Translations under genes and position numbers: made by a program
Assembly (NCBI RefSeq): GCF_001482385.1
Contig: NZ_CP013611.1
Location: 558,001 to 622,000, forward strand
Direction of reading: 5' to 3'
DNA from: Pseudoalteromonas rubra
GTDB lineage: Bacteria > Pseudomonadota > Gammaproteobacteria > Enterobacterales > Alteromonadaceae
DNA: 64,000 bases
Notes under the pieces: generated by a model
Told to the model about the DNA's origin: nothing
Database searches by the model: none
The model's input: the letters and a program-made list of their open reading frames with translations, nothing else
Part shown: piece by piece, positions 1-64,000 of the stretch
Layout of the letters: every line of letters starts with the position of its first letter
Numbering within the stretch: position 1 is the stretch's first letter

Positions 1-113
1 ACGTCTCCCTTCTTTAGGACGTCCTGAATGGCCATACCTATAAAAAAGAAAATCCCGGCGAGAGCAAAGTAAAGACCAAGGGTTTCAAACTCATTCATAA
101 ATTCGTTGATCAT
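1..113 (-). CDS. DUF2788 family small membrane protein (3' end outside window)
   Basis: The minus strand encodes 37 residues from ATG at 113 to the window edge, beginning MINEFMNEFETLGLYFALAG. A hydrophobic segment (GLYFALAGIFFFIGMAI) is followed by QDVLKKGD. This matches, from memory, DUF2788 proteins of about 65-70 residues that sit beside ybfF and seqA in Vibrio-like genomes. The function is unknown; it is an inner-membrane protein by its hydrophobic segment. The C-terminal half lies beyond the window. Its start is about 90 bases from the stop of ybfF on the same strand. Confidence 0.7.
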   Translation of the reverse strand, partial: MINEFMNEFETLGLYFALAGIFFFIGMAIQDVLKKGD

Positions 114-199
114 CTTTGCACTACTCAAAACATAAACGGCGGCTACTATACCATACCTATAACCGATAAATTAAGTTTGCAGCGAAAAAACTGCGGTAA

Positions 200-973
200 T
201 TATTGAATAAAATCAATAATTGAACGATTGACGGCCTGTGGTTTTTCTGCGTGCAGCCAGTGACCGGCACCCTGGATGATTTTTGCTCTGGCATTGCTAA
301 AGGACTGCATAATGGCGTCTCTGTGCTGGGCCTCAATATAATCTGAGTTGTTTCCTTTCAGGAACAGGGTATCACACAAACAAGAATGAGTTGTATTAAT
401 ATTTGAAATGATCTTATTGTAATTGGCTTCTATGACGCTGAGGTTAAAGCGCCACTCAAGTTGGCCTTGCTCATTTTTAGCCAGGCTCTTAAGCAAAAAG
501 CCACGTACGCCTTGTTCTTCTATATAAGTTTGCATAATGGCATCGGCTTCGGCGCGACTGGAAACCTGAGCCGTTGCAACCGCATTTAAGGCGCGGATAA
601 TCGTGTCATGGCGAGGGTGGTAATCTACCGGGGCGATGTCCAGGACAACCAATTTGTTGATTTTACGCTCGTCCAGCATTGCAACTTGCATAGCCACTTT
701 GCCACCCATGGAATGGCCGACCAGGTGTGCTTGAGTAATTTTCAGGTGATTGAGCAAGTTAAGGACGTCCTGAGCCATACTGGTGTAATCCATCACATCG
801 CTTTTAAACGACTGACCATGATTGCGCAAGTCCAGGTTTATTACAGTGAACGATTCACTGAGTGCGCGGGCTATAATATTCAGGTTCTCCAGCGAGCCAA
901 ACAGGCCGTGAAGTAACACAACAGGCTCGGCACGGCCCAATGGCTGTCCCGATAATTTGTAGTTAAGCAACAT
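200..973 (-). CDS. ybfF: alpha/beta-hydrolase esterase YbfF
   Basis: This 257-residue alpha/beta hydrolase has the oxyanion motif LLHGLFGS near the N terminus, the nucleophile elbow GHSMGG (Ser about residue 88) and the catalytic His in GAGHWLHAEKP near the C terminus. The family is a short-chain acyl-ester/thioester hydrolase of cytosolic location. The reading frame is open further upstream to 1294, but I place the start at ATG 973 because GGAGG lies six bases before it and family homology begins at MLLNYKLSG. It diverges from seqA, as it does in Escherichia coli and Vibrio. Confidence 0.88.
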   Translation of the reverse strand: MLLNYKLSGQPLGRAEPVVLLHGLFGSLENLNIIARALSESFTVINLDLRNHGQSFKSDVMDYTSMAQDVLNLLNHLKITQAHLVGHSMGGKVAMQVAMLDERKINKLVVLDIAPVDYHPRHDTIIRALNAVATAQVSSRAEADAIMQTYIEEQGVRGFLLKSLAKNEQGQLEWRFNLSVIEANYNKIISNINTTHSCLCDTLFLKGNNSDYIEAQHRDAIMQSFSNARAKIIQGAGHWLHAEKPQAVNRSIIDFIQ

Positions 974-1098
974 AATACCTCCGGATACGGCGCATAGTGT
1001 GCCAGTGTTGAAAGCAAAATCATAGCCGTAGAGGAATAAGTTAAATTTAGATATAATCCCGTGGAGATGCAGTAGATGTATAAAATGACAGGACAAGC

Positions 1099-1641
1099 AT
1101 GAAAAAAATAGAGATAGATGACGAGCTATATCAGTACATTGCCAGTAACACGCAAAGTATTGGTGAAAGCGCTTCCCAGATCCTGCGTCGTTTATTAAAC
1201 CTGAACTCAGTAGCAAAGCCGGCTGAGGAGACCGTACAAGCAGCAGAGCCCGCTGCGCAACCAGAAGCTGAACCACAGCAACCAGTGGTTTCAAATGAAG
1301 CTTCAGGTAACGTATTTGATATTCTTAATAAAGAAGAGCTAGCTATGCAAAAAGGCGTAGTAGGGCGCTTTTTGTTTATTCTGGCGGCGTTTCACCGTAG
1401 CCACAAAGCAGATTTCCACAAAGTGTTGGAGATCAAAGGGCGAGATCGCATTTATTTTTCGACCAGCAAAGCTGCGCTGCTCGAAAGCGGTAGTAGTACA
1501 AACCCGAAAAACATCGCGGACAGTCAGTATTGGGTTATGACAAACTCAAACACGACACGCAAGAAAATGATGTTGCATGAAGTTGCGCTCATACTTGGTT
1601 ATTCGGCGCAACATGCAGAAACTATCCGAGACTACCTATAA
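1099..1641 (+). CDS. seqA: replication initiation negative regulator SeqA
   Basis: SeqA binds hemimethylated GATC sites, sequesters oriC after initiation and organises new DNA. The 180-residue protein has the N-terminal oligomerisation segment ([14 protein letters not shown], then a short helical stretch ending QILRRLLNL, residues 1-35), an acidic Ala/Pro/Gln-rich linker (about 40-65) and the C-terminal DNA-binding domain, with conserved [12 protein letters not shown] near residue 150. Length matches the family. AGGACAAGC precedes the ATG, and a TATAAT at 1052-1057 is a likely -10. The stop is 9 bp before pgm, so the two are probably co-transcribed. Confidence 0.95.
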
Positions 1642-1650
1642 GGAAATGTG

Positions 1651-3288
1651 ATGGCAAATCACCCCAATGCAGGCAAACCAGCACCGTTAAGTCAGCTGGC
1701 GAATATTCCCAAACTGGTATCGGCTTACTATTTGAACGAGCCTGATCTTGAGCAAAACCCGGAGCAGTGCGTTGCTTTTGGTACGTCAGGTCACAGAGGC
1801 TGTTCGTACAATGTGAAATTCAATGAGTCTCACATTCTGGCCATTACTCAGGCTATCTGTGATTACAGAAAAGCGAACAATATCTTTGGGCCACTATTTT
1901 TAGGCAAAGATACGCATGCTTTATCTGAGGCTGCGTTTAACTCCGCCATCGAAGTACTGGTTGCCAACGAAGTCCATGTTGTTACGCAAGAAAACGACGA
2001 TTACACCCCAACGCCTGTGATCAGTCACGCTATTGTATGCCATAACCAGACTCATCCACATGAGCTTGCTGACGGTATCGTGGTAACACCATCACATAAT
2101 CCACCTGAAGATGGCGGCTTTAAATATAACCCTCCCAATGGTGGTCCAGCCGACACCGATGTAACTAAGTGGATTGAAGATCGTGCCAACCAGTTACTGA
2201 CAGAAGATTTGGTTGAGGTGGAACTGTTTCCGTTTGCTAAAGCGAGTCGCTCAGGTTTTGTAAAATATATCGACTTGATCACACCTTATGTTGAAGACCT
2301 GGCAAATATTGTCGACCTGGATGCGATTGCTAAAGCGGGAGTGCGCATCGGTGTCGATCCTTTAGGTGGTTCTGGCATTAATTTCTGGCCGGTCATTGCC
2401 AAACAATATGGATTGGACTTAACCGTTGTCAACGAGCAGGTTGATCCACGCTTTGCTTTTATGCCGTTGGACAAAGATGGAAAAATCCGTATGGATTGTT
2501 CCTCGCCATTTGCAATGGCGAACTTGGTAGAGATCAAAGACGACTATGACATTGGCATTGGTAATGACCCGGATTATGACCGCCACGGCATCGTCACCAA
2601 TGACGGGCTGATGAACCCAAACCATTTCCTGGCGGTATCCATTGACTACTTGCTTAAGCACCGCGACTGGCGCAGTGATATTAAAATCGGTAAGACGTTG
2701 GTATCGAGTGCCATGATCGACAAAGTGGTCAAAGGCAACCAGCGTGAAGTGTATGAAGTACCGGTTGGCTTCAAGTGGTTTGTGGAAGGCCTGAGCGAGC
2801 AATGGTTGGCATTTGGAGGTGAAGAAAGTGCTGGTGCCTCTTTCTTACGTTTGAATGGTGAGGTCTGGAACACAGATAAAGACGGATTTATTCTTGGTCT
2901 GCTGGCTGCAGAAATCCTGGCTATAACAGGTAAAACTCCGTCTCAATATTATCGTGAACTTGAAGCGCAATACGGCGCACCGGTTTACAAACGGATTGAT
3001 GCACCTGCAACGCCTGAACAAAAAGCTAAGTTGAAAGCACTTAGTCCGCAAGACGTTACGGCAAGCACGCTTGCAGGCGATGCTATTACAGATATTTTAA
3101 CTGAAGCACCGGGCAACAGCGCAGCCATTGGCGGTTTGAAAGTTGTCACTGAATCGGGCTGGTTCGCCGCACGCCCTTCAGGCACAGAAGACATTTATAA
3201 AATCTATCTTGAGTCGTTTAAAGGCGAAGCACACCTCGCTGAGCTGGAACAGGCGGCCAAGGCATTGGTGGATGGCGTGATCCGCTAA
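1651..3288 (+). CDS. pgm: phosphoglucomutase (alpha-D-glucose)
   Basis: Pgm interconverts glucose 1-phosphate and glucose 6-phosphate. The 545-residue protein has the order expected for the family: FGTSGHRG near residue 48, active-site phosphoserine loop [11 protein letters not shown] (about 146-156), Mg-binding [10 protein letters not shown] (about 305), sugar-binding [10 protein letters not shown] (about 389) and phosphate-binding RPSGTED (about 510). A GTG lies one codon upstream, but ATG 1651 has AAGGA at the better distance and gives the family N terminus [10 protein letters not shown]. It follows seqA directly, as in enterobacteria, and ends before a terminator. Confidence 0.96.
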
Positions 3289-3302
3289 TTAAAATTATAA
3301 AC

Positions 3303-3332
3303 AAGGCCATACATGAGTGATGGCCTTTTTTA
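3303..3332 (+). terminator. intrinsic terminator after pgm
   Basis: AAGGCCAT (3303-3310) pairs with ATGGCCTT (3320-3327), followed by a T run. It lies 14 bp after the pgm stop and closes the seqA-pgm unit. Confidence 0.85.
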
Positions 3333-3404
3333 TACCTACTATCTTAGTTGTGGAAGCCTGACTTCCCGGCTACTCTCATTTCTCTCACAAAAGGTGGTGT
3401 TCGT

Positions 3405-4436
3405 ATGTACCTTGATACGTTAAAACAAACTGGAGATTTCCTGACTTTGACTCGTAATAACGAGTTTTCTCTTGCCGCAGAGCAATTTACGCTAAGCAAC
3501 GGCACTTTGGTTGAAGTAAAAGATACCGGCGTCATCCAGTTCACACCTGCCACTTATGGCGACAAAGACATTGTTCTGTCCAGTGCGGTCCATGGTAATG
3601 AAACTGCCCCAATCGAAATATGCGACGCGTTTATCCAGGATATAATTTTGCAACGAATTGAACTGGCTCATCGTGTATTATTTATATTTGGTAACCCAAA
3701 ATCCATCAATATTGCTGAGCGTTTTGTCGATGAAAACCTCAATCGTCTGTTTAATGGTGCTCACGAAAACTGCACTGATAACCCGGAGCAGATCCGTGCT
3801 GCGAAACTCGAAAGCTATGTAAGTGACTTTTTCACCAACGTGCCAGAAGGGCGCTATCGTTGTCATTATGACCTGCATACCGCAATTCGTGGCTCAAAAA
3901 ATGAAAAGTTCGCCGTTTATCCATTCTTGCATGGAAAACCCTGGAAGAAATCACAGCTTCAATTCATGTTGGCATGTGGCGTCAATACCATATTAATGAT
4001 GCGCTCAGCGGCCACGACATTCAGTTATTTTTCGTCATTTCAATTCGGTGCTGATGCCTTTACTGTGGAACTGGGGCAGGTCAAACCTTTTGGGCAAAAT
4101 GACATGTCACGCTTTAGTGCAGTAAAACAAACCTTGAAAGCATTAATTAGTCAAGAAAGTGTCGAATACGATGAATTCAATGCAGGTGACTTCGAATTGT
4201 TTCAGGTGCACCGTACGATTAACCGAACTTGCGATGAGTTTTCATTCCCATTCCCTGATTCTGCGGTAAATTTCACCGGTTTTGCTAAAGGTGAATTACT
4301 TGCGACAGATGGTGATACAACCTATTTTGCAGAGGTTGAAGGTGAAGCAATCATTTTCCCGAATGCTAAAGTTGCGTTGGGTCAACGTGCATTATTAACA
4401 GTTGTGCCGCTCGAAGTCGACGAAAACTTTGTATAA
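3405..4436 (+). CDS. astE: succinylglutamate desuccinylase family (AstE-like)
   Basis: AstE hydrolyses N-succinylglutamate to succinate and glutamate in the last step of the arginine succinyltransferase pathway. The 343-residue protein carries the zinc motif HGNET (about residue 64), DENLNRLF, the third ligand region HYDLHTA and the catalytic-Glu motif VELG, all typical of AstE/aspartoacylase metallo-deacylases. Start ATG 3405 has AAGGTGG eight bases upstream; the frame is open a little further upstream without support. No other ast genes are visible nearby, so the exact substrate rests on family resemblance. Confidence 0.82.
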
Positions 4437-4502
4437 CCCACTGTAAGTAAAGCGCTTATCAAAGCGTATCAAAAACTTTCCAGATCAAAATGTGCAAATT
4501 AG

Positions 4503-4534
4503 CGGTTATTCATCTAGGATTAGTTGAATAACCG
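4503..4534. repeat. 10-bp inverted repeat upstream of bkd operon
   Basis: CGGTTATTCA (4503-4512) and TGAATAACCG (4525-4534) are perfect inverted arms around a 12-base loop. No T run follows, so it may be an operator or part of the astE 3' end. It abuts the palindrome at 4535. Confidence 0.5.
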
Positions 4535-4550
4535 TTTACGTTAACGTAAA
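4535..4550. promoter_or_regulatory. 16-bp palindrome, candidate LiuR-type operator
   Basis: TTTACGTTAACGTAAA is a perfect 16-bp palindrome 130 bp before the E1alpha start. Its form resembles the motif I recall for MerR-family LiuR regulators of branched-chain amino acid breakdown in gammaproteobacteria. The regulator assignment is inference; the palindrome is seen directly. Confidence 0.55.
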
Positions 4551-4680
4551 GTGGCAAAAGCTTTAATTTAATTAATTTGCATTTACCGCACTAATTATTC
4601 AAATCTCTAATCGCGGATCCGGCCCATTTTAAGCGGCCTTGGCGTTGCAAATTAGTTATGACAACAAGAGAAGGTAGGTT

Positions 4681-5898
4681 ATGACTAACCCCAATAACAT
4701 ATCGTTGAATATCAGCCATGCGCTCGAATTTATCGATGGCCATGCGCTTAACATCCCGACGCTGAAGATACTCAGCGAAGACGGTGACATTTTAGATGGC
4801 GCCACTGCACCTGACTTAAATAAAGAGACGGCGCTGCGTATTTACTCAACCATGCGCTTTATCCGCTTGTTAGATGAACGTATGCAGGCGGCACAGCGTC
4901 AGGGTCGGATTAGCTTCTACATGCAATGTTTAGGAGAAGAGGCAGCGATTACCGCTAGTGCGGCTGCGCTTAAGCAAGAAGATATGATCATGGCGCAGTA
5001 CCGAGAGCAAGCAGCGCTTCATTATCGTGGATTCTCACTTGAACAGTTTATGAACCAGCTGTTCTCAAACGAAAAAGATTTGGGTAAGGGCCGTCAGATG
5101 CCGGTTCACTATGGCTCAAACGAATTACATTATCTGACCATTTCATCGCCACTTGGCACACAGATCCCACAAGCGACGGGCTATGCCTATGGTCAAAAGC
5201 TTAAGCATATTGACGCACAAAGTGGTGAGCTCAGCAGCGAGATTGACAATGTAACCATCTGTTATTTTGGTGAGGGTGCCGCGTCAGAGGGCGACTTCCA
5301 TGCTGGTTTAAACATGGCCGCAGTGCATAAAGCCCCTGTGTTATTTTTTGCGCGTAACAATGGGTACGCTATCTCGACCCCGGCTGATGAACAGTTTAAA
5401 GGCGACGGTATTGCTTCTCGTGGTGTTGGTTATGGCATTAAAACCATTCGTGTGGATGGTGCAGACACCCTGGCTGTTTATGCCGCCACACAAAAGGCTC
5501 GGGAAATTGCAGTGACTACTGGCGAACCCGTGCTGATCGAATCCATTGCTTACCGTCTCGGTGCGCACTCTACATCTGATGATCCTTCTGGCTATCGTAC
5601 GAAAGATGAAGAAGCCGAATTCAAGTCAAATTGTCCGGTGGCGCGTTTCAAAGCTTGGTTGCTGAAGCAAGGCTGGCTGAACGAAGAAGAAGATGAAGCA
5701 CAAAAAGACAAGATCCGTGAAGAGATCCTGGCTGCACTGAAAGTCGCTGAGAAGATACAAAAACCTGCATTGGAAGAGTTGGTTTCCGACGTTTACGATA
5801 CGCCAATTCCGGCACTACAAAAACAATACGAAGAATTAAAAGAGCATATTAAACAGCATCCGGATGCGTATCCAATTACGGCTGGGAGGATCAAATAA
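4681..5898 (+). CDS. bkdA1: branched-chain 2-oxoacid dehydrogenase E1 alpha subunit
   Basis: E1alpha, with E1beta, decarboxylates the 2-oxoacids of Val, Leu and Ile using thiamine diphosphate and acylates the E2 lipoyl group. The 405-residue protein has the ThDP/Mg motif from [15 protein letters not shown] to ARNNGYAIS (about residues 197-232) and the phosphorylation-loop-like region [16 protein letters not shown]. Length and gene order (E1alpha, E1beta, E2 with 1-10 bp spacing) fit branched-chain rather than pyruvate dehydrogenase. The likely RBS is AGAAGG eight bases before ATG. No E3 gene is present; the shared lipoamide dehydrogenase is probably encoded elsewhere. Confidence 0.9.
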
Positions 5899-6875
5899 TG
5901 GCTAAAATGAACATGCTGCACGCCATTAACTCGGCGCTAGACATTACCATGGCAGAGCACCCGCAGGCGTGTATTTTTGGTGAAGATGTGGGTTATTTTG
6001 GTGGCGTGTTCCGTGCTACCTCCGGCTTACAGGAAAAATACGGTAAACATCGTGTGTTTAACACGCCACTGACAGAGCAGGGTATTTTGGGCTTTGCGAA
6101 TGGTCTTGCTGCGTTTGGCGCACCTGCACTGGCTGAAATCCAATTTGCTGATTATATCTTCCCTGCATTCGACCAGATAGTGAATGAGTCTGCGAAATTC
6201 CGCTATCGTTCAGGTAATGAGTTTAATGTGGGTAACCTGACTATTCGTACACCTTACGGCGGTGGTATAGCGGGGGGGTTGTATCACTCACAATCACCAG
6301 AAGCTTATTTTGCTCATACGCCAGGTCTGAAGCTGGTCGTGCCGCGTAACCCATATCAGGCAAAAGGCCTGCTGCGCGCATGTATCAAAGATGATAACCC
6401 GGTGATTTTCTTTGAACCTAAGCGTCTGTATCGCGCCTCAACAGGTGAGGTGCCTGAAGGTGATTACACCATCGAAATTGGCAAAGCTGAAGTGGTCAAA
6501 GAAGGTAAAGATGTGACCGTGTTAGCCTGGGGTGCCCAGATGGAAATCATTGAGCAAGCTGCATCTAAGGCTGAAGAAGCCGGGATCAGCTGTGAGATAA
6601 TCGACCTGCGCTCAATTTTGCCGTGGGACGCTGAAACAATTGCCAAGTCTGTGACTAAAACGGGTCGTCTGGTTATCAGCCATGAAGCACCGATCACCAA
6701 CGGATTTGGTGCTGAGATTGCTGCCACGATCCAAAAAGAGTGTTTCCTGCACCTGGAGTCACCCATTGAGCGTGTGTGTGGTCTGGATACGCCTTATCCA
6801 CTGGCACTGGAAAAAGAGTATGTACCGGATGCACTTAAAGTATTCGCTGCAATTAAGAAGTCAGTAGAGTTTTAA
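5898..6875 (+). CDS. bkdA2: branched-chain 2-oxoacid dehydrogenase E1 beta subunit
   Basis: This is the 325-residue beta subunit of the E1 heterotetramer. It shows the transketolase pyrimidine-domain motif [14 protein letters not shown] and [15 protein letters not shown] near the N terminus, and a transketolase C-terminal domain with DLRSILPWD and [13 protein letters not shown]. Its ATG overlaps the last base of the E1alpha stop codon, implying translational coupling. Length is that of the family (about 325). Confidence 0.92.
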
Positions 6876-6885
6876 GGGACGGGTC

Positions 6886-8436
6886 ATGTCTAAAGAATTT
6901 ATTTTACCTGATATTGGCGAAGGGATCGTCGAATGTGAACTGGTCGAGTGGCTGGTTAATGTCGGTGATGAAGTGAAAGAAGATCAGCCAATTTGTGATG
7001 TGATGACAGATAAGGCGCTGGTTCAGATCCCAGCCGTACATGACGGTGTGATCACCCAGTTACATTATGCTAAGGGTGACATTGCTAAAGTGCATGAACC
7101 ACTGTTTGCTATGGATGTTGCAGGCGAAGCGCCTGCTCCTGTTAGTAGCGTGAGTGACAGTGATTCTGTAGCCCCGACATCAGCTGCGCATTTAGAAGAC
7201 TTTATTTTGCCAGACATTGGTGAAGGTATTGTTGAGTGTGAGATCGTAGAATGGTTGGTCTCAGAAGGCGACGAGATTAAAGAAGATCAGGCTGTTTGTG
7301 ATGTAATGACAGACAAAGCGCTGGTGCAAATTCCGGCTAAGTATGATGGTGTTGTTGAAAAACTATATTATCAGAAAGGCGATATTGCTCAGGTTCATAG
7401 CCCGCTATTCCAGATGCGCCTAGGTGCTGATCATAGCCCAAAACAAGATGAACTGGCTGTGCATAAACCACAACCAGTGAAAGAGAGCAAAGCACCATCT
7501 GCACAGCCTTCCGCGCCAGCGAAAGTAAATGGCAAAGCGGTAGCGTCTCCAGCAGTCAGACGCCGTGCGCGTGAAATGGACATCGATATTACCCTGGTAC
7601 CCGGTTCAGGCAAGAATGGTCGAGTATTTAAAGAGGATCTGGAACGTTTTTCGCAGGGCGGTAACACGGCCGTTGCTCAGGCAACACCAGCTCAAGTTGA
7701 ACCTTCAGCAACTGCGCCAGTTGGTACAGGATCAACCCGGGTTGAGGCTATCCGAGGTATGAAAGCCGCGATGGCCAAGCAAATGGTGGCGTCTGTTTCT
7801 ACCATCCCACACTTTACTTACAGTGATGAAATTGATCTGACAGAACTGATTGCACTGCGCAAGTCTCTTAAAGAGCAGTATGCAAAGCAAGGTATTAAGC
7901 TGACAATGATGCCATTCTTTATTAAAGCTCTGTCTCTCGCAATTAAAGAGTTTCCGATCCTTAATTCGCAGGTCAATGATGAGTGTACAGAGATCACTTA
8001 TTTTGATGACCACAACATAGGTATGGCAGTTGATAGTAAACTCGGCCTCCTAGTTCCTAACATTAAGCAATGTCAGAATAAGTCAATTGTGGATGTGGCT
8101 GAAGCAGTTACGCAGTTAACAGATGCAGCACGCGAAGGGCGAGTATCACCAAATGACCTTAAAGGTGGTACCATTTCAATTTCGAATATCGGTGCAATTG
8201 GTGGTACAACAGCGACCCCAATCATTAATAAACCCGAAGTTGCTATTGTGGCATTAGGTAAATTACAACATCTGCCACGTTTTGATGCACAGGGCAATGT
8301 GGTCTCACGCTCGATTATGCAAGTCAGCTGGTCTGGTGACCATCGCGTAATTGATGGCGGAACCATTGCAAGATTTAATAATTTGTGGAAGTCTTACTTA
8401 GAGGAGCCGGCTAAAATGATGATGGCTATGCGCTAA
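6886..8436 (+). CDS. bkdB: branched-chain 2-oxoacid dehydrogenase E2 (dihydrolipoyl acyltransferase)
   Basis: E2 moves the acyl group from lipoamide to CoA and forms the complex core. The 516-residue protein has two near-identical lipoyl domains (lipoyl Lys in MTDKALVQIP, about residues 43 and 145), a peripheral-subunit-binding domain (ASPAVRRRAREMDID to FKEDLERF, about 218-253) and the catalytic acyltransferase domain ending in SGDHRVIDGG. The two lipoyl modules are unusual beside the single module of many branched-chain E2s and look like a tandem duplication. A terminator follows. Confidence 0.93.
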   Translation: MSKEFILPDIGEGIVECELVEWLVNVGDEVKEDQPICDVMTDKALVQIPAVHDGVITQLHYAKGDIAKVHEPLFAMDVAGEAPAPVSSVSDSDSVAPTSAAHLEDFILPDIGEGIVECEIVEWLVSEGDEIKEDQAVCDVMTDKALVQIPAKYDGVVEKLYYQKGDIAQVHSPLFQMRLGADHSPKQDELAVHKPQPVKESKAPSAQPSAPAKVNGKAVASPAVRRRAREMDIDITLVPGSGKNGRVFKEDLERFSQGGNTAVAQATPAQVEPSATAPVGTGSTRVEAIRGMKAAMAKQMVASVSTIPHFTYSDEIDLTELIALRKSLKEQYAKQGIKLTMMPFFIKALSLAIKEFPILNSQVNDECTEITYFDDHNIGMAVDSKLGLLVPNIKQCQNKSIVDVAEAVTQLTDAAREGRVSPNDLKGGTISISNIGAIGGTTATPIINKPEVAIVALGKLQHLPRFDAQGNVVSRSIMQVSWSGDHRVIDGGTIARFNNLWKSYLEEPAKMMMAMR

Positions 8437-8467
8437 TCGTCGATTTTGCTAGTTTCTTACTTGTTGT

Positions 8468-8491
8468 AAAGGGCCTTTACGGCCCTTTTTT
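8468..8491 (+). terminator. intrinsic terminator after bkd operon
   Basis: AAAGGGCC, a five-base loop (TTTAC) and GGCCCTTTTT form a stem with a T run, about 30 bp after the E2 stop. Confidence 0.9.
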
Positions 8492-8550
8492 AATGGCCTC
8501 TCTTGTAAAAAATGAAGAAATGCACTCAAGATATCGACATGGATTTTGAT

Positions 8551-8580
8551 TGATCCGTGCTACCACCTCACTCGTATTAA
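8551..8580 (+). promoter_or_regulatory. predicted ECF11 (RpoE/ChrR) promoter of the LON-domain gene
   Basis: TGATCC (8551-8556), an 18-bp spacer and TATTAA (8575-8580) match the pattern at the sigma gene (9204) and the lipid operon (10795). It also fits the TGATC...TAA form known for Rhodobacter RpoE promoters. It lies 31 bp before the ATG of the gene it would drive. Confidence 0.7.
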
Positions 8581-8610
8581 CAGACAGATTCAACTGTTTG
8601 GCCTTATTTT

Positions 8611-9186
8611 ATGATCCAAAGCATGCAAATGGCACTTTTTCCATTACCTGTCTTCCTGTTACCGGGCGGTGTGACCCGGTTACGGATTTTTGAGCAAAAA
8701 TACTTGCGTATGGTCAAAGAAGCTGGCGATGACCGTCATTTTGCAATTGGCTTATATAAGTCTGCTACTGAGTATCAAACTGCGCCATGGGCAAGTTGGG
8801 TCGAAATCATTGATTTTGGCTCGGCAGAAGATGATATTCTGACGATAGACGTGAGATCTAAGGGATTGCTGGACATTGACGAGGTCTGGATGGAGTCCGA
8901 TGGACTGCGCCAGGCACGCTTTACTGCGAGAACGCATTGGACGAGGACAGAGCTGCTGCCCAGATATCAACATATCAGTGATGAACTGGCTCGTATCTTC
9001 AAGCAGAATCCCGAATTGGCTGCACTTTACCCTGAGCCCTGGTTTGAGGATGCAGCCTGGGTGGCAGGACGTTTTCTGGAGGTCTTACCTTTTTCTCCAG
9101 AGCACAAAGAGGGATTTTGTGAACCAGACACTCTACCTCAGGCGCTAAAATTCCTCGATACCATTTTAACAGGACAAAATGACTGA
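8611..9186 (+). CDS. LON N-terminal-domain protein
   Basis: This 191-residue protein resembles the substrate-binding N domain of Lon without the AAA+ or peptidase parts: ALFPLPVFLLPGGVTRLRIFEQKYLRMV near the N terminus is the family signature. Such stand-alone proteins are cytosolic and of unknown function; in some bacteria they sit in the ECF sigma/ChrR neighbourhood. ATG 8611 is used; MQMALF at 8623 is an alternative. The gene is preceded by its own ECF-type promoter, which suggests it responds to the same stress as the sigma operon downstream. Confidence 0.82.
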   Translation: MIQSMQMALFPLPVFLLPGGVTRLRIFEQKYLRMVKEAGDDRHFAIGLYKSATEYQTAPWASWVEIIDFGSAEDDILTIDVRSKGLLDIDEVWMESDGLRQARFTARTHWTRTELLPRYQHISDELARIFKQNPELAALYPEPWFEDAAWVAGRFLEVLPFSPEHKEGFCEPDTLPQALKFLDTILTGQND

Positions 9187-9203
9187 TAAATTCGCTGACA
9201 TAG

Positions 9204-9233
9204 TGATCTAACTTGTTTGGTCAGGCGTACAAT
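9204..9233 (+). promoter_or_regulatory. predicted autoregulated promoter of the ECF sigma gene
   Basis: TGATCT (9204-9209), an 18-bp spacer and TACAAT (9228-9233) repeat the pattern found at 8551 and 10795. ECF11 sigma factors commonly transcribe their own operon. Confidence 0.68.
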
Positions 9234-9289
9234 AAGCCGAGAAGCAATAAAACCGTTTTTATACTTCCATTATGTATGGATGTGAGCTA

Positions 9290-9949
9290 ATGATAGAAAA
9301 GAGCCGACAGCAAAGTACCGAAACGCCACAGGGGTCAGTTATGAAAGACGTTGCTGCTACACAAACATCGGAGCAACGCTTGCTCAGCGCTGAGCAACAG
9401 GCACAGTTGTGCGATTGGATGGACCGTATTGCAAAGCAAAGAGACAGAAAGGCGTTTGCCTGCCTATTTAAGTGGTTTGCACCAAAAGTGCTGCACTTGG
9501 GTCGTCAACGATTTGGCGACGCAAGTCAGGCGCAGGAGCTTTTACAAGAAAGCATGGCAAACGTGTGGCGAAAAGCACATTTGTTTAATTCTGAAAAGGG
9601 TGCTGTAACGACGTGGATATATACTCTGGTTCGTAACCAGTCTTTCGATATGCTGAGAAAGATGCAGACCAACCGCGAAGACAATCTGAGTGAAGACATT
9701 TGGCAGCAGCATAGCAACGAACGTGACGACAGCGCCGAGTTCTCTGACCACCTTCTTGACAGGCAGCTTGTTGAATACGTAGAAAAGCTGCCTGAAGAGC
9801 AAAAAAATGTCGTTAAGGGCATTTACTTCCAGGAGTTGAGTCAGGACGAGTTGGCAAATCAACTGGGGATACCTTTGGGTACGGTTAAGTCTCGGCTCAG
9901 ATTAGCATTAGGCAAATTAAAGGCACACATGGGGGAGCATCATGATTAA
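9290..9949 (+). CDS. rpoE: ECF RNA polymerase sigma factor, RpoE/ECF11 type
   Basis: This is a sigma-70-like factor with region 2 (FACLFKWFAPKVLHLGRQRFGD to WIYTLVRNQSFDMLRK) and region 4 (LPEEQKNVVKGIYFQELSQDELANQLGIPLGTVKSRLRLALGKL). Its partner is the ChrR-type anti-sigma gene, which it overlaps by 8 bp. In Rhodobacter this pair controls the singlet-oxygen response. The frame opens at 9272; ATG 9290 and ATG 9341 (AGGGG seven bases upstream) are also possible starts, giving 202-225 residues. It should not be confused with envelope-stress RpoE of E. coli, which pairs with RseA. Confidence 0.88.
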   Translation: MIEKSRQQSTETPQGSVMKDVAATQTSEQRLLSAEQQAQLCDWMDRIAKQRDRKAFACLFKWFAPKVLHLGRQRFGDASQAQELLQESMANVWRKAHLFNSEKGAVTTWIYTLVRNQSFDMLRKMQTNREDNLSEDIWQQHSNERDDSAEFSDHLLDRQLVEYVEKLPEEQKNVVKGIYFQELSQDELANQLGIPLGTVKSRLRLALGKLKAHMGEHHD

Positions 9950-10592
9950 ATACCACCCATCCGAACAAATCCTGCAATCTTATGTTCAGGGAGAACTGTG
10001 TGCTTCGTTGAGCGTAGCCGTGAGTATGCACATAGATATGTGTCCTCAATGTCAGAGGTTGGCACATCAGATCGAAACAAGCTGTGCCCACAGCTTTATA
10101 GGGGAAAATTTTGAGCCACAGAGCGAAGACAACTGGGACGATCTGATTGCACAGATCACCGAGGATGTGCTTTTTGATGAAAGGCCAGCTCCAGCCCCCC
10201 TTGAGATAGAAGTGAAGGGGGAGCAATTCATACTGCCCTCCAGCTTACATAACATTGGTCTCAGTGGTTGGCTGAAACTGGGTAAGCTGTCCAGGTCTAG
10301 GCTGAATCTGGGCGATGGCAAGTTACACGCAAGCCTTTTGCACATTGAAAAGGGCGGAAGTGTTCCTCAGCACACACACAAAGGATTTGAGCTAACATTA
10401 CTGCTGTCCGGTGAGTTTAAAGATGAGATGGACAGCTATGTGCCCGGCGATTTTATTATGCTTGATGGTGAGCACGAGCATTCGCCAGTCGCCACTGAAT
10501 CGTGTTTGTGTTTTACCTTAGCTGACGATGCACTACACTTCAGTCAGGGCTTGAGCCAGTTATTCAATCCAATTGGTAAGTTGATCTACTAA
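9942..10592 (+). CDS. chrR: ChrR-type zinc/cupin anti-sigma factor
   Basis: The 216-residue protein has an N-terminal zinc anti-sigma domain with the H...H-x3-C-x2-C arrangement (His4, MHIDMCPQC at about 27-35) and a C-terminal cupin domain (HIEKGGSVPQHTHKGFE, then GDFIMLDGEHEHSP). In ChrR the N domain holds the sigma factor inactive, and the cupin domain is needed for release on singlet oxygen. The cupin metal ligands (HTHKGFE and a later His) appear present. Translation is coupled to the sigma gene by an 8-bp overlap. Confidence 0.9.
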   Translation: MIKYHPSEQILQSYVQGELCASLSVAVSMHIDMCPQCQRLAHQIETSCAHSFIGENFEPQSEDNWDDLIAQITEDVLFDERPAPAPLEIEVKGEQFILPSSLHNIGLSGWLKLGKLSRSRLNLGDGKLHASLLHIEKGGSVPQHTHKGFELTLLLSGEFKDEMDSYVPGDFIMLDGEHEHSPVATESCLCFTLADDALHFSQGLSQLFNPIGKLIY

Positions 10593-10596
10593 CACA

Positions 10597-10660
10597 GAAT
10601 TAAGTTTCGACTTAATTCCTCCTTCGACTTGAGCACAAAGCCTGCCTTTGTGCTTCTTTC
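10597..10660 (+). terminator. double terminator after the sigma/anti-sigma operon
   Basis: There are two stems in a row: GAATTAAG/CTTAATTC (10597-10618), then AGCACAAAG/CTTTGTGCT (10632-10654) followed by TCTTTC. The second is the better terminator. Confidence 0.7.
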
Positions 10661-10794
10661 GTCTCTAGGGTACTGATTTCAGGCGCTTTATCAAAAAAAC
10701 TGCTAATGTACTAAGAGAACGACAGTATCCAGTGAACAGCTGCTACATACCCTTACATCAGTCAGTGAAATGATGACAGGAATCTGAGTCAGAT

Positions 10795-10824
10795 TGATCT
10801 TATGCCGGTTTAAACACGTATTGC
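10795..10824 (+). promoter_or_regulatory. predicted ECF11 promoter of the lipid-modification operon
   Basis: TGATCT (10795-10800), 18 bp and TATTGC (10819-10824) stand 29 bp before the first gene of an eight-gene operon. Same spacing as the promoters at 8551 and 9204. Confidence 0.68.
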
Positions 10825-10852
10825 AGGACATAGTGACATAAAGGATAAAATA

Positions 10853-11338
10853 ATGACCGAACAACCAGACTGGCTCGATAATTTTGTAAGGATTTACAAT
10901 CAGCTAGACAGAGATACCTTACATTTATTGGCAGAGATCTATCACCCCGACATTCAATTTAGCGATCCGCTTCATGGGATCGATGGGCTGACCAACTTGA
11001 GCACATACTTCAGCGATATGTACAGCAACGTGATTAGTTGCCAGTTTGATATTCATCACAATTTATCGCAGGGCGACCAGGCTGCTTTGTACTGGACAAT
11101 GCGCTATCGTCACAGCCGCCTTGGCAAGGGACAGGAAATATGTGTTGAAGGCCACTCTTATCTCAAAGTTCAGGACGGCAAAGTAATAATGCACCGGGAT
11201 TATTTTGATGCAGGTAGTTTACTTTATGAACACATTCCACTAATGGGGTTGGGGATACGTTGGTTAAAAGCCCGGGTGTCTGGCGAGCAAAGTGGTGGTG
11301 TGGCGAACAAGGGAGCGCAGGCATGTCCGAAGTTCTAA
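10853..11338 (+). CDS. NTF2/SnoaL-like protein, first gene of the RpoE-ChrR operon
   Basis: This 161-residue protein has the NTF2-like cone fold signature: an N-terminal helix (WLDNFVRIYNQLD), then LAEIYHPDIQFSDPLHGIDGL and a beta sheet ending HRDYFDAGSLLYEHIPLMG. Proteins like it regularly open this conserved gene set in Shewanella, Vibrio and Pseudoalteromonas. The catalytic role is unknown. ATAAAGGATAAAATA gives a weak RBS. It overlaps the next gene by 16 bp. Confidence 0.8.
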   Translation: MTEQPDWLDNFVRIYNQLDRDTLHLLAEIYHPDIQFSDPLHGIDGLTNLSTYFSDMYSNVISCQFDIHHNLSQGDQAALYWTMRYRHSRLGKGQEICVEGHSYLKVQDGKVIMHRDYFDAGSLLYEHIPLMGLGIRWLKARVSGEQSGGVANKGAQACPKF

Positions 11339-12048
11339 TCACTGGCGCAAGTTCCGGAATAGGGCTCGCTCTGGCCAGGCGTTATCTTGAAGCCGGATTT
11401 AAAGTGCACGTCTGTGGCCGTAGCAAAGAAAAACTCGGATCGGTGTTACCTGAGTCAGAAGACGTCCGTCACTGGTGTTTCGATTTAAGTGATAAAGCTG
11501 CAATATTTGATGTAGCTGAACGATTGCCGCCTTTAGACGGCATCATTCTCAATGCCGGAGGGTGTGAGTACATAGACGATGCACGTCACTTTGACTCAGC
11601 ATTGTTTGAGCGCATCATAAGCGTCAACCTCATTTCAGTCGGGTATTGTCTGGAGGCCTGGCTTGGCAAGCTTGCTCCGGGCGCATTTTTGGTGTTTGTC
11701 AGCTCATCAGCCAGCTATTTGCCGTTACCTCGGGCAGAAGCCTATGGTGCATCGAAAGCGGGCCTTACTTATCTCGCTAAAACAATGGATGTAGATTTGG
11801 CAGACAGCGGTATTCAAGTGAGTGTTGTCCACCCGGGTTTTGTAGATACGCCTTTGACACAAAAGAATGACTTTCCGATGCCTTGTCAAATTACCAGTGA
11901 ACAGGCTGCTGAACGCATTTTTAGGGGTGTGGAGAACAAACAGTTTGATATTCACTTTCCACGCAGGTTTACCTATCTGCTCAAATTCTTTGGTTGGTTG
12001 CCACATACTGTTTGGCGCCGGCTTGCCGCAAAATGGATAAAAAGATGA
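11323..12048 (+). CDS. short-chain dehydrogenase/reductase
   Basis: This is a classical SDR of 241 residues with TGASSGIG at the nucleotide-binding turn (residues 7-14), NAG in LNAGG, catalytic Ser in FVSSSASY and YGASK (Tyr-x3-Lys). ATG 11323 is chosen because the TGASSGIG motif then sits at the usual position and GGGAGCGCAGGC precedes it. The substrate is unknown; the context suggests an oxidised fatty-acyl or lipid product. It overlaps the next gene by 4 bp (ATGA). Confidence 0.87.
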   Translation: MSEVLITGASSGIGLALARRYLEAGFKVHVCGRSKEKLGSVLPESEDVRHWCFDLSDKAAIFDVAERLPPLDGIILNAGGCEYIDDARHFDSALFERIISVNLISVGYCLEAWLGKLAPGAFLVFVSSSASYLPLPRAEAYGASKAGLTYLAKTMDVDLADSGIQVSVVHPGFVDTPLTQKNDFPMPCQITSEQAAERIFRGVENKQFDIHFPRRFTYLLKFFGWLPHTVWRRLAAKWIKR

Positions 12049-13298
12049 AAAAAATAGCCGTCATTGGCAGTGGCGTTTCAGGTATGGTCTGTGCGAGATT
12101 GCTCAGTACCAGGCACGAAGTACACTTGTTTGAAAAAAGAGAGCGTCTTGGCGGGCACACCGCAACAAAAGAGGTGGAGTATCAGGGGCAAATCTACCAC
12201 GTTGATACTGGCTTTATTGTTTATAACGACAGAACTTATCCGAACTTCATTAAGCTGATGGACAAGCTTGGGATCCGGGGGAAACCGACGGAAATGAGTT
12301 TCAGTGTTCATAACAAGGACTCAGGCCTCGAGTACAATGGTCACGACCTCAATACCTTGTTCGCACAAAGGCGTAACCTCTTCCGGCCCAGGTTCTGGCG
12401 CCTCATTCGGGAGATTGTGCGTTTTAATACTTCAGCAAAGCAGCGTTATGCCGACGACAACTTTTCGAGCCAGGAAACATTAGGCACTTTTCTTGAAGCG
12501 AACAACTTCAGTGATTTTTTTGCAGAGCATTACATTTTGCCGATGGGCGCTGCTATCTGGTCTACTAGTTTACAGAAAATGAAAGAGTTTGAACTGAAGT
12601 TTTTTGTGCGATTCTTCTATCATCATGGTTTGCTGAATATCAGTGACAGGCCGCAATGGTATGTGATCCCTGGTGGCTCGAAACAATATATTGCCCCTTT
12701 ATTACGAGGTCTTGAAGGTAATATTCATCTTAGTGCCGCTATATCCAAGGTCACGCGTGAAAATGGCCGTGTACAGCTTCATTTTAAAGACGAAGTCCGT
12801 GAATTCGATGAAGTTGTATTTGCGTGTCATAGTGATCAGGCGCTGAGTTTGCTAGGCGACCCGAGCCCGGATGAAACGAGTGTGCTTTCAGCAATTCCCT
12901 ACGCTCAAAACAGTGTGATACTACATACAGACACGCAATTATTGCCAAAACGCCGCCTCGCTTGGGCTGCCTGGAATTACTTGCTCGATAATAACGAATC
13001 CCGGCCAGCGGCGGTTACCTACAATATGAATATATTGCAGGGCATTGAAGCACCTTGCACATTCTGTGTCACCCTGAACCAGGAAATTAAACAGGACAAG
13101 GTACTCGGCCACTATCAATATGCGCATCCTGTATTTAATACACAAAGTATGGCAGCGCAGCTGCGTCGAAAGGAAATTTGTGGGAAGGCACAAACACATT
13201 TTGCAGGTGCCTATTGGTACAACGGCTTCCACGAAGACGGTGTACGCAGCTCGGTCGATGTGGCGGCAAGATTTGGTATTAGCCTGGACGATCTGTAA
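12045..13298 (+). CDS. FAD-dependent amine-oxidase-like oxidoreductase
   Basis: The 417-residue protein begins [20 protein letters not shown] (Rossmann GxGxxG) with the FAD-binding continuation [14 protein letters not shown]. It belongs to the NAD(P)-binding amine oxidase family that accompanies DUF1365 and the cyclopropane-synthase-like methyltransferase. In Rhodobacter a related RpoE-dependent oxidoreductase and methyltransferase modify unsaturated fatty acids; the same role here is inference. The start overlaps the SDR stop. Confidence 0.86.
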
Positions 13299-14110
13299 TG
13301 AGTGAGAATGCAACACAGAATTCGCCTTTATATGTTGGTCAGGTAAGACATCGACGCTTTGCGCCTGTTTATCACGGTTTTTCGTATCGCTTGTACATGC
13401 TTTGTCTGGATGTTGAAAGCGATGCTTTCACCCAGGCCGGTCAGAGTTTAATTGGTCCACAATGGTATCGGCCAATCCGCTTTTGCCAAAATGACTACCT
13501 CAAAGGTGATCGCGGAACATTACAACAACGTATTAAGAACAAAGTCATAGAGCTTGGTGGGCAGTGGCCTGGCGGGCGTGTCAAAGCGCTGATTCAGGGA
13601 CGTTGTTTGGGTTTGTACTTTAGCCCACTTAATGTCTACTTCTGCTACGACGAGCAGGGAAACTGCAACCTAATGCTGGCCGAAGTGAGCAACACACCAT
13701 GGAACCAGCGACACTACTATCTGGTGGATATTAGCGAGTCGCAAAGAACAGATAAGGCATTTCATGTGTCACCTTTTATGTCACTGGATATGCAATATCT
13801 GTGGCGTGTTAAGCCGCCTCCTGAACATGGCCCTGGGCAGCTGTTGTTACATATCGAAAATCATGCCACAGCAGAGCACGACTATAAACAACAGGGAACT
13901 CTGGCTAGCGATATACTCTTTGACGCAACTATGGCGCTCAAATCAAAGCCGCTCTCATTGAGAAACTTGCTTGGTTTGGGGTTGTGTGTGCCCTCTATGA
14001 CATTGAAGATATGCCTGGCAATTTACTGGCAGGCCTTAAAACTTTGGGTGAAGCGTGTGCCGTTCATACCGCACCCCGAAACTCACTCTAACTGTAATAA
14101 AGCGAAGTGA
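13298..14110 (+). CDS. DUF1365 family protein
   Basis: This 270-residue protein has the DUF1365 signature [26 protein letters not shown] at the N terminus and later [14 protein letters not shown] and [14 protein letters not shown]. The family is found between the FAD oxidoreductase and the methyltransferase in most proteobacteria with this operon; its biochemical role is unknown. The start codon overlaps the last base of the preceding stop (TAATG). A hydrophobic segment near 220-245 suggests membrane contact. Confidence 0.88.
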
Positions 14111-14113
14111 TAC

Positions 14114-15391
14114 ATGGAACAAAATAGCCAAACCATCCCCAAGCCTGCCACGGTATCATGGTGGCATAGTTTAATGATCAATAAAGCCAGAGGATTTATC
14201 TTTAAGCTGTTGGAAAATCTGGAGCATGATCGTCTCGAAATCATCGAAGGAAGTGAGAAGGTTGTGTTAGGCGCGATGCAGCCCAGGATCCATGCCACTA
14301 TATTCGTGTCCGATCCAAGCTTTTACCTGGACGTATTGAAAGGTGGTGGTATTGGTGCTGCCGAAGCATTTATCGATGGCAAATGGGAAAGTTCCGAGTT
14401 GACAAGGGTCATACGCATTTTTGCTTGTGCTCAGTCACAACTGGACGAGCTTGAAGGCAAGATGTCCTGGTTGACTTCACTCAAAAACCGCGTTTTTCAT
14501 TTTGGCAACCGTAACAGTGAATCCGGCTCAAAACAAAATATACTGGCACATTATGACCTGAGTAATGATTTATATCAGTCGTTTCTTGACCCGACTATGA
14601 TGTATTCCAGCGCGGTCTTTGACACACTCGATCAGTCACTTGAACAGGCGCAAAACAATAAGCTCAAAATCATATGCGATAAACTCGAGCTGAGCGAGCA
14701 GGATCACCTGTTAGAGATTGGCACGGGGTGGGGCGCACTGGCATTATTTGCAGCCCAAAATTACGGTTGTAAAGTGACCACGACGACCATCTCAGATGCA
14801 CAGCATGAGTTTACTGCGCAGCGAATTAAATCAGCCGGCTTAGAAGGCCAAATAACTTTGTTGAAGCAGGATTATCGGTTGCTGGAAGGCAAGTACGATA
14901 AGCTGGTTTCTATCGAAATGATTGAAGCTGTGGGACACAGTTACATGGCTGGTTTTTTTGCAAAATGTAGCAGCTTGCTGAAGGATAATGGTTTGATGTT
15001 ATTGCAGGCCATCACCATCGCAGATAAACGCTATGATCACTACAGAAACAATGTCGACTTTATTCAGCGCTACATATTTCCCGGTGGCTGTCTGCCATCT
15101 ATAGCCGTGATGTCTGATCATCTCTCCACTCAAACAGATATGGTTGTGCGAGACATAGATGATATCGGTCTGCATTACGCCCAAACACTTAAGCGTTGGC
15201 GTGAGCAATTTGAGCAAAACTGGCAGCAGATCCGTACTTTTGGCTTTGACGAGCGATTCCGACGGTTGTGGCTGTTTTATCTACAGTACTGTGAAGGTGC
15301 TTTCTTAGAACGTGTTATAAGCACGCATCACCTGGTAGCTCGTAAGCCACGACATATTGGTGTGAATGATGCGCAATTTTTGGCTGATTAA
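14114..15391 (+). CDS. cfa: cyclopropane-fatty-acyl-phospholipid synthase-like methyltransferase
   Basis: The 425-residue SAM-dependent enzyme has HYDLSNDLYQSFLDPTMMYSSAVF, the SAM-binding loop LEIGTGWGALALFAAQNYG (about residues 199-217) and VSIEMIEAVGHSY followed by FIQRYIFPGGCLPS. It acts on double bonds of membrane phospholipid acyl chains. Because it is in the RpoE-ChrR operon, its product may be a methylated or furan-type fatty acid rather than a plain cyclopropane; that is not decided by the sequence. The next gene starts inside its 3' end. Confidence 0.9.
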   Translation: MEQNSQTIPKPATVSWWHSLMINKARGFIFKLLENLEHDRLEIIEGSEKVVLGAMQPRIHATIFVSDPSFYLDVLKGGGIGAAEAFIDGKWESSELTRVIRIFACAQSQLDELEGKMSWLTSLKNRVFHFGNRNSESGSKQNILAHYDLSNDLYQSFLDPTMMYSSAVFDTLDQSLEQAQNNKLKIICDKLELSEQDHLLEIGTGWGALALFAAQNYGCKVTTTTISDAQHEFTAQRIKSAGLEGQITLLKQDYRLLEGKYDKLVSIEMIEAVGHSYMAGFFAKCSSLLKDNGLMLLQAITIADKRYDHYRNNVDFIQRYIFPGGCLPSIAVMSDHLSTQTDMVVRDIDDIGLHYAQTLKRWREQFEQNWQQIRTFGFDERFRRLWLFYLQYCEGAFLERVISTHHLVARKPRHIGVNDAQFLAD

Positions 15392-15881
15392 TCTCATAAT
15401 CTTTCAATCTGTGTGGTGGTTGTGCGCCTTATTCACAGATCAGGCTGTGCCTTTGGTTGGGCTTTTGTTTTTGCTGCATTTTGCCCTTTCACCAAGCAGG
15501 AAAGCTGACGCCCGGAGTTTGTTGATTTTACCGCTTGGGTTGGTTGTCGACCAATCGCTCTCGCTTATAGGGGTAATAAGTTTTGCGGACGGCCATCAAT
15601 GGCTACCGCTGTGGCTTGCTCTGCTTTGGGGGCACTTTACGCTGACGCTCAACCATAGTCTGAGTTGGTTGGGACGATATCACTTTGGCATACAGGCTGC
15701 GCTTGGTGCGGTATTTGGTGCACTCAGTTATATCGGTGGCATAAAGCTCGGTGCGCTGAACAGTGCGCTCTCACTGACAAATGTGGTTTTGATTTTTGCT
15801 GTTGTTTGGGCCGTCATTTTACCTTTGGTAGTGCACCTCAACGGTCGAATGGGACAGCACCTGGGAGTACAACATGTTTAA
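15366..15881 (+). CDS. DUF2878 integral membrane protein
   Basis: The 171-residue protein is almost entirely hydrophobic with about five membrane segments (LINLIIFQSVWWLCALF; VPLVGLLFLLHFAL; LLILPLGLVVD; WLPLWLALLWGHF; FAVVWAVILPLVV). It matches DUF2878, a usual member of this operon. It overlaps the methyltransferase by 26 bp and the next gene by 8 bp. The function is unknown. Confidence 0.8.
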   Translation: MMRNFWLINLIIFQSVWWLCALFTDQAVPLVGLLFLLHFALSPSRKADARSLLILPLGLVVDQSLSLIGVISFADGHQWLPLWLALLWGHFTLTLNHSLSWLGRYHFGIQAALGAVFGALSYIGGIKLGALNSALSLTNVVLIFAVVWAVILPLVVHLNGRMGQHLGVQHV

Positions 15882-16461
15882 TCTAATGAGCAAAACGCTA
15901 GTCGCGGTGGCGATGTTTTCGGTACCTTTAGTCGCGCCATTGCAGGCAAGTGCCTCGACGACAACACAATTGTCTACGCTAGAACTACGAGGTACGGCCG
16001 ATTTACGCTATCTGTTTTGGGATGTCTATTCAGCAGCATTGTATACCGGTGGAGAAGCATATCAGGCAGAGCAGTTTCCACAGGTGTTGAGTTTAACTTA
16101 CAAACGCGACATAGAAGCGCAGGAGCTGGTTGATGCCACGCGAGAGCAATGGCAAAAGCAAAAACTGGTACTGGACAACGCTGAGCAGTGGCTGAGGCAA
16201 CTAGTACAACTCTGGCCTGACATACAAAAGGGCAATCAACTTATCCTGGTCGTGGATCGTGACAAGCAAAGCCGCTTCTATTTTCGTCCTGACCCGGGGG
16301 CAGAGGTTAAAAGTGCTTTGTCAGAAGCTGAGCTGAAAACGTCTGCGCGTTTTCTCGGCGCGATTAATGATCGAGCCTTTGGCCCCGCGTTTTTGGCCAT
16401 ATGGCTATCAGAAAAAACCACAGAGCCAAAGCTGAGAGAGCAGCTCATTGGAAAAAGGTAA
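15874..16461 (+). CDS. chalcone-isomerase-like secreted protein
   Basis: The 195-residue protein has a signal peptide (residues 1-28, cut after LQASA) and the chalcone-isomerase-like core: LRGTADLRYLFWDVYSAALYTG and LTYKRDIEAQELVDATREQW. In bacteria this fold binds fatty acids rather than flavonoids. It is probably periplasmic. It is co-transcribed with DUF2878 and DUF3833. Confidence 0.8.
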   Translation: MFNLMSKTLVAVAMFSVPLVAPLQASASTTTQLSTLELRGTADLRYLFWDVYSAALYTGGEAYQAEQFPQVLSLTYKRDIEAQELVDATREQWQKQKLVLDNAEQWLRQLVQLWPDIQKGNQLILVVDRDKQSRFYFRPDPGAEVKSALSEAELKTSARFLGAINDRAFGPAFLAIWLSEKTTEPKLREQLIGKR

Positions 16462-16467
16462 ATCAAG

Positions 16468-16995
16468 ATGAAAGTAATTATGGCCTTGCTGCTGATTTTT
16501 GTACTCAGTGGCTGTACCAGCAAAACCATTGCAGACTATAGTGAAACAAAGCCGGATCTGGCACTGGAGCAATTTTTTAGAGGTGAGTTGACCGCATATG
16601 GTATTGTTCTTGACCGAAGCGGCAATCTGACACGACGTTTTGAAGCCGATCTGGTAGGCACCTGGGAGGGCAACAAAGGCGAGTTAAAAGAATGGTTTCG
16701 TTTTGACGACGGAGAAAAGTCAACCAGAATCTGGCAACTGGAAAAAACGGCCGACAATCTTTATAAAGGCACCGCAGGGGACGTGATTGGTGTAGCGCAG
16801 GGTGAAACTGCAGGCTCGGCGTTGTACTGGCGCTACCAATTGGAGATCCAATACCAGGGCTCCCCATTGGAAGTTACTCTGGACGACTGGATGTATCTGG
16901 TGAATGAAAAGCGTTTATTTAATCGCACTGAGATCATTAAATGGGGCTTTAAAGTCGGCGAGGTTATTCTAATCATAGAGAAACATGACAGTTGA
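16468..16995 (+). CDS. DUF3833 lipoprotein
   Basis: This 175-residue lipoprotein has a lipobox LLIFVLSGC (Cys about residue 16) and the DUF3833 core LEQFFRGELTAYGIVLDRSGNLTRRFEADLVGTW. The family forms a small lipocalin-like barrel and usually ends this operon. The residue after Cys is Thr, so outer-membrane sorting is expected. The function is unknown. Confidence 0.84.
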   Translation: MKVIMALLLIFVLSGCTSKTIADYSETKPDLALEQFFRGELTAYGIVLDRSGNLTRRFEADLVGTWEGNKGELKEWFRFDDGEKSTRIWQLEKTADNLYKGTAGDVIGVAQGETAGSALYWRYQLEIQYQGSPLEVTLDDWMYLVNEKRLFNRTEIIKWGFKVGEVILIIEKHDS

Positions 16996-17015
16996 AACTG
17001 TTTGTCGTGTTCACT

Positions 17016-17046
17016 AACAAAGGCCTGTAAATCAAGCCTTCTTTGT
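17016..17046 (+). terminator. imperfect hairpin after the lipid operon
   Basis: AACAAAGGC and GCCTTCTTTGTT form an imperfect stem ending in TTTTC, 20 bp after the DUF3833 stop. The remaining gap to the fabA terminator (17047-17277) shows a further weak stem near 17175 and no convincing gene. Confidence 0.5.
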
Positions 17047-17277
17047 TTTCAGCGTATGAGTGAAACCTAGCGGGTTCCCTGCCAAATTTATGCTTACCAT
17101 TACCTTATATCGAGAAAACGTGTTTTTTATCTACGGTTTTAATAGCAATCATGATTGCTTTGGGGCAGAAAGAAACAAGTCACTTAGTGGCTTTTTTGTT
17201 AGCTGAGGGAATAGCTCCAAAAACGAAATCATGGACATCGTTTTGGCTTGAGGCTGGTACGAATGCCTTGAAATAAT

Positions 17278-17306
17278 AAAAGCCCGTCTAATCTAGATGA
17301 GCTTTT
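17278..17306 (-). terminator. terminator of fabA
   Basis: Read on the minus strand, AAGCTCATCTA pairs with TAGACGGGCTT (two G-U pairs) around GAT, followed by TTATTATT. It lies 22 bp after the fabA stop. Confidence 0.75.
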
Positions 17307-17328
17307 ACATCAGTGCGATAGAAATAGA

Positions 17329-17844
17329 TTAAAACGCACTCGTATCCTGGAACAGGCCTACTTTTAGATCTTTTGCTTCGTATATAACGCGGCCGTCAAC
17401 TTCTACTGTGCCGTCAGCAAGACCCATAAACAATTTACGTTTGATAACGCGCTTCATGTCTACACGATATGTTACTTTCTTAGCCGTTGGTAGGATCTGG
17501 CCTGTGAACTTAACTTCACCTACACCCAATGCGCGGCCAAGGCCCGGTCCACCAGACCAGCCGAGGAAGAAGCCAACGATCTGCCACATGGCATCCAGGC
17601 CCAGGCAACCAGGCATTACCGGGTCGCCACGGAAATGACAGTCAAAAAACCACAGATCAGGGTTAATATCTAGCTCAGCGACGATCTGACCTTTGCCAAA
17701 CTGGCCACCATCTTCATTAATCTCGATGATACGATCCATCATCAGCATGTTATCGATTGGCAGACGACAGTTGTTCTCACCAAACATTTTCCCTTCAGCG
17801 CACAGGATCAGTTCTTCTTTTGTATAGCTATTTTTTGGTTCCAT
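17329..17844 (-). CDS. fabA: 3-hydroxydecanoyl-ACP dehydratase/isomerase FabA
   Basis: FabA dehydrates 3-hydroxydecanoyl-ACP and isomerises the trans-2 to the cis-3 product, starting anaerobic unsaturated fatty acid synthesis. The 171-residue hotdog protein has the active site [23 protein letters not shown] (His in CHF, Asp in LDAMW). The C terminus [11 protein letters not shown] is identical to the E. coli ending as I recall it. ATG 17844 gives the family N terminus [15 protein letters not shown] 17850 is two codons further out. Neither has a strong RBS. Confidence 0.95.
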
Positions 17845-18089
17845 AATCATCAGTCTTAGTCTTAAATTGTTGCTACTTTAGCTTACACTTGTACGCCAAA
17901 CAACTCTGAACAGTTAAAATTTGCATGTTCCATGAGCACTCTACTTATCAGGTGATATATTTTTATCTTCCTGACCTTGTAAGCTTGGCTGTTTTATAAC
18001 CGCAAGGTTGTTTTTTACACATCAATTGGCGTGCGTTTTTATCTATCAAAGCCATAACTATGGCCCACTATGCTCAAGGGGTTCTAAAG

Positions 18090-18106
18090 TGAATGAAAAT
18101 CATTCA
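18090..18106. promoter_or_regulatory. 17-bp palindrome, weak Fur-box resemblance
   Basis: TGAATGAAAATCATTCA is a perfect palindrome around a central A and shares AATGA-A-ATCATT with Fur boxes. It sits in the 371-bp gap between divergent fabA and the PTPS-like gene; the rest of the gap shows no gene. Assignment to Fur is tentative. Confidence 0.35.
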
Positions 18107-18215
18107 ATGAGTGCCCCTAGATAGATTATTTCTTTGTTTCTGGACCTTTCAAGGCGATTTTTGCTTTAAAAATCTTTATAATTGAATCAGTCATTCTTAA
18201 TGTTAGCGGAAGTTT

Positions 18216-19070
18216 ATGATCCTTTTTGTAGATGCCTTGACGGTAATTGATTTTTCTTACTTGTGTGGTAAACGAGGCGCGGTGGGTGAAAGCTGGATTG
18301 TCGATATGACACTGCATGGCCAGCTAAATGAAGAGTCTATGGTATTAGACTTTGCCAAAGTAAAAAAGCAGATCAAGGCCATTATAGATGACACGATTGA
18401 TCATAAGTTGGCTATCCCAAGCCAGTTGTCATGCAACTACGCATCACAAGATGGCAGGGTGAGTTTTGACGGCTTGTTCGGCGGGCATCACCTGGCCATG
18501 AGTGCGCCTGAAGAAGCCGTTTGCATCGTCAAAGGTGCTGAAATTAATGAAGCCAGTGTCATTGCTTTTCTTAAGCAACAAATTTTGCCAAAAATGCCAG
18601 ATAACGTAAAAGACATAGAGATTGAATTACGTCCTGAGCCGAGCCGTAGTTTCTATTACCACTACAGTCATGGCTTGAAAAAGCACGATGGTAATTGTCA
18701 GCGTATTATTCATGGCCACCGCTCTGATATTGGCATCTACCTGGACGATATTAGTATGCCGCGCCTGCAAAAAGAGTGGGCAGAGCGCTGGCAGGATATC
18801 TACCTGGGCAGTCGGGAGGATCTAATCGATGTGAGTGACTTACAATACATTAAACCACACGATGATGATTATGCATTTGCCTATACGGCCTCTCAGGGCT
18901 ATTTTGAATTAGCTATCAGTAAGGCGCGTTGTGATTTGATACCCTGCGACAGTACTGTAGAGTGCTTAGCCGAATATCTTGCTGGAGAGATCAAGGCTCA
19001 GTATCCTGATAGAAAAGTTAAAGTTAAGGCGTTTGAAGGCGTCGGAAAAGGAGCGATCGCTTATGCCTGA
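18216..19070 (+). CDS. 6-carboxytetrahydropterin/6-pyruvoyl-tetrahydropterin synthase-like protein (double length)
   Basis: The 284-residue protein has two PTPS-like halves: the first starts ILFVDALTVIDFSYL and contains GESWIVDMTLHGQLNEESMVLDFAKVKKQIK (family substrate/dimer region). The second contains YHYSHGLKKHDGNCQRIIHGHRSDIGIYL with clustered His residues that could bind zinc. Normal QueD is about 120-150 residues, so this looks like a fusion of two units. No other queuosine gene lies here, so a role in preQ0 synthesis is uncertain. The next gene starts inside its 3' end. Confidence 0.75.
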   Translation: MILFVDALTVIDFSYLCGKRGAVGESWIVDMTLHGQLNEESMVLDFAKVKKQIKAIIDDTIDHKLAIPSQLSCNYASQDGRVSFDGLFGGHHLAMSAPEEAVCIVKGAEINEASVIAFLKQQILPKMPDNVKDIEIELRPEPSRSFYYHYSHGLKKHDGNCQRIIHGHRSDIGIYLDDISMPRLQKEWAERWQDIYLGSREDLIDVSDLQYIKPHDDDYAFAYTASQGYFELAISKARCDLIPCDSTVECLAEYLAGEIKAQYPDRKVKVKAFEGVGKGAIAYA

Positions 19071-19911
19071 CTGGCTGAGTAAAGCGAAAAAGACCAGTAT
19101 AATACTGGCCGGTATGTTGGTGAATATAAGCTCGGGTCATGCCGTTGAACTAAAAGGCTCGCTGACCCAGGGGGGGTTGGTAATCGCGGAGTTGGCTGGA
19201 GTACAATCAGCCAGACTTAACGACAAAGAATTGGCTATCTCACCTGAAGGTAAATTTGTTTTTGGTTTTGGTCGAGATGCTGAAACAGAACACACCCTAA
19301 GCTGGGTTGATCAAGGCGGCAAAGTACATTCAAAAACCTTGATGATCACTACGCGCGACTATGACATTGACCGTATTACTGGTGTAGAGAAAAAGTATGT
19401 ATCTCCGCCAAAGGACGTTTTAGCCCGGATCCGTAAGGAAGGTGCGCAAGTTAGTGCTGCCAGAAGTAAGCTAAGTACCTTATCTTATTTCGACGATCCG
19501 GTTTATCGGCCAGCAAAAGGCAGAATATCGGGTGTTTACGGCAGCCAGCGTTATTTTAATGGTCAACCCAGAAGGCCACATTTTGGGTTGGATATTGCCA
19601 ATAAAACGGGCACGCCAGTACTTGCTCCCGTAGCTGGTAAAGTTGTATTTGCCAACCCTGATCTCTATTACAGTGGTGGTACGCTGATCCTGGACCATGG
19701 ATATGGCATTACCTCTACCTATATACATCTCAACAAGCTTCATGTTGAAGAAGGGCAGATAGTTGAGCTGGGCGATCATATCGCCGATATAGGTGCCACT
19801 GGCAGAGTAACCGGACCACACCTGGACTGGCGTTTTAATTGGTTTAATGAACGCTTAGATCCTCAACTTATTATGATTGATAAACTCGCAACGAAAAGCA
19901 GTAAAGAATGA
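19063..19911 (+). CDS. M23 (LytM) family peptidase-like protein, exported
   Basis: The 282-residue protein has a signal-like N terminus (TSIILAGMLVNISSGHA) and a C-terminal LytM domain: RPHFGLDIANKTGTPVLAP (His and Asp zinc ligands), LDHGYGITSTYIHLNKL and TGRVTGPHLDWRFNW. In canonical M23 enzymes the last motif is HxH; here it reads H-L-D, replacing a zinc ligand with Asp. This variant appears in a subgroup of proteobacterial relatives as I recall, so it may be active or may be an activator. Start ATG 19063 overlaps the previous stop. Confidence 0.85.
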   Translation: MPDWLSKAKKTSIILAGMLVNISSGHAVELKGSLTQGGLVIAELAGVQSARLNDKELAISPEGKFVFGFGRDAETEHTLSWVDQGGKVHSKTLMITTRDYDIDRITGVEKKYVSPPKDVLARIRKEGAQVSAARSKLSTLSYFDDPVYRPAKGRISGVYGSQRYFNGQPRRPHFGLDIANKTGTPVLAPVAGKVVFANPDLYYSGGTLILDHGYGITSTYIHLNKLHVEEGQIVELGDHIADIGATGRVTGPHLDWRFNWFNERLDPQLIMIDKLATKSSKE

Positions 19912-20339
19912 CACAAACAGATAAAGACGCAGTAATTGCACAAAGAATTAAAGACTCGCAAACCTCGGTTACCAAAACCGTTTTCCCAGGTCGAACGAAC
20001 CACCACAATACGCTGTTTGGTGGTGACGCACTGGCATGGATGGATGAGGTTGCGTTTATCGCAGCGACGCGTTTTTGCCGCAAACCTTTGGTTACCATTT
20101 CATCAGACAGAGTCGACTTTAAAGAAGCTATCCCGGCTGGTACATTTGCCGAATTGGTTGCTAAAGTAGCCCATGTAGGTAATACCAGCTTAAAAGTCGA
20201 AGTTCATATCTACCTGGAGACCATGCATAAGGACGATAAGCACCTAGCTATCTCTGGTAGCTTCACGTTTGTTGCTGTTGATGACAATCACAGACCAACA
20301 CCTGTTGTATGCGATCAAATGCTAAATGGGTTTAGCTAA
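19908..20339 (+). CDS. acyl-CoA thioesterase (YciA/BACH hotdog family)
   Basis: The 143-residue single hotdog domain has FPGRTNHHNTLFGGDALAWMDEVAFIAATRF, with the catalytic Asp and Asn/Gly region of YciA-type thioesterases, and SDRVDFKEAIPAGTF. It hydrolyses acyl-CoA to free CoA and acid in the cytosol; chain preference cannot be read. It overlaps the M23 gene by 4 bp (ATGA), so the PTPS-like, M23 and thioesterase genes are one operon. Confidence 0.9.
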   Translation: MTQTDKDAVIAQRIKDSQTSVTKTVFPGRTNHHNTLFGGDALAWMDEVAFIAATRFCRKPLVTISSDRVDFKEAIPAGTFAELVAKVAHVGNTSLKVEVHIYLETMHKDDKHLAISGSFTFVAVDDNHRPTPVVCDQMLNGFS

Positions 20340-20374
20340 TCAATTTTTAAATCTTTAAGTTACAACAGCCAGAC

Positions 20375-20395
20375 AGGAGTTTTTAACTCCTTTAT
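20375..20395 (+). terminator. terminator after thioesterase gene
   Basis: AGGAGTT, a TTT loop and AACTCCT are followed by TTATAT. The following 220 bp to the GNAT gene contain no visible gene. Confidence 0.65.
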
Positions 20396-20615
20396 ATCAA
20401 ATAGAACACATCATACTATAGGTGATGTTATAAATATCTTTGCACCGGAGGGGTTATTCAGATAAATCCTTACAAAGGAAAGCTGCTTCGACTTTACTTT
20501 TAAGTTCCAGATTGTGAACATCTTTCATAGACTTTATGAGAGAATAGACTTAACGTGATACTAGGGACAACGCTAATAACCAAGAGCAATAAGGAATATT
20601 ATCCAGAAGGACATT

Positions 20616-21149
20616 ATGGAACACCGCATTTCAACAAATTTATACCTCACTCCTTTAAATACTGAACATGCAGGCACATTGTTTGATGCAGTTGAAACGA
20701 GTCGTGAAAGCTTGCAAAAATTTTTGCCGTGGGTGGAAAAGTTAACAGTGCTTCGGGATGCAGAAAGTTACATTGCCGAGCGCACTCAGTTAGCAAACAC
20801 AGAATATTTTGCCATCATGCAACGGAATCATTTTATTGGGGTATTTGCGATTAAGCCCGCTGAAGCCCACAATTCTTGTGAAATAGGCTATTGGCTCATT
20901 GATAAAGCACGGGGAAAGGCGGTAATCAGCCGGGTATTAGGCTTAATCTTGCCTTATCTGAAAAACGTTCGCCAAGTAGATTATGTAGAATTTCACTGCC
21001 TGGAAAATAACGAGGCGAGTATAAAAATAGCAAAGCGAGCAGGCGCCTCGCTTATCGAGTGTTATCCGAGCAAGTCAGATATCAATGCAGCACCAAGTAT
21101 GATGTACCTTTATAGGACTTACTTGCAGGAGTGTGAGTCTTTATGCTGA
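20616..21149 (+). CDS. GNAT acetyltransferase, RimJ/RimL type
   Basis: The 177-residue protein follows the RimL pattern: TNLYLTPLNTEHAGTLFDAVETSRESLQKFLPWV at the N terminus, EIGYWLIDKARGKAVISRVL as the acetyl-CoA-binding motif (about residues 88-107), then VEFHCLENNEASIKIAKRAGA. The family acetylates N-terminal amines of ribosomal proteins or other amines. AGAAGG precedes the ATG. It has its own transcription unit. Confidence 0.83.
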   Translation: MEHRISTNLYLTPLNTEHAGTLFDAVETSRESLQKFLPWVEKLTVLRDAESYIAERTQLANTEYFAIMQRNHFIGVFAIKPAEAHNSCEIGYWLIDKARGKAVISRVLGLILPYLKNVRQVDYVEFHCLENNEASIKIAKRAGASLIECYPSKSDINAAPSMMYLYRTYLQECESLC

Positions 21150-21302
21150 GGTTATACGAGTTTTCATAAATCTCAGGTACAATTGCGTTCCTTTTTTAAA
21201 AACAACCCGCAATTATGGGATGGTCATAACCTATAAAGCAGTGGAGATAACTGCTTATCATTTAAATTAAAGGCTAAACAATAGGAATTTCAGGATAAAT
21301 TC

Positions 21303-21650
21303 ATGATAAAAAAAACACTACTATCTTTGGGCTGTATACTTGCACTAAGCAGTTTTGGCGCGTTTGCCAGCGGCAAATGGCATACATCAAAAATCAATTC
21401 AGTATACCCAACCTCTCAAGGCGGTTTTGTGCTGACCTTTAAAACCAATGCGCCTGATTGCTCACAAGCAATTAATGCAGTAAATAAGTATCACTATGTT
21501 GAAGTAAATAAACACAGTATGACTATAGAAGGCGCCAATAAGATTTATTCATTAGCTCTGATGGCAGCAGCGTCAGGTAAGGCAATGAGTTTCTACTATG
21601 ATAGTACAAGCGACAAGTGTTACATCAACAGAGCCCACGTGCAGTTTTAA
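21303..21650 (+). CDS. small secreted protein of unknown function
   Basis: The 115-residue protein has a clear signal peptide (KKTLLSLGCILALSSFGAFA, cut before SGKWHTS). The mature part is about 92 residues with two Cys (residues about 57 and 107) that could form a disulfide. I do not recognise the family. It is a single gene with AGGATAAATTC before the ATG and ends before a bidirectional terminator. Confidence 0.7.
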   Translation: MIKKTLLSLGCILALSSFGAFASGKWHTSKINSVYPTSQGGFVLTFKTNAPDCSQAINAVNKYHYVEVNKHSMTIEGANKIYSLALMAAASGKAMSFYYDSTSDKCYINRAHVQF

Positions 21651-21664
21651 TTAAAGCTATGCTC

Positions 21665-21692
21665 AAAAAAGTCGACCTTTGGTCGACTTTTT
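21665..21692. terminator. bidirectional terminator between converging genes
   Basis: AAAAAAGTCGACC, a TTT loop and GGTCGACTTTTT have an A run on one side and a T run on the other, so it serves the small secreted gene (+) and the antiporter operon (-). Confidence 0.92.
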
Positions 21693-21697
21693 CGGTA

Positions 21698-23035
21698 TTA
21701 TAGCACCATTGCAGCTATCCAGCCAAAGATTAACAATGGAATGTTGAAATGAATAAATGTGGGAACCACTGAATCCCAGATGTGATCATGTTGACCATCT
21801 GCATTTAAACCCGAGGTTGGGCCTAATGTAGAATCAGACGCCGGTGACCCTGCATCTCCCAGTGCGCCGGCTGTTCCGACGAGAGCAACTGTGGCCATTG
21901 CAGAGAACCCGACTTCCATAGATAAAGGAACGAACAGAGTCGCAATGATAGGCACGGTCGAAAAGGAACTGCCTATGCCCATAGTGATAAGCAGGCCTAC
22001 CAGTAAGATCATGGCTGCTGCGAGCGGTTTGTTCTCTCCAACAAAGTCAGCACAGGCGCTCACCAGGCTGGCCACATCACCGGTTTCTTTCATAACGGAA
22101 GCAAACCCTTGCGCTGAGATCATAATAAAACCAATCATGGCCATCATAGCAACACCTTTGCTAAAGACGTCTGAACTTTGATCCCATTTGACAATTCCAA
22201 ACAGGCTGAACATCATAACCCCAACAAGGCCACCTAATATCATTGAGCCGCTGACGTTTTGTGCGAGTAGCGAGCAAATGATCGCTAGGGTACCAGCAAC
22301 AATGACTTTACGTTTTTCGGCATTATTAAGTCGGGGTTTGTCCGCCAGTTCTTTCGCCTGAGTTTGCTCATCGTAAGTATAGTCGCGCTTTTTTCGGTAA
22401 CTCACAAACACAGCAATAATCAAACCTGCCAGCATACCCAGAGCAGGGATACCCATAGCGTAAGGCACCTGTGTATTGACAACCTCAAGACCATTATCAA
22501 CCAGGTTTTTATGCAAGATAGAGTATAAGTAAATACCACCAAAACCATAAGGCAAAATCATATATGACGTTGCTAATCCGAAAGTTAAGATACATGCTAT
22601 GGCACGGCGATCAATATTTAACTGATTAAATATCACCAACAATGGAGGTATAAGGATCGGGATAAATGCAATGTGTACTGGGATGAGGTTTTGTGAGGCA
22701 ACCGAACAACCCAGAATAATGACCATTATGAGCATACTCAGCAACTGGCTTGAGTTTTGTTGATTGCCATGGACCAGAGACAGTAATTTATCCGCCAGGA
22801 TTTGGGTTAAACCAGACTTAGATATCGCCACTGCAAAAGCACCTAACATCGCGTAGCTAAGGGCAATCTCAGCCCCACCGGATAACCCGGAGTTAAATGC
22901 ATTCAGCGTATCTGATAGCCCTAAACCTGCACTCAAACCAGCAACCATAGCACTAATTGTCATTGCAACAATCACGTTCACTCTAAATAGTGTCAGGCCG
23001 AGCATCAGCAAAACACCAATAATAACAGCATTCAT
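21698..23035 (-). CDS. Na+/H+ antiporter NhaC-like family permease (COG2056 type)
   Basis: This 445-residue polytopic membrane protein has about 11 hydrophobic segments. Recognisable parts are the N-terminal pair [29 protein letters not shown] and the re-entrant-like [16 protein letters not shown] and [29 protein letters not shown] near the C terminus, typical of this predicted antiporter family. The transported ion or solute is not proven for the family. It is the last gene of the minus-strand MoxR/TgpA operon, five bases after TgpA. Confidence 0.8.
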
Positions 23036-23039
23036 AATG

Positions 23040-24986
23040 TTATTTTTTCGCCTTTTTTATTATTAAACGGCCAAGCGCTTTCATCCTTGTAGCTTCTGCT
23101 TTGGTTAATTGCGCTCGGGAAAATCTTGATTTTACAAAATATTGGTTAAATTCTTCCAGTTCCTGAGACAAGCCAGGATACTGTGACTTTAAACTCAATA
23201 ACGCCTGTGAGGGCGTCAACTTATGTAACTCATCTCCTGCTATTTTACAAATGGCATGATGAAGCTTGACTGCCTCAGGTAATTTTACCAATTGCTTGCG
23301 TTGCAGATACCAGAATCGGGCTATAAATATGGCTATTAGCAATAAAAACACGCTCAATGCCGGCAATAACCTGTGGTACTGCCCAAATAGATCTCGCAAT
23401 AATCTGGATTGTTTTTGATGATCAAAGTTCAGTACCCAACGGGTCCACTGATAATCAAGCTGCTCAATCTGAAGCCTTATCCAATTTACCAACGCCAGAT
23501 TAGAATAGGTCATCAGACTCAGGCCAAGATTGTCTTTAAATTCTTCTTCCAACTGGGTTAATTCAGACAAAGATCCGATAAGCCTGTCCGGTGCTACCCA
23601 AGCAGTAGGGTCCAAACGATACCAACCTTGCTGAGGAACATAATACTCTACCCAGGCGTGCGCGTCGTATTGATAAACACTGTAATATTCGCGCTCTTCA
23701 TTATATTCTCCGCCTAGGTATCCCGACACGAGCCGGGCAGGGATACCAGCTGCTCGCAACATAAAGGCGGCACTTGCAGCGTAATGACCACAGAACCCCT
23801 CACGCGTCTCAGTTAAGAAAGTGTCAATACTGTCTCGGTCGCTTATCGTTGCAGGCTTAAGTGAGTAACTAAATCTATGTTCGATAAAGTACTGCTTCAT
23901 CAGCTCTATAAAATCAGCGGTATTGTCTGTCGCATTATCCCATCGCATTGCCATGGCTGTTGCAAGCGGATTGATTTCTTCTGGTAAAGCGGTATTGAGC
24001 CGATATTGCCAATTGACCATACCTGCCCCTGAAACATGAATAGGCGTCACCTGATATTCCATACTACTACTCAGGTGATTCTGCATAAACAAGGTACCAA
24101 AATGATTGGTATTCACACCCCGTGTGGCAGACTTTGCCTGGCCCAGATTGTATAACCAGGTTTTACCTGATGGCCTGGCGATGACAGTGTAACTTGCGCC
24201 GACTGCACGATAAGGTGCTTGTAAGGGGACGTCGTGATGTGCTGAAACCCGCCAGCGCTTGCCGTCAAACTTGTCATGGATTAAGGTTCGCCAGTAAAAT
24301 GGCGGTTTCATCTGAGCGTTTTCAGGAAAAATCGCCCTGAAAACTAACTCGTCAGAGCGAGATAACTCTGATATTTCAAACGGGTCTATGTCCTCAGAAA
24401 GTCCGGTTTGTGTTTTTTTTGCGCCGGGGAGCTGCCAAAATGGAGAAACTTTCGGCAAGAGTACCACCATAATTGCGGCCAGAGGGAGCGCGAGTAGCAA
24501 ATGCTTTGTGGCTTGTTTCATTGCGCTGCGTAATTCTATGTCATGTTCGATCCACAACATTTGCGCCAGGTTGATCACTAGAAGTGCAAGCACGAATAGT
24601 AAAGACAGAACATTCTGAGAGAAGATAAAAAAGCAAGGGTAAACGAAAAAGTTGAGTAACTGCACAGACATGGCTTGTTTTTTTGTTTTTGCCTGAATGG
24701 TTTTTAATGCGCATGCCCCCAATAGTAATGAAACGAACATTTCTACCAGATTAGAAAAGCCGATTGCGACAAACACAACCAGTATAATCGTGAAGGCCAA
24801 TAGGTTAATCAACTTTTCGGATGGGCCTTTAACCAACTGTTTATGAATAGAGAGCTTGAAAAGCACGATAAGCAACATGGCACAGGTAAATACCAGGCCG
24901 AAACTGTCCACAAGCAGGATGCTGACTAAGCCATACAGAAGTGTTGTCAGTAAGGTTTGAGACCCCAGCAGTTTGTCAGAAATCAC
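23040..24986 (-). CDS. TgpA-type transmembrane transglutaminase-like protein
   Basis: The 648-residue protein has five or six N-terminal membrane segments (to about residue 195) and an extracytoplasmic transglutaminase-like domain. The catalytic triad is visible as [22 protein letters not shown] (Cys), [10 protein letters not shown] (His) and RLDPTAW (Asp). A further TM segment ([22 protein letters not shown]) precedes a cytosolic tail. In Pseudomonas TgpA is an essential periplasmic transglutaminase; the family regularly pairs with MoxR and DUF58. It overlaps the DUF58 gene by 11 bp. Confidence 0.9.
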
Positions 24987-25926
24987 TCAACGCCTCCAGA
25001 CACTTCTCTCTATGCTTATCTCCTCGATCAGCGCCCACCTGAGCGGCATTGCTCAATCGCAGGGCAAACATATCACCTTGCTTATCTGCTTCAAGTACCT
25101 GATAACACAATTTCGACAAACGACTTTCCTTGTTGCCATCGTGTGCTGAATAATCAAATGTGTGCTGAGAATAATAGCTATCACCACTGTATTGCTTCAC
25201 CAGAAGTTGCTGACTCTTCGCAAAATGCCGCCAGGAAATACGGCTTTTACTGACTCCTGGCCTAAAGCGTTCTAAACCATCGAAGTTCTCTTGACTTTGT
25301 GTGCTTTGATGTACGTACTGACCCTGTTCAGCCGTTGCTTCTTGCTCACTGAATGTCAGCTGACAAGCCAGCGGAGCAGGGTAGACACAAAATGTCTTGT
25401 CTGTGTTCAGGTAAGTCCAGACGCGGACCAAGCCGAAAGGGTAGCTACTCGATAGTTTAAGCCTGCCAAGCTGGTAGCGTCCACGTAACTCAGGGTGCAA
25501 AAACATAGAAACCACCTGAGTACCTTGCTTATGGTTTTCATTACAGTCGCTAAAATCAAAGTCCTGGCTGACAATATCCAGTGAGTAGCAATCATGGGGC
25601 ATATTGAGCTTTACCAAAACTTCTACCGGTTTTGAAGCAAAGTTGTTCTTAACATCCAGCAACTGAATCGTCAGGCCGTGCAAGTTAAGGTAACCGTATA
25701 TCAAAGCCAAAACCAGAATAAGCAGCATCACATAAGCGACCCCAAGGATCAGATTATTCTGATAATTACTACCTAAAATAAAATTGAGGATCACCATGCA
25801 TAAAAAAAATGCGCCCTGTTTAGAGGGAACAATATAGATGTTATGGTGAGAAAGGGTAAGTTGCGCAGTGCTGTGCTTACGCTTGATCATGTCAGCCAGC
25901 CAGGACTGTAACCAGTCACTGCCCAT
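24976..25926 (-). CDS. DUF58 domain protein
   Basis: The 316-residue protein has two N-terminal membrane segments (GAFFLCMVILNFILGSNYQNNLILGVAYVMLLILVLALIYGYL) and the DUF58 core GLERFRPGVSKSRISWRHFAKSQQLLVKQY, followed by a vWA-like end. DUF58 proteins are proposed partners of MoxR ATPases, possibly acted on as clients. It sits between MoxR (2-bp gap) and TgpA (overlap), the conserved order of this three-gene set. Confidence 0.9.
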   Translation of the reverse strand: MGSDWLQSWLADMIKRKHSTAQLTLSHHNIYIVPSKQGAFFLCMVILNFILGSNYQNNLILGVAYVMLLILVLALIYGYLNLHGLTIQLLDVKNNFASKPVEVLVKLNMPHDCYSLDIVSQDFDFSDCNENHKQGTQVVSMFLHPELRGRYQLGRLKLSSSYPFGLVRVWTYLNTDKTFCVYPAPLACQLTFSEQEATAEQGQYVHQSTQSQENFDGLERFRPGVSKSRISWRHFAKSQQLLVKQYSGDSYYSQHTFDYSAHDGNKESRLSKLCYQVLEADKQGDMFALRLSNAAQVGADRGDKHREKCLEALSDF

Positions 25927-25928
25927 GA

Positions 25929-26840
25929 TTACAATACAACCGCAACGTTATCAAAAATCCCTTTAACTACATCATCGAGCTCATTTGCGGAAATATTCAA
26001 GCGGTGTCCTGCGACTGCCGCAAACACAGCTTGCACATCATCAGGTAATGCGTAATCGCGCCCTTGCGTAAGTGCATAAGCACGCGTGGCAAGGCCTAAT
26101 GCAATACTTGCTCGTGGTGATAGAGGATCACTAAACTGACCACTGTAGCGCGTGAAATTCACCAGGTTAATGATATATTGTACTACTGAGTCAGACAGAT
26201 TAACGGCGACTACGGTTTGCTGCAGAACTGCCAGCGCAGTTAGATCTAATACGCATGACAACTCGCTTAGGTGCTGTCTTTGCAGGTTATTGCCCAATAT
26301 CAGGGTTTTCTCTGCATGCTCATCAGGGTAACCCAGGCTGATCCGCAGGAAAAAACGGTCTAGTTGAGACTCAGGTAAAGGGTGCGTACCTGACTGATGC
26401 AAGGGGTTTTGCGTGGCAATGACAAAAAATGGTTCTGGTAATGGGTGCGTCTTGCCATCAACTGTCACCTGGCGCTCTTCCATTGCTTCTAGCAGGGCAC
26501 TTTGCGTTTTTGGGCTGGCACGGTTGATTTCATCTGCCAGTAACACCTGGCTAAAGATGGGTCCTGGGTGAAAATCGAAACTCTGTTGCTGAGTGTTAAA
26601 AACACTCGATCCGGTAATATCGGCGGGCAACAGATCACTGGTAAACTGAACGCGTTGATAACTCAACCCAAGTACATTAGCAAGGCCGTGGGAGAGGGTG
26701 GTTTTACCCATTCCGGGTAAGTCTTCAATGAGTAGGTGCCCTTTACATAGTAAGCAAACAACGGCCAGCCGGATCTGCTCTTCTTTACCGAGAATCAGCT
26801 CTGATAGCTGATTGATTATCGCTTCTGTGGTTTTATTCAT
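25929..26840 (-). CDS. MoxR-family AAA+ ATPase
   Basis: The 303-residue AAA+ protein has Walker A LPGMGKTT (about residues 42-49), Walker B LLADEINRASPKTQSALLEAMEERQVTV, sensor 1 FVIATQNP and arginine-finger region LPESQLDRFF. The family acts as a chaperone-like maturation factor for vWA/DUF58 proteins. The start ATG overlaps the stop of the receiver gene (ATGA). Confidence 0.92.
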   Translation of the reverse strand: MNKTTEAIINQLSELILGKEEQIRLAVVCLLCKGHLLIEDLPGMGKTTLSHGLANVLGLSYQRVQFTSDLLPADITGSSVFNTQQQSFDFHPGPIFSQVLLADEINRASPKTQSALLEAMEERQVTVDGKTHPLPEPFFVIATQNPLHQSGTHPLPESQLDRFFLRISLGYPDEHAEKTLILGNNLQRQHLSELSCVLDLTALAVLQQTVVAVNLSDSVVQYIINLVNFTRYSGQFSDPLSPRASIALGLATRAYALTQGRDYALPDDVQAVFAAVAGHRLNISANELDDVVKGIFDNVAVVL

Positions 26841-27220
26841 GCAATCATTTCAAGTCTTTTCATTACTGAATCCACTTTTTTCGCGTTAAAGGGCTTAGCA
26901 ATAAAGCCTTTCGCTCCCAATTCCCAGGTGTTTTGCACATTTTCCAGGCTGTTGTGTCCTGAACACATAATGACATGCACATTGGGGTAGTTTTCATTTA
27001 TATATTCAAGGATCTGTGTACCGTCGGTATCAGGCAGCTCAATATCCAGGAAGATAACATTAGGAGATTTTTCTGCCATCAATGGCATCGCTGATTTAAA
27101 GTCCTCGGACTCATAGACTTCTTCAAAACCCAGGTTTTCAAGAATCTCTATCAGGTAACTGCGCACATCCTCAACGTCATCGATGATCAAAATTGGTTCT
27201 AGGGGTCTGACAAGTTCCAT
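26837..27220 (-). CDS. stand-alone response-regulator receiver protein
   Basis: The 127-residue CheY-like receiver has the acidic pair in ILIIDDVED, phosphoacceptor Asp in VIFLDIELPD (about residue 58), the conserved Ser in MCSGHNS and Lys in IAKPFN. There is no output domain. ATG 27220 is used; the frame opens at a TTG at 27247. No kinase is adjacent on the host side. Its placement at the head of the MoxR-DUF58-TgpA-antiporter operon suggests a phosphorelay input to that envelope system, which is inference. Confidence 0.87.
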   Translation of the reverse strand: MELVRPLEPILIIDDVEDVRSYLIEILENLGFEEVYESEDFKSAMPLMAEKSPNVIFLDIELPDTDGTQILEYINENYPNVHVIMCSGHNSLENVQNTWELGAKGFIAKPFNAKKVDSVMKRLEMIA

Positions 27221-27370
27221 ATTGTATTTACTTCTTTTGAACGACAAGGCTAATACTAAGACAAGCGCAATGTGAGCTCAATGGCAATTTATAAATTAAC
27301 GGTAAATTCATCATAGCGATAAGCTCGTGAAATCATCTCATCACCTAGTCCAAAATTGAATCCACCAGAA

Positions 27371-28224
27371 ATGTACACTAAAAGAGATATGGAGTTTCTG
27401 CAACAACCAGGGGGCGCTTGGATACTTCATAGTATGTTCAGAGCGAAGAAACAATATTTAGCTTTGTTACAATATCAGGATAACTTAACTGCCGATCATA
27501 TTGCCAATGCATTCCATACTTTAAACCTGCAGGCCATTGGTGACACTATGTCTGAAGACGTAAAACGTCGACTTTACCTTGGCGCCAGCATTACCACGGC
27601 AGTGTTAGGGGCGATAACGTTTACAGGTGTAGGGACAGTAATCGCCCTGATCGCAGCAGTAGTAGCGCCTTTGCTTATATGGTTCGCGATTAAATCCAAA
27701 CGAGACTTCCTTGGAGCAATGGTAAATTTTACATCGACAAACTTGCTATGTCAGAACTTTACGAGCAAAAACGGGGATCTACACATGCATGCGGGGAAAA
27801 TGGAAGAGTTTCCCAAAACTACCTCATCCGGGGTAAGTGCAAAAGAAGTCACTCTGAAAGCTATGAATAATGGTTCTGATGATGAAGGAAATATTGTTGA
27901 ATTAGTCTATGTTGCACAGTTCTATGCGATAAAGAAAACAGGCTTTTTTGGTGCAGAAGGTACATTTGCCTTAAGACCATTAGATAAGTCGGGTCCTATT
28001 TTAACATCCTTGTTTGCATCCCCTATAAACACTTCGGTGGTGTACATGTAACAACCGGACACGCAGGCGCCGCACTCAAAGCTAACTGGAAAACGATGTG
28101 GGGCAGAAGAGGTGCATCCAGCTCAACTGAATCAGAGGGAATTGTTGCGAAGTTCGATGCAGATTTGACTCAGGAAAATAAAGTGTTCGGTGTGCTTTTT
28201 ATAAATCAATTTCCAAACGGTTAG
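27371..28224 (+). pseudogene. hypothetical membrane-associated protein, frameshifted near 28020
   Basis: From ATG 27371 the frame runs to TAA at 28051 (227 residues), with two hydrophobic stretches (ITTAVLGAITFTGVGTVIALIAAVVAPLLIWFAI). A coding-like extension lies in the -1 frame: KHFGGVHVTTGHAGAALKAN and onward to TAG at 28224, ending FGVLFINQFPNG. The frames meet at a run of four C (28020-28023), where one extra base would join them into about 284 residues. This is either a recent 1-bp deletion, a sequencing error or a slippage site. I do not recognise the family. Confidence 0.6.
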
Positions 28225-28804
28225 GAAAATATGTGAAGCCCATAACTTATCTAGATTTGGACATCTATTTATGCACAAGAAATAACTATGATTTTTTTTA
28301 AAAATCACACATTTTGTCAACGCTGACATGCCTTAATTATTCGACAGAAAGCAAGTTATCAGAAGATGGCTCAAAGGTATTGAACCTTGCTCACGGTATT
28401 TCTTCAAACTGCTGTAAATCATTATTTTAAAGAGTACAAAACATAAACCTAATCAGATACCAGGTTTTTAAGAACGTTTGTTTGCCAGACAACTGCGCTC
28501 GCGTTCAGGTAACCACTGAGTAAGAGGTTGCTTCTGTATTGGGTTCAGTTAATTCATATGAAAGATAGCCAAAACTCAATATTGATTGAAGTTTAATTAG
28601 AGCAGTTTTTCTAAAGCATCATACAACAGTTCTAGAACACCATCAAAATGTCCGATACCGTCTAGTATAGGACATTACTGTATTTATTAAGCAATCTGAA
28701 GAGCGCTTGTGACTATCACAGTTAACATCCTATAATTTACGTTATGTTAAATAAGGTATTTTTACAAATCTACAAGAACATATAGTCATTTTATAGGTTA
28801 AAGC
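28225..28804. other. 580-bp AT-rich gap without a recognisable gene
   Basis: Only short, low-quality frames are present on either strand. It lies between the frameshifted host gene and the decayed remnant next to the prophage, and it looks like degraded host DNA. Confidence 0.5.
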
Positions 28805-29075
28805 TTAATTAGCTGATTTTGCCAGTTCATCTTTTATATATACAACATGACTCCAGTTCGTGCCTAACAAACTGAAAATGACAAAAGCACTACCGCCATC
28901 TATAAAGTCTTCATTTGGAATGTACTGCGCTTTTAGATTCCCGCTGCTAAAGCTGAAATTATTTCTCTTTGTTCATAAGCGAACTGTTTAAGAAGCTTAA
29001 GTGTAAGGGGTCGTTCATTTCTAGATTTAGCCAAGGTGGGAAATTCGGTCGCTCGTCGTTCTGAAAGCCCTATTA
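28805..29075 (-). pseudogene. decayed gene remnant beside the prophage end
   Basis: Two minus-strand coding-like pieces in different frames follow one another: one (about 29072-28956) contains GLSERRATEFPTLAKSRNER and ends IISALAAGI; the other (about 28985-28805) contains KAQYIPNEDFIDGGSAFVIF and ends VYIKDELAKSAN. No intact start exists. The 5' part would lie to the right, where the prophage begins, so the phage may have landed in this gene or in its remains. Family not recognised. Confidence 0.4.
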
Positions 29076-29145
29076 ATCAAGGCCTGAGAAGATCCTACTT
29101 AAAAAATCACCTGTTGGCAAATTACGTTTGTTTTTAGACAAAAAC

Positions 29146-29180
29146 CGCTCATTCCATATCATTCCGCGCTCATTCCTGCT
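29146..29180. repeat. direct repeats near the presumed prophage left end
   Basis: CGCTCATTCC occurs at 29146-29155 and 29167-29176 (21 bp apart), with a partial copy ATCATTCC between them. Spacing of two helical turns is what one expects of transposase-binding sites at a Mu-like end; a TG at 29112-29113 could be the terminal dinucleotide. This is inference from position and spacing only. Confidence 0.4.
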
Positions 29181-29215
29181 CACAATACGTTTAGAATTAG
29201 ATCATTAATCGCCGT

Positions 29216-29265
29216 TTTAAACGAGCTTTAAACATACTTTAAAACGTCTTTAAAGCTCGTTTAAA
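29216..29265. repeat. TTTAAA array, five units at exact 11-bp period
   Basis: TTTAAA begins at 29216, 29227, 29238, 29249 and 29260. The array straddles the 3' end of the F-like gene (stop at 29261). Similar arrays occur at 36268, 49409, 54255 and 63887. Confidence 0.85.
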
Positions 29266-30400
29266 TCTGCTGCACGGCCACTACGCGGTTTTGGTCTGGC
29301 ATTACCTCAATGATGATCAGCACATCGTTAATGGTTAACTGGATCACGCTTTGGTTAAACGTGCTCAGGCCATTAGCCTGGACAATATCCATCATTGAGG
29401 CTGCTTGCTCGTAGCCTAGAACCTGAATGGTTGTTTTGATCATGGGCTCGTCTATGACTACCAGTGTGCTTTTGGTTTGCGGTGCTTTGGTCAGTACGTT
29501 GTTAAACACATCGCTGTGCAAATGACCTAACGAGAAAACACGGCCTGTCTCTGGTTTGTTGAGTGCCTGGCGAGCTGCTACAGCGGCAACCTGCTTTTTG
29601 TAATAGCGTTCGCCTTCCTTTATTGCGCCGTTGAATAACGGCGTTGTGATCTCTCGCAGGTTTTTGTCCAGGCCAGCGAGCATTTTACCCGTCGACTGAT
29701 CAGCACCCAGCCATGCTTTACCAGGATTGTAATTCCAGCCGAGATCAATGCCTGGTAATTTTTCTAATTCTTCGCCCGTTTCAGGATCCACGACCTTAAA
29801 CGGTTTTAGGTGGGCATTAATGGCTGAGTCTGGCGTAACCGTTAGGCCCATGCGCTTGATATCGCGCTCGCTCAGGTTGACCACTTTGCAACGGCACATC
29901 CAGCCATTTGGTGGATAATGTGTATCCCAAAACTTATGCTCCAGTGGTAGTAATATATAGTGCCACGTTTGGTGCTTGGGTCTTACGCGTTGATCACCTG
30001 CTGTCAGATACAGCAAATACGGTCGGCGCTCTTTTAGCCTGGTCTGTTGCTCCCAGCGACCTGCAGCGCGTGCTGTATTTTTGTTGTTTTGGTAAATAAC
30101 CTGGGTGCGCCAACCTCGCTTACCATTATACGACCAGCCGTGTTTAGCCACGGTCTCGTCGAACCGCTTACGAAACTGAGTGATCGTCTCGCCGTCCTCG
30201 ATGGCCTTTAGTACGTCTGTATAGAGGTCGTTTAGCAGCTCGGTTTTGGTTGCACCGGCAACAGTAAACGCACGCGCATGGATATGGCCCATCAGGTCTT
30301 TGTATGACTCTGTTGGGATTTGAACTTTGTCTTTAAAATTGTTTATGGCCTCGCGGAATTGCACCTTGTGGCCATATTGAGGATCAGTACTGACAGGCAT
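29261..30400 (-). CDS. Mu F-like minor head/head morphogenesis protein
   Basis: The 379-residue protein belongs to the Mu gpF-like family: RGWRTQVIYQNNKNTARAAGRWEQQ, then RPKHQTWHYILLP and the Cys/His patch HYPPNGWMCRCKVVNLS (about residues 165-185). These proteins join the portal in the prohead. The C terminus (about 300-379) is extra and may be a separate module. It is the last gene of the minus-strand late operon and ends inside an 11-bp-phased TTTAAA array near the prophage end. In Mu, F is followed by G and I; here it faces the host. Confidence 0.85.
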   Translation of the reverse strand: MPVSTDPQYGHKVQFREAINNFKDKVQIPTESYKDLMGHIHARAFTVAGATKTELLNDLYTDVLKAIEDGETITQFRKRFDETVAKHGWSYNGKRGWRTQVIYQNNKNTARAAGRWEQQTRLKERRPYLLYLTAGDQRVRPKHQTWHYILLPLEHKFWDTHYPPNGWMCRCKVVNLSERDIKRMGLTVTPDSAINAHLKPFKVVDPETGEELEKLPGIDLGWNYNPGKAWLGADQSTGKMLAGLDKNLREITTPLFNGAIKEGERYYKKQVAAVAARQALNKPETGRVFSLGHLHSDVFNNVLTKAPQTKSTLVVIDEPMIKTTIQVLGYEQAASMMDIVQANGLSTFNQSVIQLTINDVLIIIEVMPDQNRVVAVQQI

Positions 30401-30936
30401 TATTGCTTATACCTGCCAATCAGATCGGTTTTTGATTTTGAGCCCTGGCTGGAACCGTAGAAAAAATTGAGGATAGCGCCGAGCGTGGTGCCCAGCAGAA
30501 AACCCAATATCGTATCGGCAAATCGCTCTGAGCCATCGGGTATGTCTACAAACGTTATTGCTGCTATATATAGAGAGGTTGCGATAGCCCAGAACCAGGA
30601 GAAATAGTAAATAAACCGCTTGGCCACCCTATCATCCTGCTCCAGTGCTGCCTGCTGCAGTTGCCTGGCACCTTGTACATTTTGTAGGGCGATAGTTGCC
30701 AGCTCCTGCTCCTTATTAAGTACGGCCAGCCGAAACTGCGTTTGTAATGTGTCATTACTACTTAACGCATCGACCAGGTTGGCGGGGTCTTTGGTACCGG
30801 TAACCGTTTTGGCTATATCAATAACTTTGTCGGCCACACCAGCGGCGTTGGAGCCTGACAGCCAGTTACCTAGTTTTTCGTCCAGGCCGGTGAGCTTTGC
30901 CAAGCCCACGGCAATCGCTATTGGTCCCATAGTCAC
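30400..30936 (-). CDS. 3TM-type holin-like protein
   Basis: The 178-residue protein matches the GTA-holin/3TM pattern: a helical N-terminal half with VQGARQLQQAALEQDDRVAKRFIYYFSWFWAIATSLYIAAI and a second membrane segment TILGFLLGTTLGAILNFFYGSS near the C terminus. Such proteins are proposed to release endolysin. It lies far from the lysozyme (about 5 kb downstream in the same operon) and next to the F-like gene, so lysis genes are split. It overlaps the F-like gene by one base. Confidence 0.75.
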   Translation of the reverse strand: MTMGPIAIAVGLAKLTGLDEKLGNWLSGSNAAGVADKVIDIAKTVTGTKDPANLVDALSSNDTLQTQFRLAVLNKEQELATIALQNVQGARQLQQAALEQDDRVAKRFIYYFSWFWAIATSLYIAAITFVDIPDGSERFADTILGFLLGTTLGAILNFFYGSSQGSKSKTDLIGRYKQ

Positions 30937-30937
30937 C

Positions 30938-31552
30938 TCAGAGCTTTGCTATATCCAGAGAAATTGCCTGATCAGCGCCCTGCTCATCTTGCTCATAGAA
31001 GCGGATGAATCTACAGCTATCAATTGCTGTGACTGACTCGGCAATAATGTCCATTGCCTTTTGCCATTTACCTGTATCGTCCGAGATTTCCAGGCGGCGC
31101 AGGCTTAAGATACGTTGTGGGTTTAACGTGCCTTGCTTATCAGTGGCGAACACTTTGTTTACGATGGCCTTGATGTTTTGGTTGCCGCCTTCGGTCCATT
31201 CGTTCAGGCATTCGTCTATAACTTGTTTGGCTACTTGTAGCTCTGGGCCCAGCTCGATACGTTCTTGCACCTGGATTTTTACAGACAGCGAGTGGTCAAA
31301 CGAGCGCAGCGTAATGTTGCCTTTTTTACCGCCAAGGTTTACGTCATACTCCTGTGCCAGCAGTTCCAGAAAATCGTCTGCTTCTTCCATTTGCTTTTGC
31401 TTGAACTCTGCTAGTTCAGCTTGTTGTTTTTTAGCTTTCTCAACAGCCTTGCGCACAAACTCGTCCTTTATAAGGTCCGTCTGTTTGATGTTGACGACTG
31501 CAACCAGGTTGCCTTTGCCGTCTTTCATAAAGCCTTCAGGTATGCCATTCAT
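30938..31552 (-). CDS. DUF3164 family protein
   Basis: The 204-residue protein has the DUF3164 features: MNGIPEGFMKDGKGNLVAV, then FLELLAQEYDVNLGGKKGNITLRSFD and RILSLRRLEISDDTGKWQKAMDII. In other transposable phages DUF3164 genes sit in the early region near A and B. Here it lies between portal and holin in the late operon, which is unexpected. The function is unknown; it may bind nucleic acid or regulate replication. Confidence 0.8.
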   Translation of the reverse strand: MNGIPEGFMKDGKGNLVAVVNIKQTDLIKDEFVRKAVEKAKKQQAELAEFKQKQMEEADDFLELLAQEYDVNLGGKKGNITLRSFDHSLSVKIQVQERIELGPELQVAKQVIDECLNEWTEGGNQNIKAIVNKVFATDKQGTLNPQRILSLRRLEISDDTGKWQKAMDIIAESVTAIDSCRFIRFYEQDEQGADQAISLDIAKL

Positions 31553-31554
31553 TT

Positions 31555-33030
31555 TTAGATTTCCTCTTGATTTGCTTCGTTCATCCCCGCCAAAAACTCA
31601 TGCTCAAACGCCTGGCCTGCAATGTCGGCCAGTGCGCCCGATGTAATGTTGGGGAATTGTGCTTTTATCTTGTCTGCCAGCGCCTGGACAGAGTCCGATT
31701 GCTGGGCAAACTCAAATATCTTTGCTATTTCCAGGTCGGTTGCCTGGTCAAACGCATCGAATGTGGGAATGTCGGTGGTAGGTTGATCTCCTGTGGCAAA
31801 CTCCACCTTGGCAGCGGTAGCTATGCCAGCGCCATCGTCTTTTACTTCCAGGATTTCTTGGTCTTCCTGGGGTTTCGGAATGCCGAACACCTTATAGGCA
31901 TGATCCTTACTTACCGGGATCAGTTTTGCTGCTTCACGTACCACGTTCACAGCGTCCAGGTTAATCTCTTTTTGGTCTCGCCAGATGTATCTCGGCGGCT
32001 CGCCGCCATCAAAATTAACCTTGTGAATAATTTCCAGGATCTGGTTGCGGTATCCCGACACCAGCGCCCTGTCCGCCCTTTGGTTTTCGCCCGCTCTTTT
32101 GGCGTGGGTCTCACTGGCCGCACGGGCACCCGATTTTTGCTCAGTTGCCAGAGTCTGCGACGTTAGTGCTTTGCTCATCTCGGCATTACACAGGTCGATC
32201 AGCTGTTTTTGCACCGGCTCGCCACTCATTTTGCTTTCTAATATCTCCAGTGAGGCGTCATCTGGAATAACGGCTATGCCGTCTGTTAAGAGCTTAGCCA
32301 GGCCTTCCATCAGGTCGTCGATTTCTTGGTCTTTTGTCCCCGGCGAATACTTACCAATAGGGAATGGCACGCCGAACCGCTCACATAGCTGAACAAAAAA
32401 CTTGAACCCACCGTGTTTGAACGTCCAGGGCCAAAAACAACTGCTGAGTAGCGCGGTACCATAAGGATTTTTGGCTGTTGGCATATGGCGAACACATGTC
32501 CAGCGTTCGGGCATAATGGGCTCACCTTGTGGGTTTTCGCGGGTCCTTACCAGTAGCTCATGATCAGGTGTAAACACAAACCGGCCAGCTGGCCACTGCT
32601 CTACGGTGGACGGCAACCAGCGTCCGTCGGTCTTTTGGAACTTGCCAAGGTGCGTAACCGCAAACCCATGCAAAATAGCGCTGTAGTTGTGCCAGTCGGT
32701 GTCCATCCACTCTGTCATGGCTGCCGGGCGTCGGCCCATGAGTGCTGTAGCTAATTCGAAACTCTTTTTGCTTGCGGTGTCATCACCACCTGGTACCAGC
32801 TCAGCACTAAACGCAAACATGCCTGAACGCAGGCTACGTAGCTCGCCGATCACATGGGCGTCCGTTGCAATCTCGTCATAGATAAACGCGCTTTTGCCTG
32901 CTTTGCGCAGGATCGGATCTGGGTTCGGCAGCTCTCGCATTAGCCCAAACATATTTGGGTCTGTTTGCGACATATTGAACATCTTTTGCAGGGCTCTATA
33001 TCCCTTATAGCTCAGGTGAGGTTTAGACAT
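31555..33030 (-). CDS. DUF935 portal protein (Mu gp29-like)
   Basis: The 491-residue portal has the DUF935 signatures: DPILRKAGKSAFIYDEIATDAHVIGELRSLRSGM near the N terminus, CVRHMPTAKNPYGTALLSSCFWPW, GFKFFVQLCERFGVPFPIGKY and TSQTLATEQKSGARAASETH. The portal is the DNA entry channel of the prohead and binds the terminase. It overlaps terminase by 8 bp. Confidence 0.9.
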   Translation of the reverse strand: MSKPHLSYKGYRALQKMFNMSQTDPNMFGLMRELPNPDPILRKAGKSAFIYDEIATDAHVIGELRSLRSGMFAFSAELVPGGDDTASKKSFELATALMGRRPAAMTEWMDTDWHNYSAILHGFAVTHLGKFQKTDGRWLPSTVEQWPAGRFVFTPDHELLVRTRENPQGEPIMPERWTCVRHMPTAKNPYGTALLSSCFWPWTFKHGGFKFFVQLCERFGVPFPIGKYSPGTKDQEIDDLMEGLAKLLTDGIAVIPDDASLEILESKMSGEPVQKQLIDLCNAEMSKALTSQTLATEQKSGARAASETHAKRAGENQRADRALVSGYRNQILEIIHKVNFDGGEPPRYIWRDQKEINLDAVNVVREAAKLIPVSKDHAYKVFGIPKPQEDQEILEVKDDGAGIATAAKVEFATGDQPTTDIPTFDAFDQATDLEIAKIFEFAQQSDSVQALADKIKAQFPNITSGALADIAGQAFEHEFLAGMNEANQEEI

Positions 33031-34762
33031 GGTAGCCCCCTATTGATTTGGTCACTTTGGTACTGCGGACCTTTGGAATGCCACCGGCTCCGGTGCTGGC
33101 AATCATCCATAAAATGGTTAAACAACAGCTCAGGTCGTAGTGATGGTTACTTTGTTTTTCAGGCCAGTTCTCCAGCTCGTCGATCAGTAGCGGGGTTTTG
33201 GAGTGAAACAGAATCTGCGCCGGTTGATTGGTCACATAGGGCTCCAGCCCTTCAATGCGTTCTTCCTGGCTTACCGTTGCTGTGATCCCGCGCAACGGCA
33301 GTGGCACGCCCTCCTCAATGCCCCGCTTTACGTAGTCCTGGCGCATGTACTCGAACGCGTTGTTGTTCTCAAACCCCCACACCAGGCATTTGTACTCGCG
33401 CTGCAGGCGGATCAGGTCATTGAGCAATTTGCTGGGGCCACGCACTTTGCGGCTTTCATACTCCAAATGAAGTTGACTTAACTCTTTGCAAAACAGGCCA
33501 ACCAGCAACGCGCTGGGGTCAGCCCCCGCAGTCCTGCCCATGCTGGGGTCGCAGGCACCGTAGGGGGTCCATATCCTGGGCAGATGCACCCAAAACTCCA
33601 TTGGGTGGAATATCATCTCGTCATCGGCTTTGGCTATGCCCTGCATCTCGCGGTTAAACTCGCGTTTGTTAGATGCCCACATCACCATCAGGTCGTACAG
33701 GGAACGCACACTGGGCCAGCTGGTTTTTGCGCCTTTAGACATTTGCCGCTTGTTCTTGAGCCAGAACTTGAATGAGGGCTTGTCTTGCTTTGCAACAGCC
33801 TGACCTTTGGCTGCGGCCTTTTTCTCAAACTCTTTGTCTTTGTAGATCATCAGTTCGCGGCATTCTTCCCACAGGTCCATGCGTTCGGGGAAGTTACCGA
33901 TCGCTTTGAACCTGTGTACCAGGTGGCCGGGGGCATGCTCGGCGCGTGAGATAGGGTCGTCACTGTTTAATACCGTGTTTACGCCCAGGAATTTAACGGT
34001 GCCGTCTGGCGGGCCGAGGTACTGCACCGCTGCCTCCAGGAACGCCCAGCGCGAATCCCTTTCGGTAGCCGATCTGGCCTCTTTATCCGTGATAATGTCA
34101 TCGGCCATGAGTAATTTAGGGCGGCTGGCACCATGGAATGCGCCCCGTACGGACTGCTCAGCGCCCCGGCTTTCAAACCGCACGCCCTGGGCGGTAACAA
34201 ACTCGCCGATTTTCCAAACTGGTGACCCCTGGCACACCTCTGGAAAGTCCAGCATCAGGTTGTTGTTTTGCAACAGCTCTGTTTTAACCACTTCCAGGGT
34301 TTTGGCGGGCATTTTGGCTTCTGCGCCAAACAGTATGGTGTAGTCTATGAATATGTCGGGCTTTGCCAGGTCCAGCTCTTTGCATACATCGTCATCCTGG
34401 AGCAGTGCCAGCACTGCCACATACATCGGCGCTATCTTTACGCCCAGAGTCGATTTACCTTCGCCCCGTGGTGCTACAAACCAGTTTTTCCAGCCATTGG
34501 TCAGTTTGAGTGCCTCTGGAAACCAGTTCATAAAATACGACTGGAACTCACTGGGCTTCTGGCCTTCATCTAGCCACATGTGGTGAGGAAAATACGTATA
34601 CACGAAATACTCAAAGTCACCGCCCAGGACACGTTGGCGCCTTGCTTTTATGGCTTCCGGGCTTGTGTCCATGTCTCTTTGTTTGGCCTCAATATCCAGA
34701 CGCAGACCAGCGGTGATCTGCTCTATCTCAGCCAAAAACTCTTTGTTATTTAAGTCGCCCAT
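33023..34762 (-). CDS. terminase large subunit (Mu gp28-like)
   Basis: The 579-residue packaging motor has an ATPase domain with Walker A-like APRGEGKSTLG (about residues 98-108) and Walker B-like PKLLMADDIITDKEAR, and a nuclease domain starting YGACDPSMGRTAGADPSALLVGL with metal-binding Asp residues. Mu-type terminases package by headful from host-flanked ends. The gene overlaps the DUF1804 gene by one base. Confidence 0.9.
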   Translation of the reverse strand: MGDLNNKEFLAEIEQITAGLRLDIEAKQRDMDTSPEAIKARRQRVLGGDFEYFVYTYFPHHMWLDEGQKPSEFQSYFMNWFPEALKLTNGWKNWFVAPRGEGKSTLGVKIAPMYVAVLALLQDDDVCKELDLAKPDIFIDYTILFGAEAKMPAKTLEVVKTELLQNNNLMLDFPEVCQGSPVWKIGEFVTAQGVRFESRGAEQSVRGAFHGASRPKLLMADDIITDKEARSATERDSRWAFLEAAVQYLGPPDGTVKFLGVNTVLNSDDPISRAEHAPGHLVHRFKAIGNFPERMDLWEECRELMIYKDKEFEKKAAAKGQAVAKQDKPSFKFWLKNKRQMSKGAKTSWPSVRSLYDLMVMWASNKREFNREMQGIAKADDEMIFHPMEFWVHLPRIWTPYGACDPSMGRTAGADPSALLVGLFCKELSQLHLEYESRKVRGPSKLLNDLIRLQREYKCLVWGFENNNAFEYMRQDYVKRGIEEGVPLPLRGITATVSQEERIEGLEPYVTNQPAQILFHSKTPLLIDELENWPEKQSNHHYDLSCCLTILWMIASTGAGGIPKVRSTKVTKSIGGYHV

Positions 34763-35265
34763 CAGTCATCCATCATTGCTGAAAGCTGAGGGGTAAATGC
34801 TGTGAGTATCTCGACTAATTGAGAGGAATAATCGGGGTGATTTTTGCTAACGAAATTGGCCAGGGCCTTGATAACCTCAGCTGCCACAGTGCGCTTTTCA
34901 ATTTTCTTATTGCCACCACTTAGATTCATGACCTTTGAGTACATATCACTTAGTGAAGTCAGTACTTTCACGCGCTCTGCTAATGAAAGGCCGTTTTCAG
35001 GGTCTCTTATTAGCTTAAAGGTTTCACTGGTTTGAATGGTAAATTCTTCTATAAACTCTTGGGTAAACTCTCCGGCTGGACCTGTAGCTTTACGAGCTGC
35101 AGCCCTGGCTAAATCCCAGTCGTCTCCATTTGCTTTAGCATCTGATTTCCAGCGTCGAGCTGTGCTTTCTTTTACAGAATGCTTTACGCAGGCAACAGTA
35201 AGGGCCAGTAGCTCATTTACATAGCTATGACGAATAGCGTTCCTTGTGTCTACCGAGTGCGCCAT
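34762..35265 (-). CDS. DUF1804 protein, probable terminase small subunit
   Basis: This 167-residue protein starts MAHSVDTRNAIRHSYVNE and continues with a helix-turn-helix-like part (VKHSVKESTARRWKSDAKANGDDWDLARAAAR), the DUF1804 signature known from D3112-like transposable phages. Its place just before the large subunit supports a small-terminase DNA-recognition role. Confidence 0.8.
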   Translation of the reverse strand: MAHSVDTRNAIRHSYVNELLALTVACVKHSVKESTARRWKSDAKANGDDWDLARAAARKATGPAGEFTQEFIEEFTIQTSETFKLIRDPENGLSLAERVKVLTSLSDMYSKVMNLSGGNKKIEKRTVAAEVIKALANFVSKNHPDYSSQLVEILTAFTPQLSAMMDD

Positions 35266-35266
35266 A

Positions 35267-35518
35267 TCAGCCCCCGGCCTTTAACTTCACTAGCTCGACA
35301 GCAATTGCTACCGCGAGGGCCGTCAACCCGCTAGTTTTAGCTACTTTCACACGCGTATTCGTGACATTGTCTTCAACCGTAGTCAGGCGCTTCTCAATGC
35401 TATCTACACGCTTGTTGAGATCGGCTTTAATGTCTGTTAGCTGTTGCAGGATTGCAGTTTGCGTGCCTTGTATTTCACCGATAGATCTAAATAGCTGATG
35501 TTCTTGTTCTGGTGTCAT
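35267..35518 (-). CDS. small coiled-coil protein with C-terminal membrane segment
   Basis: The 83-residue protein has a heptad-like stretch (QQLTDIKADLNKRVDSIEKRLTTVEDNV) followed by a hydrophobic end (GLTALAVAIAVELV). ATG 35518 overlaps the lysozyme stop (ATGA) and has GGGAGTGG upstream; the frame opens 9 bases earlier at GTG. Size, topology and position after lysozyme fit a spanin-like or other lysis accessory protein, but no lipobox is visible. Confidence 0.65.
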   Translation of the reverse strand: MTPEQEHQLFRSIGEIQGTQTAILQQLTDIKADLNKRVDSIEKRLTTVEDNVTNTRVKVAKTSGLTALAVAIAVELVKLKAGG

Positions 35519-35928
35519 TTGAACCACTCCCCTGATTGCATCTGCTCGGCCAGTTCGTCGGCGCGTTTGCCTACCTGTACAGCCCAGCGGCTATCTAACA
35601 TTTCGATAGCGGCGGTTTCCCAGTCCGCTGCCTCAACTGCGGCGATGGTATTCTGGAATTTGAGCAGGCCACTAATGCCCAGGTTAAATGCCATGTTGAT
35701 CAGCACGGCTTCGCGGGCCGGGCTGCAGAGAGAGGTATCAATATTCGACCGCACCTGGTCGGTAAAATAGGAGATGTCATTACTTAACAGGTAGTCGGCT
35801 TCGCGGTCGGTTATGCCGCGTTGTTCCAGGTTGCGGCCTACGCCAATTGTCTGGTGCCCTGCTGGGCAGGTGTACACCAGTAAGCGCACGCCTTCATGTT
35901 GTTTGAGTTGTTTGATCAGCTTTTCCAT
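35515..35928 (-). CDS. phage lysozyme (GH24, T4/P22 type endolysin)
   Basis: The 137-residue muramidase has the GH24 catalytic arrangement KQHEGVRLLVYTCPAGHQTIGVGRNL, with Glu11, Cys20 and Thr26 as the E-x8-(D/C)-x5-T triad, and later INMAFNLGISGLLKFQNT. No signal peptide or anchor is visible, so a holin must release it. It is the second gene after the late promoter at 36188. Confidence 0.92.
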   Translation of the reverse strand: MEKLIKQLKQHEGVRLLVYTCPAGHQTIGVGRNLEQRGITDREADYLLSNDISYFTDQVRSNIDTSLCSPAREAVLINMAFNLGISGLLKFQNTIAAVEAADWETAAIEMLDSRWAVQVGKRADELAEQMQSGEWFK

Positions 35929-36151
35929 TCGCGGCCCTTAGTTTTTGTTTAGCGATTTGAAAACATGTGGGCACAGGTCGGGGTGCAGGTACCGGAGCGC
36001 GTTGCTTATCCAGCAGTGTGCGAACGGCTTTGCGTAGCAGTGCAATGAGGTTGGGCTGGCATTCGCGGGATATGGCTATTTTTGCCTCCCGGGTTGGGGC
36101 CGCAACTATGCGTTTTGCTAGTGACCAAACAGGCTCAGATGTTTTGCTCAT
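35894..36151 (-). CDS. small basic protein at the head of the lysis operon
   Basis: This 85-residue, Arg/Lys-rich protein (KRIVAAPTREAKIAISRECQPNLIALLRKAVRTLLDKQ) is of unknown family. It overlaps the lysozyme start by 35 bp. The predicted late promoter hexamer ends only 7 bases before its ATG, so the message would be nearly leaderless, or the true start is elsewhere. It could be a phage-specific lysis timing factor; nothing in the sequence shows this. Confidence 0.55.
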   Translation of the reverse strand: MSKTSEPVWSLAKRIVAAPTREAKIAISRECQPNLIALLRKAVRTLLDKQRAPVPAPRPVPTCFQIAKQKLRAANGKADQTTQTT

Positions 36152-36157
36152 GGGCCG

Positions 36158-36203
36158 AGTATGGCGGGTTTGTGGGGTTAAATTAGCTGTAAAATGTTTT
36201 ACA
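36158..36203 (-). promoter_or_regulatory. late promoter of lysis/head operon with activator palindrome
   Basis: The palindrome TGTAAAATGTTTTACA (36188-36203) is followed on the minus strand by 24 bases and CATACT (36163-36158). Twenty of the 24 intervening bases are identical to those at the protease promoter (50404-50427). It corresponds in position to Mu Plys. Confidence 0.75.
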
Positions 36204-36236
36204 CAGGGTGTGCGGTGGAGTGACTATTTAGGCTAA

Positions 36237-36270
36237 AACAAAAAACGACCTACTGCAATAACGGTCGTTT
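36237..36270 (-). terminator. terminator ending the early/middle transcript
   Basis: On the minus strand AAACGACC pairs with GGTCGTTT, followed by TTTGTTTT. It lies between the last middle gene (stop 36292) and the late promoter (36203), separating the two transcription units. Confidence 0.85.
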
Positions 36271-36296
36271 AAATTAGGTTTAAACTGAGTTTTAAT
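36268..36296. repeat. TTTAAA array, 11-bp phased
   Basis: TTTAAA begins at 36268 and 36279, followed by TTTTAAT at 36290. It overlaps one terminator arm and the end of the small gene at 36292. Confidence 0.6.
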
Positions 36297-36447
36297 CTGG
36301 CTGGATTGGTCCCAGTGCCGGTAATCCATTTTTGAATTTCTGGCCTGGCTGAATGACCTGTTCAGTGGGCTCGTCGATGGTAAACGCGCCACCCAGTAGC
36401 AAAATCAACCCGACCAAAATCAACGCGGTTTTTAGGTGTTTTTTCAT
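36292..36447 (-). CDS. 51-residue membrane-anchored phage protein
   Basis: From ATG 36447 the frame encodes MKKHLKTALILVGLILLLGG followed by a short polar tail ending LGPIQPD. The positive N terminus and single hydrophobic segment make a membrane anchor or signal peptide likely. It starts one base before the end of the next upstream gene and is the last gene before the terminator. Function unknown. Confidence 0.6.
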   Translation of the reverse strand: MKKHLKTALILVGLILLLGGAFTIDEPTEQVIQPGQKFKNGLPALGPIQPD

Positions 36448-36448
36448 A

Positions 36449-36652
36449 TCATTTCCCCGCATACGTCAAATGATCCACAGAAAAACAGCCTGATTTACCC
36501 TGCAGCTTTACCACGACTTCACCACTGCACATGGTCCAGGCATCGCTGGCGGTTTTAACCGCTTCGCCACCTCTAAACGCAGCCACAGATTGGTAAATAA
36601 ATCCACTTCCGACAGGGTACTTGTCGTTAAATTGTTCCGCTGTTAGTTTCAT
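36449..36652 (-). CDS. 67-residue phage protein of unknown function
   Basis: It begins MKLTAEQFNDKYPVGSGFIY and ends with VKLQGKSGCFSVDHLTYAGK, a compact beta-rich pattern seen in small early proteins of transposable phages. The ATG overlaps the stop of the gene before it by 4 bases. AGGAGGACTT upstream is a strong RBS. Confidence 0.65.
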   Translation of the reverse strand: MKLTAEQFNDKYPVGSGFIYQSVAAFRGGEAVKTASDAWTMCSGEVVVKLQGKSGCFSVDHLTYAGK

Positions 36653-36876
36653 AAGTCCTCCTGGCCAATGTCCAGCCTTGGTAAATTGGCGTACATTTCG
36701 CTTGTGTCACTCACAACACCACGTAGCTCGCAGTGCTGGACCTTGTTGCCTGTTAGCTGTGTGTATTTTTCAGCGATTAGCCGAGCAATGTCGTGCTGGT
36801 CTACTTCAACAACCCCGTAAACCTCATTGGTTGCTACCCGTGCGTCTTTCCAAAGCAAAATCACGAATGTTTCCAT
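36649..36876 (-). CDS. 75-residue phage protein of unknown function
   Basis: This acidic protein starts METFVILLWKDARVATNEVY and contains VDQHDIARLIAEKYTQLTG. No family is recognised. It sits two bases after the MazG-like gene, in a tightly packed operon. Confidence 0.6.
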   Translation of the reverse strand: METFVILLWKDARVATNEVYGVVEVDQHDIARLIAEKYTQLTGNKVQHCELRGVVSDTSEMYANLPRLDIGQEDL

Positions 36877-36878
36877 GG

Positions 36879-37187
36879 TTAGGCCTCTTGGTGTGGATGC
36901 TGAATAGCGCCTGCAATAATACCTGCAAGGCGATTTAGCTTTTGTTGTTTAATCTGCTCAAACTTCGGGCCTGCTTCTAACATAAATTTGAGTTGGTCGA
37001 TCATAATAGAAACATCTGCCATTTCATCCAGCACCTGGTCGCGTTTGTCTGTACGGCCTTGGATAAAAAACTGGTTAACTGCGGCGGTAAGTTCTCCGCA
37101 CTCCCCCATAACCATACAGGCCTGAGCCTTATAACCCCATTTCTCGATAGCTTGCGCGTATAATTGTGTTGTTGCTGTGATATTCAT
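36879..37187 (-). CDS. MazG-like nucleotide pyrophosphohydrolase
   Basis: The 102-residue protein has the all-alpha NTP-PPase motif: MGECGELTAAVNQF (E-x-x-E type) and VLDEMADVSIMIDQL (E-x-x-D). These enzymes hydrolyse NTP/dNTP to the monophosphate. Phage copies may adjust nucleotide pools or the alarmone response. ATG 37187 is chosen with GGAGATTTGAG upstream; the frame is open further without support. Confidence 0.8.
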   Translation of the reverse strand: MNITATTQLYAQAIEKWGYKAQACMVMGECGELTAAVNQFFIQGRTDKRDQVLDEMADVSIMIDQLKFMLEAGPKFEQIKQQKLNRLAGIIAGAIQHPHQEA

Positions 37188-37378
37188 CTCAAATCTCCTA
37201 ACTCTTTTTTTGCCTGGGCTAGTTCGGTATCCAGGCCGTACAGTGGCAGCTTTAACGCCACTCTGTGTTGTATATGCCTCTGTGCAAACCCCAGCGCCTC
37301 GGCATAGTGCTCCTTTTTTGGTTTGCCGCTCCATGCCAATTGCTGGGCGGTCACCAGGACAATGTTATTGCTGTCCAT
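37184..37378 (-). CDS. 64-residue phage protein of unknown function
   Basis: The protein starts MDSNNIVLVTAQQLAWSGKP and contains EHYAEALGFAQRHIQHRVAL. It is immediately downstream of the Mor-like gene and overlaps the MazG-like start by 4 bases. No family is recognised. Confidence 0.6.
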   Translation of the reverse strand: MDSNNIVLVTAQQLAWSGKPKKEHYAEALGFAQRHIQHRVALKLPLYGLDTELAQAKKELGDLR

Positions 37379-37813
37379 CTAAAACAGCTCTTGCTGCAGG
37401 TGGCCATCACCCCTTTGGCCTAACCAGTCCTCGATGGCGGCTGCGTCTGGCTCTGCCTGCCTAACCAGGTTGGTTATGTGCTGCCGGGTCAGGCCAAACT
37501 GCTCAACCAGCTGGTTTACGTGGGCACCGGCTTTGTACGCCTCAATGATTTGGCGGTTGCGGAGCTGAGCCAGCACTTTACCGGCGGTTGGCACCTGGTA
37601 GCTTTTGCAGCCGTGTTCCTGGGCTATGCGCATTGCCAGGTCGGTACCAAACACTTTACTAAACTCGTGCTCTGGCCCTGGCTCTGCGGGGATGTAAAAC
37701 ATCCGGTTCTGATGTTCCTGGAGCAGCTTTAGCGCTTTTTGCACACCCAGCACCGCAACATACACCCGCACACCGTGAGGCAGCACGGCCAGGTCAATTG
37801 TTAGCTCAGCCAT
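37379..37813 (-). CDS. mor: Mor/C-family transcription activator
   Basis: The 144-residue protein matches the Mu Mor/C family: a dimerisation half, then GCKSYQVPTAGKVLAQLRNRQIIEAYKAGAHVNQLVEQFGLTRQHITNLV with a C-terminal helix-turn-helix. In Mu, Mor switches on the middle promoter and C the late promoters. Only one member is visible here, so it probably activates the three palindrome-bearing late promoters (36.2, 50.4, 62.4 kb). ATG 37813 overlaps the previous gene; ATG 37822 is an alternative. Confidence 0.85.
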   Translation of the reverse strand: MAELTIDLAVLPHGVRVYVAVLGVQKALKLLQEHQNRMFYIPAEPGPEHEFSKVFGTDLAMRIAQEHGCKSYQVPTAGKVLAQLRNRQIIEAYKAGAHVNQLVEQFGLTRQHITNLVRQAEPDAAAIEDWLGQRGDGHLQQELF

Positions 37814-38009
37814 AGTCGTCATCCTCGAACAGGTAACCCAGGCCAGAGTCTTGCGAGCACAGCGCGGCAAACGCTTTTTCCTCGGCCAGTATGTCTATTT
37901 TTCTACGTGCTGCGCCTTTCGCTTTGTCGCGTTTACTCAGCTCAGGATAAACGCCCTCGCTGTACTTGGGGCGTTCTGGGTTAATCGTAATCTCTGCACC
38001 TCTAGCCAT
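37806..38009 (-). CDS. 67-residue phage protein of unknown function
   Basis: This charged protein starts MARGAEITINPERPKYSEGV and ends GLGYLFEDDDYG. It lies between GemA and Mor with overlaps of 8 bases at both ends, so it is probably coupled to them. No family is recognised. Confidence 0.6.
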   Translation of the reverse strand: MARGAEITINPERPKYSEGVYPELSKRDKAKGAARRKIDILAEEKAFAALCSQDSGLGYLFEDDDYG

Positions 38010-38382
38010 TGGGTACCTCCCGCGCCAGCCACTGTTTTAGCATGTTGATCAACTTGCCCCAGTGGTTGTTTGCTTTATACAGGTTGGTGCCGTTGGTGTA
38101 GGTGTTACACCAGTTTTCGCAGGCCTCCTTACTGTCTTCGTCCACCTTACCGGCGCGGGCCAGCTGGCCCCACAGGCTAAAGATTTTTCTTAGTGATTTT
38201 GAGAGAGGCTTTTTACCTGCCATACCGTTGTAGCGGGTCAATAGAGCCTGTTGCTGCTTGGGTGTAAGCCCAGTGCAACTGTTGGTTACGTTGTTGCTGA
38301 TCTGCAAAACGTTAGCAACGTGTTCGTCCTGGCCTATTCCGGCCCGGCTCTGCGCAGCTTTGATCTTTCGAACCATGTTCAT
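38002..38382 (-). CDS. gemA: GemA (Mu gp16) family regulatory protein
   Basis: The 126-residue protein shows the gp16/GemA signature: RKIKAAQSRAGIGQDEH at the N terminus, TGLTPKQQQALLTRYN and SKSLRKIFSLWGQLARAGKVDEDSKEACENWCNTYTN. In Mu, GemA affects host gene expression and DNA topology. It is located in the semi-essential early region, as expected. Confidence 0.85.
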   Translation of the reverse strand: MNMVRKIKAAQSRAGIGQDEHVANVLQISNNVTNSCTGLTPKQQQALLTRYNGMAGKKPLSKSLRKIFSLWGQLARAGKVDEDSKEACENWCNTYTNGTNLYKANNHWGKLINMLKQWLAREVPNG

Positions 38383-38738
38383 GCTGCCACCTCCGCTTCC
38401 TCGATTTTTACCGTCGGAAACGTCATATACTCCAACAACTTAAAATCCCAGGGCTGATCGTCGCCCTGGTACAGGCGGGCAATGCGGTCAAATCGGTTCG
38501 TAAATTCCTGCGTAAAATTTACACCTAATTTAACCTTGGTAAGTTGCTTGCACTCGTATAACCTTTGCCCAAGGAATACGCAGAACGCGCCTTTTACGTT
38601 GCCGTCTACCTCGTCCAGGATAACGCCCTCGGGGTCGTTTTTGCCGAGGTGGTGCAGCATGGTGCGTTCGTCCAGGTTGTCATTGAGGACAAAGTGCCCT
38701 GAAAAAAATGCTTCGTGTACTTTTACTGATATAGCCAT
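38379..38738 (-). CDS. 119-residue phage early protein of unknown function
   Basis: It begins MAISVKVHEAFFSGHFVLND and continues with a predominantly beta/alpha mix ending TVKIEEAEVAA. The product overlaps the GemA start by 4 bases. I do not recognise the family. Confidence 0.6.
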   Translation of the reverse strand: MAISVKVHEAFFSGHFVLNDNLDERTMLHHLGKNDPEGVILDEVDGNVKGAFCVFLGQRLYECKQLTKVKLGVNFTQEFTNRFDRIARLYQGDDQPWDFKLLEYMTFPTVKIEEAEVAA

Positions 38739-38761
38739 TATGTTTACCTTTTGGTGATCAC

Positions 38762-38783
38762 AAGCCTTGTTGCAGCAAGGCTT
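38762..38783 (+). terminator. hairpin with T-rich tail upstream of the plus-strand inserted gene
   Basis: AAGCCTTG and CAAGGCTT form an 8-bp stem followed on the plus strand by TTACTTTTG. With the terminator at 39328 it brackets the gene at 38805. Confidence 0.55.
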
Positions 38784-38804
38784 TTACTTTTGTTAAGGGT
38801 TAAA

Positions 38805-39296
38805 ATGGATTTCTCTAAAATTACTGAGCTTTGCGGCTCCCTGAAAACAGCACTTGCAGACGCGCTGCCTGCCGAGCACACCAATGTGCTAAGCAAAATA
38901 ATTTCAGGAATGTGCCCACGTGAATTTGTTGAACTGGAGCAAGAATACAGCGCGCAGTCTGAGGCGTTGATTCAAGGAGTTTTGAAAGCGGTGCATGACT
39001 TTGGGTTAGGTTCTCAAGTCTTGCAATCCGCTTTGCAGACCGTAGTTCCAAAAGCACACGACTCGAAATCTTTGCTGGTTTACTATTATGCGCTGTGCCA
39101 GCTGTGCGCTGCTCAACGGGTGTATGAGTCGTTGATGAATGAGCCAGATCTGCTGGACACAACAATGTTTTATCTAGACCGCATTCAGTCAGCTTATCGG
39201 GTGTCGCTGGACGCTCAGCCTGCGGGTGTAATTGAGTGGCCGTTTGCAAGTGAGCCTCCCCTTCGTGCTGGTGCTCAGCATGGTGTAGTGCATTAG
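38805..39296 (+). CDS. plus-strand gene of unknown function inside the minus-strand early operon
   Basis: The 163-residue alpha-helical protein starts MDFSKITELCGSLKTALADA and contains LVYYYALCQLCAAQRVYESLM. Codon use and amino-acid pattern look like a real gene, with AAGGG nine bases before ATG and an intrinsic terminator 30 bp after the stop. It runs against the surrounding genes, like a moron. A minus-strand frame covering the same DNA (39303-38821) has a good AGGAG but an implausible composition. The function is unknown. Confidence 0.65.
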   Translation: MDFSKITELCGSLKTALADALPAEHTNVLSKIISGMCPREFVELEQEYSAQSEALIQGVLKAVHDFGLGSQVLQSALQTVVPKAHDSKSLLVYYYALCQLCAAQRVYESLMNEPDLLDTTMFYLDRIQSAYRVSLDAQPAGVIEWPFASEPPLRAGAQHGVVH

Positions 39297-39327
39297 TAGT
39301 CATTTTTTATCTCCTGTTGTGGTTGCT

Positions 39328-39356
39328 GAGTGGGTTTTACAGCAACCCACTCTTTT
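39328..39356 (+). terminator. terminator of the plus-strand inserted gene
   Basis: GAGTGGGTT, a seven-base loop and AACCCACTC are followed by TTTT. On the other strand no T run follows, so it should not stop the early operon. Confidence 0.8.
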
Positions 39357-39361
39357 AAAAA

Positions 39362-40606
39362 TCAGATAGTTTGTTTATTCAAAATGGTCGCGCAGACGCT
39401 ATTCAGCATCAGCTTGTCGACCTTCTTGTTTGGGTTTTTGCGTATATGAGAGATCACGTGTGGCATCACGTTCTCGACCAGCATGCGGGCGTTACCTTCA
39501 ACGCGTGAATGCAGCCATTTCCAGAATTGCTCGGAGTCATCAGCCAGTGGTAATGCGCCCTGACTTAGCTCCATGAATAAGGTTTTGATGTCTTCGATAG
39601 GCAGCTCGCCAACTGCGCGAGGCCAGAAACACACTCGGCTGGCGATCAGTTCGTAACGCTCCTGGCTTTGTAGTTTGTCTACCAGTTGGATATTGCCGAT
39701 CAGCACCACGCCAATTTGTGCGCGGTCCGAGATAGTACGCAGCGGATCTAGCGCATTGGGTTTGCACTTGTCGGCCTCGTCCAGGATTATGATTTTGTTG
39801 GTGCCTTTGAGGGTATCCACTATTTTGTCGCGTAATTTACTGTTACCACCGGCTTTGGATATACCGAGGCGATCAGCCAGAGTCTTTAGTACTTGGCTAG
39901 AGGTGGTGTCCTCGTCGCCTTCAATTAGCAGCACATGATCGTTGTTATCACGATAAAACTCCGCGCCTTTTGATTTACCTATTCCAGCCTGACCAGAGAC
40001 AACTGCAATACGCCTGCGCTCCTGTGCATGTTCGCACGCCATTTTTATTAATTTTGGTACCGACGTTTGTACATAGGGCACATCGCCATAGCGGATGCGT
40101 ATGTTGGCTAGTACATCGCTGTTAGGTGTTTTATTGCCTGTTTGCACCTCCATGTCGGTGGGCTCCAGGATGCTCCAGATTTCGTGCAGCAGTTTGGTTG
40201 GGCTTGCGGCATATTTGCCGTTTAGCAGCTGACTGATGGTGCCCGAACTTTTATTGATGCGGGTTGCCAGGGTGCTGCTCATAACACCCTGCCCCTCAAG
40301 CTCCCGCTCTTTCATGCGGCGCTTGATACGCGCGAGTATGAGTTTGTCATCTTCGGTGTAGGCTCCCGACATAGGCGCATCGGCCATAAACATTTGCGGG
40401 TCAAACTCACCAAAAAACCGCTGCCACAGGGAGTCAATCACCTTGGTTGGCTTAACAGGGCTTTGGCCCTCCAGCACAGCCTGCACACTCTCCAGTGCCC
40501 AGCCATTGCAATACTCTGTGGGCGGTATGTTAAATAGCTCAATCTCGTTGTTGATAATGCGGGTTTGCAGCTTCTGCAACTCGCTGTAGTGCTCAGTAAA
40601 TTTCAT
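39362..40606 (-). CDS. B: Mu B-like AAA+ ATPase, target DNA activator
   Basis: The 414-residue protein has an N-terminal extension, a helix-turn-helix (LATRINKSSGTISQLLNGKY, about residues 112-131) and an AAA+ ATPase with Walker A SGQAGIGKSKG and Walker B IIILDEADKC. MuB binds target DNA, stimulates transposase and gives target immunity. At 414 residues it is longer than MuB (312), mainly at the N terminus. It is joined to A by a one-base overlap. Confidence 0.88.
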   Translation of the reverse strand: MKFTEHYSELQKLQTRIINNEIELFNIPPTEYCNGWALESVQAVLEGQSPVKPTKVIDSLWQRFFGEFDPQMFMADAPMSGAYTEDDKLILARIKRRMKERELEGQGVMSSTLATRINKSSGTISQLLNGKYAASPTKLLHEIWSILEPTDMEVQTGNKTPNSDVLANIRIRYGDVPYVQTSVPKLIKMACEHAQERRRIAVVSGQAGIGKSKGAEFYRDNNDHVLLIEGDEDTTSSQVLKTLADRLGISKAGGNSKLRDKIVDTLKGTNKIIILDEADKCKPNALDPLRTISDRAQIGVVLIGNIQLVDKLQSQERYELIASRVCFWPRAVGELPIEDIKTLFMELSQGALPLADDSEQFWKWLHSRVEGNARMLVENVMPHVISHIRKNPNKKVDKLMLNSVCATILNKQTI

Positions 40607-42258
40607 TATTTGTCATCCTCTGTTACTGCAAAATCGGTGATTTTTAGTGCCTCTGTGTCGTGCTGTTCAATTGCAAAATCATCCAGTTGCACGGGCATTA
40701 AGTTCGGTTGTTTTACTGGCAGTGCCGCTGGTGTATCTGCCGCCAGTTGCTCTACCTTTTGAACATCCACCACGCGATTAACAGCAGCGCGGGCTTGTTT
40801 CTCAGCCAGATGTTTTTGCAGGCGTTTGGTTTGGTTAGTGAGCCGCTGGGCTTGTTTTTCTTCAATGCGCGATGCTGGGATGGCCTGCTGCTTTTCTTTG
40901 AGTTCGCAGATCATCAAAAACTCACCGCTGTGCTCGTACAGGTTTAGGTAGCTGTCGTCGTGAAGGTCGTAACCGGCTATCAGCTCCTGGCCATTAAACT
41001 GGTGCAGGTTATCTGCACGGTAGGTGCGGTTGTGCAGGCGCACACGGCCACGGCGTACATTTACCTTTTCGCGCGGTAAAATCACAAAGTCGGTGCACGG
41101 TGGCGCGTCTTGCTGCAGGCCTTCTTGCCATACCTGCAGGCGGGTTTTGCCTTTAATCTCCGGGTGTGGCGAGTTGTGATAGTCGTCCAGGAACGCGGTA
41201 AACTCAGCCACCCACTCGTCTACAGATGGCAACCGGCGCTTGCCCTGGCTTGCCTCTTTTAGCATCAGTTGTTTGTGCCGGTCGTTGTGGTCGCGGCCGC
41301 AATAGGTTTCAAACCGTTTGCCCACCCGGTCCTCCATGTGCAAAAAGAACCGCTCAATCCATTTAGCGCGGGCATTACCTGGTATGGCAAAAATGGTGTC
41401 TATATCAAACTGGGCGTACACACCACAGCACTCGTCGGCCATCATCTGGCTTTTGTAGCCTGAGCCGTTATCCACATACAACATGCTGGGTATATGGTTG
41501 TGCGTACGTATGGCTCGGGTTAGTGCCGTTAGAGTACTGATTGAGGATTCGGCCTCGCCCAGCTCCCACCCAACAATGCAGCGGCTGCCAACATCCTGGA
41601 ATGCTGTTAATTCAGCACGCCACTGCTTGCCAGTGTTTGGGTGTGCCAGGTAAACGTCAATCTGATGGCCATCAGCGTTATACAAAAATCCTGGTGGGAT
41701 ATGGTCAGTGGCACGGATCAGGTGATCCTTGTGCTTCTCTCTATATAGTTTGGTACCTAACCGATATGGGCTTTGTGGGCCCAGTTCGTGCGGTAGGCTG
41801 TTTATAAACCGCCGCACCTGGTACGCTTGGGCCTTGTAGTTTTCTTTTACCAGCTGGTCTGCCACCTGGGCAAAGCTGGGTGAGTTGATGGCGTGGTATA
41901 GCTCCAGCGCACGCAGCGACCAGTCGGGTTGTTTAGCCGCCCTGCCTTTGTGGTTTGGCAGCAGCCCTTCCATGCCCTGGTCTTTATACGCCTTTATCCA
42001 GTTATATAACGTGGCGCGTGATGGCAACTTGCCCAACTCAGCAACAGCCTGATGTATAGCAGGCGATACCAGGCCGCTGTTCAGGTTGTCATTTAGCTTT
42101 TCCAGCGCCTTATCCAGGGCGTTGTCTATGCTCGACAGATGCTTAACCAGCGTAGCGCGTACCTGTGCGGTTTTGCGTGCTTTATCTCCTGCTTTGCTCC
42201 AACTGGTGGTGCTTTGCAGGCTGGGTAAGTTGTTGTATTTGGCAACAGCAGGATGCAT
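40606..42258 (-). CDS. A: Mu A-like DDE transposase
   Basis: The 550-residue recombinase has N-terminal helix-turn-helix domains (LPSRATLYNWIKAYKDQGMEGLL) and an RNase H-like core with Asp in ADGHQIDVYLA, Asp in MLYVDNGSGYKS and Glu downstream in ERFFLHMEDRVGKRFETY, followed by a Mu-type beta barrel (REKVNVRRGRVRLHNRTYRADNLHQFNGQELI). MuA is 663 residues, so this one is shorter, chiefly at the N terminus. It joins phage ends to target DNA during integration and lytic replication. Confidence 0.92.
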   Translation of the reverse strand: MHPAVAKYNNLPSLQSTTSWSKAGDKARKTAQVRATLVKHLSSIDNALDKALEKLNDNLNSGLVSPAIHQAVAELGKLPSRATLYNWIKAYKDQGMEGLLPNHKGRAAKQPDWSLRALELYHAINSPSFAQVADQLVKENYKAQAYQVRRFINSLPHELGPQSPYRLGTKLYREKHKDHLIRATDHIPPGFLYNADGHQIDVYLAHPNTGKQWRAELTAFQDVGSRCIVGWELGEAESSISTLTALTRAIRTHNHIPSMLYVDNGSGYKSQMMADECCGVYAQFDIDTIFAIPGNARAKWIERFFLHMEDRVGKRFETYCGRDHNDRHKQLMLKEASQGKRRLPSVDEWVAEFTAFLDDYHNSPHPEIKGKTRLQVWQEGLQQDAPPCTDFVILPREKVNVRRGRVRLHNRTYRADNLHQFNGQELIAGYDLHDDSYLNLYEHSGEFLMICELKEKQQAIPASRIEEKQAQRLTNQTKRLQKHLAEKQARAAVNRVVDVQKVEQLAADTPAALPVKQPNLMPVQLDDFAIEQHDTEALKITDFAVTEDDK

Positions 42259-43169
42259 TATTTAATCTCCTTGCTTTGTTTCTCTAATAAAAAAGACTCA
42301 AGCAATCGGCCACGCTCTGTATCTATGTACTGCCATTCGGCTTGAGTGAATTTGGGAAGGTGATCCAGCCCTTCAATTTGGCCTGAAAACTCATTGCTTA
42401 AACGTTCGAGCATATTGCCGATCTGGCAATAGATACTCGCCCAGGTGTGGTGAACAACTTGCGCAGCCGATACCCTTGAATCGCTTGGCAATTGCCGGTT
42501 ATCACATAATTGCTGTACTTGCGTTATTGTGCTGGCCAACGCCTCGTCCAGCAGCTCTGTATTACAAATTGCGTCTTTTCGCATTTCGCTTATAAACACA
42601 GGCATTTCAAAGCGGATCTGTGGCGCTTTTCTCAGCTTTTCATGTTCAAGTTCGTTTATGGCTCGGGCAGCAGATTCAAGTGCTTCATCCTTTTCCTGCA
42701 TAAGGTCGGCAACCTGCTGTTTAATGGCATTGCCTGCGGTCTCTGCCAGTACCTCGTAGTCTTCGTCATCAAGGGCTTTAAGCGTCTCGATTGGAACATT
42801 AGTTAGTGCGGTTAACTGCCTTTGGCTGAAATTCAAAATGGACACTGTGTCCACTTTGGATTTGGGTAAAGCCTGCAGCATTTTTGCTATAGCCATAGCC
42901 CTGCTTGCTGTACGGCGATGAATTTTGCGATTGTTCAATAAGGAGTTAAATTGACCATGGCCCGCTTCGGCCTTAACTCTTAACAGAATGAAGCCCATTT
43001 CTGCGGCATCACAAAACTGCCTATTCGCAAGGAATGCCACCCTGTCCATGCACTCGTCAATTGTGTTAGGCATGACAACGTTCAGTGTGGATTCCAACAG
43101 CTCAACCTGATGCTGTACTTCATCCAATGATTCCGTACAGATTAGGTCCGATGTTTTCTGCTCAGTCAT
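42258..43169 (-). CDS. DUF3102-like DNA-binding-type early protein
   Basis: The 303-residue protein has a central region (EMGFILLRVKAEAGHGQFNSLL and KIHRRTASRAMAIAKML, about residues 58-95) resembling DUF3102/ParB-like helical segments of phage proteins. Coiled-coil stretches follow (QQVADLMQEKDEALESAARAINELEHEKL). Its stop overlaps the transposase start. It could be a nucleoid or partition-like protein and is a candidate to bind the phased TTTAAA arrays; this is inference. Confidence 0.55.
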   Translation of the reverse strand: MTEQKTSDLICTESLDEVQHQVELLESTLNVVMPNTIDECMDRVAFLANRQFCDAAEMGFILLRVKAEAGHGQFNSLLNNRKIHRRTASRAMAIAKMLQALPKSKVDTVSILNFSQRQLTALTNVPIETLKALDDEDYEVLAETAGNAIKQQVADLMQEKDEALESAARAINELEHEKLRKAPQIRFEMPVFISEMRKDAICNTELLDEALASTITQVQQLCDNRQLPSDSRVSAAQVVHHTWASIYCQIGNMLERLSNEFSGQIEGLDHLPKFTQAEWQYIDTERGRLLESFLLEKQSKEIK

Positions 43170-43232
43170 AACAACCTCGAATTTTGGGCAGATCTTGGTC
43201 TTTGATAGGCATTGTCATAGCTCCGGGATTAG

Positions 43233-43661
43233 TTAGGACTTAGGCGAGAGTTGTTCTAGCAGCCGCTGCTTATGCTTTTGTAGTTCGGCGATCTGTAGGT
43301 CTGCTTGCGCCACATCTTGCATCATTAGCGCGTGTTGATTGACCGCCTTATATATAATGGGCTCAATAAGAATGTTTAGCGGCTCAATGCTTTTTAGCGC
43401 CCACAATAAGGCAGGGAGGTATTGAATAGGCATATTCGTCGGCTGGCTAGGAGCAAACCAACGATTTAAGTTTCCTTCGTTTACTTTTACTTCATGTACC
43501 TGTAGCGCGCGATTCATTCTGTCTGCTAGCCCTGCACGAGTGAAAGTACTTCTGCGCATGCATGCATTTACAGCATGAGAGAAAGCTGCCAACACGTCAC
43601 AATCAGGTGGCGTTTGACTTTCGAAAATATTGTTTTCCTGTTCAGAGTCGTAATTTTCCAT
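43233..43661 (-). CDS. early phage protein with helix-turn-helix-like N half
   Basis: The 142-residue protein has AFSHAVNACMRRSTFTRAGLADRMNRALQVHEVKVNEGNLNRWFAPS, which reads like an HTH for an early regulator, and a C-terminal helix (QDVAQADLQIAELQKHKQRLLEQL). GGAGATTTTCGC precedes the ATG. No family is firmly recognised. It is the second gene of the early transcript. Confidence 0.6.
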   Translation of the reverse strand: MENYDSEQENNIFESQTPPDCDVLAAFSHAVNACMRRSTFTRAGLADRMNRALQVHEVKVNEGNLNRWFAPSQPTNMPIQYLPALLWALKSIEPLNILIEPIIYKAVNQHALMMQDVAQADLQIAELQKHKQRLLEQLSPKS

Positions 43662-43696
43662 GCGAAAATCTCCTGTTATTTAATGTGGTGTTAGTG

Positions 43697-44029
43697 CTAC
43701 TTATGATCCATTCTTGGCCTAGGGACTGGCTTGCCCTGCTTTATTGCTTCGACAATTTGTTGTCGCCTAGTTTCTCGATTTTTTGGGCCTCGCTTTTTGC
43801 TTGTTGTGTATTTGTCACCAAACACGCTCGAAAGACTTTTTCCGAGCGACAGACAAATTGCTGTAGCTATATGTTTTGAAGTTGAGCTGCCTGTAGCAAC
43901 GTTGTACACATGTGATACGGAGCAGCCTTTGGCAGCAGCAATATCTGAAAACTGGACATCGTTTGCTGATAGGCCATTGCTGATGTCCTGGATAGACATC
44001 GGTTCAAATGTTTTTTCTTGGTCAGTCAT
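43697..44029 (-). CDS. Ner-like early regulator (HTH)
   Basis: The 110-residue DNA-binding protein has an HTH (FSDIAAAKGCSVSHVYNVATGSSTSKHIATAICLSLGKSLSSVFG, residues 28-72) and a basic tail (KKRGPKNRETRRQQIVEAIKQGK). Its position, first in the early operon and divergent from the repressor, equals Mu ner, which represses early and repressor promoters. Sequence resemblance to Ner itself is weak. Confidence 0.65.
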   Translation of the reverse strand: MTDQEKTFEPMSIQDISNGLSANDVQFSDIAAAKGCSVSHVYNVATGSSTSKHIATAICLSLGKSLSSVFGDKYTTSKKRGPKNRETRRQQIVEAIKQGKPVPRPRMDHK

Positions 44030-44060
44030 GTTAGATTTACCTTTATGCTTAAATTGTTTC

Positions 44061-44170
44061 GCTAAAATTATTTTGCACTTAGTGTTTTTTCAAGTTAGCG
44101 CTAAATAAATATAGCGTCAAGTTTAACTTTTATTTTTTATGCTAAATAAATTAGGTGTTGACAGCTAAAA
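44061..44170. promoter_or_regulatory. divergent early/repressor control region with GCTAAA repeats
   Basis: GCTAAA occurs at 44061, 44100, 44141 and 44164; the copies at 44100 and 44141 extend to GCTAAATAAAT. TTAGCGCTAA (44095-44104) is a perfect palindrome. A minus-strand promoter with -35 TTGAAA (44093-44088), a 17-bp spacer and -10 TAATTT (44070-44065) fits the early operon. These repeats are probable operators for the repressor and/or Ner-like protein. Confidence 0.65.
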
Positions 44171-44668
44171 ATGTTTACCGATAGTATGGCGGTGTCTGAG
44201 ATAGGTGACGTGATCTCAAAGCTGCAAAAAAAATTTGGTGTGAGTAGTGATCGGGCTTTGTCAGAAGAGCTTGGGCTCTCTCATAGTGGGATAGCTATGG
44301 CGAGGAAGAAAGAGACGCTTCCATACGCAGCTATAGTTTTAGCTTGCATCAAAAAGGGTGTCTCTCTTGATGAGATCTTTGATATTGAGAGCAAAAGCAA
44401 ATTAAATGACGCTACTTTCAATGAAAAAAAGGCAACTGTTGAATCCAGCGGTAGTGTTAGAAATAGTACCGAAGATGCATTGGCCGCATTGGCCTTAGTT
44501 GAAGAAATAATGGATGATTTGTTGGAACCAAAACACCTTGACGCGGAGCGTGAACTCTTAATTCGGAATAAGTTACGGCCAATGTTAATTGAAAAAGCAT
44601 TCGAACATAACTTTAACGAAATCATGGTTAAAACCATTGCTGAGGGAGCGCTTTTTATGGCCTACTGA
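44171..44668 (+). CDS. phage CI-type repressor with HTH, no peptidase domain
   Basis: The 165-residue protein has a CI-repressor HTH (VISKLQKKFGVSSDRALSEELGLSHSGIAMARKKETLPYAAIVLACIKKGVSLDEIF, residues 14-69), a linker and a helical C terminus. No LexA/S24 catalytic residues are seen, so RecA-stimulated self-cleavage is not expected and induction must use another route, as in Mu. It is divergent from the early operon and 12 bp upstream of a secreted protein gene and a sensor kinase gene, apparently in one operon. Confidence 0.8.
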   Translation: MFTDSMAVSEIGDVISKLQKKFGVSSDRALSEELGLSHSGIAMARKKETLPYAAIVLACIKKGVSLDEIFDIESKSKLNDATFNEKKATVESSGSVRNSTEDALAALALVEEIMDDLLEPKHLDAERELLIRNKLRPMLIEKAFEHNFNEIMVKTIAEGALFMAY

Positions 44669-44680
44669 AGGATAAATAAT

Positions 44681-45202
44681 ATGAAAATTAGAATTGCCCC
44701 ATTAGCTCTACTCATTGGAATACTGTCTTCATCAGCAGTAGCTTTAGAACCTTTACCCGACAGAGCGCAAGTCCAGCGGATGAATGCTGATCTGTTGTTG
44801 CCAGATGGCAGCACGCTCAATGTCGATGTCTCGTTTGACTGTGGAAGCGACTACAAAAACACAGCCGTAATGGTTATGAGTAATTCAGGCGCACAATTAA
44901 TCGCTGCTGCTTACACCCACCTGTACGGAGAGAGCGCTGGTCAATCAGTTATGGAAGCGTGGCAAAATAAGCAAAACGAGTCGGACCCAAGAAAACCCAC
45001 CTACCTATTTATTCTTGCTCCCCGCGAGCAAAACTTCGATTGGCAAAAACGCCAGCAAAACAAATTTAACAAAATGCTTTCACGTGTTAGTATTAGTGAA
45101 ACGAGTGTTGATAATTTTGAAATGGATTCAGCGTCGCCACTCCCTCCAGTTGTATTGGCGGGATGTGGTGTACGAAACCACAACCCGCAAGCAGTAGAAT
45201 AA
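44681..45202 (+). CDS. secreted protein of unknown function in the repressor operon
   Basis: The 173-residue protein has a signal peptide (KIRIAPLALLIGILSSSAVA, cut before LEPLP) and two Cys (about residues 58 and 165). It contains RAQVQRMNADLLLPDGSTLNVDV and YLFILAPREQNFDWQKRQQNKFNK. It is periplasmic or secreted. It lies between the repressor and the sensor kinase; an intrinsic terminator after it would reduce, but need not abolish, expression of the kinase. No family is recognised. Confidence 0.65.
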   Translation: MKIRIAPLALLIGILSSSAVALEPLPDRAQVQRMNADLLLPDGSTLNVDVSFDCGSDYKNTAVMVMSNSGAQLIAAAYTHLYGESAGQSVMEAWQNKQNESDPRKPTYLFILAPREQNFDWQKRQQNKFNKMLSRVSISETSVDNFEMDSASPLPPVVLAGCGVRNHNPQAVE

Positions 45203-45212
45203 TTAGGGCCAA

Positions 45213-45235
45213 GGGGAGGTATCGCCTCCCTTTTT
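45213..45235 (+). terminator. terminator/attenuator between secreted protein and sensor kinase
   Basis: GGGAGG, a five-base loop and CCTCCCTTTTT lie 12 bp after the secreted protein stop and 19 bp before the kinase ATG. It may attenuate kinase expression. Confidence 0.85.
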
Positions 45236-45253
45236 CAAAAGGAATTCTTAGCT

Positions 45254-47932
45254 ATGTTTTCAGCAAGGATTACATTACTGGCGTTAGCTTTACACGGTGG
45301 AGCAGCAGCCTTGGAGGTTGAGCATCTTAGCAGTGTTGCTCAGGATAGCCGTGATTACGTTTATTTCCCGTCTCATGAAGGTTTGCTCAGATATGATGGC
45401 GAGCACCTTCTTAATTTGAGCGTGTTCTCGGCTTTGCCTCCTGGTCTTGCAAGAGATATTGAGATCAGTGACACCGACATAGCGTACGTTTTATATAATT
45501 CCGGTCTTGTATGGGCGATTGACCTTAGGAGCCTTGAGGCTCGACTATTTGCTGAAACATCTGCAACCAATATAGCTATTACCCATGACAGTTTGTTCAC
45601 TCAAGAACCCAACCGTGTTCTTGAGTATAAGTTGCGCACAGGAGAGTATGCAATCCGGCTATCAGGGAAATCTGAGATAATAGATTTAGAATCCGGGTAT
45701 GGTAACGTTTATGCACTAGCAAATGATGGGCTCTACCAATTTCAAAAAGGCATGAGCACAAATGTAGTGTCACAGACTGTTGAAGTTGGCGACATAGATG
45801 TTACGCCACATGGTGCGGTGTATTTCGCAAATGATCATCTCGGGTACTATTCAAGTTTACAAGGTACTGTACATACCAATGACTCGATAAAGCGTGCGGA
45901 GAACCTCACATATATCGCACCTTACTTTGTTTATTATACTGAAGGTGACAGCGTTAATGAGGCTTCGTTAACAACTCTGGAGCGGACTCGTACGCAAGTA
46001 AACTCTACCCGGAAAACGTATCTATCCTTGTTTGCTGATAGCAAGCAACAGCTCTGGGGTCTAAATATCAACGAATTCGGAATTGTAGAGGGCAGCAGCC
46101 GAGCAACTACTCTTACTATTGGCTCACCTTACAACATTTTAGAGCGCGTAAATAATTCATGGTGGGTGGGAACAACTAAAGGTGTTTATAATGACGGAAA
46201 GCCTGTTGATTGGCTCAATGATCAGATAGGAACTGATTTTGAAGTCACGGCGTTTTCTACTTTTGCGGGATACCTGATTGTTTCGACTAATGATGGGGCC
46301 TACTCTGTTGACGTTGCCAAACGTGTCGTGGAACCGATTTTTGAAGGCTATGTGATCAACTCAACAGTAATTGACGAACAATTATATCTGGCAACGGATG
46401 AAAGCGGGATTGTTCGTTTTAATTCCAAGCTTGAATATGATGATTTTCATATTATTAACTCGATGCTAATCAGCAACGAGATATTGAATGTTACAGAGAT
46501 TGACAACTACCTTTACATTAGTACAGCTGCCGGATTGGTCCGGGCCAATGAGCCGAATTCTGTATTTCATGAGTATCAAGGGCAGTCTAAAGTTACGGAC
46601 GTCGCAAAACTTAACAGTGACATTTACATGGCTACCTACGGCGACGGGCTGTATAGAAAAGATGGCGATGGCTGGTTGAAAGTTCCGTCACCGAAATATA
46701 TCAAAGAGATCGTCGAGGCCCAGAATAAAATTTATCTATTGACAAATAATGGCATTCATTTTTTGGAAGCTAACAAATTTGCGACTCAGCTAGTTCGAGA
46801 AACTCAAGACCATGCCTTTATGATCGGTAGTGTCAGACTTGTCGGCGAGCGTATCTATGCTGTTAGCGATAGCGCCTTTCTGGAACTCACGGATTTCAGA
46901 GAGTTTGAATTAGACGCTCCAATCGTGAGCTATGTTAAATCACCCAACGGAATAACATTAGGTGGAGATAGTTTAACGTTGGATGAGGACGGGTGGCTTG
47001 ATATTGCGGTTTCAAATTTACAGTATGCATATAATGAGCGAGTTAAGTACGAATACCGTTTCAATGGTGGTGAGTGGTTAGCTTTGCACAGCCCAATGCT
47101 ACAGTTGAACGAATTGGCTCCTGACCGCTATGTAGTTGAGTTCAGGCAGCGGCTTGGGGAGGCTTGGAGCGAGCCAGTAACGTACAGGTTTGAGATTAAG
47201 TCAGCTTGGTACAACTCCCCTACAGCAATTACAGTTTATATTACCTTGGTTGTTTCTATCTTGCTTGCTGCTGGTCTTTATGTTCACTTTTGGATTCAAT
47301 CGTTTCACAGGGTCTATCGCCAAAACCGAGAAAAATTACAGCGGAGTAATCTTACTCATGCGGCTATGTTAGCTGAGCAGGCCAGAGTTCTTTGCTCAGG
47401 TGACGACACCATGTTGACTGAAGGGTTGGTTAAATTAGATAAAGTATTAGAGCTGCTTGAACCGATTGCTCATAACGGACCGTATTTAGGCGATCAGAAA
47501 CTTAAGTCGGGCTTAGATTTACTTCAGGTGCAGTCAAATCTGCAGGCAAAGATAAAAGTTCATTTTGACGTTACTCTAGGCCGACTCAAGATGGATAAAG
47601 AATTGGAGAACAACGTCTACTCTGTGGTATATCACGCGTTGCATAATGCGATACTTCACTCAGAAGGTACGTTTGTGAAAGTTAATATTCATAAGCTGAA
47701 AAACCAGCTTGAGGTTTGTATCGAGGATGACGGTATAGGGATCCCACTTAAATCACGACTGCACTTTGGTGAGGGCCTATATACGATGAGGGACATAGCC
47801 AAGGCATTGAATATTAAGTTGCGTATTAAGACTGGTAAGAAAGGTACGAGTATTTCAATGATGTTCCCTCTCATAGAACCTGAGTGCCCAACCAAAGACG
47901 AAATCCAGCGAGATATGCTGGCAAAGATGTAA
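45254..47932 (+). CDS. beta-propeller/Y_Y_Y sensor protein with histidine-kinase-type ATPase domain
   Basis: This 892-residue protein has a signal sequence (1-19), a large periplasmic beta-propeller-like region with repeated DG and WWVGTTKGVY motifs (about 25-560), a Y_Y_Y-type sandwich (about 575-650; YNERVKYEYRFNGGEW), one TM segment (about 656-680) and a cytosolic HATPase domain. The ATPase shows an N box (YHALHNAILHSEG, about 790), G1 EDDGIGIP and G2 GEGLYTMRDIAKALN, closest to NarX/LiaS kinases. The usual ERxRIAxELHD phosphoacceptor motif is absent; only a lone His in NLTHAAM is seen. No partner regulator is adjacent. Confidence 0.82.
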   Translation: MFSARITLLALALHGGAAALEVEHLSSVAQDSRDYVYFPSHEGLLRYDGEHLLNLSVFSALPPGLARDIEISDTDIAYVLYNSGLVWAIDLRSLEARLFAETSATNIAITHDSLFTQEPNRVLEYKLRTGEYAIRLSGKSEIIDLESGYGNVYALANDGLYQFQKGMSTNVVSQTVEVGDIDVTPHGAVYFANDHLGYYSSLQGTVHTNDSIKRAENLTYIAPYFVYYTEGDSVNEASLTTLERTRTQVNSTRKTYLSLFADSKQQLWGLNINEFGIVEGSSRATTLTIGSPYNILERVNNSWWVGTTKGVYNDGKPVDWLNDQIGTDFEVTAFSTFAGYLIVSTNDGAYSVDVAKRVVEPIFEGYVINSTVIDEQLYLATDESGIVRFNSKLEYDDFHIINSMLISNEILNVTEIDNYLYISTAAGLVRANEPNSVFHEYQGQSKVTDVAKLNSDIYMATYGDGLYRKDGDGWLKVPSPKYIKEIVEAQNKIYLLTNNGIHFLEANKFATQLVRETQDHAFMIGSVRLVGERIYAVSDSAFLELTDFREFELDAPIVSYVKSPNGITLGGDSLTLDEDGWLDIAVSNLQYAYNERVKYEYRFNGGEWLALHSPMLQLNELAPDRYVVEFRQRLGEAWSEPVTYRFEIKSAWYNSPTAITVYITLVVSILLAAGLYVHFWIQSFHRVYRQNREKLQRSNLTHAAMLAEQARVLCSGDDTMLTEGLVKLDKVLELLEPIAHNGPYLGDQKLKSGLDLLQVQSNLQAKIKVHFDVTLGRLKMDKELENNVYSVVYHALHNAILHSEGTFVKVNIHKLKNQLEVCIEDDGIGIPLKSRLHFGEGLYTMRDIAKALNIKLRIKTGKKGTSISMMFPLIEPECPTKDEIQRDMLAKM

Positions 47933-47934
47933 TA

Positions 47935-47968
47935 GATAGAAGCAGCCCAGACCGCTTCTATCTTTGTT
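47935..47968 (+). terminator. terminator after sensor kinase
   Basis: GATAGAAGC and GCTTCTATC form a 9-bp stem followed by TTTGTT, three bases after the kinase stop codon. Confidence 0.85.
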
Positions 47969-48003
47969 GGTGCACAAAAAACACACAGTTGATTGACTGC
48001 AAG

Positions 48004-48095
48004 AAAAAATAAAAAAAACCTAAAAATAGCCTGCTTAGATTTGTTTTATTTTTTGAACTTATGTGCTAGGTCTTGGGGAGTTAGTGTCCACTAAC
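48004..48095. repeat. inverted repeats upstream of the small peptide gene
   Basis: AAAAAATAAAA (48004-48014) is an exact inverted copy of TTTTATTTTTT (48044-48054). GTTAGTG-TC-CACTAAC (48080-48095) is a second palindrome. With the hairpin at 48223 they make the 270 bp before the 30-residue peptide gene strongly structured. No convincing gene lies here. Confidence 0.55.
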
Positions 48096-48222
48096 ATAAA
48101 TATTATATCCCTATGTTATCCACAATCCGTAGAAAGTTGCTCTATTGCAAAACTGAACGGACCGCCCTATCTTAGTGACTTGTAGCGATATTTGTTCTTC
48201 GGGAAGTTCGGAAGGCAAAGAA

Positions 48223-48250
48223 AAAGCACCATGGTGGAACATGGTGCTTT
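48223..48250 (-). terminator. strong hairpin/terminator (minus strand) upstream of the peptide gene
   Basis: AAAGCACCATG, a six-base loop and CATGGTGCTTT form an 11-bp perfect stem. On the minus strand it is followed by TTTCTTTGCC, so it can terminate minus-strand transcription from 48534; on the plus strand it would be a 5' leader structure. Confidence 0.75.
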
Positions 48251-48364
48251 CGCGAAAAGGTCGTTGCAGTTTGCAATTGGTTTTCGCAGTTTCAACAAAA
48301 CAAAGCGTATAACAAACCGATTCAGACAGCAATATGTGTTTAATCAAATTTGATGGAGGACATT

Positions 48365-48457
48365 ATGAAAGTAAATGTCTCGATTGAAATTTCAGATGCT
48401 GTTGCTGCCGGGTTTATCAACCTAGCTGTTGCTGTGATTGGAGCGATAGCTTTATAA
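48365..48457 (+). CDS. 30-residue hydrophobic peptide
   Basis: From ATG 48365 a 30-codon frame encodes a peptide starting MKVNVSIEISDAVAAG and ending INLAVAVIGAIAL. GGAGG lies seven bases before the ATG and a strong terminator begins four bases after the stop. The C-terminal half could span a membrane. Size and hydrophobicity recall type I toxins such as TisB or small membrane regulators, but a secreted signal peptide cannot be excluded. Expression is supported only by the RBS and terminator. Confidence 0.55.
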   Translation: MKVNVSIEISDAVAAGFINLAVAVIGAIAL

Positions 48458-48461
48458 GAGA

Positions 48462-48490
48462 ACGGGGCCTGATGGCCCCTTTCTTCTTTA
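48462..48490 (+). terminator. terminator after the 30-residue peptide
   Basis: GGGGCC, a TGAT loop and GGCCCC are followed by TTTCTTCTTT. The strong GC stem directly follows the small gene. Confidence 0.9.
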
Positions 48491-48533
48491 GTTATAGTTA
48501 TCAACAGAAAATGTGACTAAGGTGTGAGCAACC

Positions 48534-49220
48534 TCAAGCTTCCAGTTTGATATCTTTATTGGCCATGTAGTGCGCCATACGTTCGCTGTACTTTGGATAG
48601 GTATCATCTAACTCCGTTATCGCTGCTTCTACTCTCTCAAACCCTTCTATTAGCTTTGTAACACGGCCATTGTTTATGTCGATTTTGTCGTGCTGCACTT
48701 TCATGTTTGGGTGGTTGTACAGGCTCCATGCCGTTTCGCATACCTGCATTGTGTTCACGTATTCGAGTAGCTCACTTTTGAGTGCTGGATTTTTAATTTT
48801 GCTTTTAGCCAGTAAGCTGACGATGGTTGTTTCGTAGCAAGACAGCGCTATGTGAAATGTCCAGCGAGTGTCTGGGTTCTTCATCTCTACTGAGGTAATT
48901 GCCGTGGCTTCTAGCAATAGTTCCATGTAATCAGGGTGGCGCAACCAGTTGTAGTGCCAGCTGGACATATAGGATTTGTCGAATTTACCCTTTCGATACT
49001 GGTTCAGTGTAAATGCTGCACCACCTATAACTAATATGACAGCAAGCGTTATGTTCATCGCCATTTCCTGTTCTGCCAGGTATTTGGCTTGTTCTTCTGG
49101 CGTCATTTTTTCGAACTCTGCCTGCATTTCTTCCAGGTCGGGTTCAAGCATGTATACAGAAGCGAGTGGAGAAAATGAAGTTAAAGTTATAAGTAGCATA
49201 AGGGCGAGTATTGAACGCAT
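48534..49220 (-). CDS. membrane-anchored protein of unknown function in the phage cargo region
   Basis: The 228-residue protein has a signal-like N terminus (MRSILALMLLITLTSFSPLA), an acidic helical stretch (EEMQAEFEKMTPEEQAKYLAEQE), a TM segment (NITLAVILVIGGAAFTL, about residues 55-71) and a helical C-terminal cytosolic part of about 150 residues. No family is recognised. AAGGAGTAGGC precedes the ATG. It is convergent with the peptide gene and lies in the cargo block between repressor and late genes. Confidence 0.65.
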   Translation of the reverse strand: MRSILALMLLITLTSFSPLASVYMLEPDLEEMQAEFEKMTPEEQAKYLAEQEMAMNITLAVILVIGGAAFTLNQYRKGKFDKSYMSSWHYNWLRHPDYMELLLEATAITSVEMKNPDTRWTFHIALSCYETTIVSLLAKSKIKNPALKSELLEYVNTMQVCETAWSLYNHPNMKVQHDKIDINNGRVTKLIEGFERVEAAITELDDTYPKYSERMAHYMANKDIKLEA

Positions 49221-49549
49221 GCCTACTCCTTGTTAATGACAATGCAATTTAATGCAGAAACTTTAACATTACGCGCACGCCCTCACAATGAAATATTTCA
49301 TACGTGTAACTTTAACTGGGCGTTTTACACCCAAAATACAAATTCGCTCAGACGCGCCCTGAGCGCCTTTGCGATGATTTTGCTGTAGGTATTGTTGCAT
49401 TAAAATCGTTTAAACTGTTTCAGGCGTTTTTAAACCGGTTTTAAACTGGGTTTAAACTCGTGTTTGAGGTGGTTGGTGTTGCGGGTGGTAATTTGGCTGG
49501 TAAAAGTTACGATGTGGGATCAGGCCCGAGTGCGGACCTGCAATTATTT
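49221..49549. other. 329-bp gap between cargo genes
   Basis: It holds the promoter side of the 48534-49220 gene, a partial activator-like site (GTTTTACACCC near 49322) and the TTTAAA array at 49409. A 41-codon plus-strand frame after the array (about 49446-49568) has plausible codons but no RBS. Confidence 0.5.
49409..49456. repeat. TTTAAA array, 11-bp phased
   Basis: TTTAAA begins at 49409, 49429, 49440 and 49451, with TTTCAG at 49418. CCGGTTTTAAACT (49435-49447) recurs exactly at 63905-63917. Read on the minus strand the array resembles the one at 29216, so the two are imperfect inverted repeats. Confidence 0.8.
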
Positions 49550-50293
49550 CTAGTCCCTTTCTCGTGCTAATGAGTTAAGGAACAGACCTGCAAGCACAAT
49601 TCCTAATAGAGCTTCGAGCCCAACTAAGAATCTATTTAGCTCCGTTGTTGGCACTATATCGCCATAACCTAAGGTTGTTATTGTGACTACGCTTAGGTAC
49701 AGCATGCGAAGGAATTGACCTTCGGTGTCTATAGGCTGGCCCTCAATAGCGTCAGCCAAGTCTTTCCATTTGAAAAACGTTACTCCGTCAATGGGAACAG
49801 ATGTTTTACCGAGTTTAGAATCAAAAATAAGACTATTTGGGTGGTTTAGGGTGGCGTAAAAGTGACATTCGATTGGAAAAAAGAATCCATCATTGTCTCT
49901 ATCTTCACAACTAGGCTCCAACTCGTAATTATGAACTAGCGCGAGCTCTTCCCTAACGTATTCACCATCATTAGTGGCTACAACAATTGAGAAGCCGATA
50001 CTAATGTCCTTTAGCTCGCCTGGCTGTATGTTAAATCTTACAAGAGATAAGTTCTGGCTTTGTATTGTAGATTTTCCAACTAATTCGTCGATATACCTTT
50101 TGATATCCCCAGAAAATTCACTTTCAAGTTTCTGAACATTAAATTCAGCATGTGAAGTGGAGTGATAAAACCCTCTTGAATTCAATAAATACAAGAAAGC
50201 AAAGCCTATTATTACAACAAAGTAGCCTAACGCCCAAACAGAGCTAGGTACGCGACCCAGATTGCTAGATATTGTTCTAAAAAAGTTTGCCAT
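49550..50293 (-). CDS. two-TM potassium channel family protein
   Basis: The 247-residue protein has an N-terminal TM segment (WALGYFVVIIGFAFLYLL), an extracytoplasmic domain of about 140 residues with Cys in SCEDRDNDGFFFPIECHF, a pore loop TVVTITTLGYGDIVPTTELN with the selectivity filter TLGYGD, and a second TM segment (FLVGLEALLGIVLAGLFLN). This is the Ion_trans_2 pattern. It is an unusual cargo for a phage and sits directly upstream of the divergent late promoter. It may alter membrane potential on infection, which is inference. Confidence 0.82.
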   Translation of the reverse strand: MANFFRTISSNLGRVPSSVWALGYFVVIIGFAFLYLLNSRGFYHSTSHAEFNVQKLESEFSGDIKRYIDELVGKSTIQSQNLSLVRFNIQPGELKDISIGFSIVVATNDGEYVREELALVHNYELEPSCEDRDNDGFFFPIECHFYATLNHPNSLIFDSKLGKTSVPIDGVTFFKWKDLADAIEGQPIDTEGQFLRMLYLSVVTITTLGYGDIVPTTELNRFLVGLEALLGIVLAGLFLNSLARERD

Positions 50294-50387
50294 GTTAATA
50301 CCTGAGATATGTTCCTTTTTAATTGGGTTGCATGATACAGTAATTTCTGGCTAAGAAGTATTGCTAGCACTTAGTTACTCTTTGTTA

Positions 50388-50433
50388 TGTAAAATGTTTT
50401 ACACCTAATTTAACCCCACTCCCCCGCTAACAT
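50388..50433 (+). promoter_or_regulatory. late promoter of protease/capsid/tail operon with activator palindrome
   Basis: TGTAAAATGTTTTACA (50388-50403), 24 bases, then TAACAT (50428-50433). It corresponds to Mu PI. The same palindrome and spacing occur at 36.2 and 62.4 kb. Confidence 0.78.
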
Positions 50434-50464
50434 CAGCTCATATCATTAACCGTGAGTGAGCACG

Positions 50465-51616
50465 ATGGCCGCTAAAAAAACCAATACCAATTTTGACTGG
50501 TTCGAGATTTTCCGGGCTGGTACGCATACCGATTCATCCGGGCAAACCCAGGAATTTACCGAGGCTGACCTCAATTCTGTTGTTACCAACTTTACACCCA
50601 AAACCAGCCCGCTGGTAATTGGCCACCCAGATATGAACGCCCCGGCATGGGGCTGGACCAGCGAGCTGAAAGTAGAAGATGGTGCGCTGTTTGCCCGTGC
50701 TGAGGATGTGGCCGTTGAATTTGCAGAGGCGGTAGAAGACAAACGCTACCCCAACCGCAGTGTACGCCTAGAAGGTAAAGCCGGTAACTACACACTCGGC
50801 CATATTGGCTACCTGGGTGGTAAGCCTCCTGCTGTTGCTGGTATGCCGTGGCAGTTCAACGGCGATGAACCTGGCGTTGTTTTTGAGTTTGCTGCCAGTG
50901 ATGCGGACGAGCGCGTAGATGATGTTGCATTGCAGGCAGCCCGCACCCTTACCGACTTTATGGGCAATCTGCGCGAATGGTTTATTGAGCAGTACGGTAA
51001 AGAGACTGCTGACCGCGTTATGCCCAACTGGGATGCGGACTGGCTGAAACGCCAAACCGCCATTGCCGACCACGAAAAAGACAAAGAACGCTATGGCGAC
51101 CACCGCTTTAGCGCCCCCCCACCAAAAGAGGAAACCCAAGTGAGTGAACCGACAGATCAAGAGAAGGCATTGCAGGCCAAGTTGGACGCGGCCGAACAGC
51201 AAAATGCGAAACTGCAGTTTAGCCAGCGAAAAATTGCAGCACAGACGTTCATTGACACAGAAGTCAATGGCGGCAAAGCGCCGCGCGTTACCAGCACAGA
51301 CGGCCTGGCCGATTTTATGGCAAACCTGGAAGCTGGAGACGATGCAACATTTGAATTCGCCGCAGCAGATGGCTCTGGCACTAACACGGTTAAACCGGCT
51401 GAGTTTTTCAAATCGTTTTTAAAGTCCCTGCCGGAGCAAGGCGGGCTAATGAAAGACTTTAGCGCGCACGACGGCCAGGAAGGCGACGGCGAGCTGACGG
51501 CTGAACAGCTGGCGTCAAAAGCCTCAGACTTTCAGCTGTCTGAGGCCAAGCAAGGGCGCACTATATCTATCAGTGCGGCAATGGCGCATGTAAAACAGGA
51601 GTCTAAAAATGGCTAG
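50465..51616 (+). CDS. Mu I-like head maturation protease with C-terminal scaffold
   Basis: The 383-residue protein has the gp32/I-like protease part (WFEIFRAGTHTDSSGQTQEFTEADL to LVIGHPDMNAPAWGWTSELKV and YPNRSVRLEG, residues 12-110), a linker and a coiled-coil scaffold part (about 226-270). In Mu the C-terminal portion is also made separately as the scaffold. ATG 50465 is preferred; a GTG at 50456 is an alternative. First gene of the plus-strand late operon. Confidence 0.85.
   Translation: MAAKKTNTNFDWFEIFRAGTHTDSSGQTQEFTEADLNSVVTNFTPKTSPLVIGHPDMNAPAWGWTSELKVEDGALFARAEDVAVEFAEAVEDKRYPNRSVRLEGKAGNYTLGHIGYLGGKPPAVAGMPWQFNGDEPGVVFEFAASDADERVDDVALQAARTLTDFMGNLREWFIEQYGKETADRVMPNWDADWLKRQTAIADHEKDKERYGDHRFSAPPPKEETQVSEPTDQEKALQAKLDAAEQQNAKLQFSQRKIAAQTFIDTEVNGGKAPRVTSTDGLADFMANLEAGDDATFEFAAADGSGTNTVKPAEFFKSFLKSLPEQGGLMKDFSAHDGQEGDGELTAEQLASKASDFQLSEAKQGRTISISAAMAHVKQESKNG
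51140..51616 (+). CDS. internal in-frame scaffold protein (Mu Z-like)
   Basis: Inside the protease gene an in-frame GTG at 51140 is preceded seven bases earlier by AGAGGA. Translation from it would give a 158-residue protein starting with SEPTDQEKALQAKLDAAEQQ after the initiator, i.e. just the coiled-coil scaffold domain. This copies the nested I/Z arrangement of Mu. Expression is inferred from the RBS. Confidence 0.6.
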   Translation: MSEPTDQEKALQAKLDAAEQQNAKLQFSQRKIAAQTFIDTEVNGGKAPRVTSTDGLADFMANLEAGDDATFEFAAADGSGTNTVKPAEFFKSFLKSLPEQGGLMKDFSAHDGQEGDGELTAEQLASKASDFQLSEAKQGRTISISAAMAHVKQESKNG

Positions 51617-51995
51617 ACCAGGATTAATTAAAAACTACATTGCAGACGGTGCGCTCGGCAAATATCGCATTGCGGCCGTTTCAACCGGTGCTGATTTTAC
51701 CGCTACGCAGGCCTCTGGGGTTAGTAGCCCTATCCTGGGCCTGACAGAGCTTGGGAGCGACAACGAAATAAATCGCGTTGATGTCACCATGACACAGACA
51801 GGCGAAGTGACCTATGGCGGTGATGTGATGCCGGGCGACCCGCTGGTGTCGGATGCTGAGGGCCGTGGCATTAAACTCGATATGAGTTTGTATGCCGAAG
51901 ACAACGAGATTTGGGTGTTAGGCACCGCGCTTGAAAGCGGCAAGCTTGGCACGGTGGGCAGTGCAACCATCTCTCCCTATTTAATTGTGAAGTAA
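51609..51995 (+). CDS. capsid decoration-type protein (DUF2190-like)
   Basis: The 128-residue, Gly/Thr-rich beta protein begins ARPGLIKNYIADGALGKYRI and contains VTYGGDVMPGDPLVSDAEGRGI. It lies between protease and major capsid, the usual place for a head decoration protein. It overlaps the protease stop by 8 bases. Family naming is by pattern and position. Confidence 0.65.
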   Translation: MARPGLIKNYIADGALGKYRIAAVSTGADFTATQASGVSSPILGLTELGSDNEINRVDVTMTQTGEVTYGGDVMPGDPLVSDAEGRGIKLDMSLYAEDNEIWVLGTALESGKLGTVGSATISPYLIVK

Positions 51996-52004
51996 GGATC
52001 TGTT

Positions 52005-52940
52005 ATGAGCAACGGTTTACCATTTACCCCCAACACCGAGCAAACCGCCATTGCGATTGCGTATCGCAACCACAAAATGATTGCTGACGATGTGTGCCCT
52101 CGTGTGCCGGTTGGTAGTACTAAGTTTGAGTACAGTGTGTTTGACTTAGCTGAGCGCCTAACTGTGCCGGATACACTGATTGGTCGTAAGTCTGAGCCTA
52201 ACCAGGTTGAGTTTACAAAAACAGAAACAACTGCCAAAACAGAGGAACACGGCCTGTCGGATGTTGTGCCAAACAGCGATATTAAAGAAGCTCCGCCACA
52301 CTATGACCCACTAAACCACGCCGTCGAAGGGGTCACCGATTTGGTGATGCTAGCGCGCGAACTGCGAGTAGCCAAGCTGTATACCAACCCAGCCAACTAT
52401 GCCCACAACCATGACCTGAGCAGCGCGGGCTTTAAATACCTGGATGACGCGAATAACGATGTGCTGCCATTTTTACAGGAGTTAATGGACGACATGCTGG
52501 TCGCGCCCAATACCATGGTATTGCAGCGTAAAACGGCAACAAAGCTGCGCTCTAACAAACATGTGATCAAGGCGTACAACGGTAGCCTGGGCGACAGTGG
52601 GTTGGTGCCTATGGCATTTATCCAGGACACGCTCGGAATAGACAAAATACATATCGGCGAGGCGATGGTAAACGGTGCTAAAAAAGGCGAAAACCCTAAG
52701 TTTGAACGTGCCTGGGGGAATGCCCTATCACTGACCTACATTGACCAGCTCGCTAGCACCAAAAACAGCCGCATGACCTTTGCTATGACGGCCCAGTATG
52801 GTGGACGCGTTTCGTCTCGCCGTGACGTTTCTGCGGGCCTGCATGGTGGTGTTGAGGTGCTGGTCGGTGAGAATGTGCGTGAGCTGGCTATCGCCAAAGA
52901 GTACGGCATGTTGCTAACGAACCTGTTTACGCCAGCCTAA
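52005..52940 (+). CDS. major capsid protein
   Basis: The 311-residue protein follows the decoration gene by 9 bases with AAGGATC upstream. Features include NTEQTAIAIAYRNHKMIADDVCPRVPVGSTKFEY near the N terminus and FLQELMDDMLVAPNTMVLQRKTATKLR in the middle, as in major head proteins of B3-like transposable phages. Position and size support the call. Confidence 0.85.
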   Translation: MSNGLPFTPNTEQTAIAIAYRNHKMIADDVCPRVPVGSTKFEYSVFDLAERLTVPDTLIGRKSEPNQVEFTKTETTAKTEEHGLSDVVPNSDIKEAPPHYDPLNHAVEGVTDLVMLARELRVAKLYTNPANYAHNHDLSSAGFKYLDDANNDVLPFLQELMDDMLVAPNTMVLQRKTATKLRSNKHVIKAYNGSLGDSGLVPMAFIQDTLGIDKIHIGEAMVNGAKKGENPKFERAWGNALSLTYIDQLASTKNSRMTFAMTAQYGGRVSSRRDVSAGLHGGVEVLVGENVRELAIAKEYGMLLTNLFTPA

Positions 52941-52982
52941 CCCAGCCGGGGCTGCGGCCCCTCTACTTATATAGGAGGTTTT

Positions 52983-53453
52983 ATGTTTGTAGACCCATCA
53001 CACGTATTAAACAGCATTGGGGTTAATGGGTTGCTTGCGTTTGCAAATGGGCGGTTTGCAATTGGCTATGATGCGCAGCAAATCACTGAGGACGACTTAA
53101 ACCTGGCGCTGACTGCTACGCCCGAAACGGATTTGCAAACCACCGTTGCCAACTGGTTTAAAACCGCTGCTGCCAATGTAAATAACACCATTTTTGGTTA
53201 TGTGGCGAGTTATGAGCTAACACCTGCAGAGATAGACAGCTCGCCCTTGCGCGGCATTGCCGCCGAGCTGATGCGCTACGAATTGTGTAACAACGATACC
53301 GACGAGAGCATTTTGGCCCGCCGAAAAAATGCCATGCAGGAGCTGGATAAGATTGCCAAAGGCGTTATCCAGGTAAAGGCACCTGCGCCTGCATCGCACG
53401 GGCCTGTGCGCACAGCTGCACCTGGTAGCCAGTTTAACTGGCAGGCGTATTAA
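52983..53453 (+). CDS. DUF1320 (Mu gp36-like) head-tail connector
   Basis: The 156-residue protein has the helical gp36-like central part LRGIAAELMRYELCNNDTDESILARRKNAMQELDKIAKG and a flexible C-terminal tail. gp36-type proteins form the adaptor below the portal. AGGAGG precedes the ATG. Confidence 0.8.
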   Translation: MFVDPSHVLNSIGVNGLLAFANGRFAIGYDAQQITEDDLNLALTATPETDLQTTVANWFKTAAANVNNTIFGYVASYELTPAEIDSSPLRGIAAELMRYELCNNDTDESILARRKNAMQELDKIAKGVIQVKAPAPASHGPVRTAAPGSQFNWQAY

Positions 53454-53476
53454 TTATTTAACGGGGAGGTTTAATT

Positions 53477-53812
53477 ATGTGGAATTTAATTAAAAAGCTG
53501 TTCGGGTTGGGTAATAAAAAACGATATACACGTCGCCGCACACATAACCGCAGACGGCAAGTATTCGATACTCAGACTGATTCATGGGTGTACGTATGTT
53601 CTCTGGATATGACAAACGACGAATACGAAGCGCTGGAAGACTTTGGAAGTGCAATCAGTGATTCATCACCTGCGTTTAGTGACACAGGGACATCCGCTTT
53701 TGAACCAGACACTTCATCGAGCGTGAATTCTGGTTTCTCCGGCTGTTCTGACGGTGGCTCTTGGGGAGGATCATCAGATAGCGGTAGCTCCAGTTTTGGC
53801 GGGTGGGATTAA
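53477..53812 (+). CDS. basic-head, Ser/Gly-rich-tail small protein
   Basis: The 111-residue protein starts MWNLIKKLFGLGNKKRYTRR with many Arg (to about residue 28), then an acidic middle and a low-complexity Ser/Gly/Asp tail (about 60-111). Similar small proteins with Ser/Gly-rich tails occur scattered in bacteria but are not a known head component. GGGGAGG precedes its ATG. It interrupts the conserved gp36-G order and may be a moron. Confidence 0.6.
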   Translation: MWNLIKKLFGLGNKKRYTRRRTHNRRRQVFDTQTDSWVYVCSLDMTNDEYEALEDFGSAISDSSPAFSDTGTSAFEPDTSSSVNSGFSGCSDGGSWGGSSDSGSSSFGGWD

Positions 53813-53815
53813 ACC

Positions 53816-54259
53816 ATGGCAGGCGTTTATATCAATATAACCGGCGATGGCATCGAGACACTGCAGACAATTGAGCAGCGCAGTAAAGCGCCCGACGACA
53901 TGCTGGACGATATAGGCGCGTTCCTGGATATGGATGTAACCAAGCGCTTTTTAGATGAGCTGGCACCGGATGGCACCCGCTGGCAACAGTCGGAGGCAGC
54001 GCGAACCGGTCAAGGTCGAGATCCTGAGGTGCCAGGCCTTACGCTGACGGATAAACGCAACCTGGCGGGCTCGGTAACCCACAATGTTGATAACGGCGTG
54101 CTGGAGCAAGGTCTGGGTGAGGAGTATTCGGCTATCCATCATTTTGGTGGTAAAGCAGGCCGCAAACACAGTGTCACCCTGCCCGCCCGGCCCATCATTG
54201 GTATTGAGCAATATCAGGCCGGGGAAGTTTTAGGCATCGTTAGCGATTGGCTGGTTTAA
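53816..54259 (+). CDS. Mu G-like virion morphogenesis protein
   Basis: The 147-residue protein shows the phage virion morphogenesis family pattern: SKAPDDMLDDIGAFLDMDVTKRFLDELAPDGTRWQQ, EYSAIHHFGGKAG and LPARPIIGI near the C terminus. It acts in head completion/tail joining. In Mu, G lies before I; here it is after the capsid gene as in B3/D3112-like phages. Confidence 0.83.
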   Translation: MAGVYINITGDGIETLQTIEQRSKAPDDMLDDIGAFLDMDVTKRFLDELAPDGTRWQQSEAARTGQGRDPEVPGLTLTDKRNLAGSVTHNVDNGVLEQGLGEEYSAIHHFGGKAGRKHSVTLPARPIIGIEQYQAGEVLGIVSDWLV

Positions 54260-54293
54260 CGGAGGTTTAAATGCAGTTTAATTTTGATTTAAA
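54255..54293. repeat. TTTAAM array at exact 11-bp period across a gene start
   Basis: TTTAAC at 54255, TTTAAA at 54266, TTTAAT at 54277 and TTTAAA at 54288 are spaced exactly 11 bp; another TTTAAA lies at 54309. The array crosses the stop of the G-like gene and the RBS and start of the next gene. Confidence 0.7.
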
Positions 54294-54708
54294 CCAAATT
54301 GAGGCCGCTTTAAATAGAGCCGGTATTAAAACCCATTATGCCGCTGATTTTAGCGAGGCCCGCCGCAAACCTGTACAAAACACGCTGTTTTGTGTGTTGC
54401 CACTCGATGATGACTACGAACTGGCCAGCAGCATTAATGGCCAGGACGAGTACCAGGTAACCGATATTTTTGCGGTGATGATCATTGTGCCTGTTCGTGT
54501 GGCCAACCGCCAGGCAGATGCCGAGGTACGCAAAGCCCGTGAGCAGGTTAAACACACTTTAGCCGGGCTGACCATACCGCCCTATGAGCCCATAAAATTA
54601 CACCGGGGCCGCATTGTGGAGTTTAACCCGGACACCAAAAACCTGATTTACCAGTGCCAGTTTAGTGTAAGCGGGCTGGTAACTGTTAACGCAAAGGTGC
54701 ATGTATGA
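54271..54708 (+). CDS. Mu gp37-like (DUF1834-type) tail terminator/connector
   Basis: The 145-residue protein starts MQFNFDLNQIEAALNRAGIK and has VTDIFAVMIIVPVRVANRQADAEVRKAREQVKHTLAGL, then YQCQFSVSGLVTV, as in gp37-like proteins that close the tail tube. GGAGG precedes the ATG inside the phased array. Confidence 0.72.
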   Translation: MQFNFDLNQIEAALNRAGIKTHYAADFSEARRKPVQNTLFCVLPLDDDYELASSINGQDEYQVTDIFAVMIIVPVRVANRQADAEVRKAREQVKHTLAGLTIPPYEPIKLHRGRIVEFNPDTKNLIYQCQFSVSGLVTVNAKVHV

Positions 54709-54869
54709 CAGACAAAAAACAGCAACCAAGTGCCAAGCAAAAGCCCCTAACCCCGGCAGCGATTGCTGCCCAGGTGCAGGCCGCACTGGCACAAAAACGA
54801 CGTAACCATAGCCAGGCCAAAGGCTGCCTGGTACTCGACGGCGATAGACTATCGGAGGCTAAAGTATGA
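54705..54869 (+). CDS. 54-residue basic protein between connector and tail tube
   Basis: From ATG 54705 (overlapping the previous stop) a 54-codon frame begins MTDKKQQPSAKQKPLTPAA and ends with DGDRLSEAKV; its stop overlaps the tail tube ATG. Tight overlaps at both ends support translation. Function unknown. Confidence 0.6.
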   Translation: MTDKKQQPSAKQKPLTPAAIAAQVQAALAQKRRNHSQAKGCLVLDGDRLSEAKV

Positions 54870-55762
54870 GCTGGCGATTTAAAGACAAAATACTACTGGC
54901 CGCCAGTGCCGGTACCACGCTATTAGGCAGCCATGCTGTGTACGCGTCTGATGTGGAGTTTAGCATTGAGACGGAGACCGAAGCCGACGAACTGGAGCGC
55001 GCGCACTCGGGGGCTACCATGGAAATTTACTACGGCCAGCATGTATCCATAAACTTTAAAACGCCGCTGGCTGTGAGTGGCACGCCGGGTAATGCCCCGG
55101 CCATTGGCCCGCTGCTGCTGGCCTGTGGCCTGGTGCAGGTGTCGACCTCGACGGCAGTCACCTATACCAAAGGCGAAGCCACCGCCGCTAAATGCCTGCT
55201 GCGATTTGGCAATAACACCCATGAGATTGACCAGATGATGGGCAACATGAGCATTAGCCTGGAAAAAGGCCGCCCGATGATTAACTGGCAGTTTAAAGGG
55301 CTGTTTAGCTCGCCGATTGCGTCGAGCGCGCCGCCAGAGGCCAACTGGTCTAACTGGGCCAAACCCAGCACTTTGGGCGTGACCAATAGCAGTGCGTTTA
55401 AACTGGATGGTGCTAACCGGACGCTACATAAACTCACGGTTGATCTTGGTAATAACGTGATCTTTGACCGGGCTATTAACCATGACGAGATCATGATCAC
55501 AGGCCACGAGAGTACGGCCAATATGACCGTATCCGCAGAAACCCTGGCACTGTTTAACCCGTTTAACGCCACCGGCAGTATCCAGACATTTGAGTTTAAC
55601 CACGGTAGTAGCGCCGGTAATCGGGTAACCATTTTGGGCCGCTACCAAATGCCGGTACCAAAATACACCAACCTGGACAGCGAACTGACTGGCTATGAGT
55701 TTGACGGCAAACTGGTGCCCTCAGACGCGGGCTATGATGAAATAACGTTAGTATTTGAGTGA
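54866..55762 (+). CDS. siphophage tail tube protein
   Basis: The 298-residue protein starts MSWRFKDKILLAASAGTTLL and has VNFKTPLAVSGTPG-like and GPLLLACGL motifs, GNMSISLEKGRPMINWQFKGLF and MTVSAETLALFNPF, typical of major tail tube proteins of B3/D3112-like phages. The gene comes just before the tail assembly chaperone and tape measure, as expected for a long non-contractile tail. No sheath gene is present. Confidence 0.78.
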   Translation: MSWRFKDKILLAASAGTTLLGSHAVYASDVEFSIETETEADELERAHSGATMEIYYGQHVSINFKTPLAVSGTPGNAPAIGPLLLACGLVQVSTSTAVTYTKGEATAAKCLLRFGNNTHEIDQMMGNMSISLEKGRPMINWQFKGLFSSPIASSAPPEANWSNWAKPSTLGVTNSSAFKLDGANRTLHKLTVDLGNNVIFDRAINHDEIMITGHESTANMTVSAETLALFNPFNATGSIQTFEFNHGSSAGNRVTILGRYQMPVPKYTNLDSELTGYEFDGKLVPSDAGYDEITLVFE

Positions 55763-55767
55763 TCCCT

Positions 55768-56091
55768 ATGAAACTAAAAAAATTAGCAAACCTGAAAAAC
55801 GTACGAATTGAAATGCCCATAGACTTTGAACTTGGTGGGGTAGCTTTTAAGTTTACCGCCCTGGTAAAGCTCGTTACTCAGGCTGATATAGACGACATAA
55901 ACAAGAATAAAACGTCCGACCCTGAAATCGTTAGCCAGTTATTAGTTGGCTGGACTGGGTTTACTGACGAAGGTGAAGACGTGCCCTACTCACAAGGTGT
56001 AAAAGCTGAAATGCTGGCCTTTCCGGGTATTGCCAATCGTTTGGCCACAGCTTGTTTACAGGCGCAATACGCCGTACAGGAAAAAAACTAA
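55768..56091 (+). CDS. tail assembly chaperone, short form
   Basis: The 107-residue protein begins MKLKKLANLKNVRIEMPIDF and ends QAQYAVQEKN. Position between tail tube and tape measure fits the lambda gpG role. A GTG at 55759 overlaps the previous stop and is an alternative start. The message carries a slippery heptamer just before the stop, giving a longer gpGT-like form. Confidence 0.75.
   Translation: MKLKKLANLKNVRIEMPIDFELGGVAFKFTALVKLVTQADIDDINKNKTSDPEIVSQLLVGWTGFTDEGEDVPYSQGVKAEMLAFPGIANRLATACLQAQYAVQEKN
56082..56088 (+). promoter_or_regulatory. -1 ribosomal frameshift slippery site
   Basis: A AAA AAC in the frame of the short chaperone, immediately before its TAA (56089-56091), is a canonical X XXY YYZ heptamer. 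A -1 shift continues into the frame that runs to 56456. Confidence 0.8.
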
Positions 56092-56456
56092 TCGATGTTG
56101 CCAGGTGGTTTGTGGGGGACCTGGCAACAACAACCAGCCAAACGGTAGCCGATGACCTGGCGCATTTTGGTGCGCCGGTTGAGCCACCCAAAGGACTAAC
56201 CGATTTAGCCGTGCTGCCCGATAACTGGGTGGCAGCTACTGCCCTCACCACTGCCGGTAGCCAGTGGCAGTTTTGTAAGGACGGCGTGGAGGTAGCGCTG
56301 GATTACGCCCGCGCTGACATTGCCTGGCGCTACGCAGGCCTGACACTGACCCCCGCAGATTTTACAAAGCTCCAGCTGCTGGAGCGCACAGTTGTAGGAC
56401 TGTTAAGGCGACCCGATGAAATCAAAACTGAAACTGGCGTTACGATTACAGTATGA
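56088..56456 (+). CDS. frameshift extension of the tail assembly chaperone (T-like part)
   Basis: In the -1 frame after the heptamer the sequence reads LIDVARWFVGDLATTTSQTV and continues 122 codons to 56456, ending ETGVTITV. No good independent start or RBS exists. The fusion product would be about 229 residues, analogous to lambda gpGT. The tape measure gene begins inside its 3' end. Confidence 0.75.
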   Translation, partial: LIDVARWFVGDLATTTSQTVADDLAHFGAPVEPPKGLTDLAVLPDNWVAATALTTAGSQWQFCKDGVEVALDYARADIAWRYAGLTLTPADFTKLQLLERTVVGLLRRPDEIKTETGVTITV

Positions 56457-59400
56457 CGGCAAAGCCGTAACTGACGGCACTAAAAAAAATATCGCGGACC
56501 TGCAACGGATCCCTAAAGCGCTTGAAGCACAGCGCGGTGCCAATACCCGCCTATCTGAGGCGGTTGGCCAGGCGACTGCAGGCCAGACGGTTGCCATCCA
56601 GGCCATGCAACGGGGCAGCCAGGTTGCTATGCAGCAAAGCCTGGTTGCGCAAGGTGTTATTGCGGCTAATCGTGATGTGGCAGTGACCGCAACTCAGTCA
56701 GCAGCCAGCCAGGACAAAGCGGCCTACACCGCAAAGGCGCATGCTCACGCAGCGGCCAATCAGGCTCAGGTTGTACAGCAGGTAGCCACAAGCCAAAAGA
56801 CAGCAGCCGCTGCGCACGGCCAAACCGGCCAGGCCATTAAAAAAACAACCGACGAAACCCGCAAGCAAACCAACGCCAACCAGAAAGTTGCCCAGTCAGA
56901 TAACCAGGTTGCTATTGCGGCCAAGCGCCGTGCGGCCAGCGAGCAACAAGCTGCCCGAGTGCAGGAACTGCAGCGCAGCGCTACACGCCGCCTGGTTGCA
57001 GCTAACCAGCAGTTAAGTGCCTCGCAGGCCAAAGTGGCTGCATCCCAATCAAACGCCACTCGGCAGGTGTCTGCGTTAAACACAGGGTACTCTCATCTGG
57101 CCATTACCCTGTCTGGGTTGGTGGGGTTAGGGACTGGCGCGATGTTTGTGCGTGATACGGGCGCAGCTCAGTTACTGGATACGCGTCTGAAGGGGCTGAC
57201 AAAAACGACTGAAGGCTACAACGCTGCACAACGCTATTTGTTTAGCACAGCAGATAGGTTAAACATTACGTATCAGACCTTAACCACAGGTTATAGCAAA
57301 ATGCTAAACCTGCAGGAGTCGGGCTTGATCACCCAGCGTGAGGGTATAAGCATCCTGGAGGGATATGCTAACGCTGCTGCACGTTTGGGAGCGAGTAATA
57401 CGCAAGTTGAGCAGAGTTTATACGGGTTTGAGCAAGGCTTGGGTAACGGAGTCATTAGAGCAGAGGAATTTAACCAAATTACGGACCCCATGCCAGGATT
57501 GTTGCAGCGCATTGAGAAAGCGGCAGGCCTCACAGGCGGAGGCCTTCGCCGAATGGTTAATGCAGGTATGGTAACCAGCCAGATGTTTAAAAAGTACCTG
57601 ATCGCCGCATTAGAGGACTACGCCAGAGCGGCAGAGGCGACAGAGGGCAAGATCAACGCCTCGTTTGCTGAGATGAGCAACGAGTATCAACGGCTGATCC
57701 GCCATTACGAGCAGCCGATTAACTTTGCGGTAACCGGTGTTGTTGACCTGCTGCGCGATGGCATGCAGGAGCTACGCGAAAACGCGGACCTGGTAGACGG
57801 GCTGACGACCGCAGCAACGGGGCTGGCCCTGGTGTTGGGTGGTCACTTGGCAGCGGGTGCCGCACGTGCAACAACCGCATTTACGGCTCAGGTGGTTGCT
57901 AAACAGCGTGCGTTGACTGCTGATCTGGCTTTGGCAAAACAAAATCAGGCGGCTGCTGCTATTGAGCACCAGCGCTCGCTCCAGGCAAAAACCTATGCCG
58001 CGCATACACTCAATGTGGCACATACCGAGCAAATGCGTACCACTGCCGTTGCTCGCCTGGCGGCTGCCAACCAGCGTGCCCTGGTAACACAGCAGGCACT
58101 GACAACAGCCACCGCAAACTATACGGTTGCTGCCCGCAGCGCATCGGTAGCCGCTCGCGGCCTGAGTGCTGTAATGGGTGTGTTTGGTGGCCCAGTTGGC
58201 CTAGCGGTTACTGCGGGGTTAGGCGTGGCCTACTTTGCGATGCAGAGCGATAATGCGGCCAAGAGTAGCAAATCCCTTAAAACAAACCTGCTAGACCTGG
58301 CCGGAGCGTACGACTCGGTAAATAACGTGACGGCCCGTAATGATATAGACAGAGCCAATCAGCGCGCTGCTAACTATACGGCACTTATTGACCGCGCCTA
58401 TACCAAACTCAAGCGCCTGCAGACGCTCCAGGATAATGCGGGCTCTGACCGCTCTGCGTTTGTTTACCGTCAGCAGATTGAGCAAACTCAAAAATACATT
58501 AACGAGCAATCTAAGCTGCGCGACGAGCAGCTAAAGCTGGCAGCTGCAACCGCCAACACCAACAAAAACCTGGAGCAGAGCCCCTGGCAAACGGTCATCG
58601 AGCAGGCACAACAAGCAGCCGCCGCCCTGCCCCAGAATATCCAGCAGCTGCAAACCAGCCTGCTGGACGAGGAAGGACGGCTGCAGGCCAGCTACGAAAA
58701 GCGCCGGGCTATGGTGATCACCGCCCGGGACAACGACCAGGCAAACAAAGCAAAGTACAACGCCCTGCTGGCGCAACTCGACGCCAAGCATGCTGAGGAT
58801 GTAAAGGCCATCGCCACTCGGCGCGAGGCCGAGAAAACCCGCATACAAAACCAGGCTGAAGAAAAACGGCGTAACGACCTGCGCACGGAACTGGAGAACC
58901 GCATTGCCCAGATGCGCGGCTTTAGTGGGCGCGAGACACTGGCCGCCTACAACAATGAGATGGCCGTTGAACAGGCCCGGCAGCAAGCACGGGTAGATGC
59001 GAAACGCCGTGGCCAGCTTGGCCTGGCCGCCAATGATGAAATTGGCGAGCTAAAGCACAACTCAGACAATGAGATTAGAGATTTAGAGCGGCAGCAGGAG
59101 CTACTGGCCGCGCAGGGTTACCACAGCCAGCGTGAGGCTAATGAGGCTGCACACCAAGAGCGGCTAATGCAGATCCGCTCACGCCATACAGGTGCCCTGC
59201 AATCCAACATTCTGGCATTTGCGAATTTTGAGAAACAAACACAGGCCGAAAAAGCCAATGCCGTTGTTGGCCTGGGTGCCAACATGTTTAAACAGCTGGC
59301 CGGGCAAAGTAAAACCGCGTTTAAAGCTTACAAGGCGTTTGCTATATCGCAGGCATTGATCAACACCTACCAGGCAGCAACCGGCGCTTATACAGCGTTG

Positions 59401-59817
59401 GCCCCTATCCCAGTAGTCGGCCCTGCACTGGGTGTGGCTGCAGCCGCCGCCGCTGTTTTATCTGGTATGCAGCAGGTTAGACAGATAAAAGCGCAGCAAC
59501 CAGCAGGTATCGCCCACGGTGGTTTGGACTATGTGCCCAACGAAAGCACTTACCTGCTGCAACGGGGTGAGCGTGTCCTGTCACCAAAACAAAACGTCGA
59601 GATCAGCGCCATGGCCCGCCACTATAACGCCGGTGGCCAAAGCGGCAGCCAGGGCAACATCAGTTTTGCTATAACCAATCAAATCACTGTCCAGGGAGCG
59701 CAGAATGACGGCAAAGGTGAGCTGGTCGCACAAAACATTGCCAGCCGTATTGAGGCTGTGGTGATCGCCAATGTTAAATCTAATGGCAGTATCATACGGG
59801 CGATTAAAGCGGCCTAG
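56416..59817 (+). CDS. tail tape measure protein
   Basis: The 1133-residue protein has an Ala/Gln-rich coiled-coil N terminus (about 1-200), the tape-measure core (DTRLKGLTKTTEGYNAAQRYLFSTADRLNITYQTL and NQITDPMPGLLQRI, about 250-400), hydrophobic segments (ALVLGGHLAAGAA; VMGVFGGPVGLAVTAGLGVAYFAM) and a long coiled coil. Its length predicts a tail of about 150-170 nm by the usual rule of roughly 1.5 Angstrom per residue. Confidence 0.9.
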   Translation: MKSKLKLALRLQYDGKAVTDGTKKNIADLQRIPKALEAQRGANTRLSEAVGQATAGQTVAIQAMQRGSQVAMQQSLVAQGVIAANRDVAVTATQSAASQDKAAYTAKAHAHAAANQAQVVQQVATSQKTAAAAHGQTGQAIKKTTDETRKQTNANQKVAQSDNQVAIAAKRRAASEQQAARVQELQRSATRRLVAANQQLSASQAKVAASQSNATRQVSALNTGYSHLAITLSGLVGLGTGAMFVRDTGAAQLLDTRLKGLTKTTEGYNAAQRYLFSTADRLNITYQTLTTGYSKMLNLQESGLITQREGISILEGYANAAARLGASNTQVEQSLYGFEQGLGNGVIRAEEFNQITDPMPGLLQRIEKAAGLTGGGLRRMVNAGMVTSQMFKKYLIAALEDYARAAEATEGKINASFAEMSNEYQRLIRHYEQPINFAVTGVVDLLRDGMQELRENADLVDGLTTAATGLALVLGGHLAAGAARATTAFTAQVVAKQRALTADLALAKQNQAAAAIEHQRSLQAKTYAAHTLNVAHTEQMRTTAVARLAAANQRALVTQQALTTATANYTVAARSASVAARGLSAVMGVFGGPVGLAVTAGLGVAYFAMQSDNAAKSSKSLKTNLLDLAGAYDSVNNVTARNDIDRANQRAANYTALIDRAYTKLKRLQTLQDNAGSDRSAFVYRQQIEQTQKYINEQSKLRDEQLKLAAATANTNKNLEQSPWQTVIEQAQQAAAALPQNIQQLQTSLLDEEGRLQASYEKRRAMVITARDNDQANKAKYNALLAQLDAKHAEDVKAIATRREAEKTRIQNQAEEKRRNDLRTELENRIAQMRGFSGRETLAAYNNEMAVEQARQQARVDAKRRGQLGLAANDEIGELKHNSDNEIRDLERQQELLAAQGYHSQREANEAAHQERLMQIRSRHTGALQSNILAFANFEKQTQAEKANAVVGLGANMFKQLAGQSKTAFKAYKAFAISQALINTYQAATGAYTALAPIPVVGPALGVAAAAAAVLSGMQQVRQIKAQQPAGIAHGGLDYVPNESTYLLQRGERVLSPKQNVEISAMARHYNAGGQSGSQGNISFAITNQITVQGAQNDGKGELVAQNIASRIEAVVIANVKSNGSIIRAIKAA

Positions 59818-60209
59818 CGCAGCTTGCGAACGCGCGCAAGGTTAATAACAACACCTGGCGCTTTTTTGGGCGGTGTGTAATCTTTATCCTCAACCGGATA
59901 GCCCGTTGCATCCAGTGCCAGGTACACACCGTCATCACACCACACACCAATATAATGTCCCTTTAAGTCTACCCAACCCGATAGCCCTGTCTCATCGCCG
60001 GTAATGCCCGTCACATCATGCATCGTTACACGCTCAAAATGATAAGCCCGCAACTCGCTGGTAAACCCCCGAAACAGTAGGTAGTGTTCCTGGTCATCTA
60101 AGTCAGTACATCGGACACTGCCCCTGTTGACGCACTTTGTGTTGCGCAGCAGCCCCCCCGTCGTGAGCAGGATGTGACCATAGTTGTGTTTGTAGCGGAT
60201 GACGGGCAT
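59814..60209 (-). CDS. minus-strand gene of unknown function within the tail operon
   Basis: The 131-residue protein starts MPVIRYKHNYGHILLTTGGL and contains TSELRAYHFERVTMHDV and GWVDLKGHYIGVWCDDGVYLALDATG, a beta-rich pattern. ATG 60209 is used; a TTG lies 6 bases upstream. It runs against the tail genes and its end overlaps the tape measure stop, so it is probably an inserted cargo gene. No family is recognised. Confidence 0.6.
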   Translation of the reverse strand: MPVIRYKHNYGHILLTTGGLLRNTKCVNRGSVRCTDLDDQEHYLLFRGFTSELRAYHFERVTMHDVTGITGDETGLSGWVDLKGHYIGVWCDDGVYLALDATGYPVEDKDYTPPKKAPGVVINLARVRKLR

Positions 60210-60367
60210 AGACAACTAATGCTGTATATTAATACAGTTATGGTAGCATCTTACTTAGAGCCCGCAAACGAATTAAAACTTGAAAACGCATATTCCTTAT
60301 TTGCATATGTATATACTATTATGCTATATATAAATTAGCTATGAACATACTTAATTTGGAGAGAGCT

Positions 60368-61246
60368 ATGACCAGCGTATTTAAGTTCCGAGCAGCGACA
60401 GAAGACCATGACATTGACGCGTTAGTACAAGGATATTTATGGTTTTCCAAACTGAAGGACCTGAACGACCCGTTTGAGGGGGGTTACTACCTAGATGACC
60501 AAGCTTCGAAGGAATTATTATTCAAGTACCATGCAAACGTCTTAGCTAAAAAGCCCTTACGATCTATGTCTCCAGACGAGGAAGTTGTTGACATGTATAT
60601 AGATAAGGAAATGGTAAGCCCTGGAGGTTATGAACAATGGCTTAAGCAGCTTACAATGGAAGAGATTGATGAAGAGCTTTCAAAACTACGCGATGTTTAT
60701 AGTATTTTTAGCTGTTCTTTGTCTAAGGAAGACCACCCAACATTACCCGCACCATTAAACAGTATGTCTATGTGGGGATACTATGCAAACGGGTTAAAAG
60801 GGTTCTGTATTGAATATGATTTGGAGGTTCTTATGCAGAGTCTCAATGAAACGAATGATTACTTTGAAAGTGCTAGGGTAGCATATACAAAGCAAGATAC
60901 AGCGCCAACAATAGTTTTAGAGGATGTTCTTAATGATGCAATAAATGGCACCGTCGATACTCATAAGAACTACCTTAGAGCCATTATGACGAAATGTGAT
61001 AACCCTTGGCACCACGAAAATGAGATGAGGATAATTGGTGAATGCAGAGACGGTGAGTTCAAGCACTCTTTGAACGCTATTAAGGCTATCTACATAGGTG
61101 GCAAAATGGAGAATCATAAGCAAGAGCAAATTAAGGGTTTTGCCCTTAAAAACAGTATCCCTACATTCCGCGTGTTTCATTCTATCCGTGATAAAGCCTA
61201 CGGGTTTAAATTTGAGCTGCTCAAGCCAAAAAGTAAATTGGTTTGA
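60368..61246 (+). CDS. DUF2971 domain protein
   Basis: The 292-residue protein has the DUF2971 pattern: VFKFRAATEDHDIDALVQGYLWFSKLKDLNDPFEGG at the start, MSMWGYYANGLKGFCIEYD in the middle and WHHENEMRIIGE with IKAIYIGGKM later. ATG 60368 is chosen for GGAGAG seven bases upstream; ATG 60341 is open but lacks an RBS. The gene is AT-richer than the tail genes around it. DUF2971 proteins often travel in phage and defence islands; their activity is unknown. Confidence 0.8.
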   Translation: MTSVFKFRAATEDHDIDALVQGYLWFSKLKDLNDPFEGGYYLDDQASKELLFKYHANVLAKKPLRSMSPDEEVVDMYIDKEMVSPGGYEQWLKQLTMEEIDEELSKLRDVYSIFSCSLSKEDHPTLPAPLNSMSMWGYYANGLKGFCIEYDLEVLMQSLNETNDYFESARVAYTKQDTAPTIVLEDVLNDAINGTVDTHKNYLRAIMTKCDNPWHHENEMRIIGECRDGEFKHSLNAIKAIYIGGKMENHKQEQIKGFALKNSIPTFRVFHSIRDKAYGFKFELLKPKSKLV

Positions 61247-61337
61247 GAATAATTTTTTTAAACAGCCCAAAGGCCTTACTTCAATATAGCCCTGAACGAT
61301 AATTGAACAATCTTAAGGTTGGGGTGAATTGAATTTC

Positions 61338-61353
61338 ATCTCCTTAAGGAGAT
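61338..61353. promoter_or_regulatory. 16-bp perfect palindrome upstream of membrane-protein cargo gene
   Basis: ATCTCCTTAAGGAGAT is fully self-complementary and lies 50 bp before ATG 61404. It may be an operator, and it contains AAGGAG. No gene starts right after it. Confidence 0.4.
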
Positions 61354-61403
61354 TTGGGAATAAATTATTGATATCATGAGGATGAAATATAAAAGGATAT
61401 CTT

Positions 61404-62417
61404 ATGATCGACACTGAAATGTTATTTACATTAGTGGCTCTTGTACTGATGTGGCCAGCACTCTATGTAGTAGTGAGGGTTATAGCAAATGTACACTCAG
61501 TGGTAGCCAACGCACATACACGCCTGCGTAACAAAGTAAATAAATGCCTATCAAAAGAAGCACAGAAGGTGGTTGCCATTCTTTTCTTTGGGCTAGCGTT
61601 TACTTTACTACTTATGTACATTTTTGGTTTTTTTGATAAGTCGCTTGCACATTCCATAGAACTAGCAACAATAGCGATAAATAACTTCATAACACCCACA
61701 CTGCTCGCTTTGAGTGTTTTTTTGCTTTATAAAACTTGGTCTACAAGTAAGGAAGATCTTAAAGAAACAAAAGATATTCTTAGAAAAAAAGAAGAGTTGG
61801 ATCTTTTAAGGTCAAGGATACAACTGCTGAACAAAACCCTTGATGCAACGCCTTCTGATTACTTGGACTTTAAGTCTGATTTAATGGTCTTGAATATCAA
61901 CAGCGAAACGAACGGGATAGATTTTTGGAATGACTTACGGCCTTTGTTAGATCGCACAAAGCGTTTACTCTCAAATGAAGAGTCGCTATTTATATTTGAC
62001 GACGCGCGCATCTTCACAGCATTAAAGGCAATCAACACATCATTAGGGAGTAACGCACCAACCTATAGAGATATCTTCAGTACTCCGATTAAGCGCGAGC
62101 CGGCGGTTTATATGAGACTGATGCGATCAGGCTTGGAAGAAAGAACTGATGAGGAAATAAAGCGCATTCTGAGTAACTTAGTGAGACTCCTTTATAAAGA
62201 AACATATTTTGCTGAGTGCCGAGACAATAAGGATTACGAAGTTGAAATTGCACCAATTAAACATCAAGATATGTTAGTTAAAGAGATGGCTATAAGCATA
62301 ATCCAGCTTGTTAAAAACTCAAAATACGAAGGTGAACTGTTCAATGAATATAGATTTCACTTCTCTTCATTGGAGTTCGCAGGGCTGCAGGAGCTTACTA
62401 ACTTCAACTCTTTGTAA
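61404..62417 (+). CDS. three-TM membrane protein of unknown function
   Basis: The 337-residue protein has TM segments at about 5-27 (MLFTLVALVLMWPALYVVVRVI), 55-75 (VVAILFFGLAFTLLLMYIFGF) and 88-108 (FITPTLLALSVFLLY), then a charged helix (STSKEDLKETKDILRKKEELDLLRSR) and a cytosolic helical domain of about 200 residues. This layout recalls membrane-tethered phage exclusion/abortive-infection proteins, but I see no defining motif. The stop codon overlaps the late-promoter palindrome at 62413. Confidence 0.65.
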   Translation: MIDTEMLFTLVALVLMWPALYVVVRVIANVHSVVANAHTRLRNKVNKCLSKEAQKVVAILFFGLAFTLLLMYIFGFFDKSLAHSIELATIAINNFITPTLLALSVFLLYKTWSTSKEDLKETKDILRKKEELDLLRSRIQLLNKTLDATPSDYLDFKSDLMVLNINSETNGIDFWNDLRPLLDRTKRLLSNEESLFIFDDARIFTALKAINTSLGSNAPTYRDIFSTPIKREPAVYMRLMRSGLEERTDEEIKRILSNLVRLLYKETYFAECRDNKDYEVEIAPIKHQDMLVKEMAISIIQLVKNSKYEGELFNEYRFHFSSLEFAGLQELTNFNSL

Positions 62418-62458
62418 AACGTTTTACACCTAAAACTCAGCTCCATAATTTTTACACT
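62413..62458 (+). promoter_or_regulatory. late promoter of tail-tip operon with activator palindrome
   Basis: TGTAAAACGTTTTACA (62413-62428), 24 bases, then TACACT (62453-62458). Equivalent to Mu PP. It restores late transcription after the cargo island. Confidence 0.75.
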
Positions 62459-62492
62459 CGCTCCCACAGTAACCGACGAGCGATGAAAAACT

Positions 62493-63098
62493 ATGGAGCA
62501 TTTGCCCCTACCAAAACCCCCAAAATCCTGCGTATTCCGGCTGGTTCCTAACAGCCAGGTGCATGTAAGTAAAGCGAATAACGCGTCAGAGGTCTATGAC
62601 CTTGAAGGTGCATATTGGGAATTTGAACTCGAATTGGCCAACGTTCGCGAGGATGAAGCATTAGCGCTCGATGCGTTCCTGGCCAAACTCCGTGGCCGGG
62701 TTGGCAAATTTCTGATGCATGACTACCGCCGACCACAAAATAGCCTGACTGCCGCTGGCTACGTAAATGGCAGTAACCAGGATGGCAATTTGTTTAACGT
62801 CCGGGGCATGCCAGTTAATCAGACCTATGCCCCTGCTGGTACCCGCATCCAAATTGGACTGGGTGAGACTGCCGAACTCAAAGTGCTGACCGAGGATGTT
62901 GTGGTTAACAGCCATGGCCATGCGCAACTGGTATTTGAGTCACCTGTTCGCTCTATTCCTGGCGATTCGACTCCTGTCTATTTCAACCGACCCTATGGCG
63001 TGTTTCGCCTCGCTGACAACAAGCAAGGCCTGGCAGACGCACAGGTCAAGGATGGCCTGGTCACATCTTGGAAAATCAAAGGTCGGGAGGCGTTTTAG
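62493..63098 (+). CDS. tail protein, B3/D3112-like minor tail family
   Basis: The 201-residue protein starts MEHLPLPKPPKSCVFRLVPN and contains LEGAYWEFELELANVREDEALALDAFLAKLRGRVGKFLMHDYRRP, followed by beta-rich sequence. Its neighbours are DUF2163-like and NlpC-like tail-tip genes, so it is probably part of the distal tail/baseplate. First gene of the operon behind the third late promoter. Confidence 0.7.
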   Translation: MEHLPLPKPPKSCVFRLVPNSQVHVSKANNASEVYDLEGAYWEFELELANVREDEALALDAFLAKLRGRVGKFLMHDYRRPQNSLTAAGYVNGSNQDGNLFNVRGMPVNQTYAPAGTRIQIGLGETAELKVLTEDVVVNSHGHAQLVFESPVRSIPGDSTPVYFNRPYGVFRLADNKQGLADAQVKDGLVTSWKIKGREAF

Positions 63099-63099
63099 T

Positions 63100-63690
63100 A
63101 TGGAGGCACTTAACGCTGGCCTGGTCCAGGACTTGGCATATGGCCGCCCCAGGTATTTTGTGCGCCTGGCGTTTGAAAGTGGTGATTTGCTACTGCATAC
63201 CGGTGTTGGTGAGCGCCGGTTTTTAAACCGCACCTGGCATGGCCTTGGGATGCTGGGCCAGGTGGGCGAACTCCCCGCCAGCGATAAAAACAACAGTGCG
63301 CGTATCAGTCTGACACTGCACACCCAAAGCGGCACCGTGCTTGGTGAGGTTGCTGTAAACGACCCGATTGGCGTTGGAGTGCAGATTTACCTGGTCACCG
63401 TAGATGGGCATTACCGCGTATCGCAATACCAGATGATTGAAAGTGGTTACATCGTCAGCTGTGACGTAGAGCGTGGCAGTGTCAGCAAAGTTCAACTGCA
63501 GGTGGCCGGTGAGGCCGAGCGCTGGAAACAGGCCCGCTTAAACCAGCGTTGGAATGACGCCACTCAAAAAGCGCTCCACCTCAATGACGAGTTTTTTAGC
63601 GAGATTGTTGCAGCAACCGCAACCTATCTGCCAGACACCCAGCCAGGACAAATAATCGGACCGAGACGCGACTATGAATATGAACCTTGA
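63100..63690 (+). CDS. DUF2163-like distal tail protein
   Basis: The 196-residue protein has LVTVDGHYRVSQYQMIESGYIVSCDVERGSV and the C-terminal AERWKQARLNQRWNDATQKALHLND, resembling the BR0599/DUF2163 C-terminal region of GTA-like tail tips. ATG 63100 has GGGAGGCG 12 bases upstream. It overlaps the next gene by 17 bases. Confidence 0.7.
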   Translation: MEALNAGLVQDLAYGRPRYFVRLAFESGDLLLHTGVGERRFLNRTWHGLGMLGQVGELPASDKNNSARISLTLHTQSGTVLGEVAVNDPIGVGVQIYLVTVDGHYRVSQYQMIESGYIVSCDVERGSVSKVQLQVAGEAERWKQARLNQRWNDATQKALHLNDEFFSEIVAATATYLPDTQPGQIIGPRRDYEYEP

Positions 63691-64000
63691 TTTACAGGAC
63701 TACCTGGACCAATGCGCTGAGCGCGAATTTGCCTGGGGTGAGTTTGATTGCTGTTTGTTTGTGGCCAACTGGATATTGCGCCGCACGGGTGTTGACCTGG
63801 CGCGCGATTTCAAAGGCCATTACAAAACCGAGCTGGGTGCTAAGCGGCGTTTAAAAGCACTGGGCTTTGATGGCATTGAAAGCGTGTTTAAAGCGCGTTT
63901 AAAGCCGGTTTTAAACTCGTATGCACGCCGTGGCGATTTGGCCCTGGTTAACTATGATGGCCAGCTGGTTGGCGGTATTGTGGGGCTGAACTGTGTGTAC
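63674..64000 (+). CDS. NlpC/P60-like (DUF6950-type) tail tip protein, 3' end outside window
   Basis: 109 codons are visible, starting MNMNLDLQDYLDQCAEREFA. The motif WGEFDCCLFVANWILRRTG holds the likely catalytic Cys, and GHYKTELGAKRRLKALG follows, as in small tail-tip peptidase-like proteins of transposable siphophages that open peptidoglycan during entry. The frame is open at the window end. A TTTAAA array is embedded in codons 72-81. Confidence 0.75.
   Translation, partial: MNMNLDLQDYLDQCAEREFAWGEFDCCLFVANWILRRTGVDLARDFKGHYKTELGAKRRLKALGFDGIESVFKARLKPVLNSYARRGDLALVNYDGQLVGGIVGLNCVY
63887..63915. repeat. TTTAAA array, about 11-bp phased, inside a coding region
   Basis: TTTAAA begins at 63887, 63898 and 63910, and another at 63850. 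It shares CCGGTTTTAAACT with the array at 49435. Confidence 0.65.

Follow-up and report, generated by a model that had tools for sequence, protein, structure and literature searches.

Three adjacent genes on the plus strand of the window (the 64,000-nucleotide stretch of Pseudoalteromonas rubra DNA analyzed here) form a cassette that is conserved among Mu-like prophages of Pseudoalteromonas and its relatives. They encode a CI-type repressor (rep), a small exported protein (sec) and a propeller sensor with a GHKL ATPase-like domain (kin). The fixed order of the genes, the exchange of the whole cassette against SOS-type repressors and the co-divergence of its members support the conclusion that rep, sec and kin are one lysogeny-related unit. 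The unit, the exchange, the co-divergence and the lack of a conserved phosphoacceptor histidine in kin were all computed here. We hold it to be somewhat better than an even bet that the cassette is a transferable lysogeny switch, gated by a membrane receptor, that replaces SOS induction. This suggests that the dormant phages sense something outside the inner membrane instead of DNA damage. The initial annotation had likewise suggested that repressor, secreted protein and sensor belong to one lysogeny module. That interpretation is supported, and the gene order is confirmed; its further idea, that the ATPase part acts on the repressor, stays a conjecture. The Y_Y_Y call and the terminator do not hold as given, and the small peptide and the membrane protein that the annotation included are dropped.

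The Mu-like prophage, recognized by PHROG matches, runs from about 29 kb on in the window and surrounds the cassette. Its early genes are on the minus strand, and those for head and tail begin at 50456 on the plus strand; rep-sec-kin lie between the two groups, also on the plus strand. The annotated succession of rep (44171..44668, 165 aa), sec (44681..45202, 173 aa) and kin (45254..47932, 892 aa) was confirmed; 12 bases separate the first two genes and 51 the last two. Open reading frames were called from the first ATG, GTG or TTG, and some N-termini are thus too long. The closest relative of the window kin, 96% identical, is also from P. rubra. A divergent control region (44030..44170) containing repeats with GCTAAA-like cores, which are candidate operators, separates rep from a minus-strand early regulator (43697..44029; phrog_769, a PHROG 'transcriptional repressor', 4.3e-6) that we call ner-like. 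On the same strand are the phage regulator reg (43233..43661; phrog_2345), the Mu-type transposase A (40606..42258; phrog_310, 3.7e-102) and transposase B, an early gene at 39362. Two further open reading frames had been counted as members of the block and were rejected. The 30-residue peptide (48365-48457) had no match in other loci better than E 0.11 among the matches listed, and the membrane protein (48534-49220) is encoded on the minus strand and had a single match, 27% identical, in three loci (L027, L104, L143) that look like one phage.

Searching for the gene order in other transposable prophages, as had been proposed, showed that it recurs in dozens of contigs and hence is not due to chance; the loci overlap between searches, and the same contigs appear under several identifiers. 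In all 31 IMG/VR contigs found by sec, rep adjoins it (cut in L158); 29 contain all three genes and the other two (L159, L161) end within the cassette. Among named genomes, sec retrieved 38 contigs: 13 with rep, sec and kin, three orphans (L105-L107) and 22 Colwellia-type host loci. The triad is not confined to the backbone of the window's phage group: the Mu-like phages L134, L155 and L166 carry it with different transposases and, behind kin, a block for endolysin and terminase. The family is narrow: a sample of 394 genomes from the order yielded sec in 8. When 108 genomes of the genus were searched with the repressor, 14 of 15 full-length relatives of rep stood beside sec-kin, as judged with a profile in which 17 of the 19 rows came from triad repressors, a composition that favours matches linked to sec-kin. 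One of these repressors (G034) stands beside an interrupted kin, and the exception (G019) stands alone among the cargo of an S24-type phage. None of 14 weaker matches in these genomes, mainly to the helix-turn-helix (HTH), was beside sec: the six that we inspected (L218-L223) sit in other elements, and the remainder either belong to genomes that lack sec or lie a long way from it. Cargo of this kind, a lone repressor of the rep family, is seen in the S24-type phages L073 and L217, and L070 has one as a second copy.

A possible triad in an integrase-type prophage (L177) was not counted, the regulator before its sec matching only weakly (phrog_5736, 0.0054). One genome (G013) has only C-terminal pieces of the kinase, at two contig edges, and no match for sec. 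Among 50,697 phage records no match was found for kin (at 1e-5) or for sec or rep (at 0.01), also when a distant sec was used. The transposase, taken as a control, matched 156 of these records, all at less than 60% identity, and this phage group is therefore poorly sampled there.

The relation of the cassette to other repressors is best seen in 32 loci picked by the transposase alone. Twelve have the full triad, 17 have another repressor at the same place, one (L053) is a further triad cut by the contig end, and two do not cover the place. In none of the 32 does sec or kin occur together with the other type of repressor. The triad is thus one of two or three alternatives at this place. The 17 other regulators consist of 14 of HTH-S24 length (216-266 aa) and three with an HTH only, a division that rests on Pfam for three of them (S24 in L057 and L063, HTH only in L055) and on a home-made model and length for the rest. 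The S24 family concerned is PF00717, matched by the L057 and L063 repressors at the position that rep occupies in the window. Outside a replaced block of about 5.4 kb, the DNA of phages L061 and L062 is 97-99% identical on either side, over about 16 kb. The block contains reg, the ner-like gene, two different triads and nearby cargo, with no aligned stretch longer than 100 bases, so that both regulators are swapped along with the triad in this natural exchange. What is more, L063, which is equally close to them outside, has an S24 repressor at that place, in a block that measures about 6.2 kb against L061 and holds one short stretch of 79% identity. In Mu-like phages the S24 domain goes with mitomycin inducibility, according to the authors of PMC8541194 in the part of the article available. 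Since S24 repressors occupy the same place in sister phages, the triad stands where an SOS switch stands.

The members of the cassette also diverge together. In 23 non-redundant phages the rep-kin distances correlate at 0.90, versus 0.55 for rep-transposase. When transposase, protease, reg and ner were controlled, the C-terminal domain of rep tracked sec at 0.54 and kin at 0.63, versus 0.17 and 0.20 for its HTH. With the HTH controlled as well, the values for the C-terminal domain were 0.52 and 0.61. This domain is the part of rep closest to sec, and some of the co-divergence may simply reflect physical distance. Only phages with all seven genes entered the set of 23, which by construction puts sec and kin in every pair of the cargo comparison; the counts from the transposase-led and repressor-led searches do not share this selection. 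The interrupted kinase of L029 was represented in the distance matrices by one of its pieces. Where two repressors were present, the 23-phage correlation used the best-scoring one and the domain-level comparison the one next to sec.

The stretch from kin to the protease is a cargo region, and the genes behind kin turn over. Only 24 of 252 gene comparisons were shared in 36 pairs of phages with repressors at least 60% identical, and L024 and L142, with repressors 99% identical, share none of seven cargo genes.

The products of the three genes were examined individually. The rep protein has a CI-type HTH (PF07022, 2.3e-6; about residues 13-69), assigned with the help of the family alignment, and a C-terminal domain (about residues 95-165); these boundaries and the helical look of the domain were taken from the alignment by inspection. 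Consistent with the earlier statement that the repressor has no self-cleavage domain, no S24 peptidase was matched by Pfam up to E 1. The repressors of Mu, D108 and B3 have an HTH only, and a non-cleavable repressor is normal in these phages, as the available part of PMC8541194 describes; absence of S24 by itself therefore does not demand another inducer. The N-terminus of sec looks like a signal peptide by inspection, in line with its annotation as a secreted protein. Its two cysteines, Cys54 and Cys162, are invariant in a 21-row alignment, and in a wider alignment of 40 rows the second is invariant and the first nearly so. No Pfam or NCBIfam match was found for sec, nor any Pfam family across 40 relatives. 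Against the PDB its structural model (pLDDT 72) gave nothing at E 0.001 or lower, the best match being at 0.95, and the fold is thus uninformative.

The kin protein starts with a signal-peptide-like segment, followed by propeller domains (about residues 22-555), a beta-sandwich (about 556-650), one membrane helix (placed by inspection within helix 656-714), a helical linker and a GHKL ATPase-like domain (about 768-872). In the structural model (pLDDT 83, pTM 0.54) the best PDB fold matches of the ectodomain were 3ott, 3va6, 4a2m, 4a2l and 3v9f. The proteins that it resembles are BT4673, BT4663 and BT3049 in their periplasmic regions, with E-values down to 5e-30 but TM-scores of only 0.36-0.49 over the query. 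The description of kin as a Y_Y_Y-type propeller sensor is borne out in part: the propeller is matched by Pfam and the model has a Y_Y_Y-like sandwich between the propellers and the single membrane helix, but Pfam does not call Y_Y_Y in the window protein and does so in only 6 of 25 relatives. HATPase_c (PF02518) is matched at 2.7e-9 in the window protein and called in 18 of 25 relatives. This part had been called NarX-like; NarX is indeed among its closest models, but so are NarQ, UhpB, MctS and LiaS, all far below the curated cut-offs, and the structures of VraS and DesK are matched as well. The kin gene is under purifying selection (dN/dS 0.06, window versus L085), and in a few loci it is split into two frames (L108/L164, L112 and L084/L149).

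That the kinase has neither the usual phosphoacceptor motif nor a partner regulator was confirmed. No histidine column is conserved in the linker (residues 690-786), the best being common to 9 of 25 relatives, and no response regulator was found in ten open reading frames scanned between 40606 and 50293 or in the shared triad. Judged by eye, 18 of 25 relatives keep intact ATP motifs and seven have degenerate ones; the three Colwellia-type kinases in the motif table are all degenerate at the ATP site. Neither ATP hydrolysis nor phosphotransfer can therefore be the common mechanism, and a phosphorelay in that role was rejected.

The initial annotation placed an attenuator-like terminator between sec and kin. 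The window has a stem-loop in this interval (45203..45253), predicted by folding, which was no stronger than shuffled sequences (45 of 200 as low) and was not called in a terminator scan, which corrects that annotation. Of 21 triads folded, 17 show a stem-loop here and four have none. In 10 of the 15 hairpins tested, at most 10 of 200 shuffles reached the same level; the four triads lacking a hairpin and two near-duplicates were left out of this test. The L136 hairpin was no stronger than shuffles, and those of L103, L146 and L148 were weakly stronger. As a conserved element the hairpin is thus only partly supported. A promoter scan performed at chance level (13 found, 14.3 expected); one of its matches is inside sec, at 45066, and kin may have a promoter of its own.

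The pair sec-kin also occurs without the repressor. Among 21 sec-bearing genomes of the genus, seven have no intact rep-family repressor, and in all seven of these Pseudoalteromonas orphans a decayed repressor lies directly upstream of sec. In the five orphans compared, dN/dS was 0.05-0.10 for kin and 0.05-0.36 for sec. In the 22 Colwellia-type loci sec-kin is located just upstream of miaB, with no phage gene match in any of them. Retention of the pair without the repressor indicates that sec-kin serves a role, original or acquired, for which no such repressor is required, and the orphans may reflect re-use. Occurrence of the kinase by itself had been named as evidence against the module. The pair without a repressor in both groups of loci bears this out by half, but a decayed repressor still marks every Pseudoalteromonas case. 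Of the four orphans placed in a kinase tree without a resolved root, three (L106, L107, L028) fall within the phage forms and the fourth, L176, groups with L177; either the host or the phage form may have come first. In L028 a receiver-like protein (by inspection) is encoded beside kin on the opposite strand.

These observations allow us to propose how the cassette could work. The lysogen would make the non-self-cleaving CI-type repressor, sec and kin from one operon, as we infer from spacing and strand. The kin protein, alone or with sec, would read a condition in the periplasm; sec, being phage-made and exported, is a natural candidate for its ligand or co-receptor, and the cue could be a glycan, the state of the envelope, or sec itself as a gauge of the presence of lysogens. 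The histidine-less GHKL part of kin in the cytosol would then change shape and act on the C-terminal domain of rep, either tightening or releasing repression. With no conserved phosphoacceptor and the ATP site lost in some relatives, the cytosolic part probably signals by contact. The contacts of kin with sec and with rep are predictions, and the effect could go in either direction. The device would stand in for the RecA/SOS-driven cleavage of the repressor in near-identical phages. In the full version of this proposal, prophages of marine gammaproteobacteria would carry a switch in which kin, with phage-made sec as ligand or co-receptor, holds or frees rep through its C-terminal domain without phosphotransfer, in response to a cue outside the inner membrane. 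It would be a plug-in alternative to SOS-cleaved repressors that is swapped as one block and whose sensor pair was kept by hosts after phage decay. This version is tentative, and we put its chances a little short of even.

Alternatively, sec and kin could be a lysogenic-conversion or exclusion pair in a rex-like place: expressed along with rep, they would target the envelope or incoming phages and not rep itself. The position directly behind the repressor is as expected of such a pair, as are its survival in hosts after decay of the repressor and the fixed host version in Colwellia-type genomes, and in S24-type relatives the same region contains varied cargo, including an L068 reverse transcriptase that matches PADLOC RT models. 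On the other hand, the cargo of this region turns over fast while sec-kin stays with one repressor family, it is the C-terminal domain of rep and not the HTH that tracks sec-kin, and neither sec nor kin has a PADLOC match at 0.01. We regard this account as rather unlikely, though a serious contender. That the two genes are chance passengers behind the repressor, in what is after all a cargo region, is very improbable and already disfavoured by the fixed order across several backbones, the purifying selection and the 14 of 15 repressors beside sec-kin in the repressor-led search.

If kin were instead a sensor of the two-component kind whose output goes to a response regulator of the host, with rep linked to it only by position, this would account for the NarQ/UhpB/VraS-type GHKL domain, the ATP motifs intact in 18 of 25 relatives and the receiver-like protein, seen by inspection, next to kin in L028. 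We consider it improbable, given linker histidines shared by at most 9 of 25 relatives, ATP motifs degenerate in seven, no response regulator in the ten reading frames scanned in the window and the constant link to one repressor family.

Several known systems resemble parts of the proposed membrane-gated switch. The Bacteroides hybrid two-component sensors BT4663, BT3049 and BT4673, which are tied to a polysaccharide locus, are like kin in the ectodomain, by fold and profile. Unlike them, kin has no conserved phosphoacceptor histidine and no called receiver or AraC domain, and it is coupled by position to a phage repressor and not to a polysaccharide locus. In the cI-rexA-rexB region of lambda, two co-oriented genes, one with a membrane part, follow the repressor. 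The likeness is one of position; sec-kin differs in being tied to, and swapped with, one repressor family. Phage receptors of the LuxR and VqmA types are cytosolic ligand-binding transcription factors, and the arbitrium receptor is cytosolic too. Phage-carried receptors that inform lysogeny are thus already known from these three types. The arbitrium system AimR-AimP-AimX, in the part of PMC8612738 available, likewise combines an exported phage product with a receptor at the lysogeny locus, but uses a short peptide and a cytosolic DNA-binding receptor in place of a 173-aa protein and a transmembrane receptor; no RRNPP-type receptor was found among the matches of rep, sec and kin. The LuxR- and VqmA-type quorum receptors, so far as the portions of PMC6456758 and PMC11315295 go, are also carried by prophages and thought to inform the lysis decision, but kin is in the membrane and the DNA-binding protein is separate; an autoinducer-binding domain fused to an HTH, as in the LuxR type, was absent from the matches. 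The SOS-cleaved S24 repressors of Mu-like phages such as MuM16-1 (PMC8541194, in part) occupy the same place in relatives, but rep has no S24 domain and two extra genes behind it.

No description of such a module was found in the open-access literature among the titles and abstract openings listed. Phrase searches of the same literature found no paper on a phage-encoded histidine kinase or on a two-component regulator propeller with a prophage, and nothing on S24 repressors in transposable phages under a combined query. Of the papers retrieved for prophage-encoded two-component systems, those examined name a lysis cassette among their references. The word 'kinase' does not occur in the accessible part of PMC5498523, which deals with Mu-like Pseudoalteromonas phages.

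The induction of prophages that lack a self-cleaving repressor has long been an open problem in Mu-like phages. If the proposed switch is correct, transmembrane receptors would join the phage-carried devices that inform lysis, a histidine-less GHKL receptor may signal directly to a DNA-binding protein, and a phage sensor pair would have been retained by hosts. The question is testable in matched sets: L061, L062 and L063 are near-identical phages, one with an S24 repressor and two with different receptor-coupled cassettes.

The pair of genes for the small exported protein and the propeller sensor kinase (sec-kin) has a host version (loci L113-L133, L135, L178 and L179), which lies 5' of miaB. 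The miaB gene is found downstream of the pair in all 22 Colwellia-type loci, and likewise in L178 and L179. In the motif table of kinase relatives the ATP site is degenerate in each of the three host-form kinases (L113, L114 and L124). The one host-form homologue of the exported protein that was viewed in full, that of L124, is devoid of the first cysteine and of an obvious signal peptide.

The pair was also found in an integrase-type prophage (L177:5043-10865) of genome G418, which belongs to another family of the order. The gene order there is a possible regulator gene, sec-kin and the integrase. G418 holds a further copy of the pair, L176, whose kin is shorter. At L028, an orphan kin is adjoined on the opposite strand by a gene for a protein that appears receiver-like by inspection (8008-8565, plus strand).

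Near-identical copies of a lone triad-type repressor gene, unaccompanied by sec-kin, are carried as cargo at L073 (4399-4875), L070 (3856-4332) and L217 (8301-8777). L073 and L217 are S24-type phages; L070 is a triad phage of another type, in which the lone repressor is a second copy. When alignment A3 of the repressor family was inspected by eye, the lone cargo repressor looked similar to that of the L060-type group. It could provide the lysogen with immunity against that group. In another S24-type phage, the cargo region behind the S24 repressor, the place of sec-kin in triad phages, contains a reverse transcriptase gene (L068:6269-7045, minus strand) that matches PADLOC RT models.

In the window, a 30-aa ORF has a GGAGG site ahead of it and, behind it, a strong G+C hairpin that ends in a T-rich tail (48365-48479 together); among the matches listed for this ORF in the other loci compared, none was better than E 0.11. 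The prophage cargo in the window includes a gene for a small ion-channel protein (49550-50293, minus strand; PF07885, 7e-15), which adjoins the prophage protease gene. The protein contains TTLGYGD, a potassium-filter motif.
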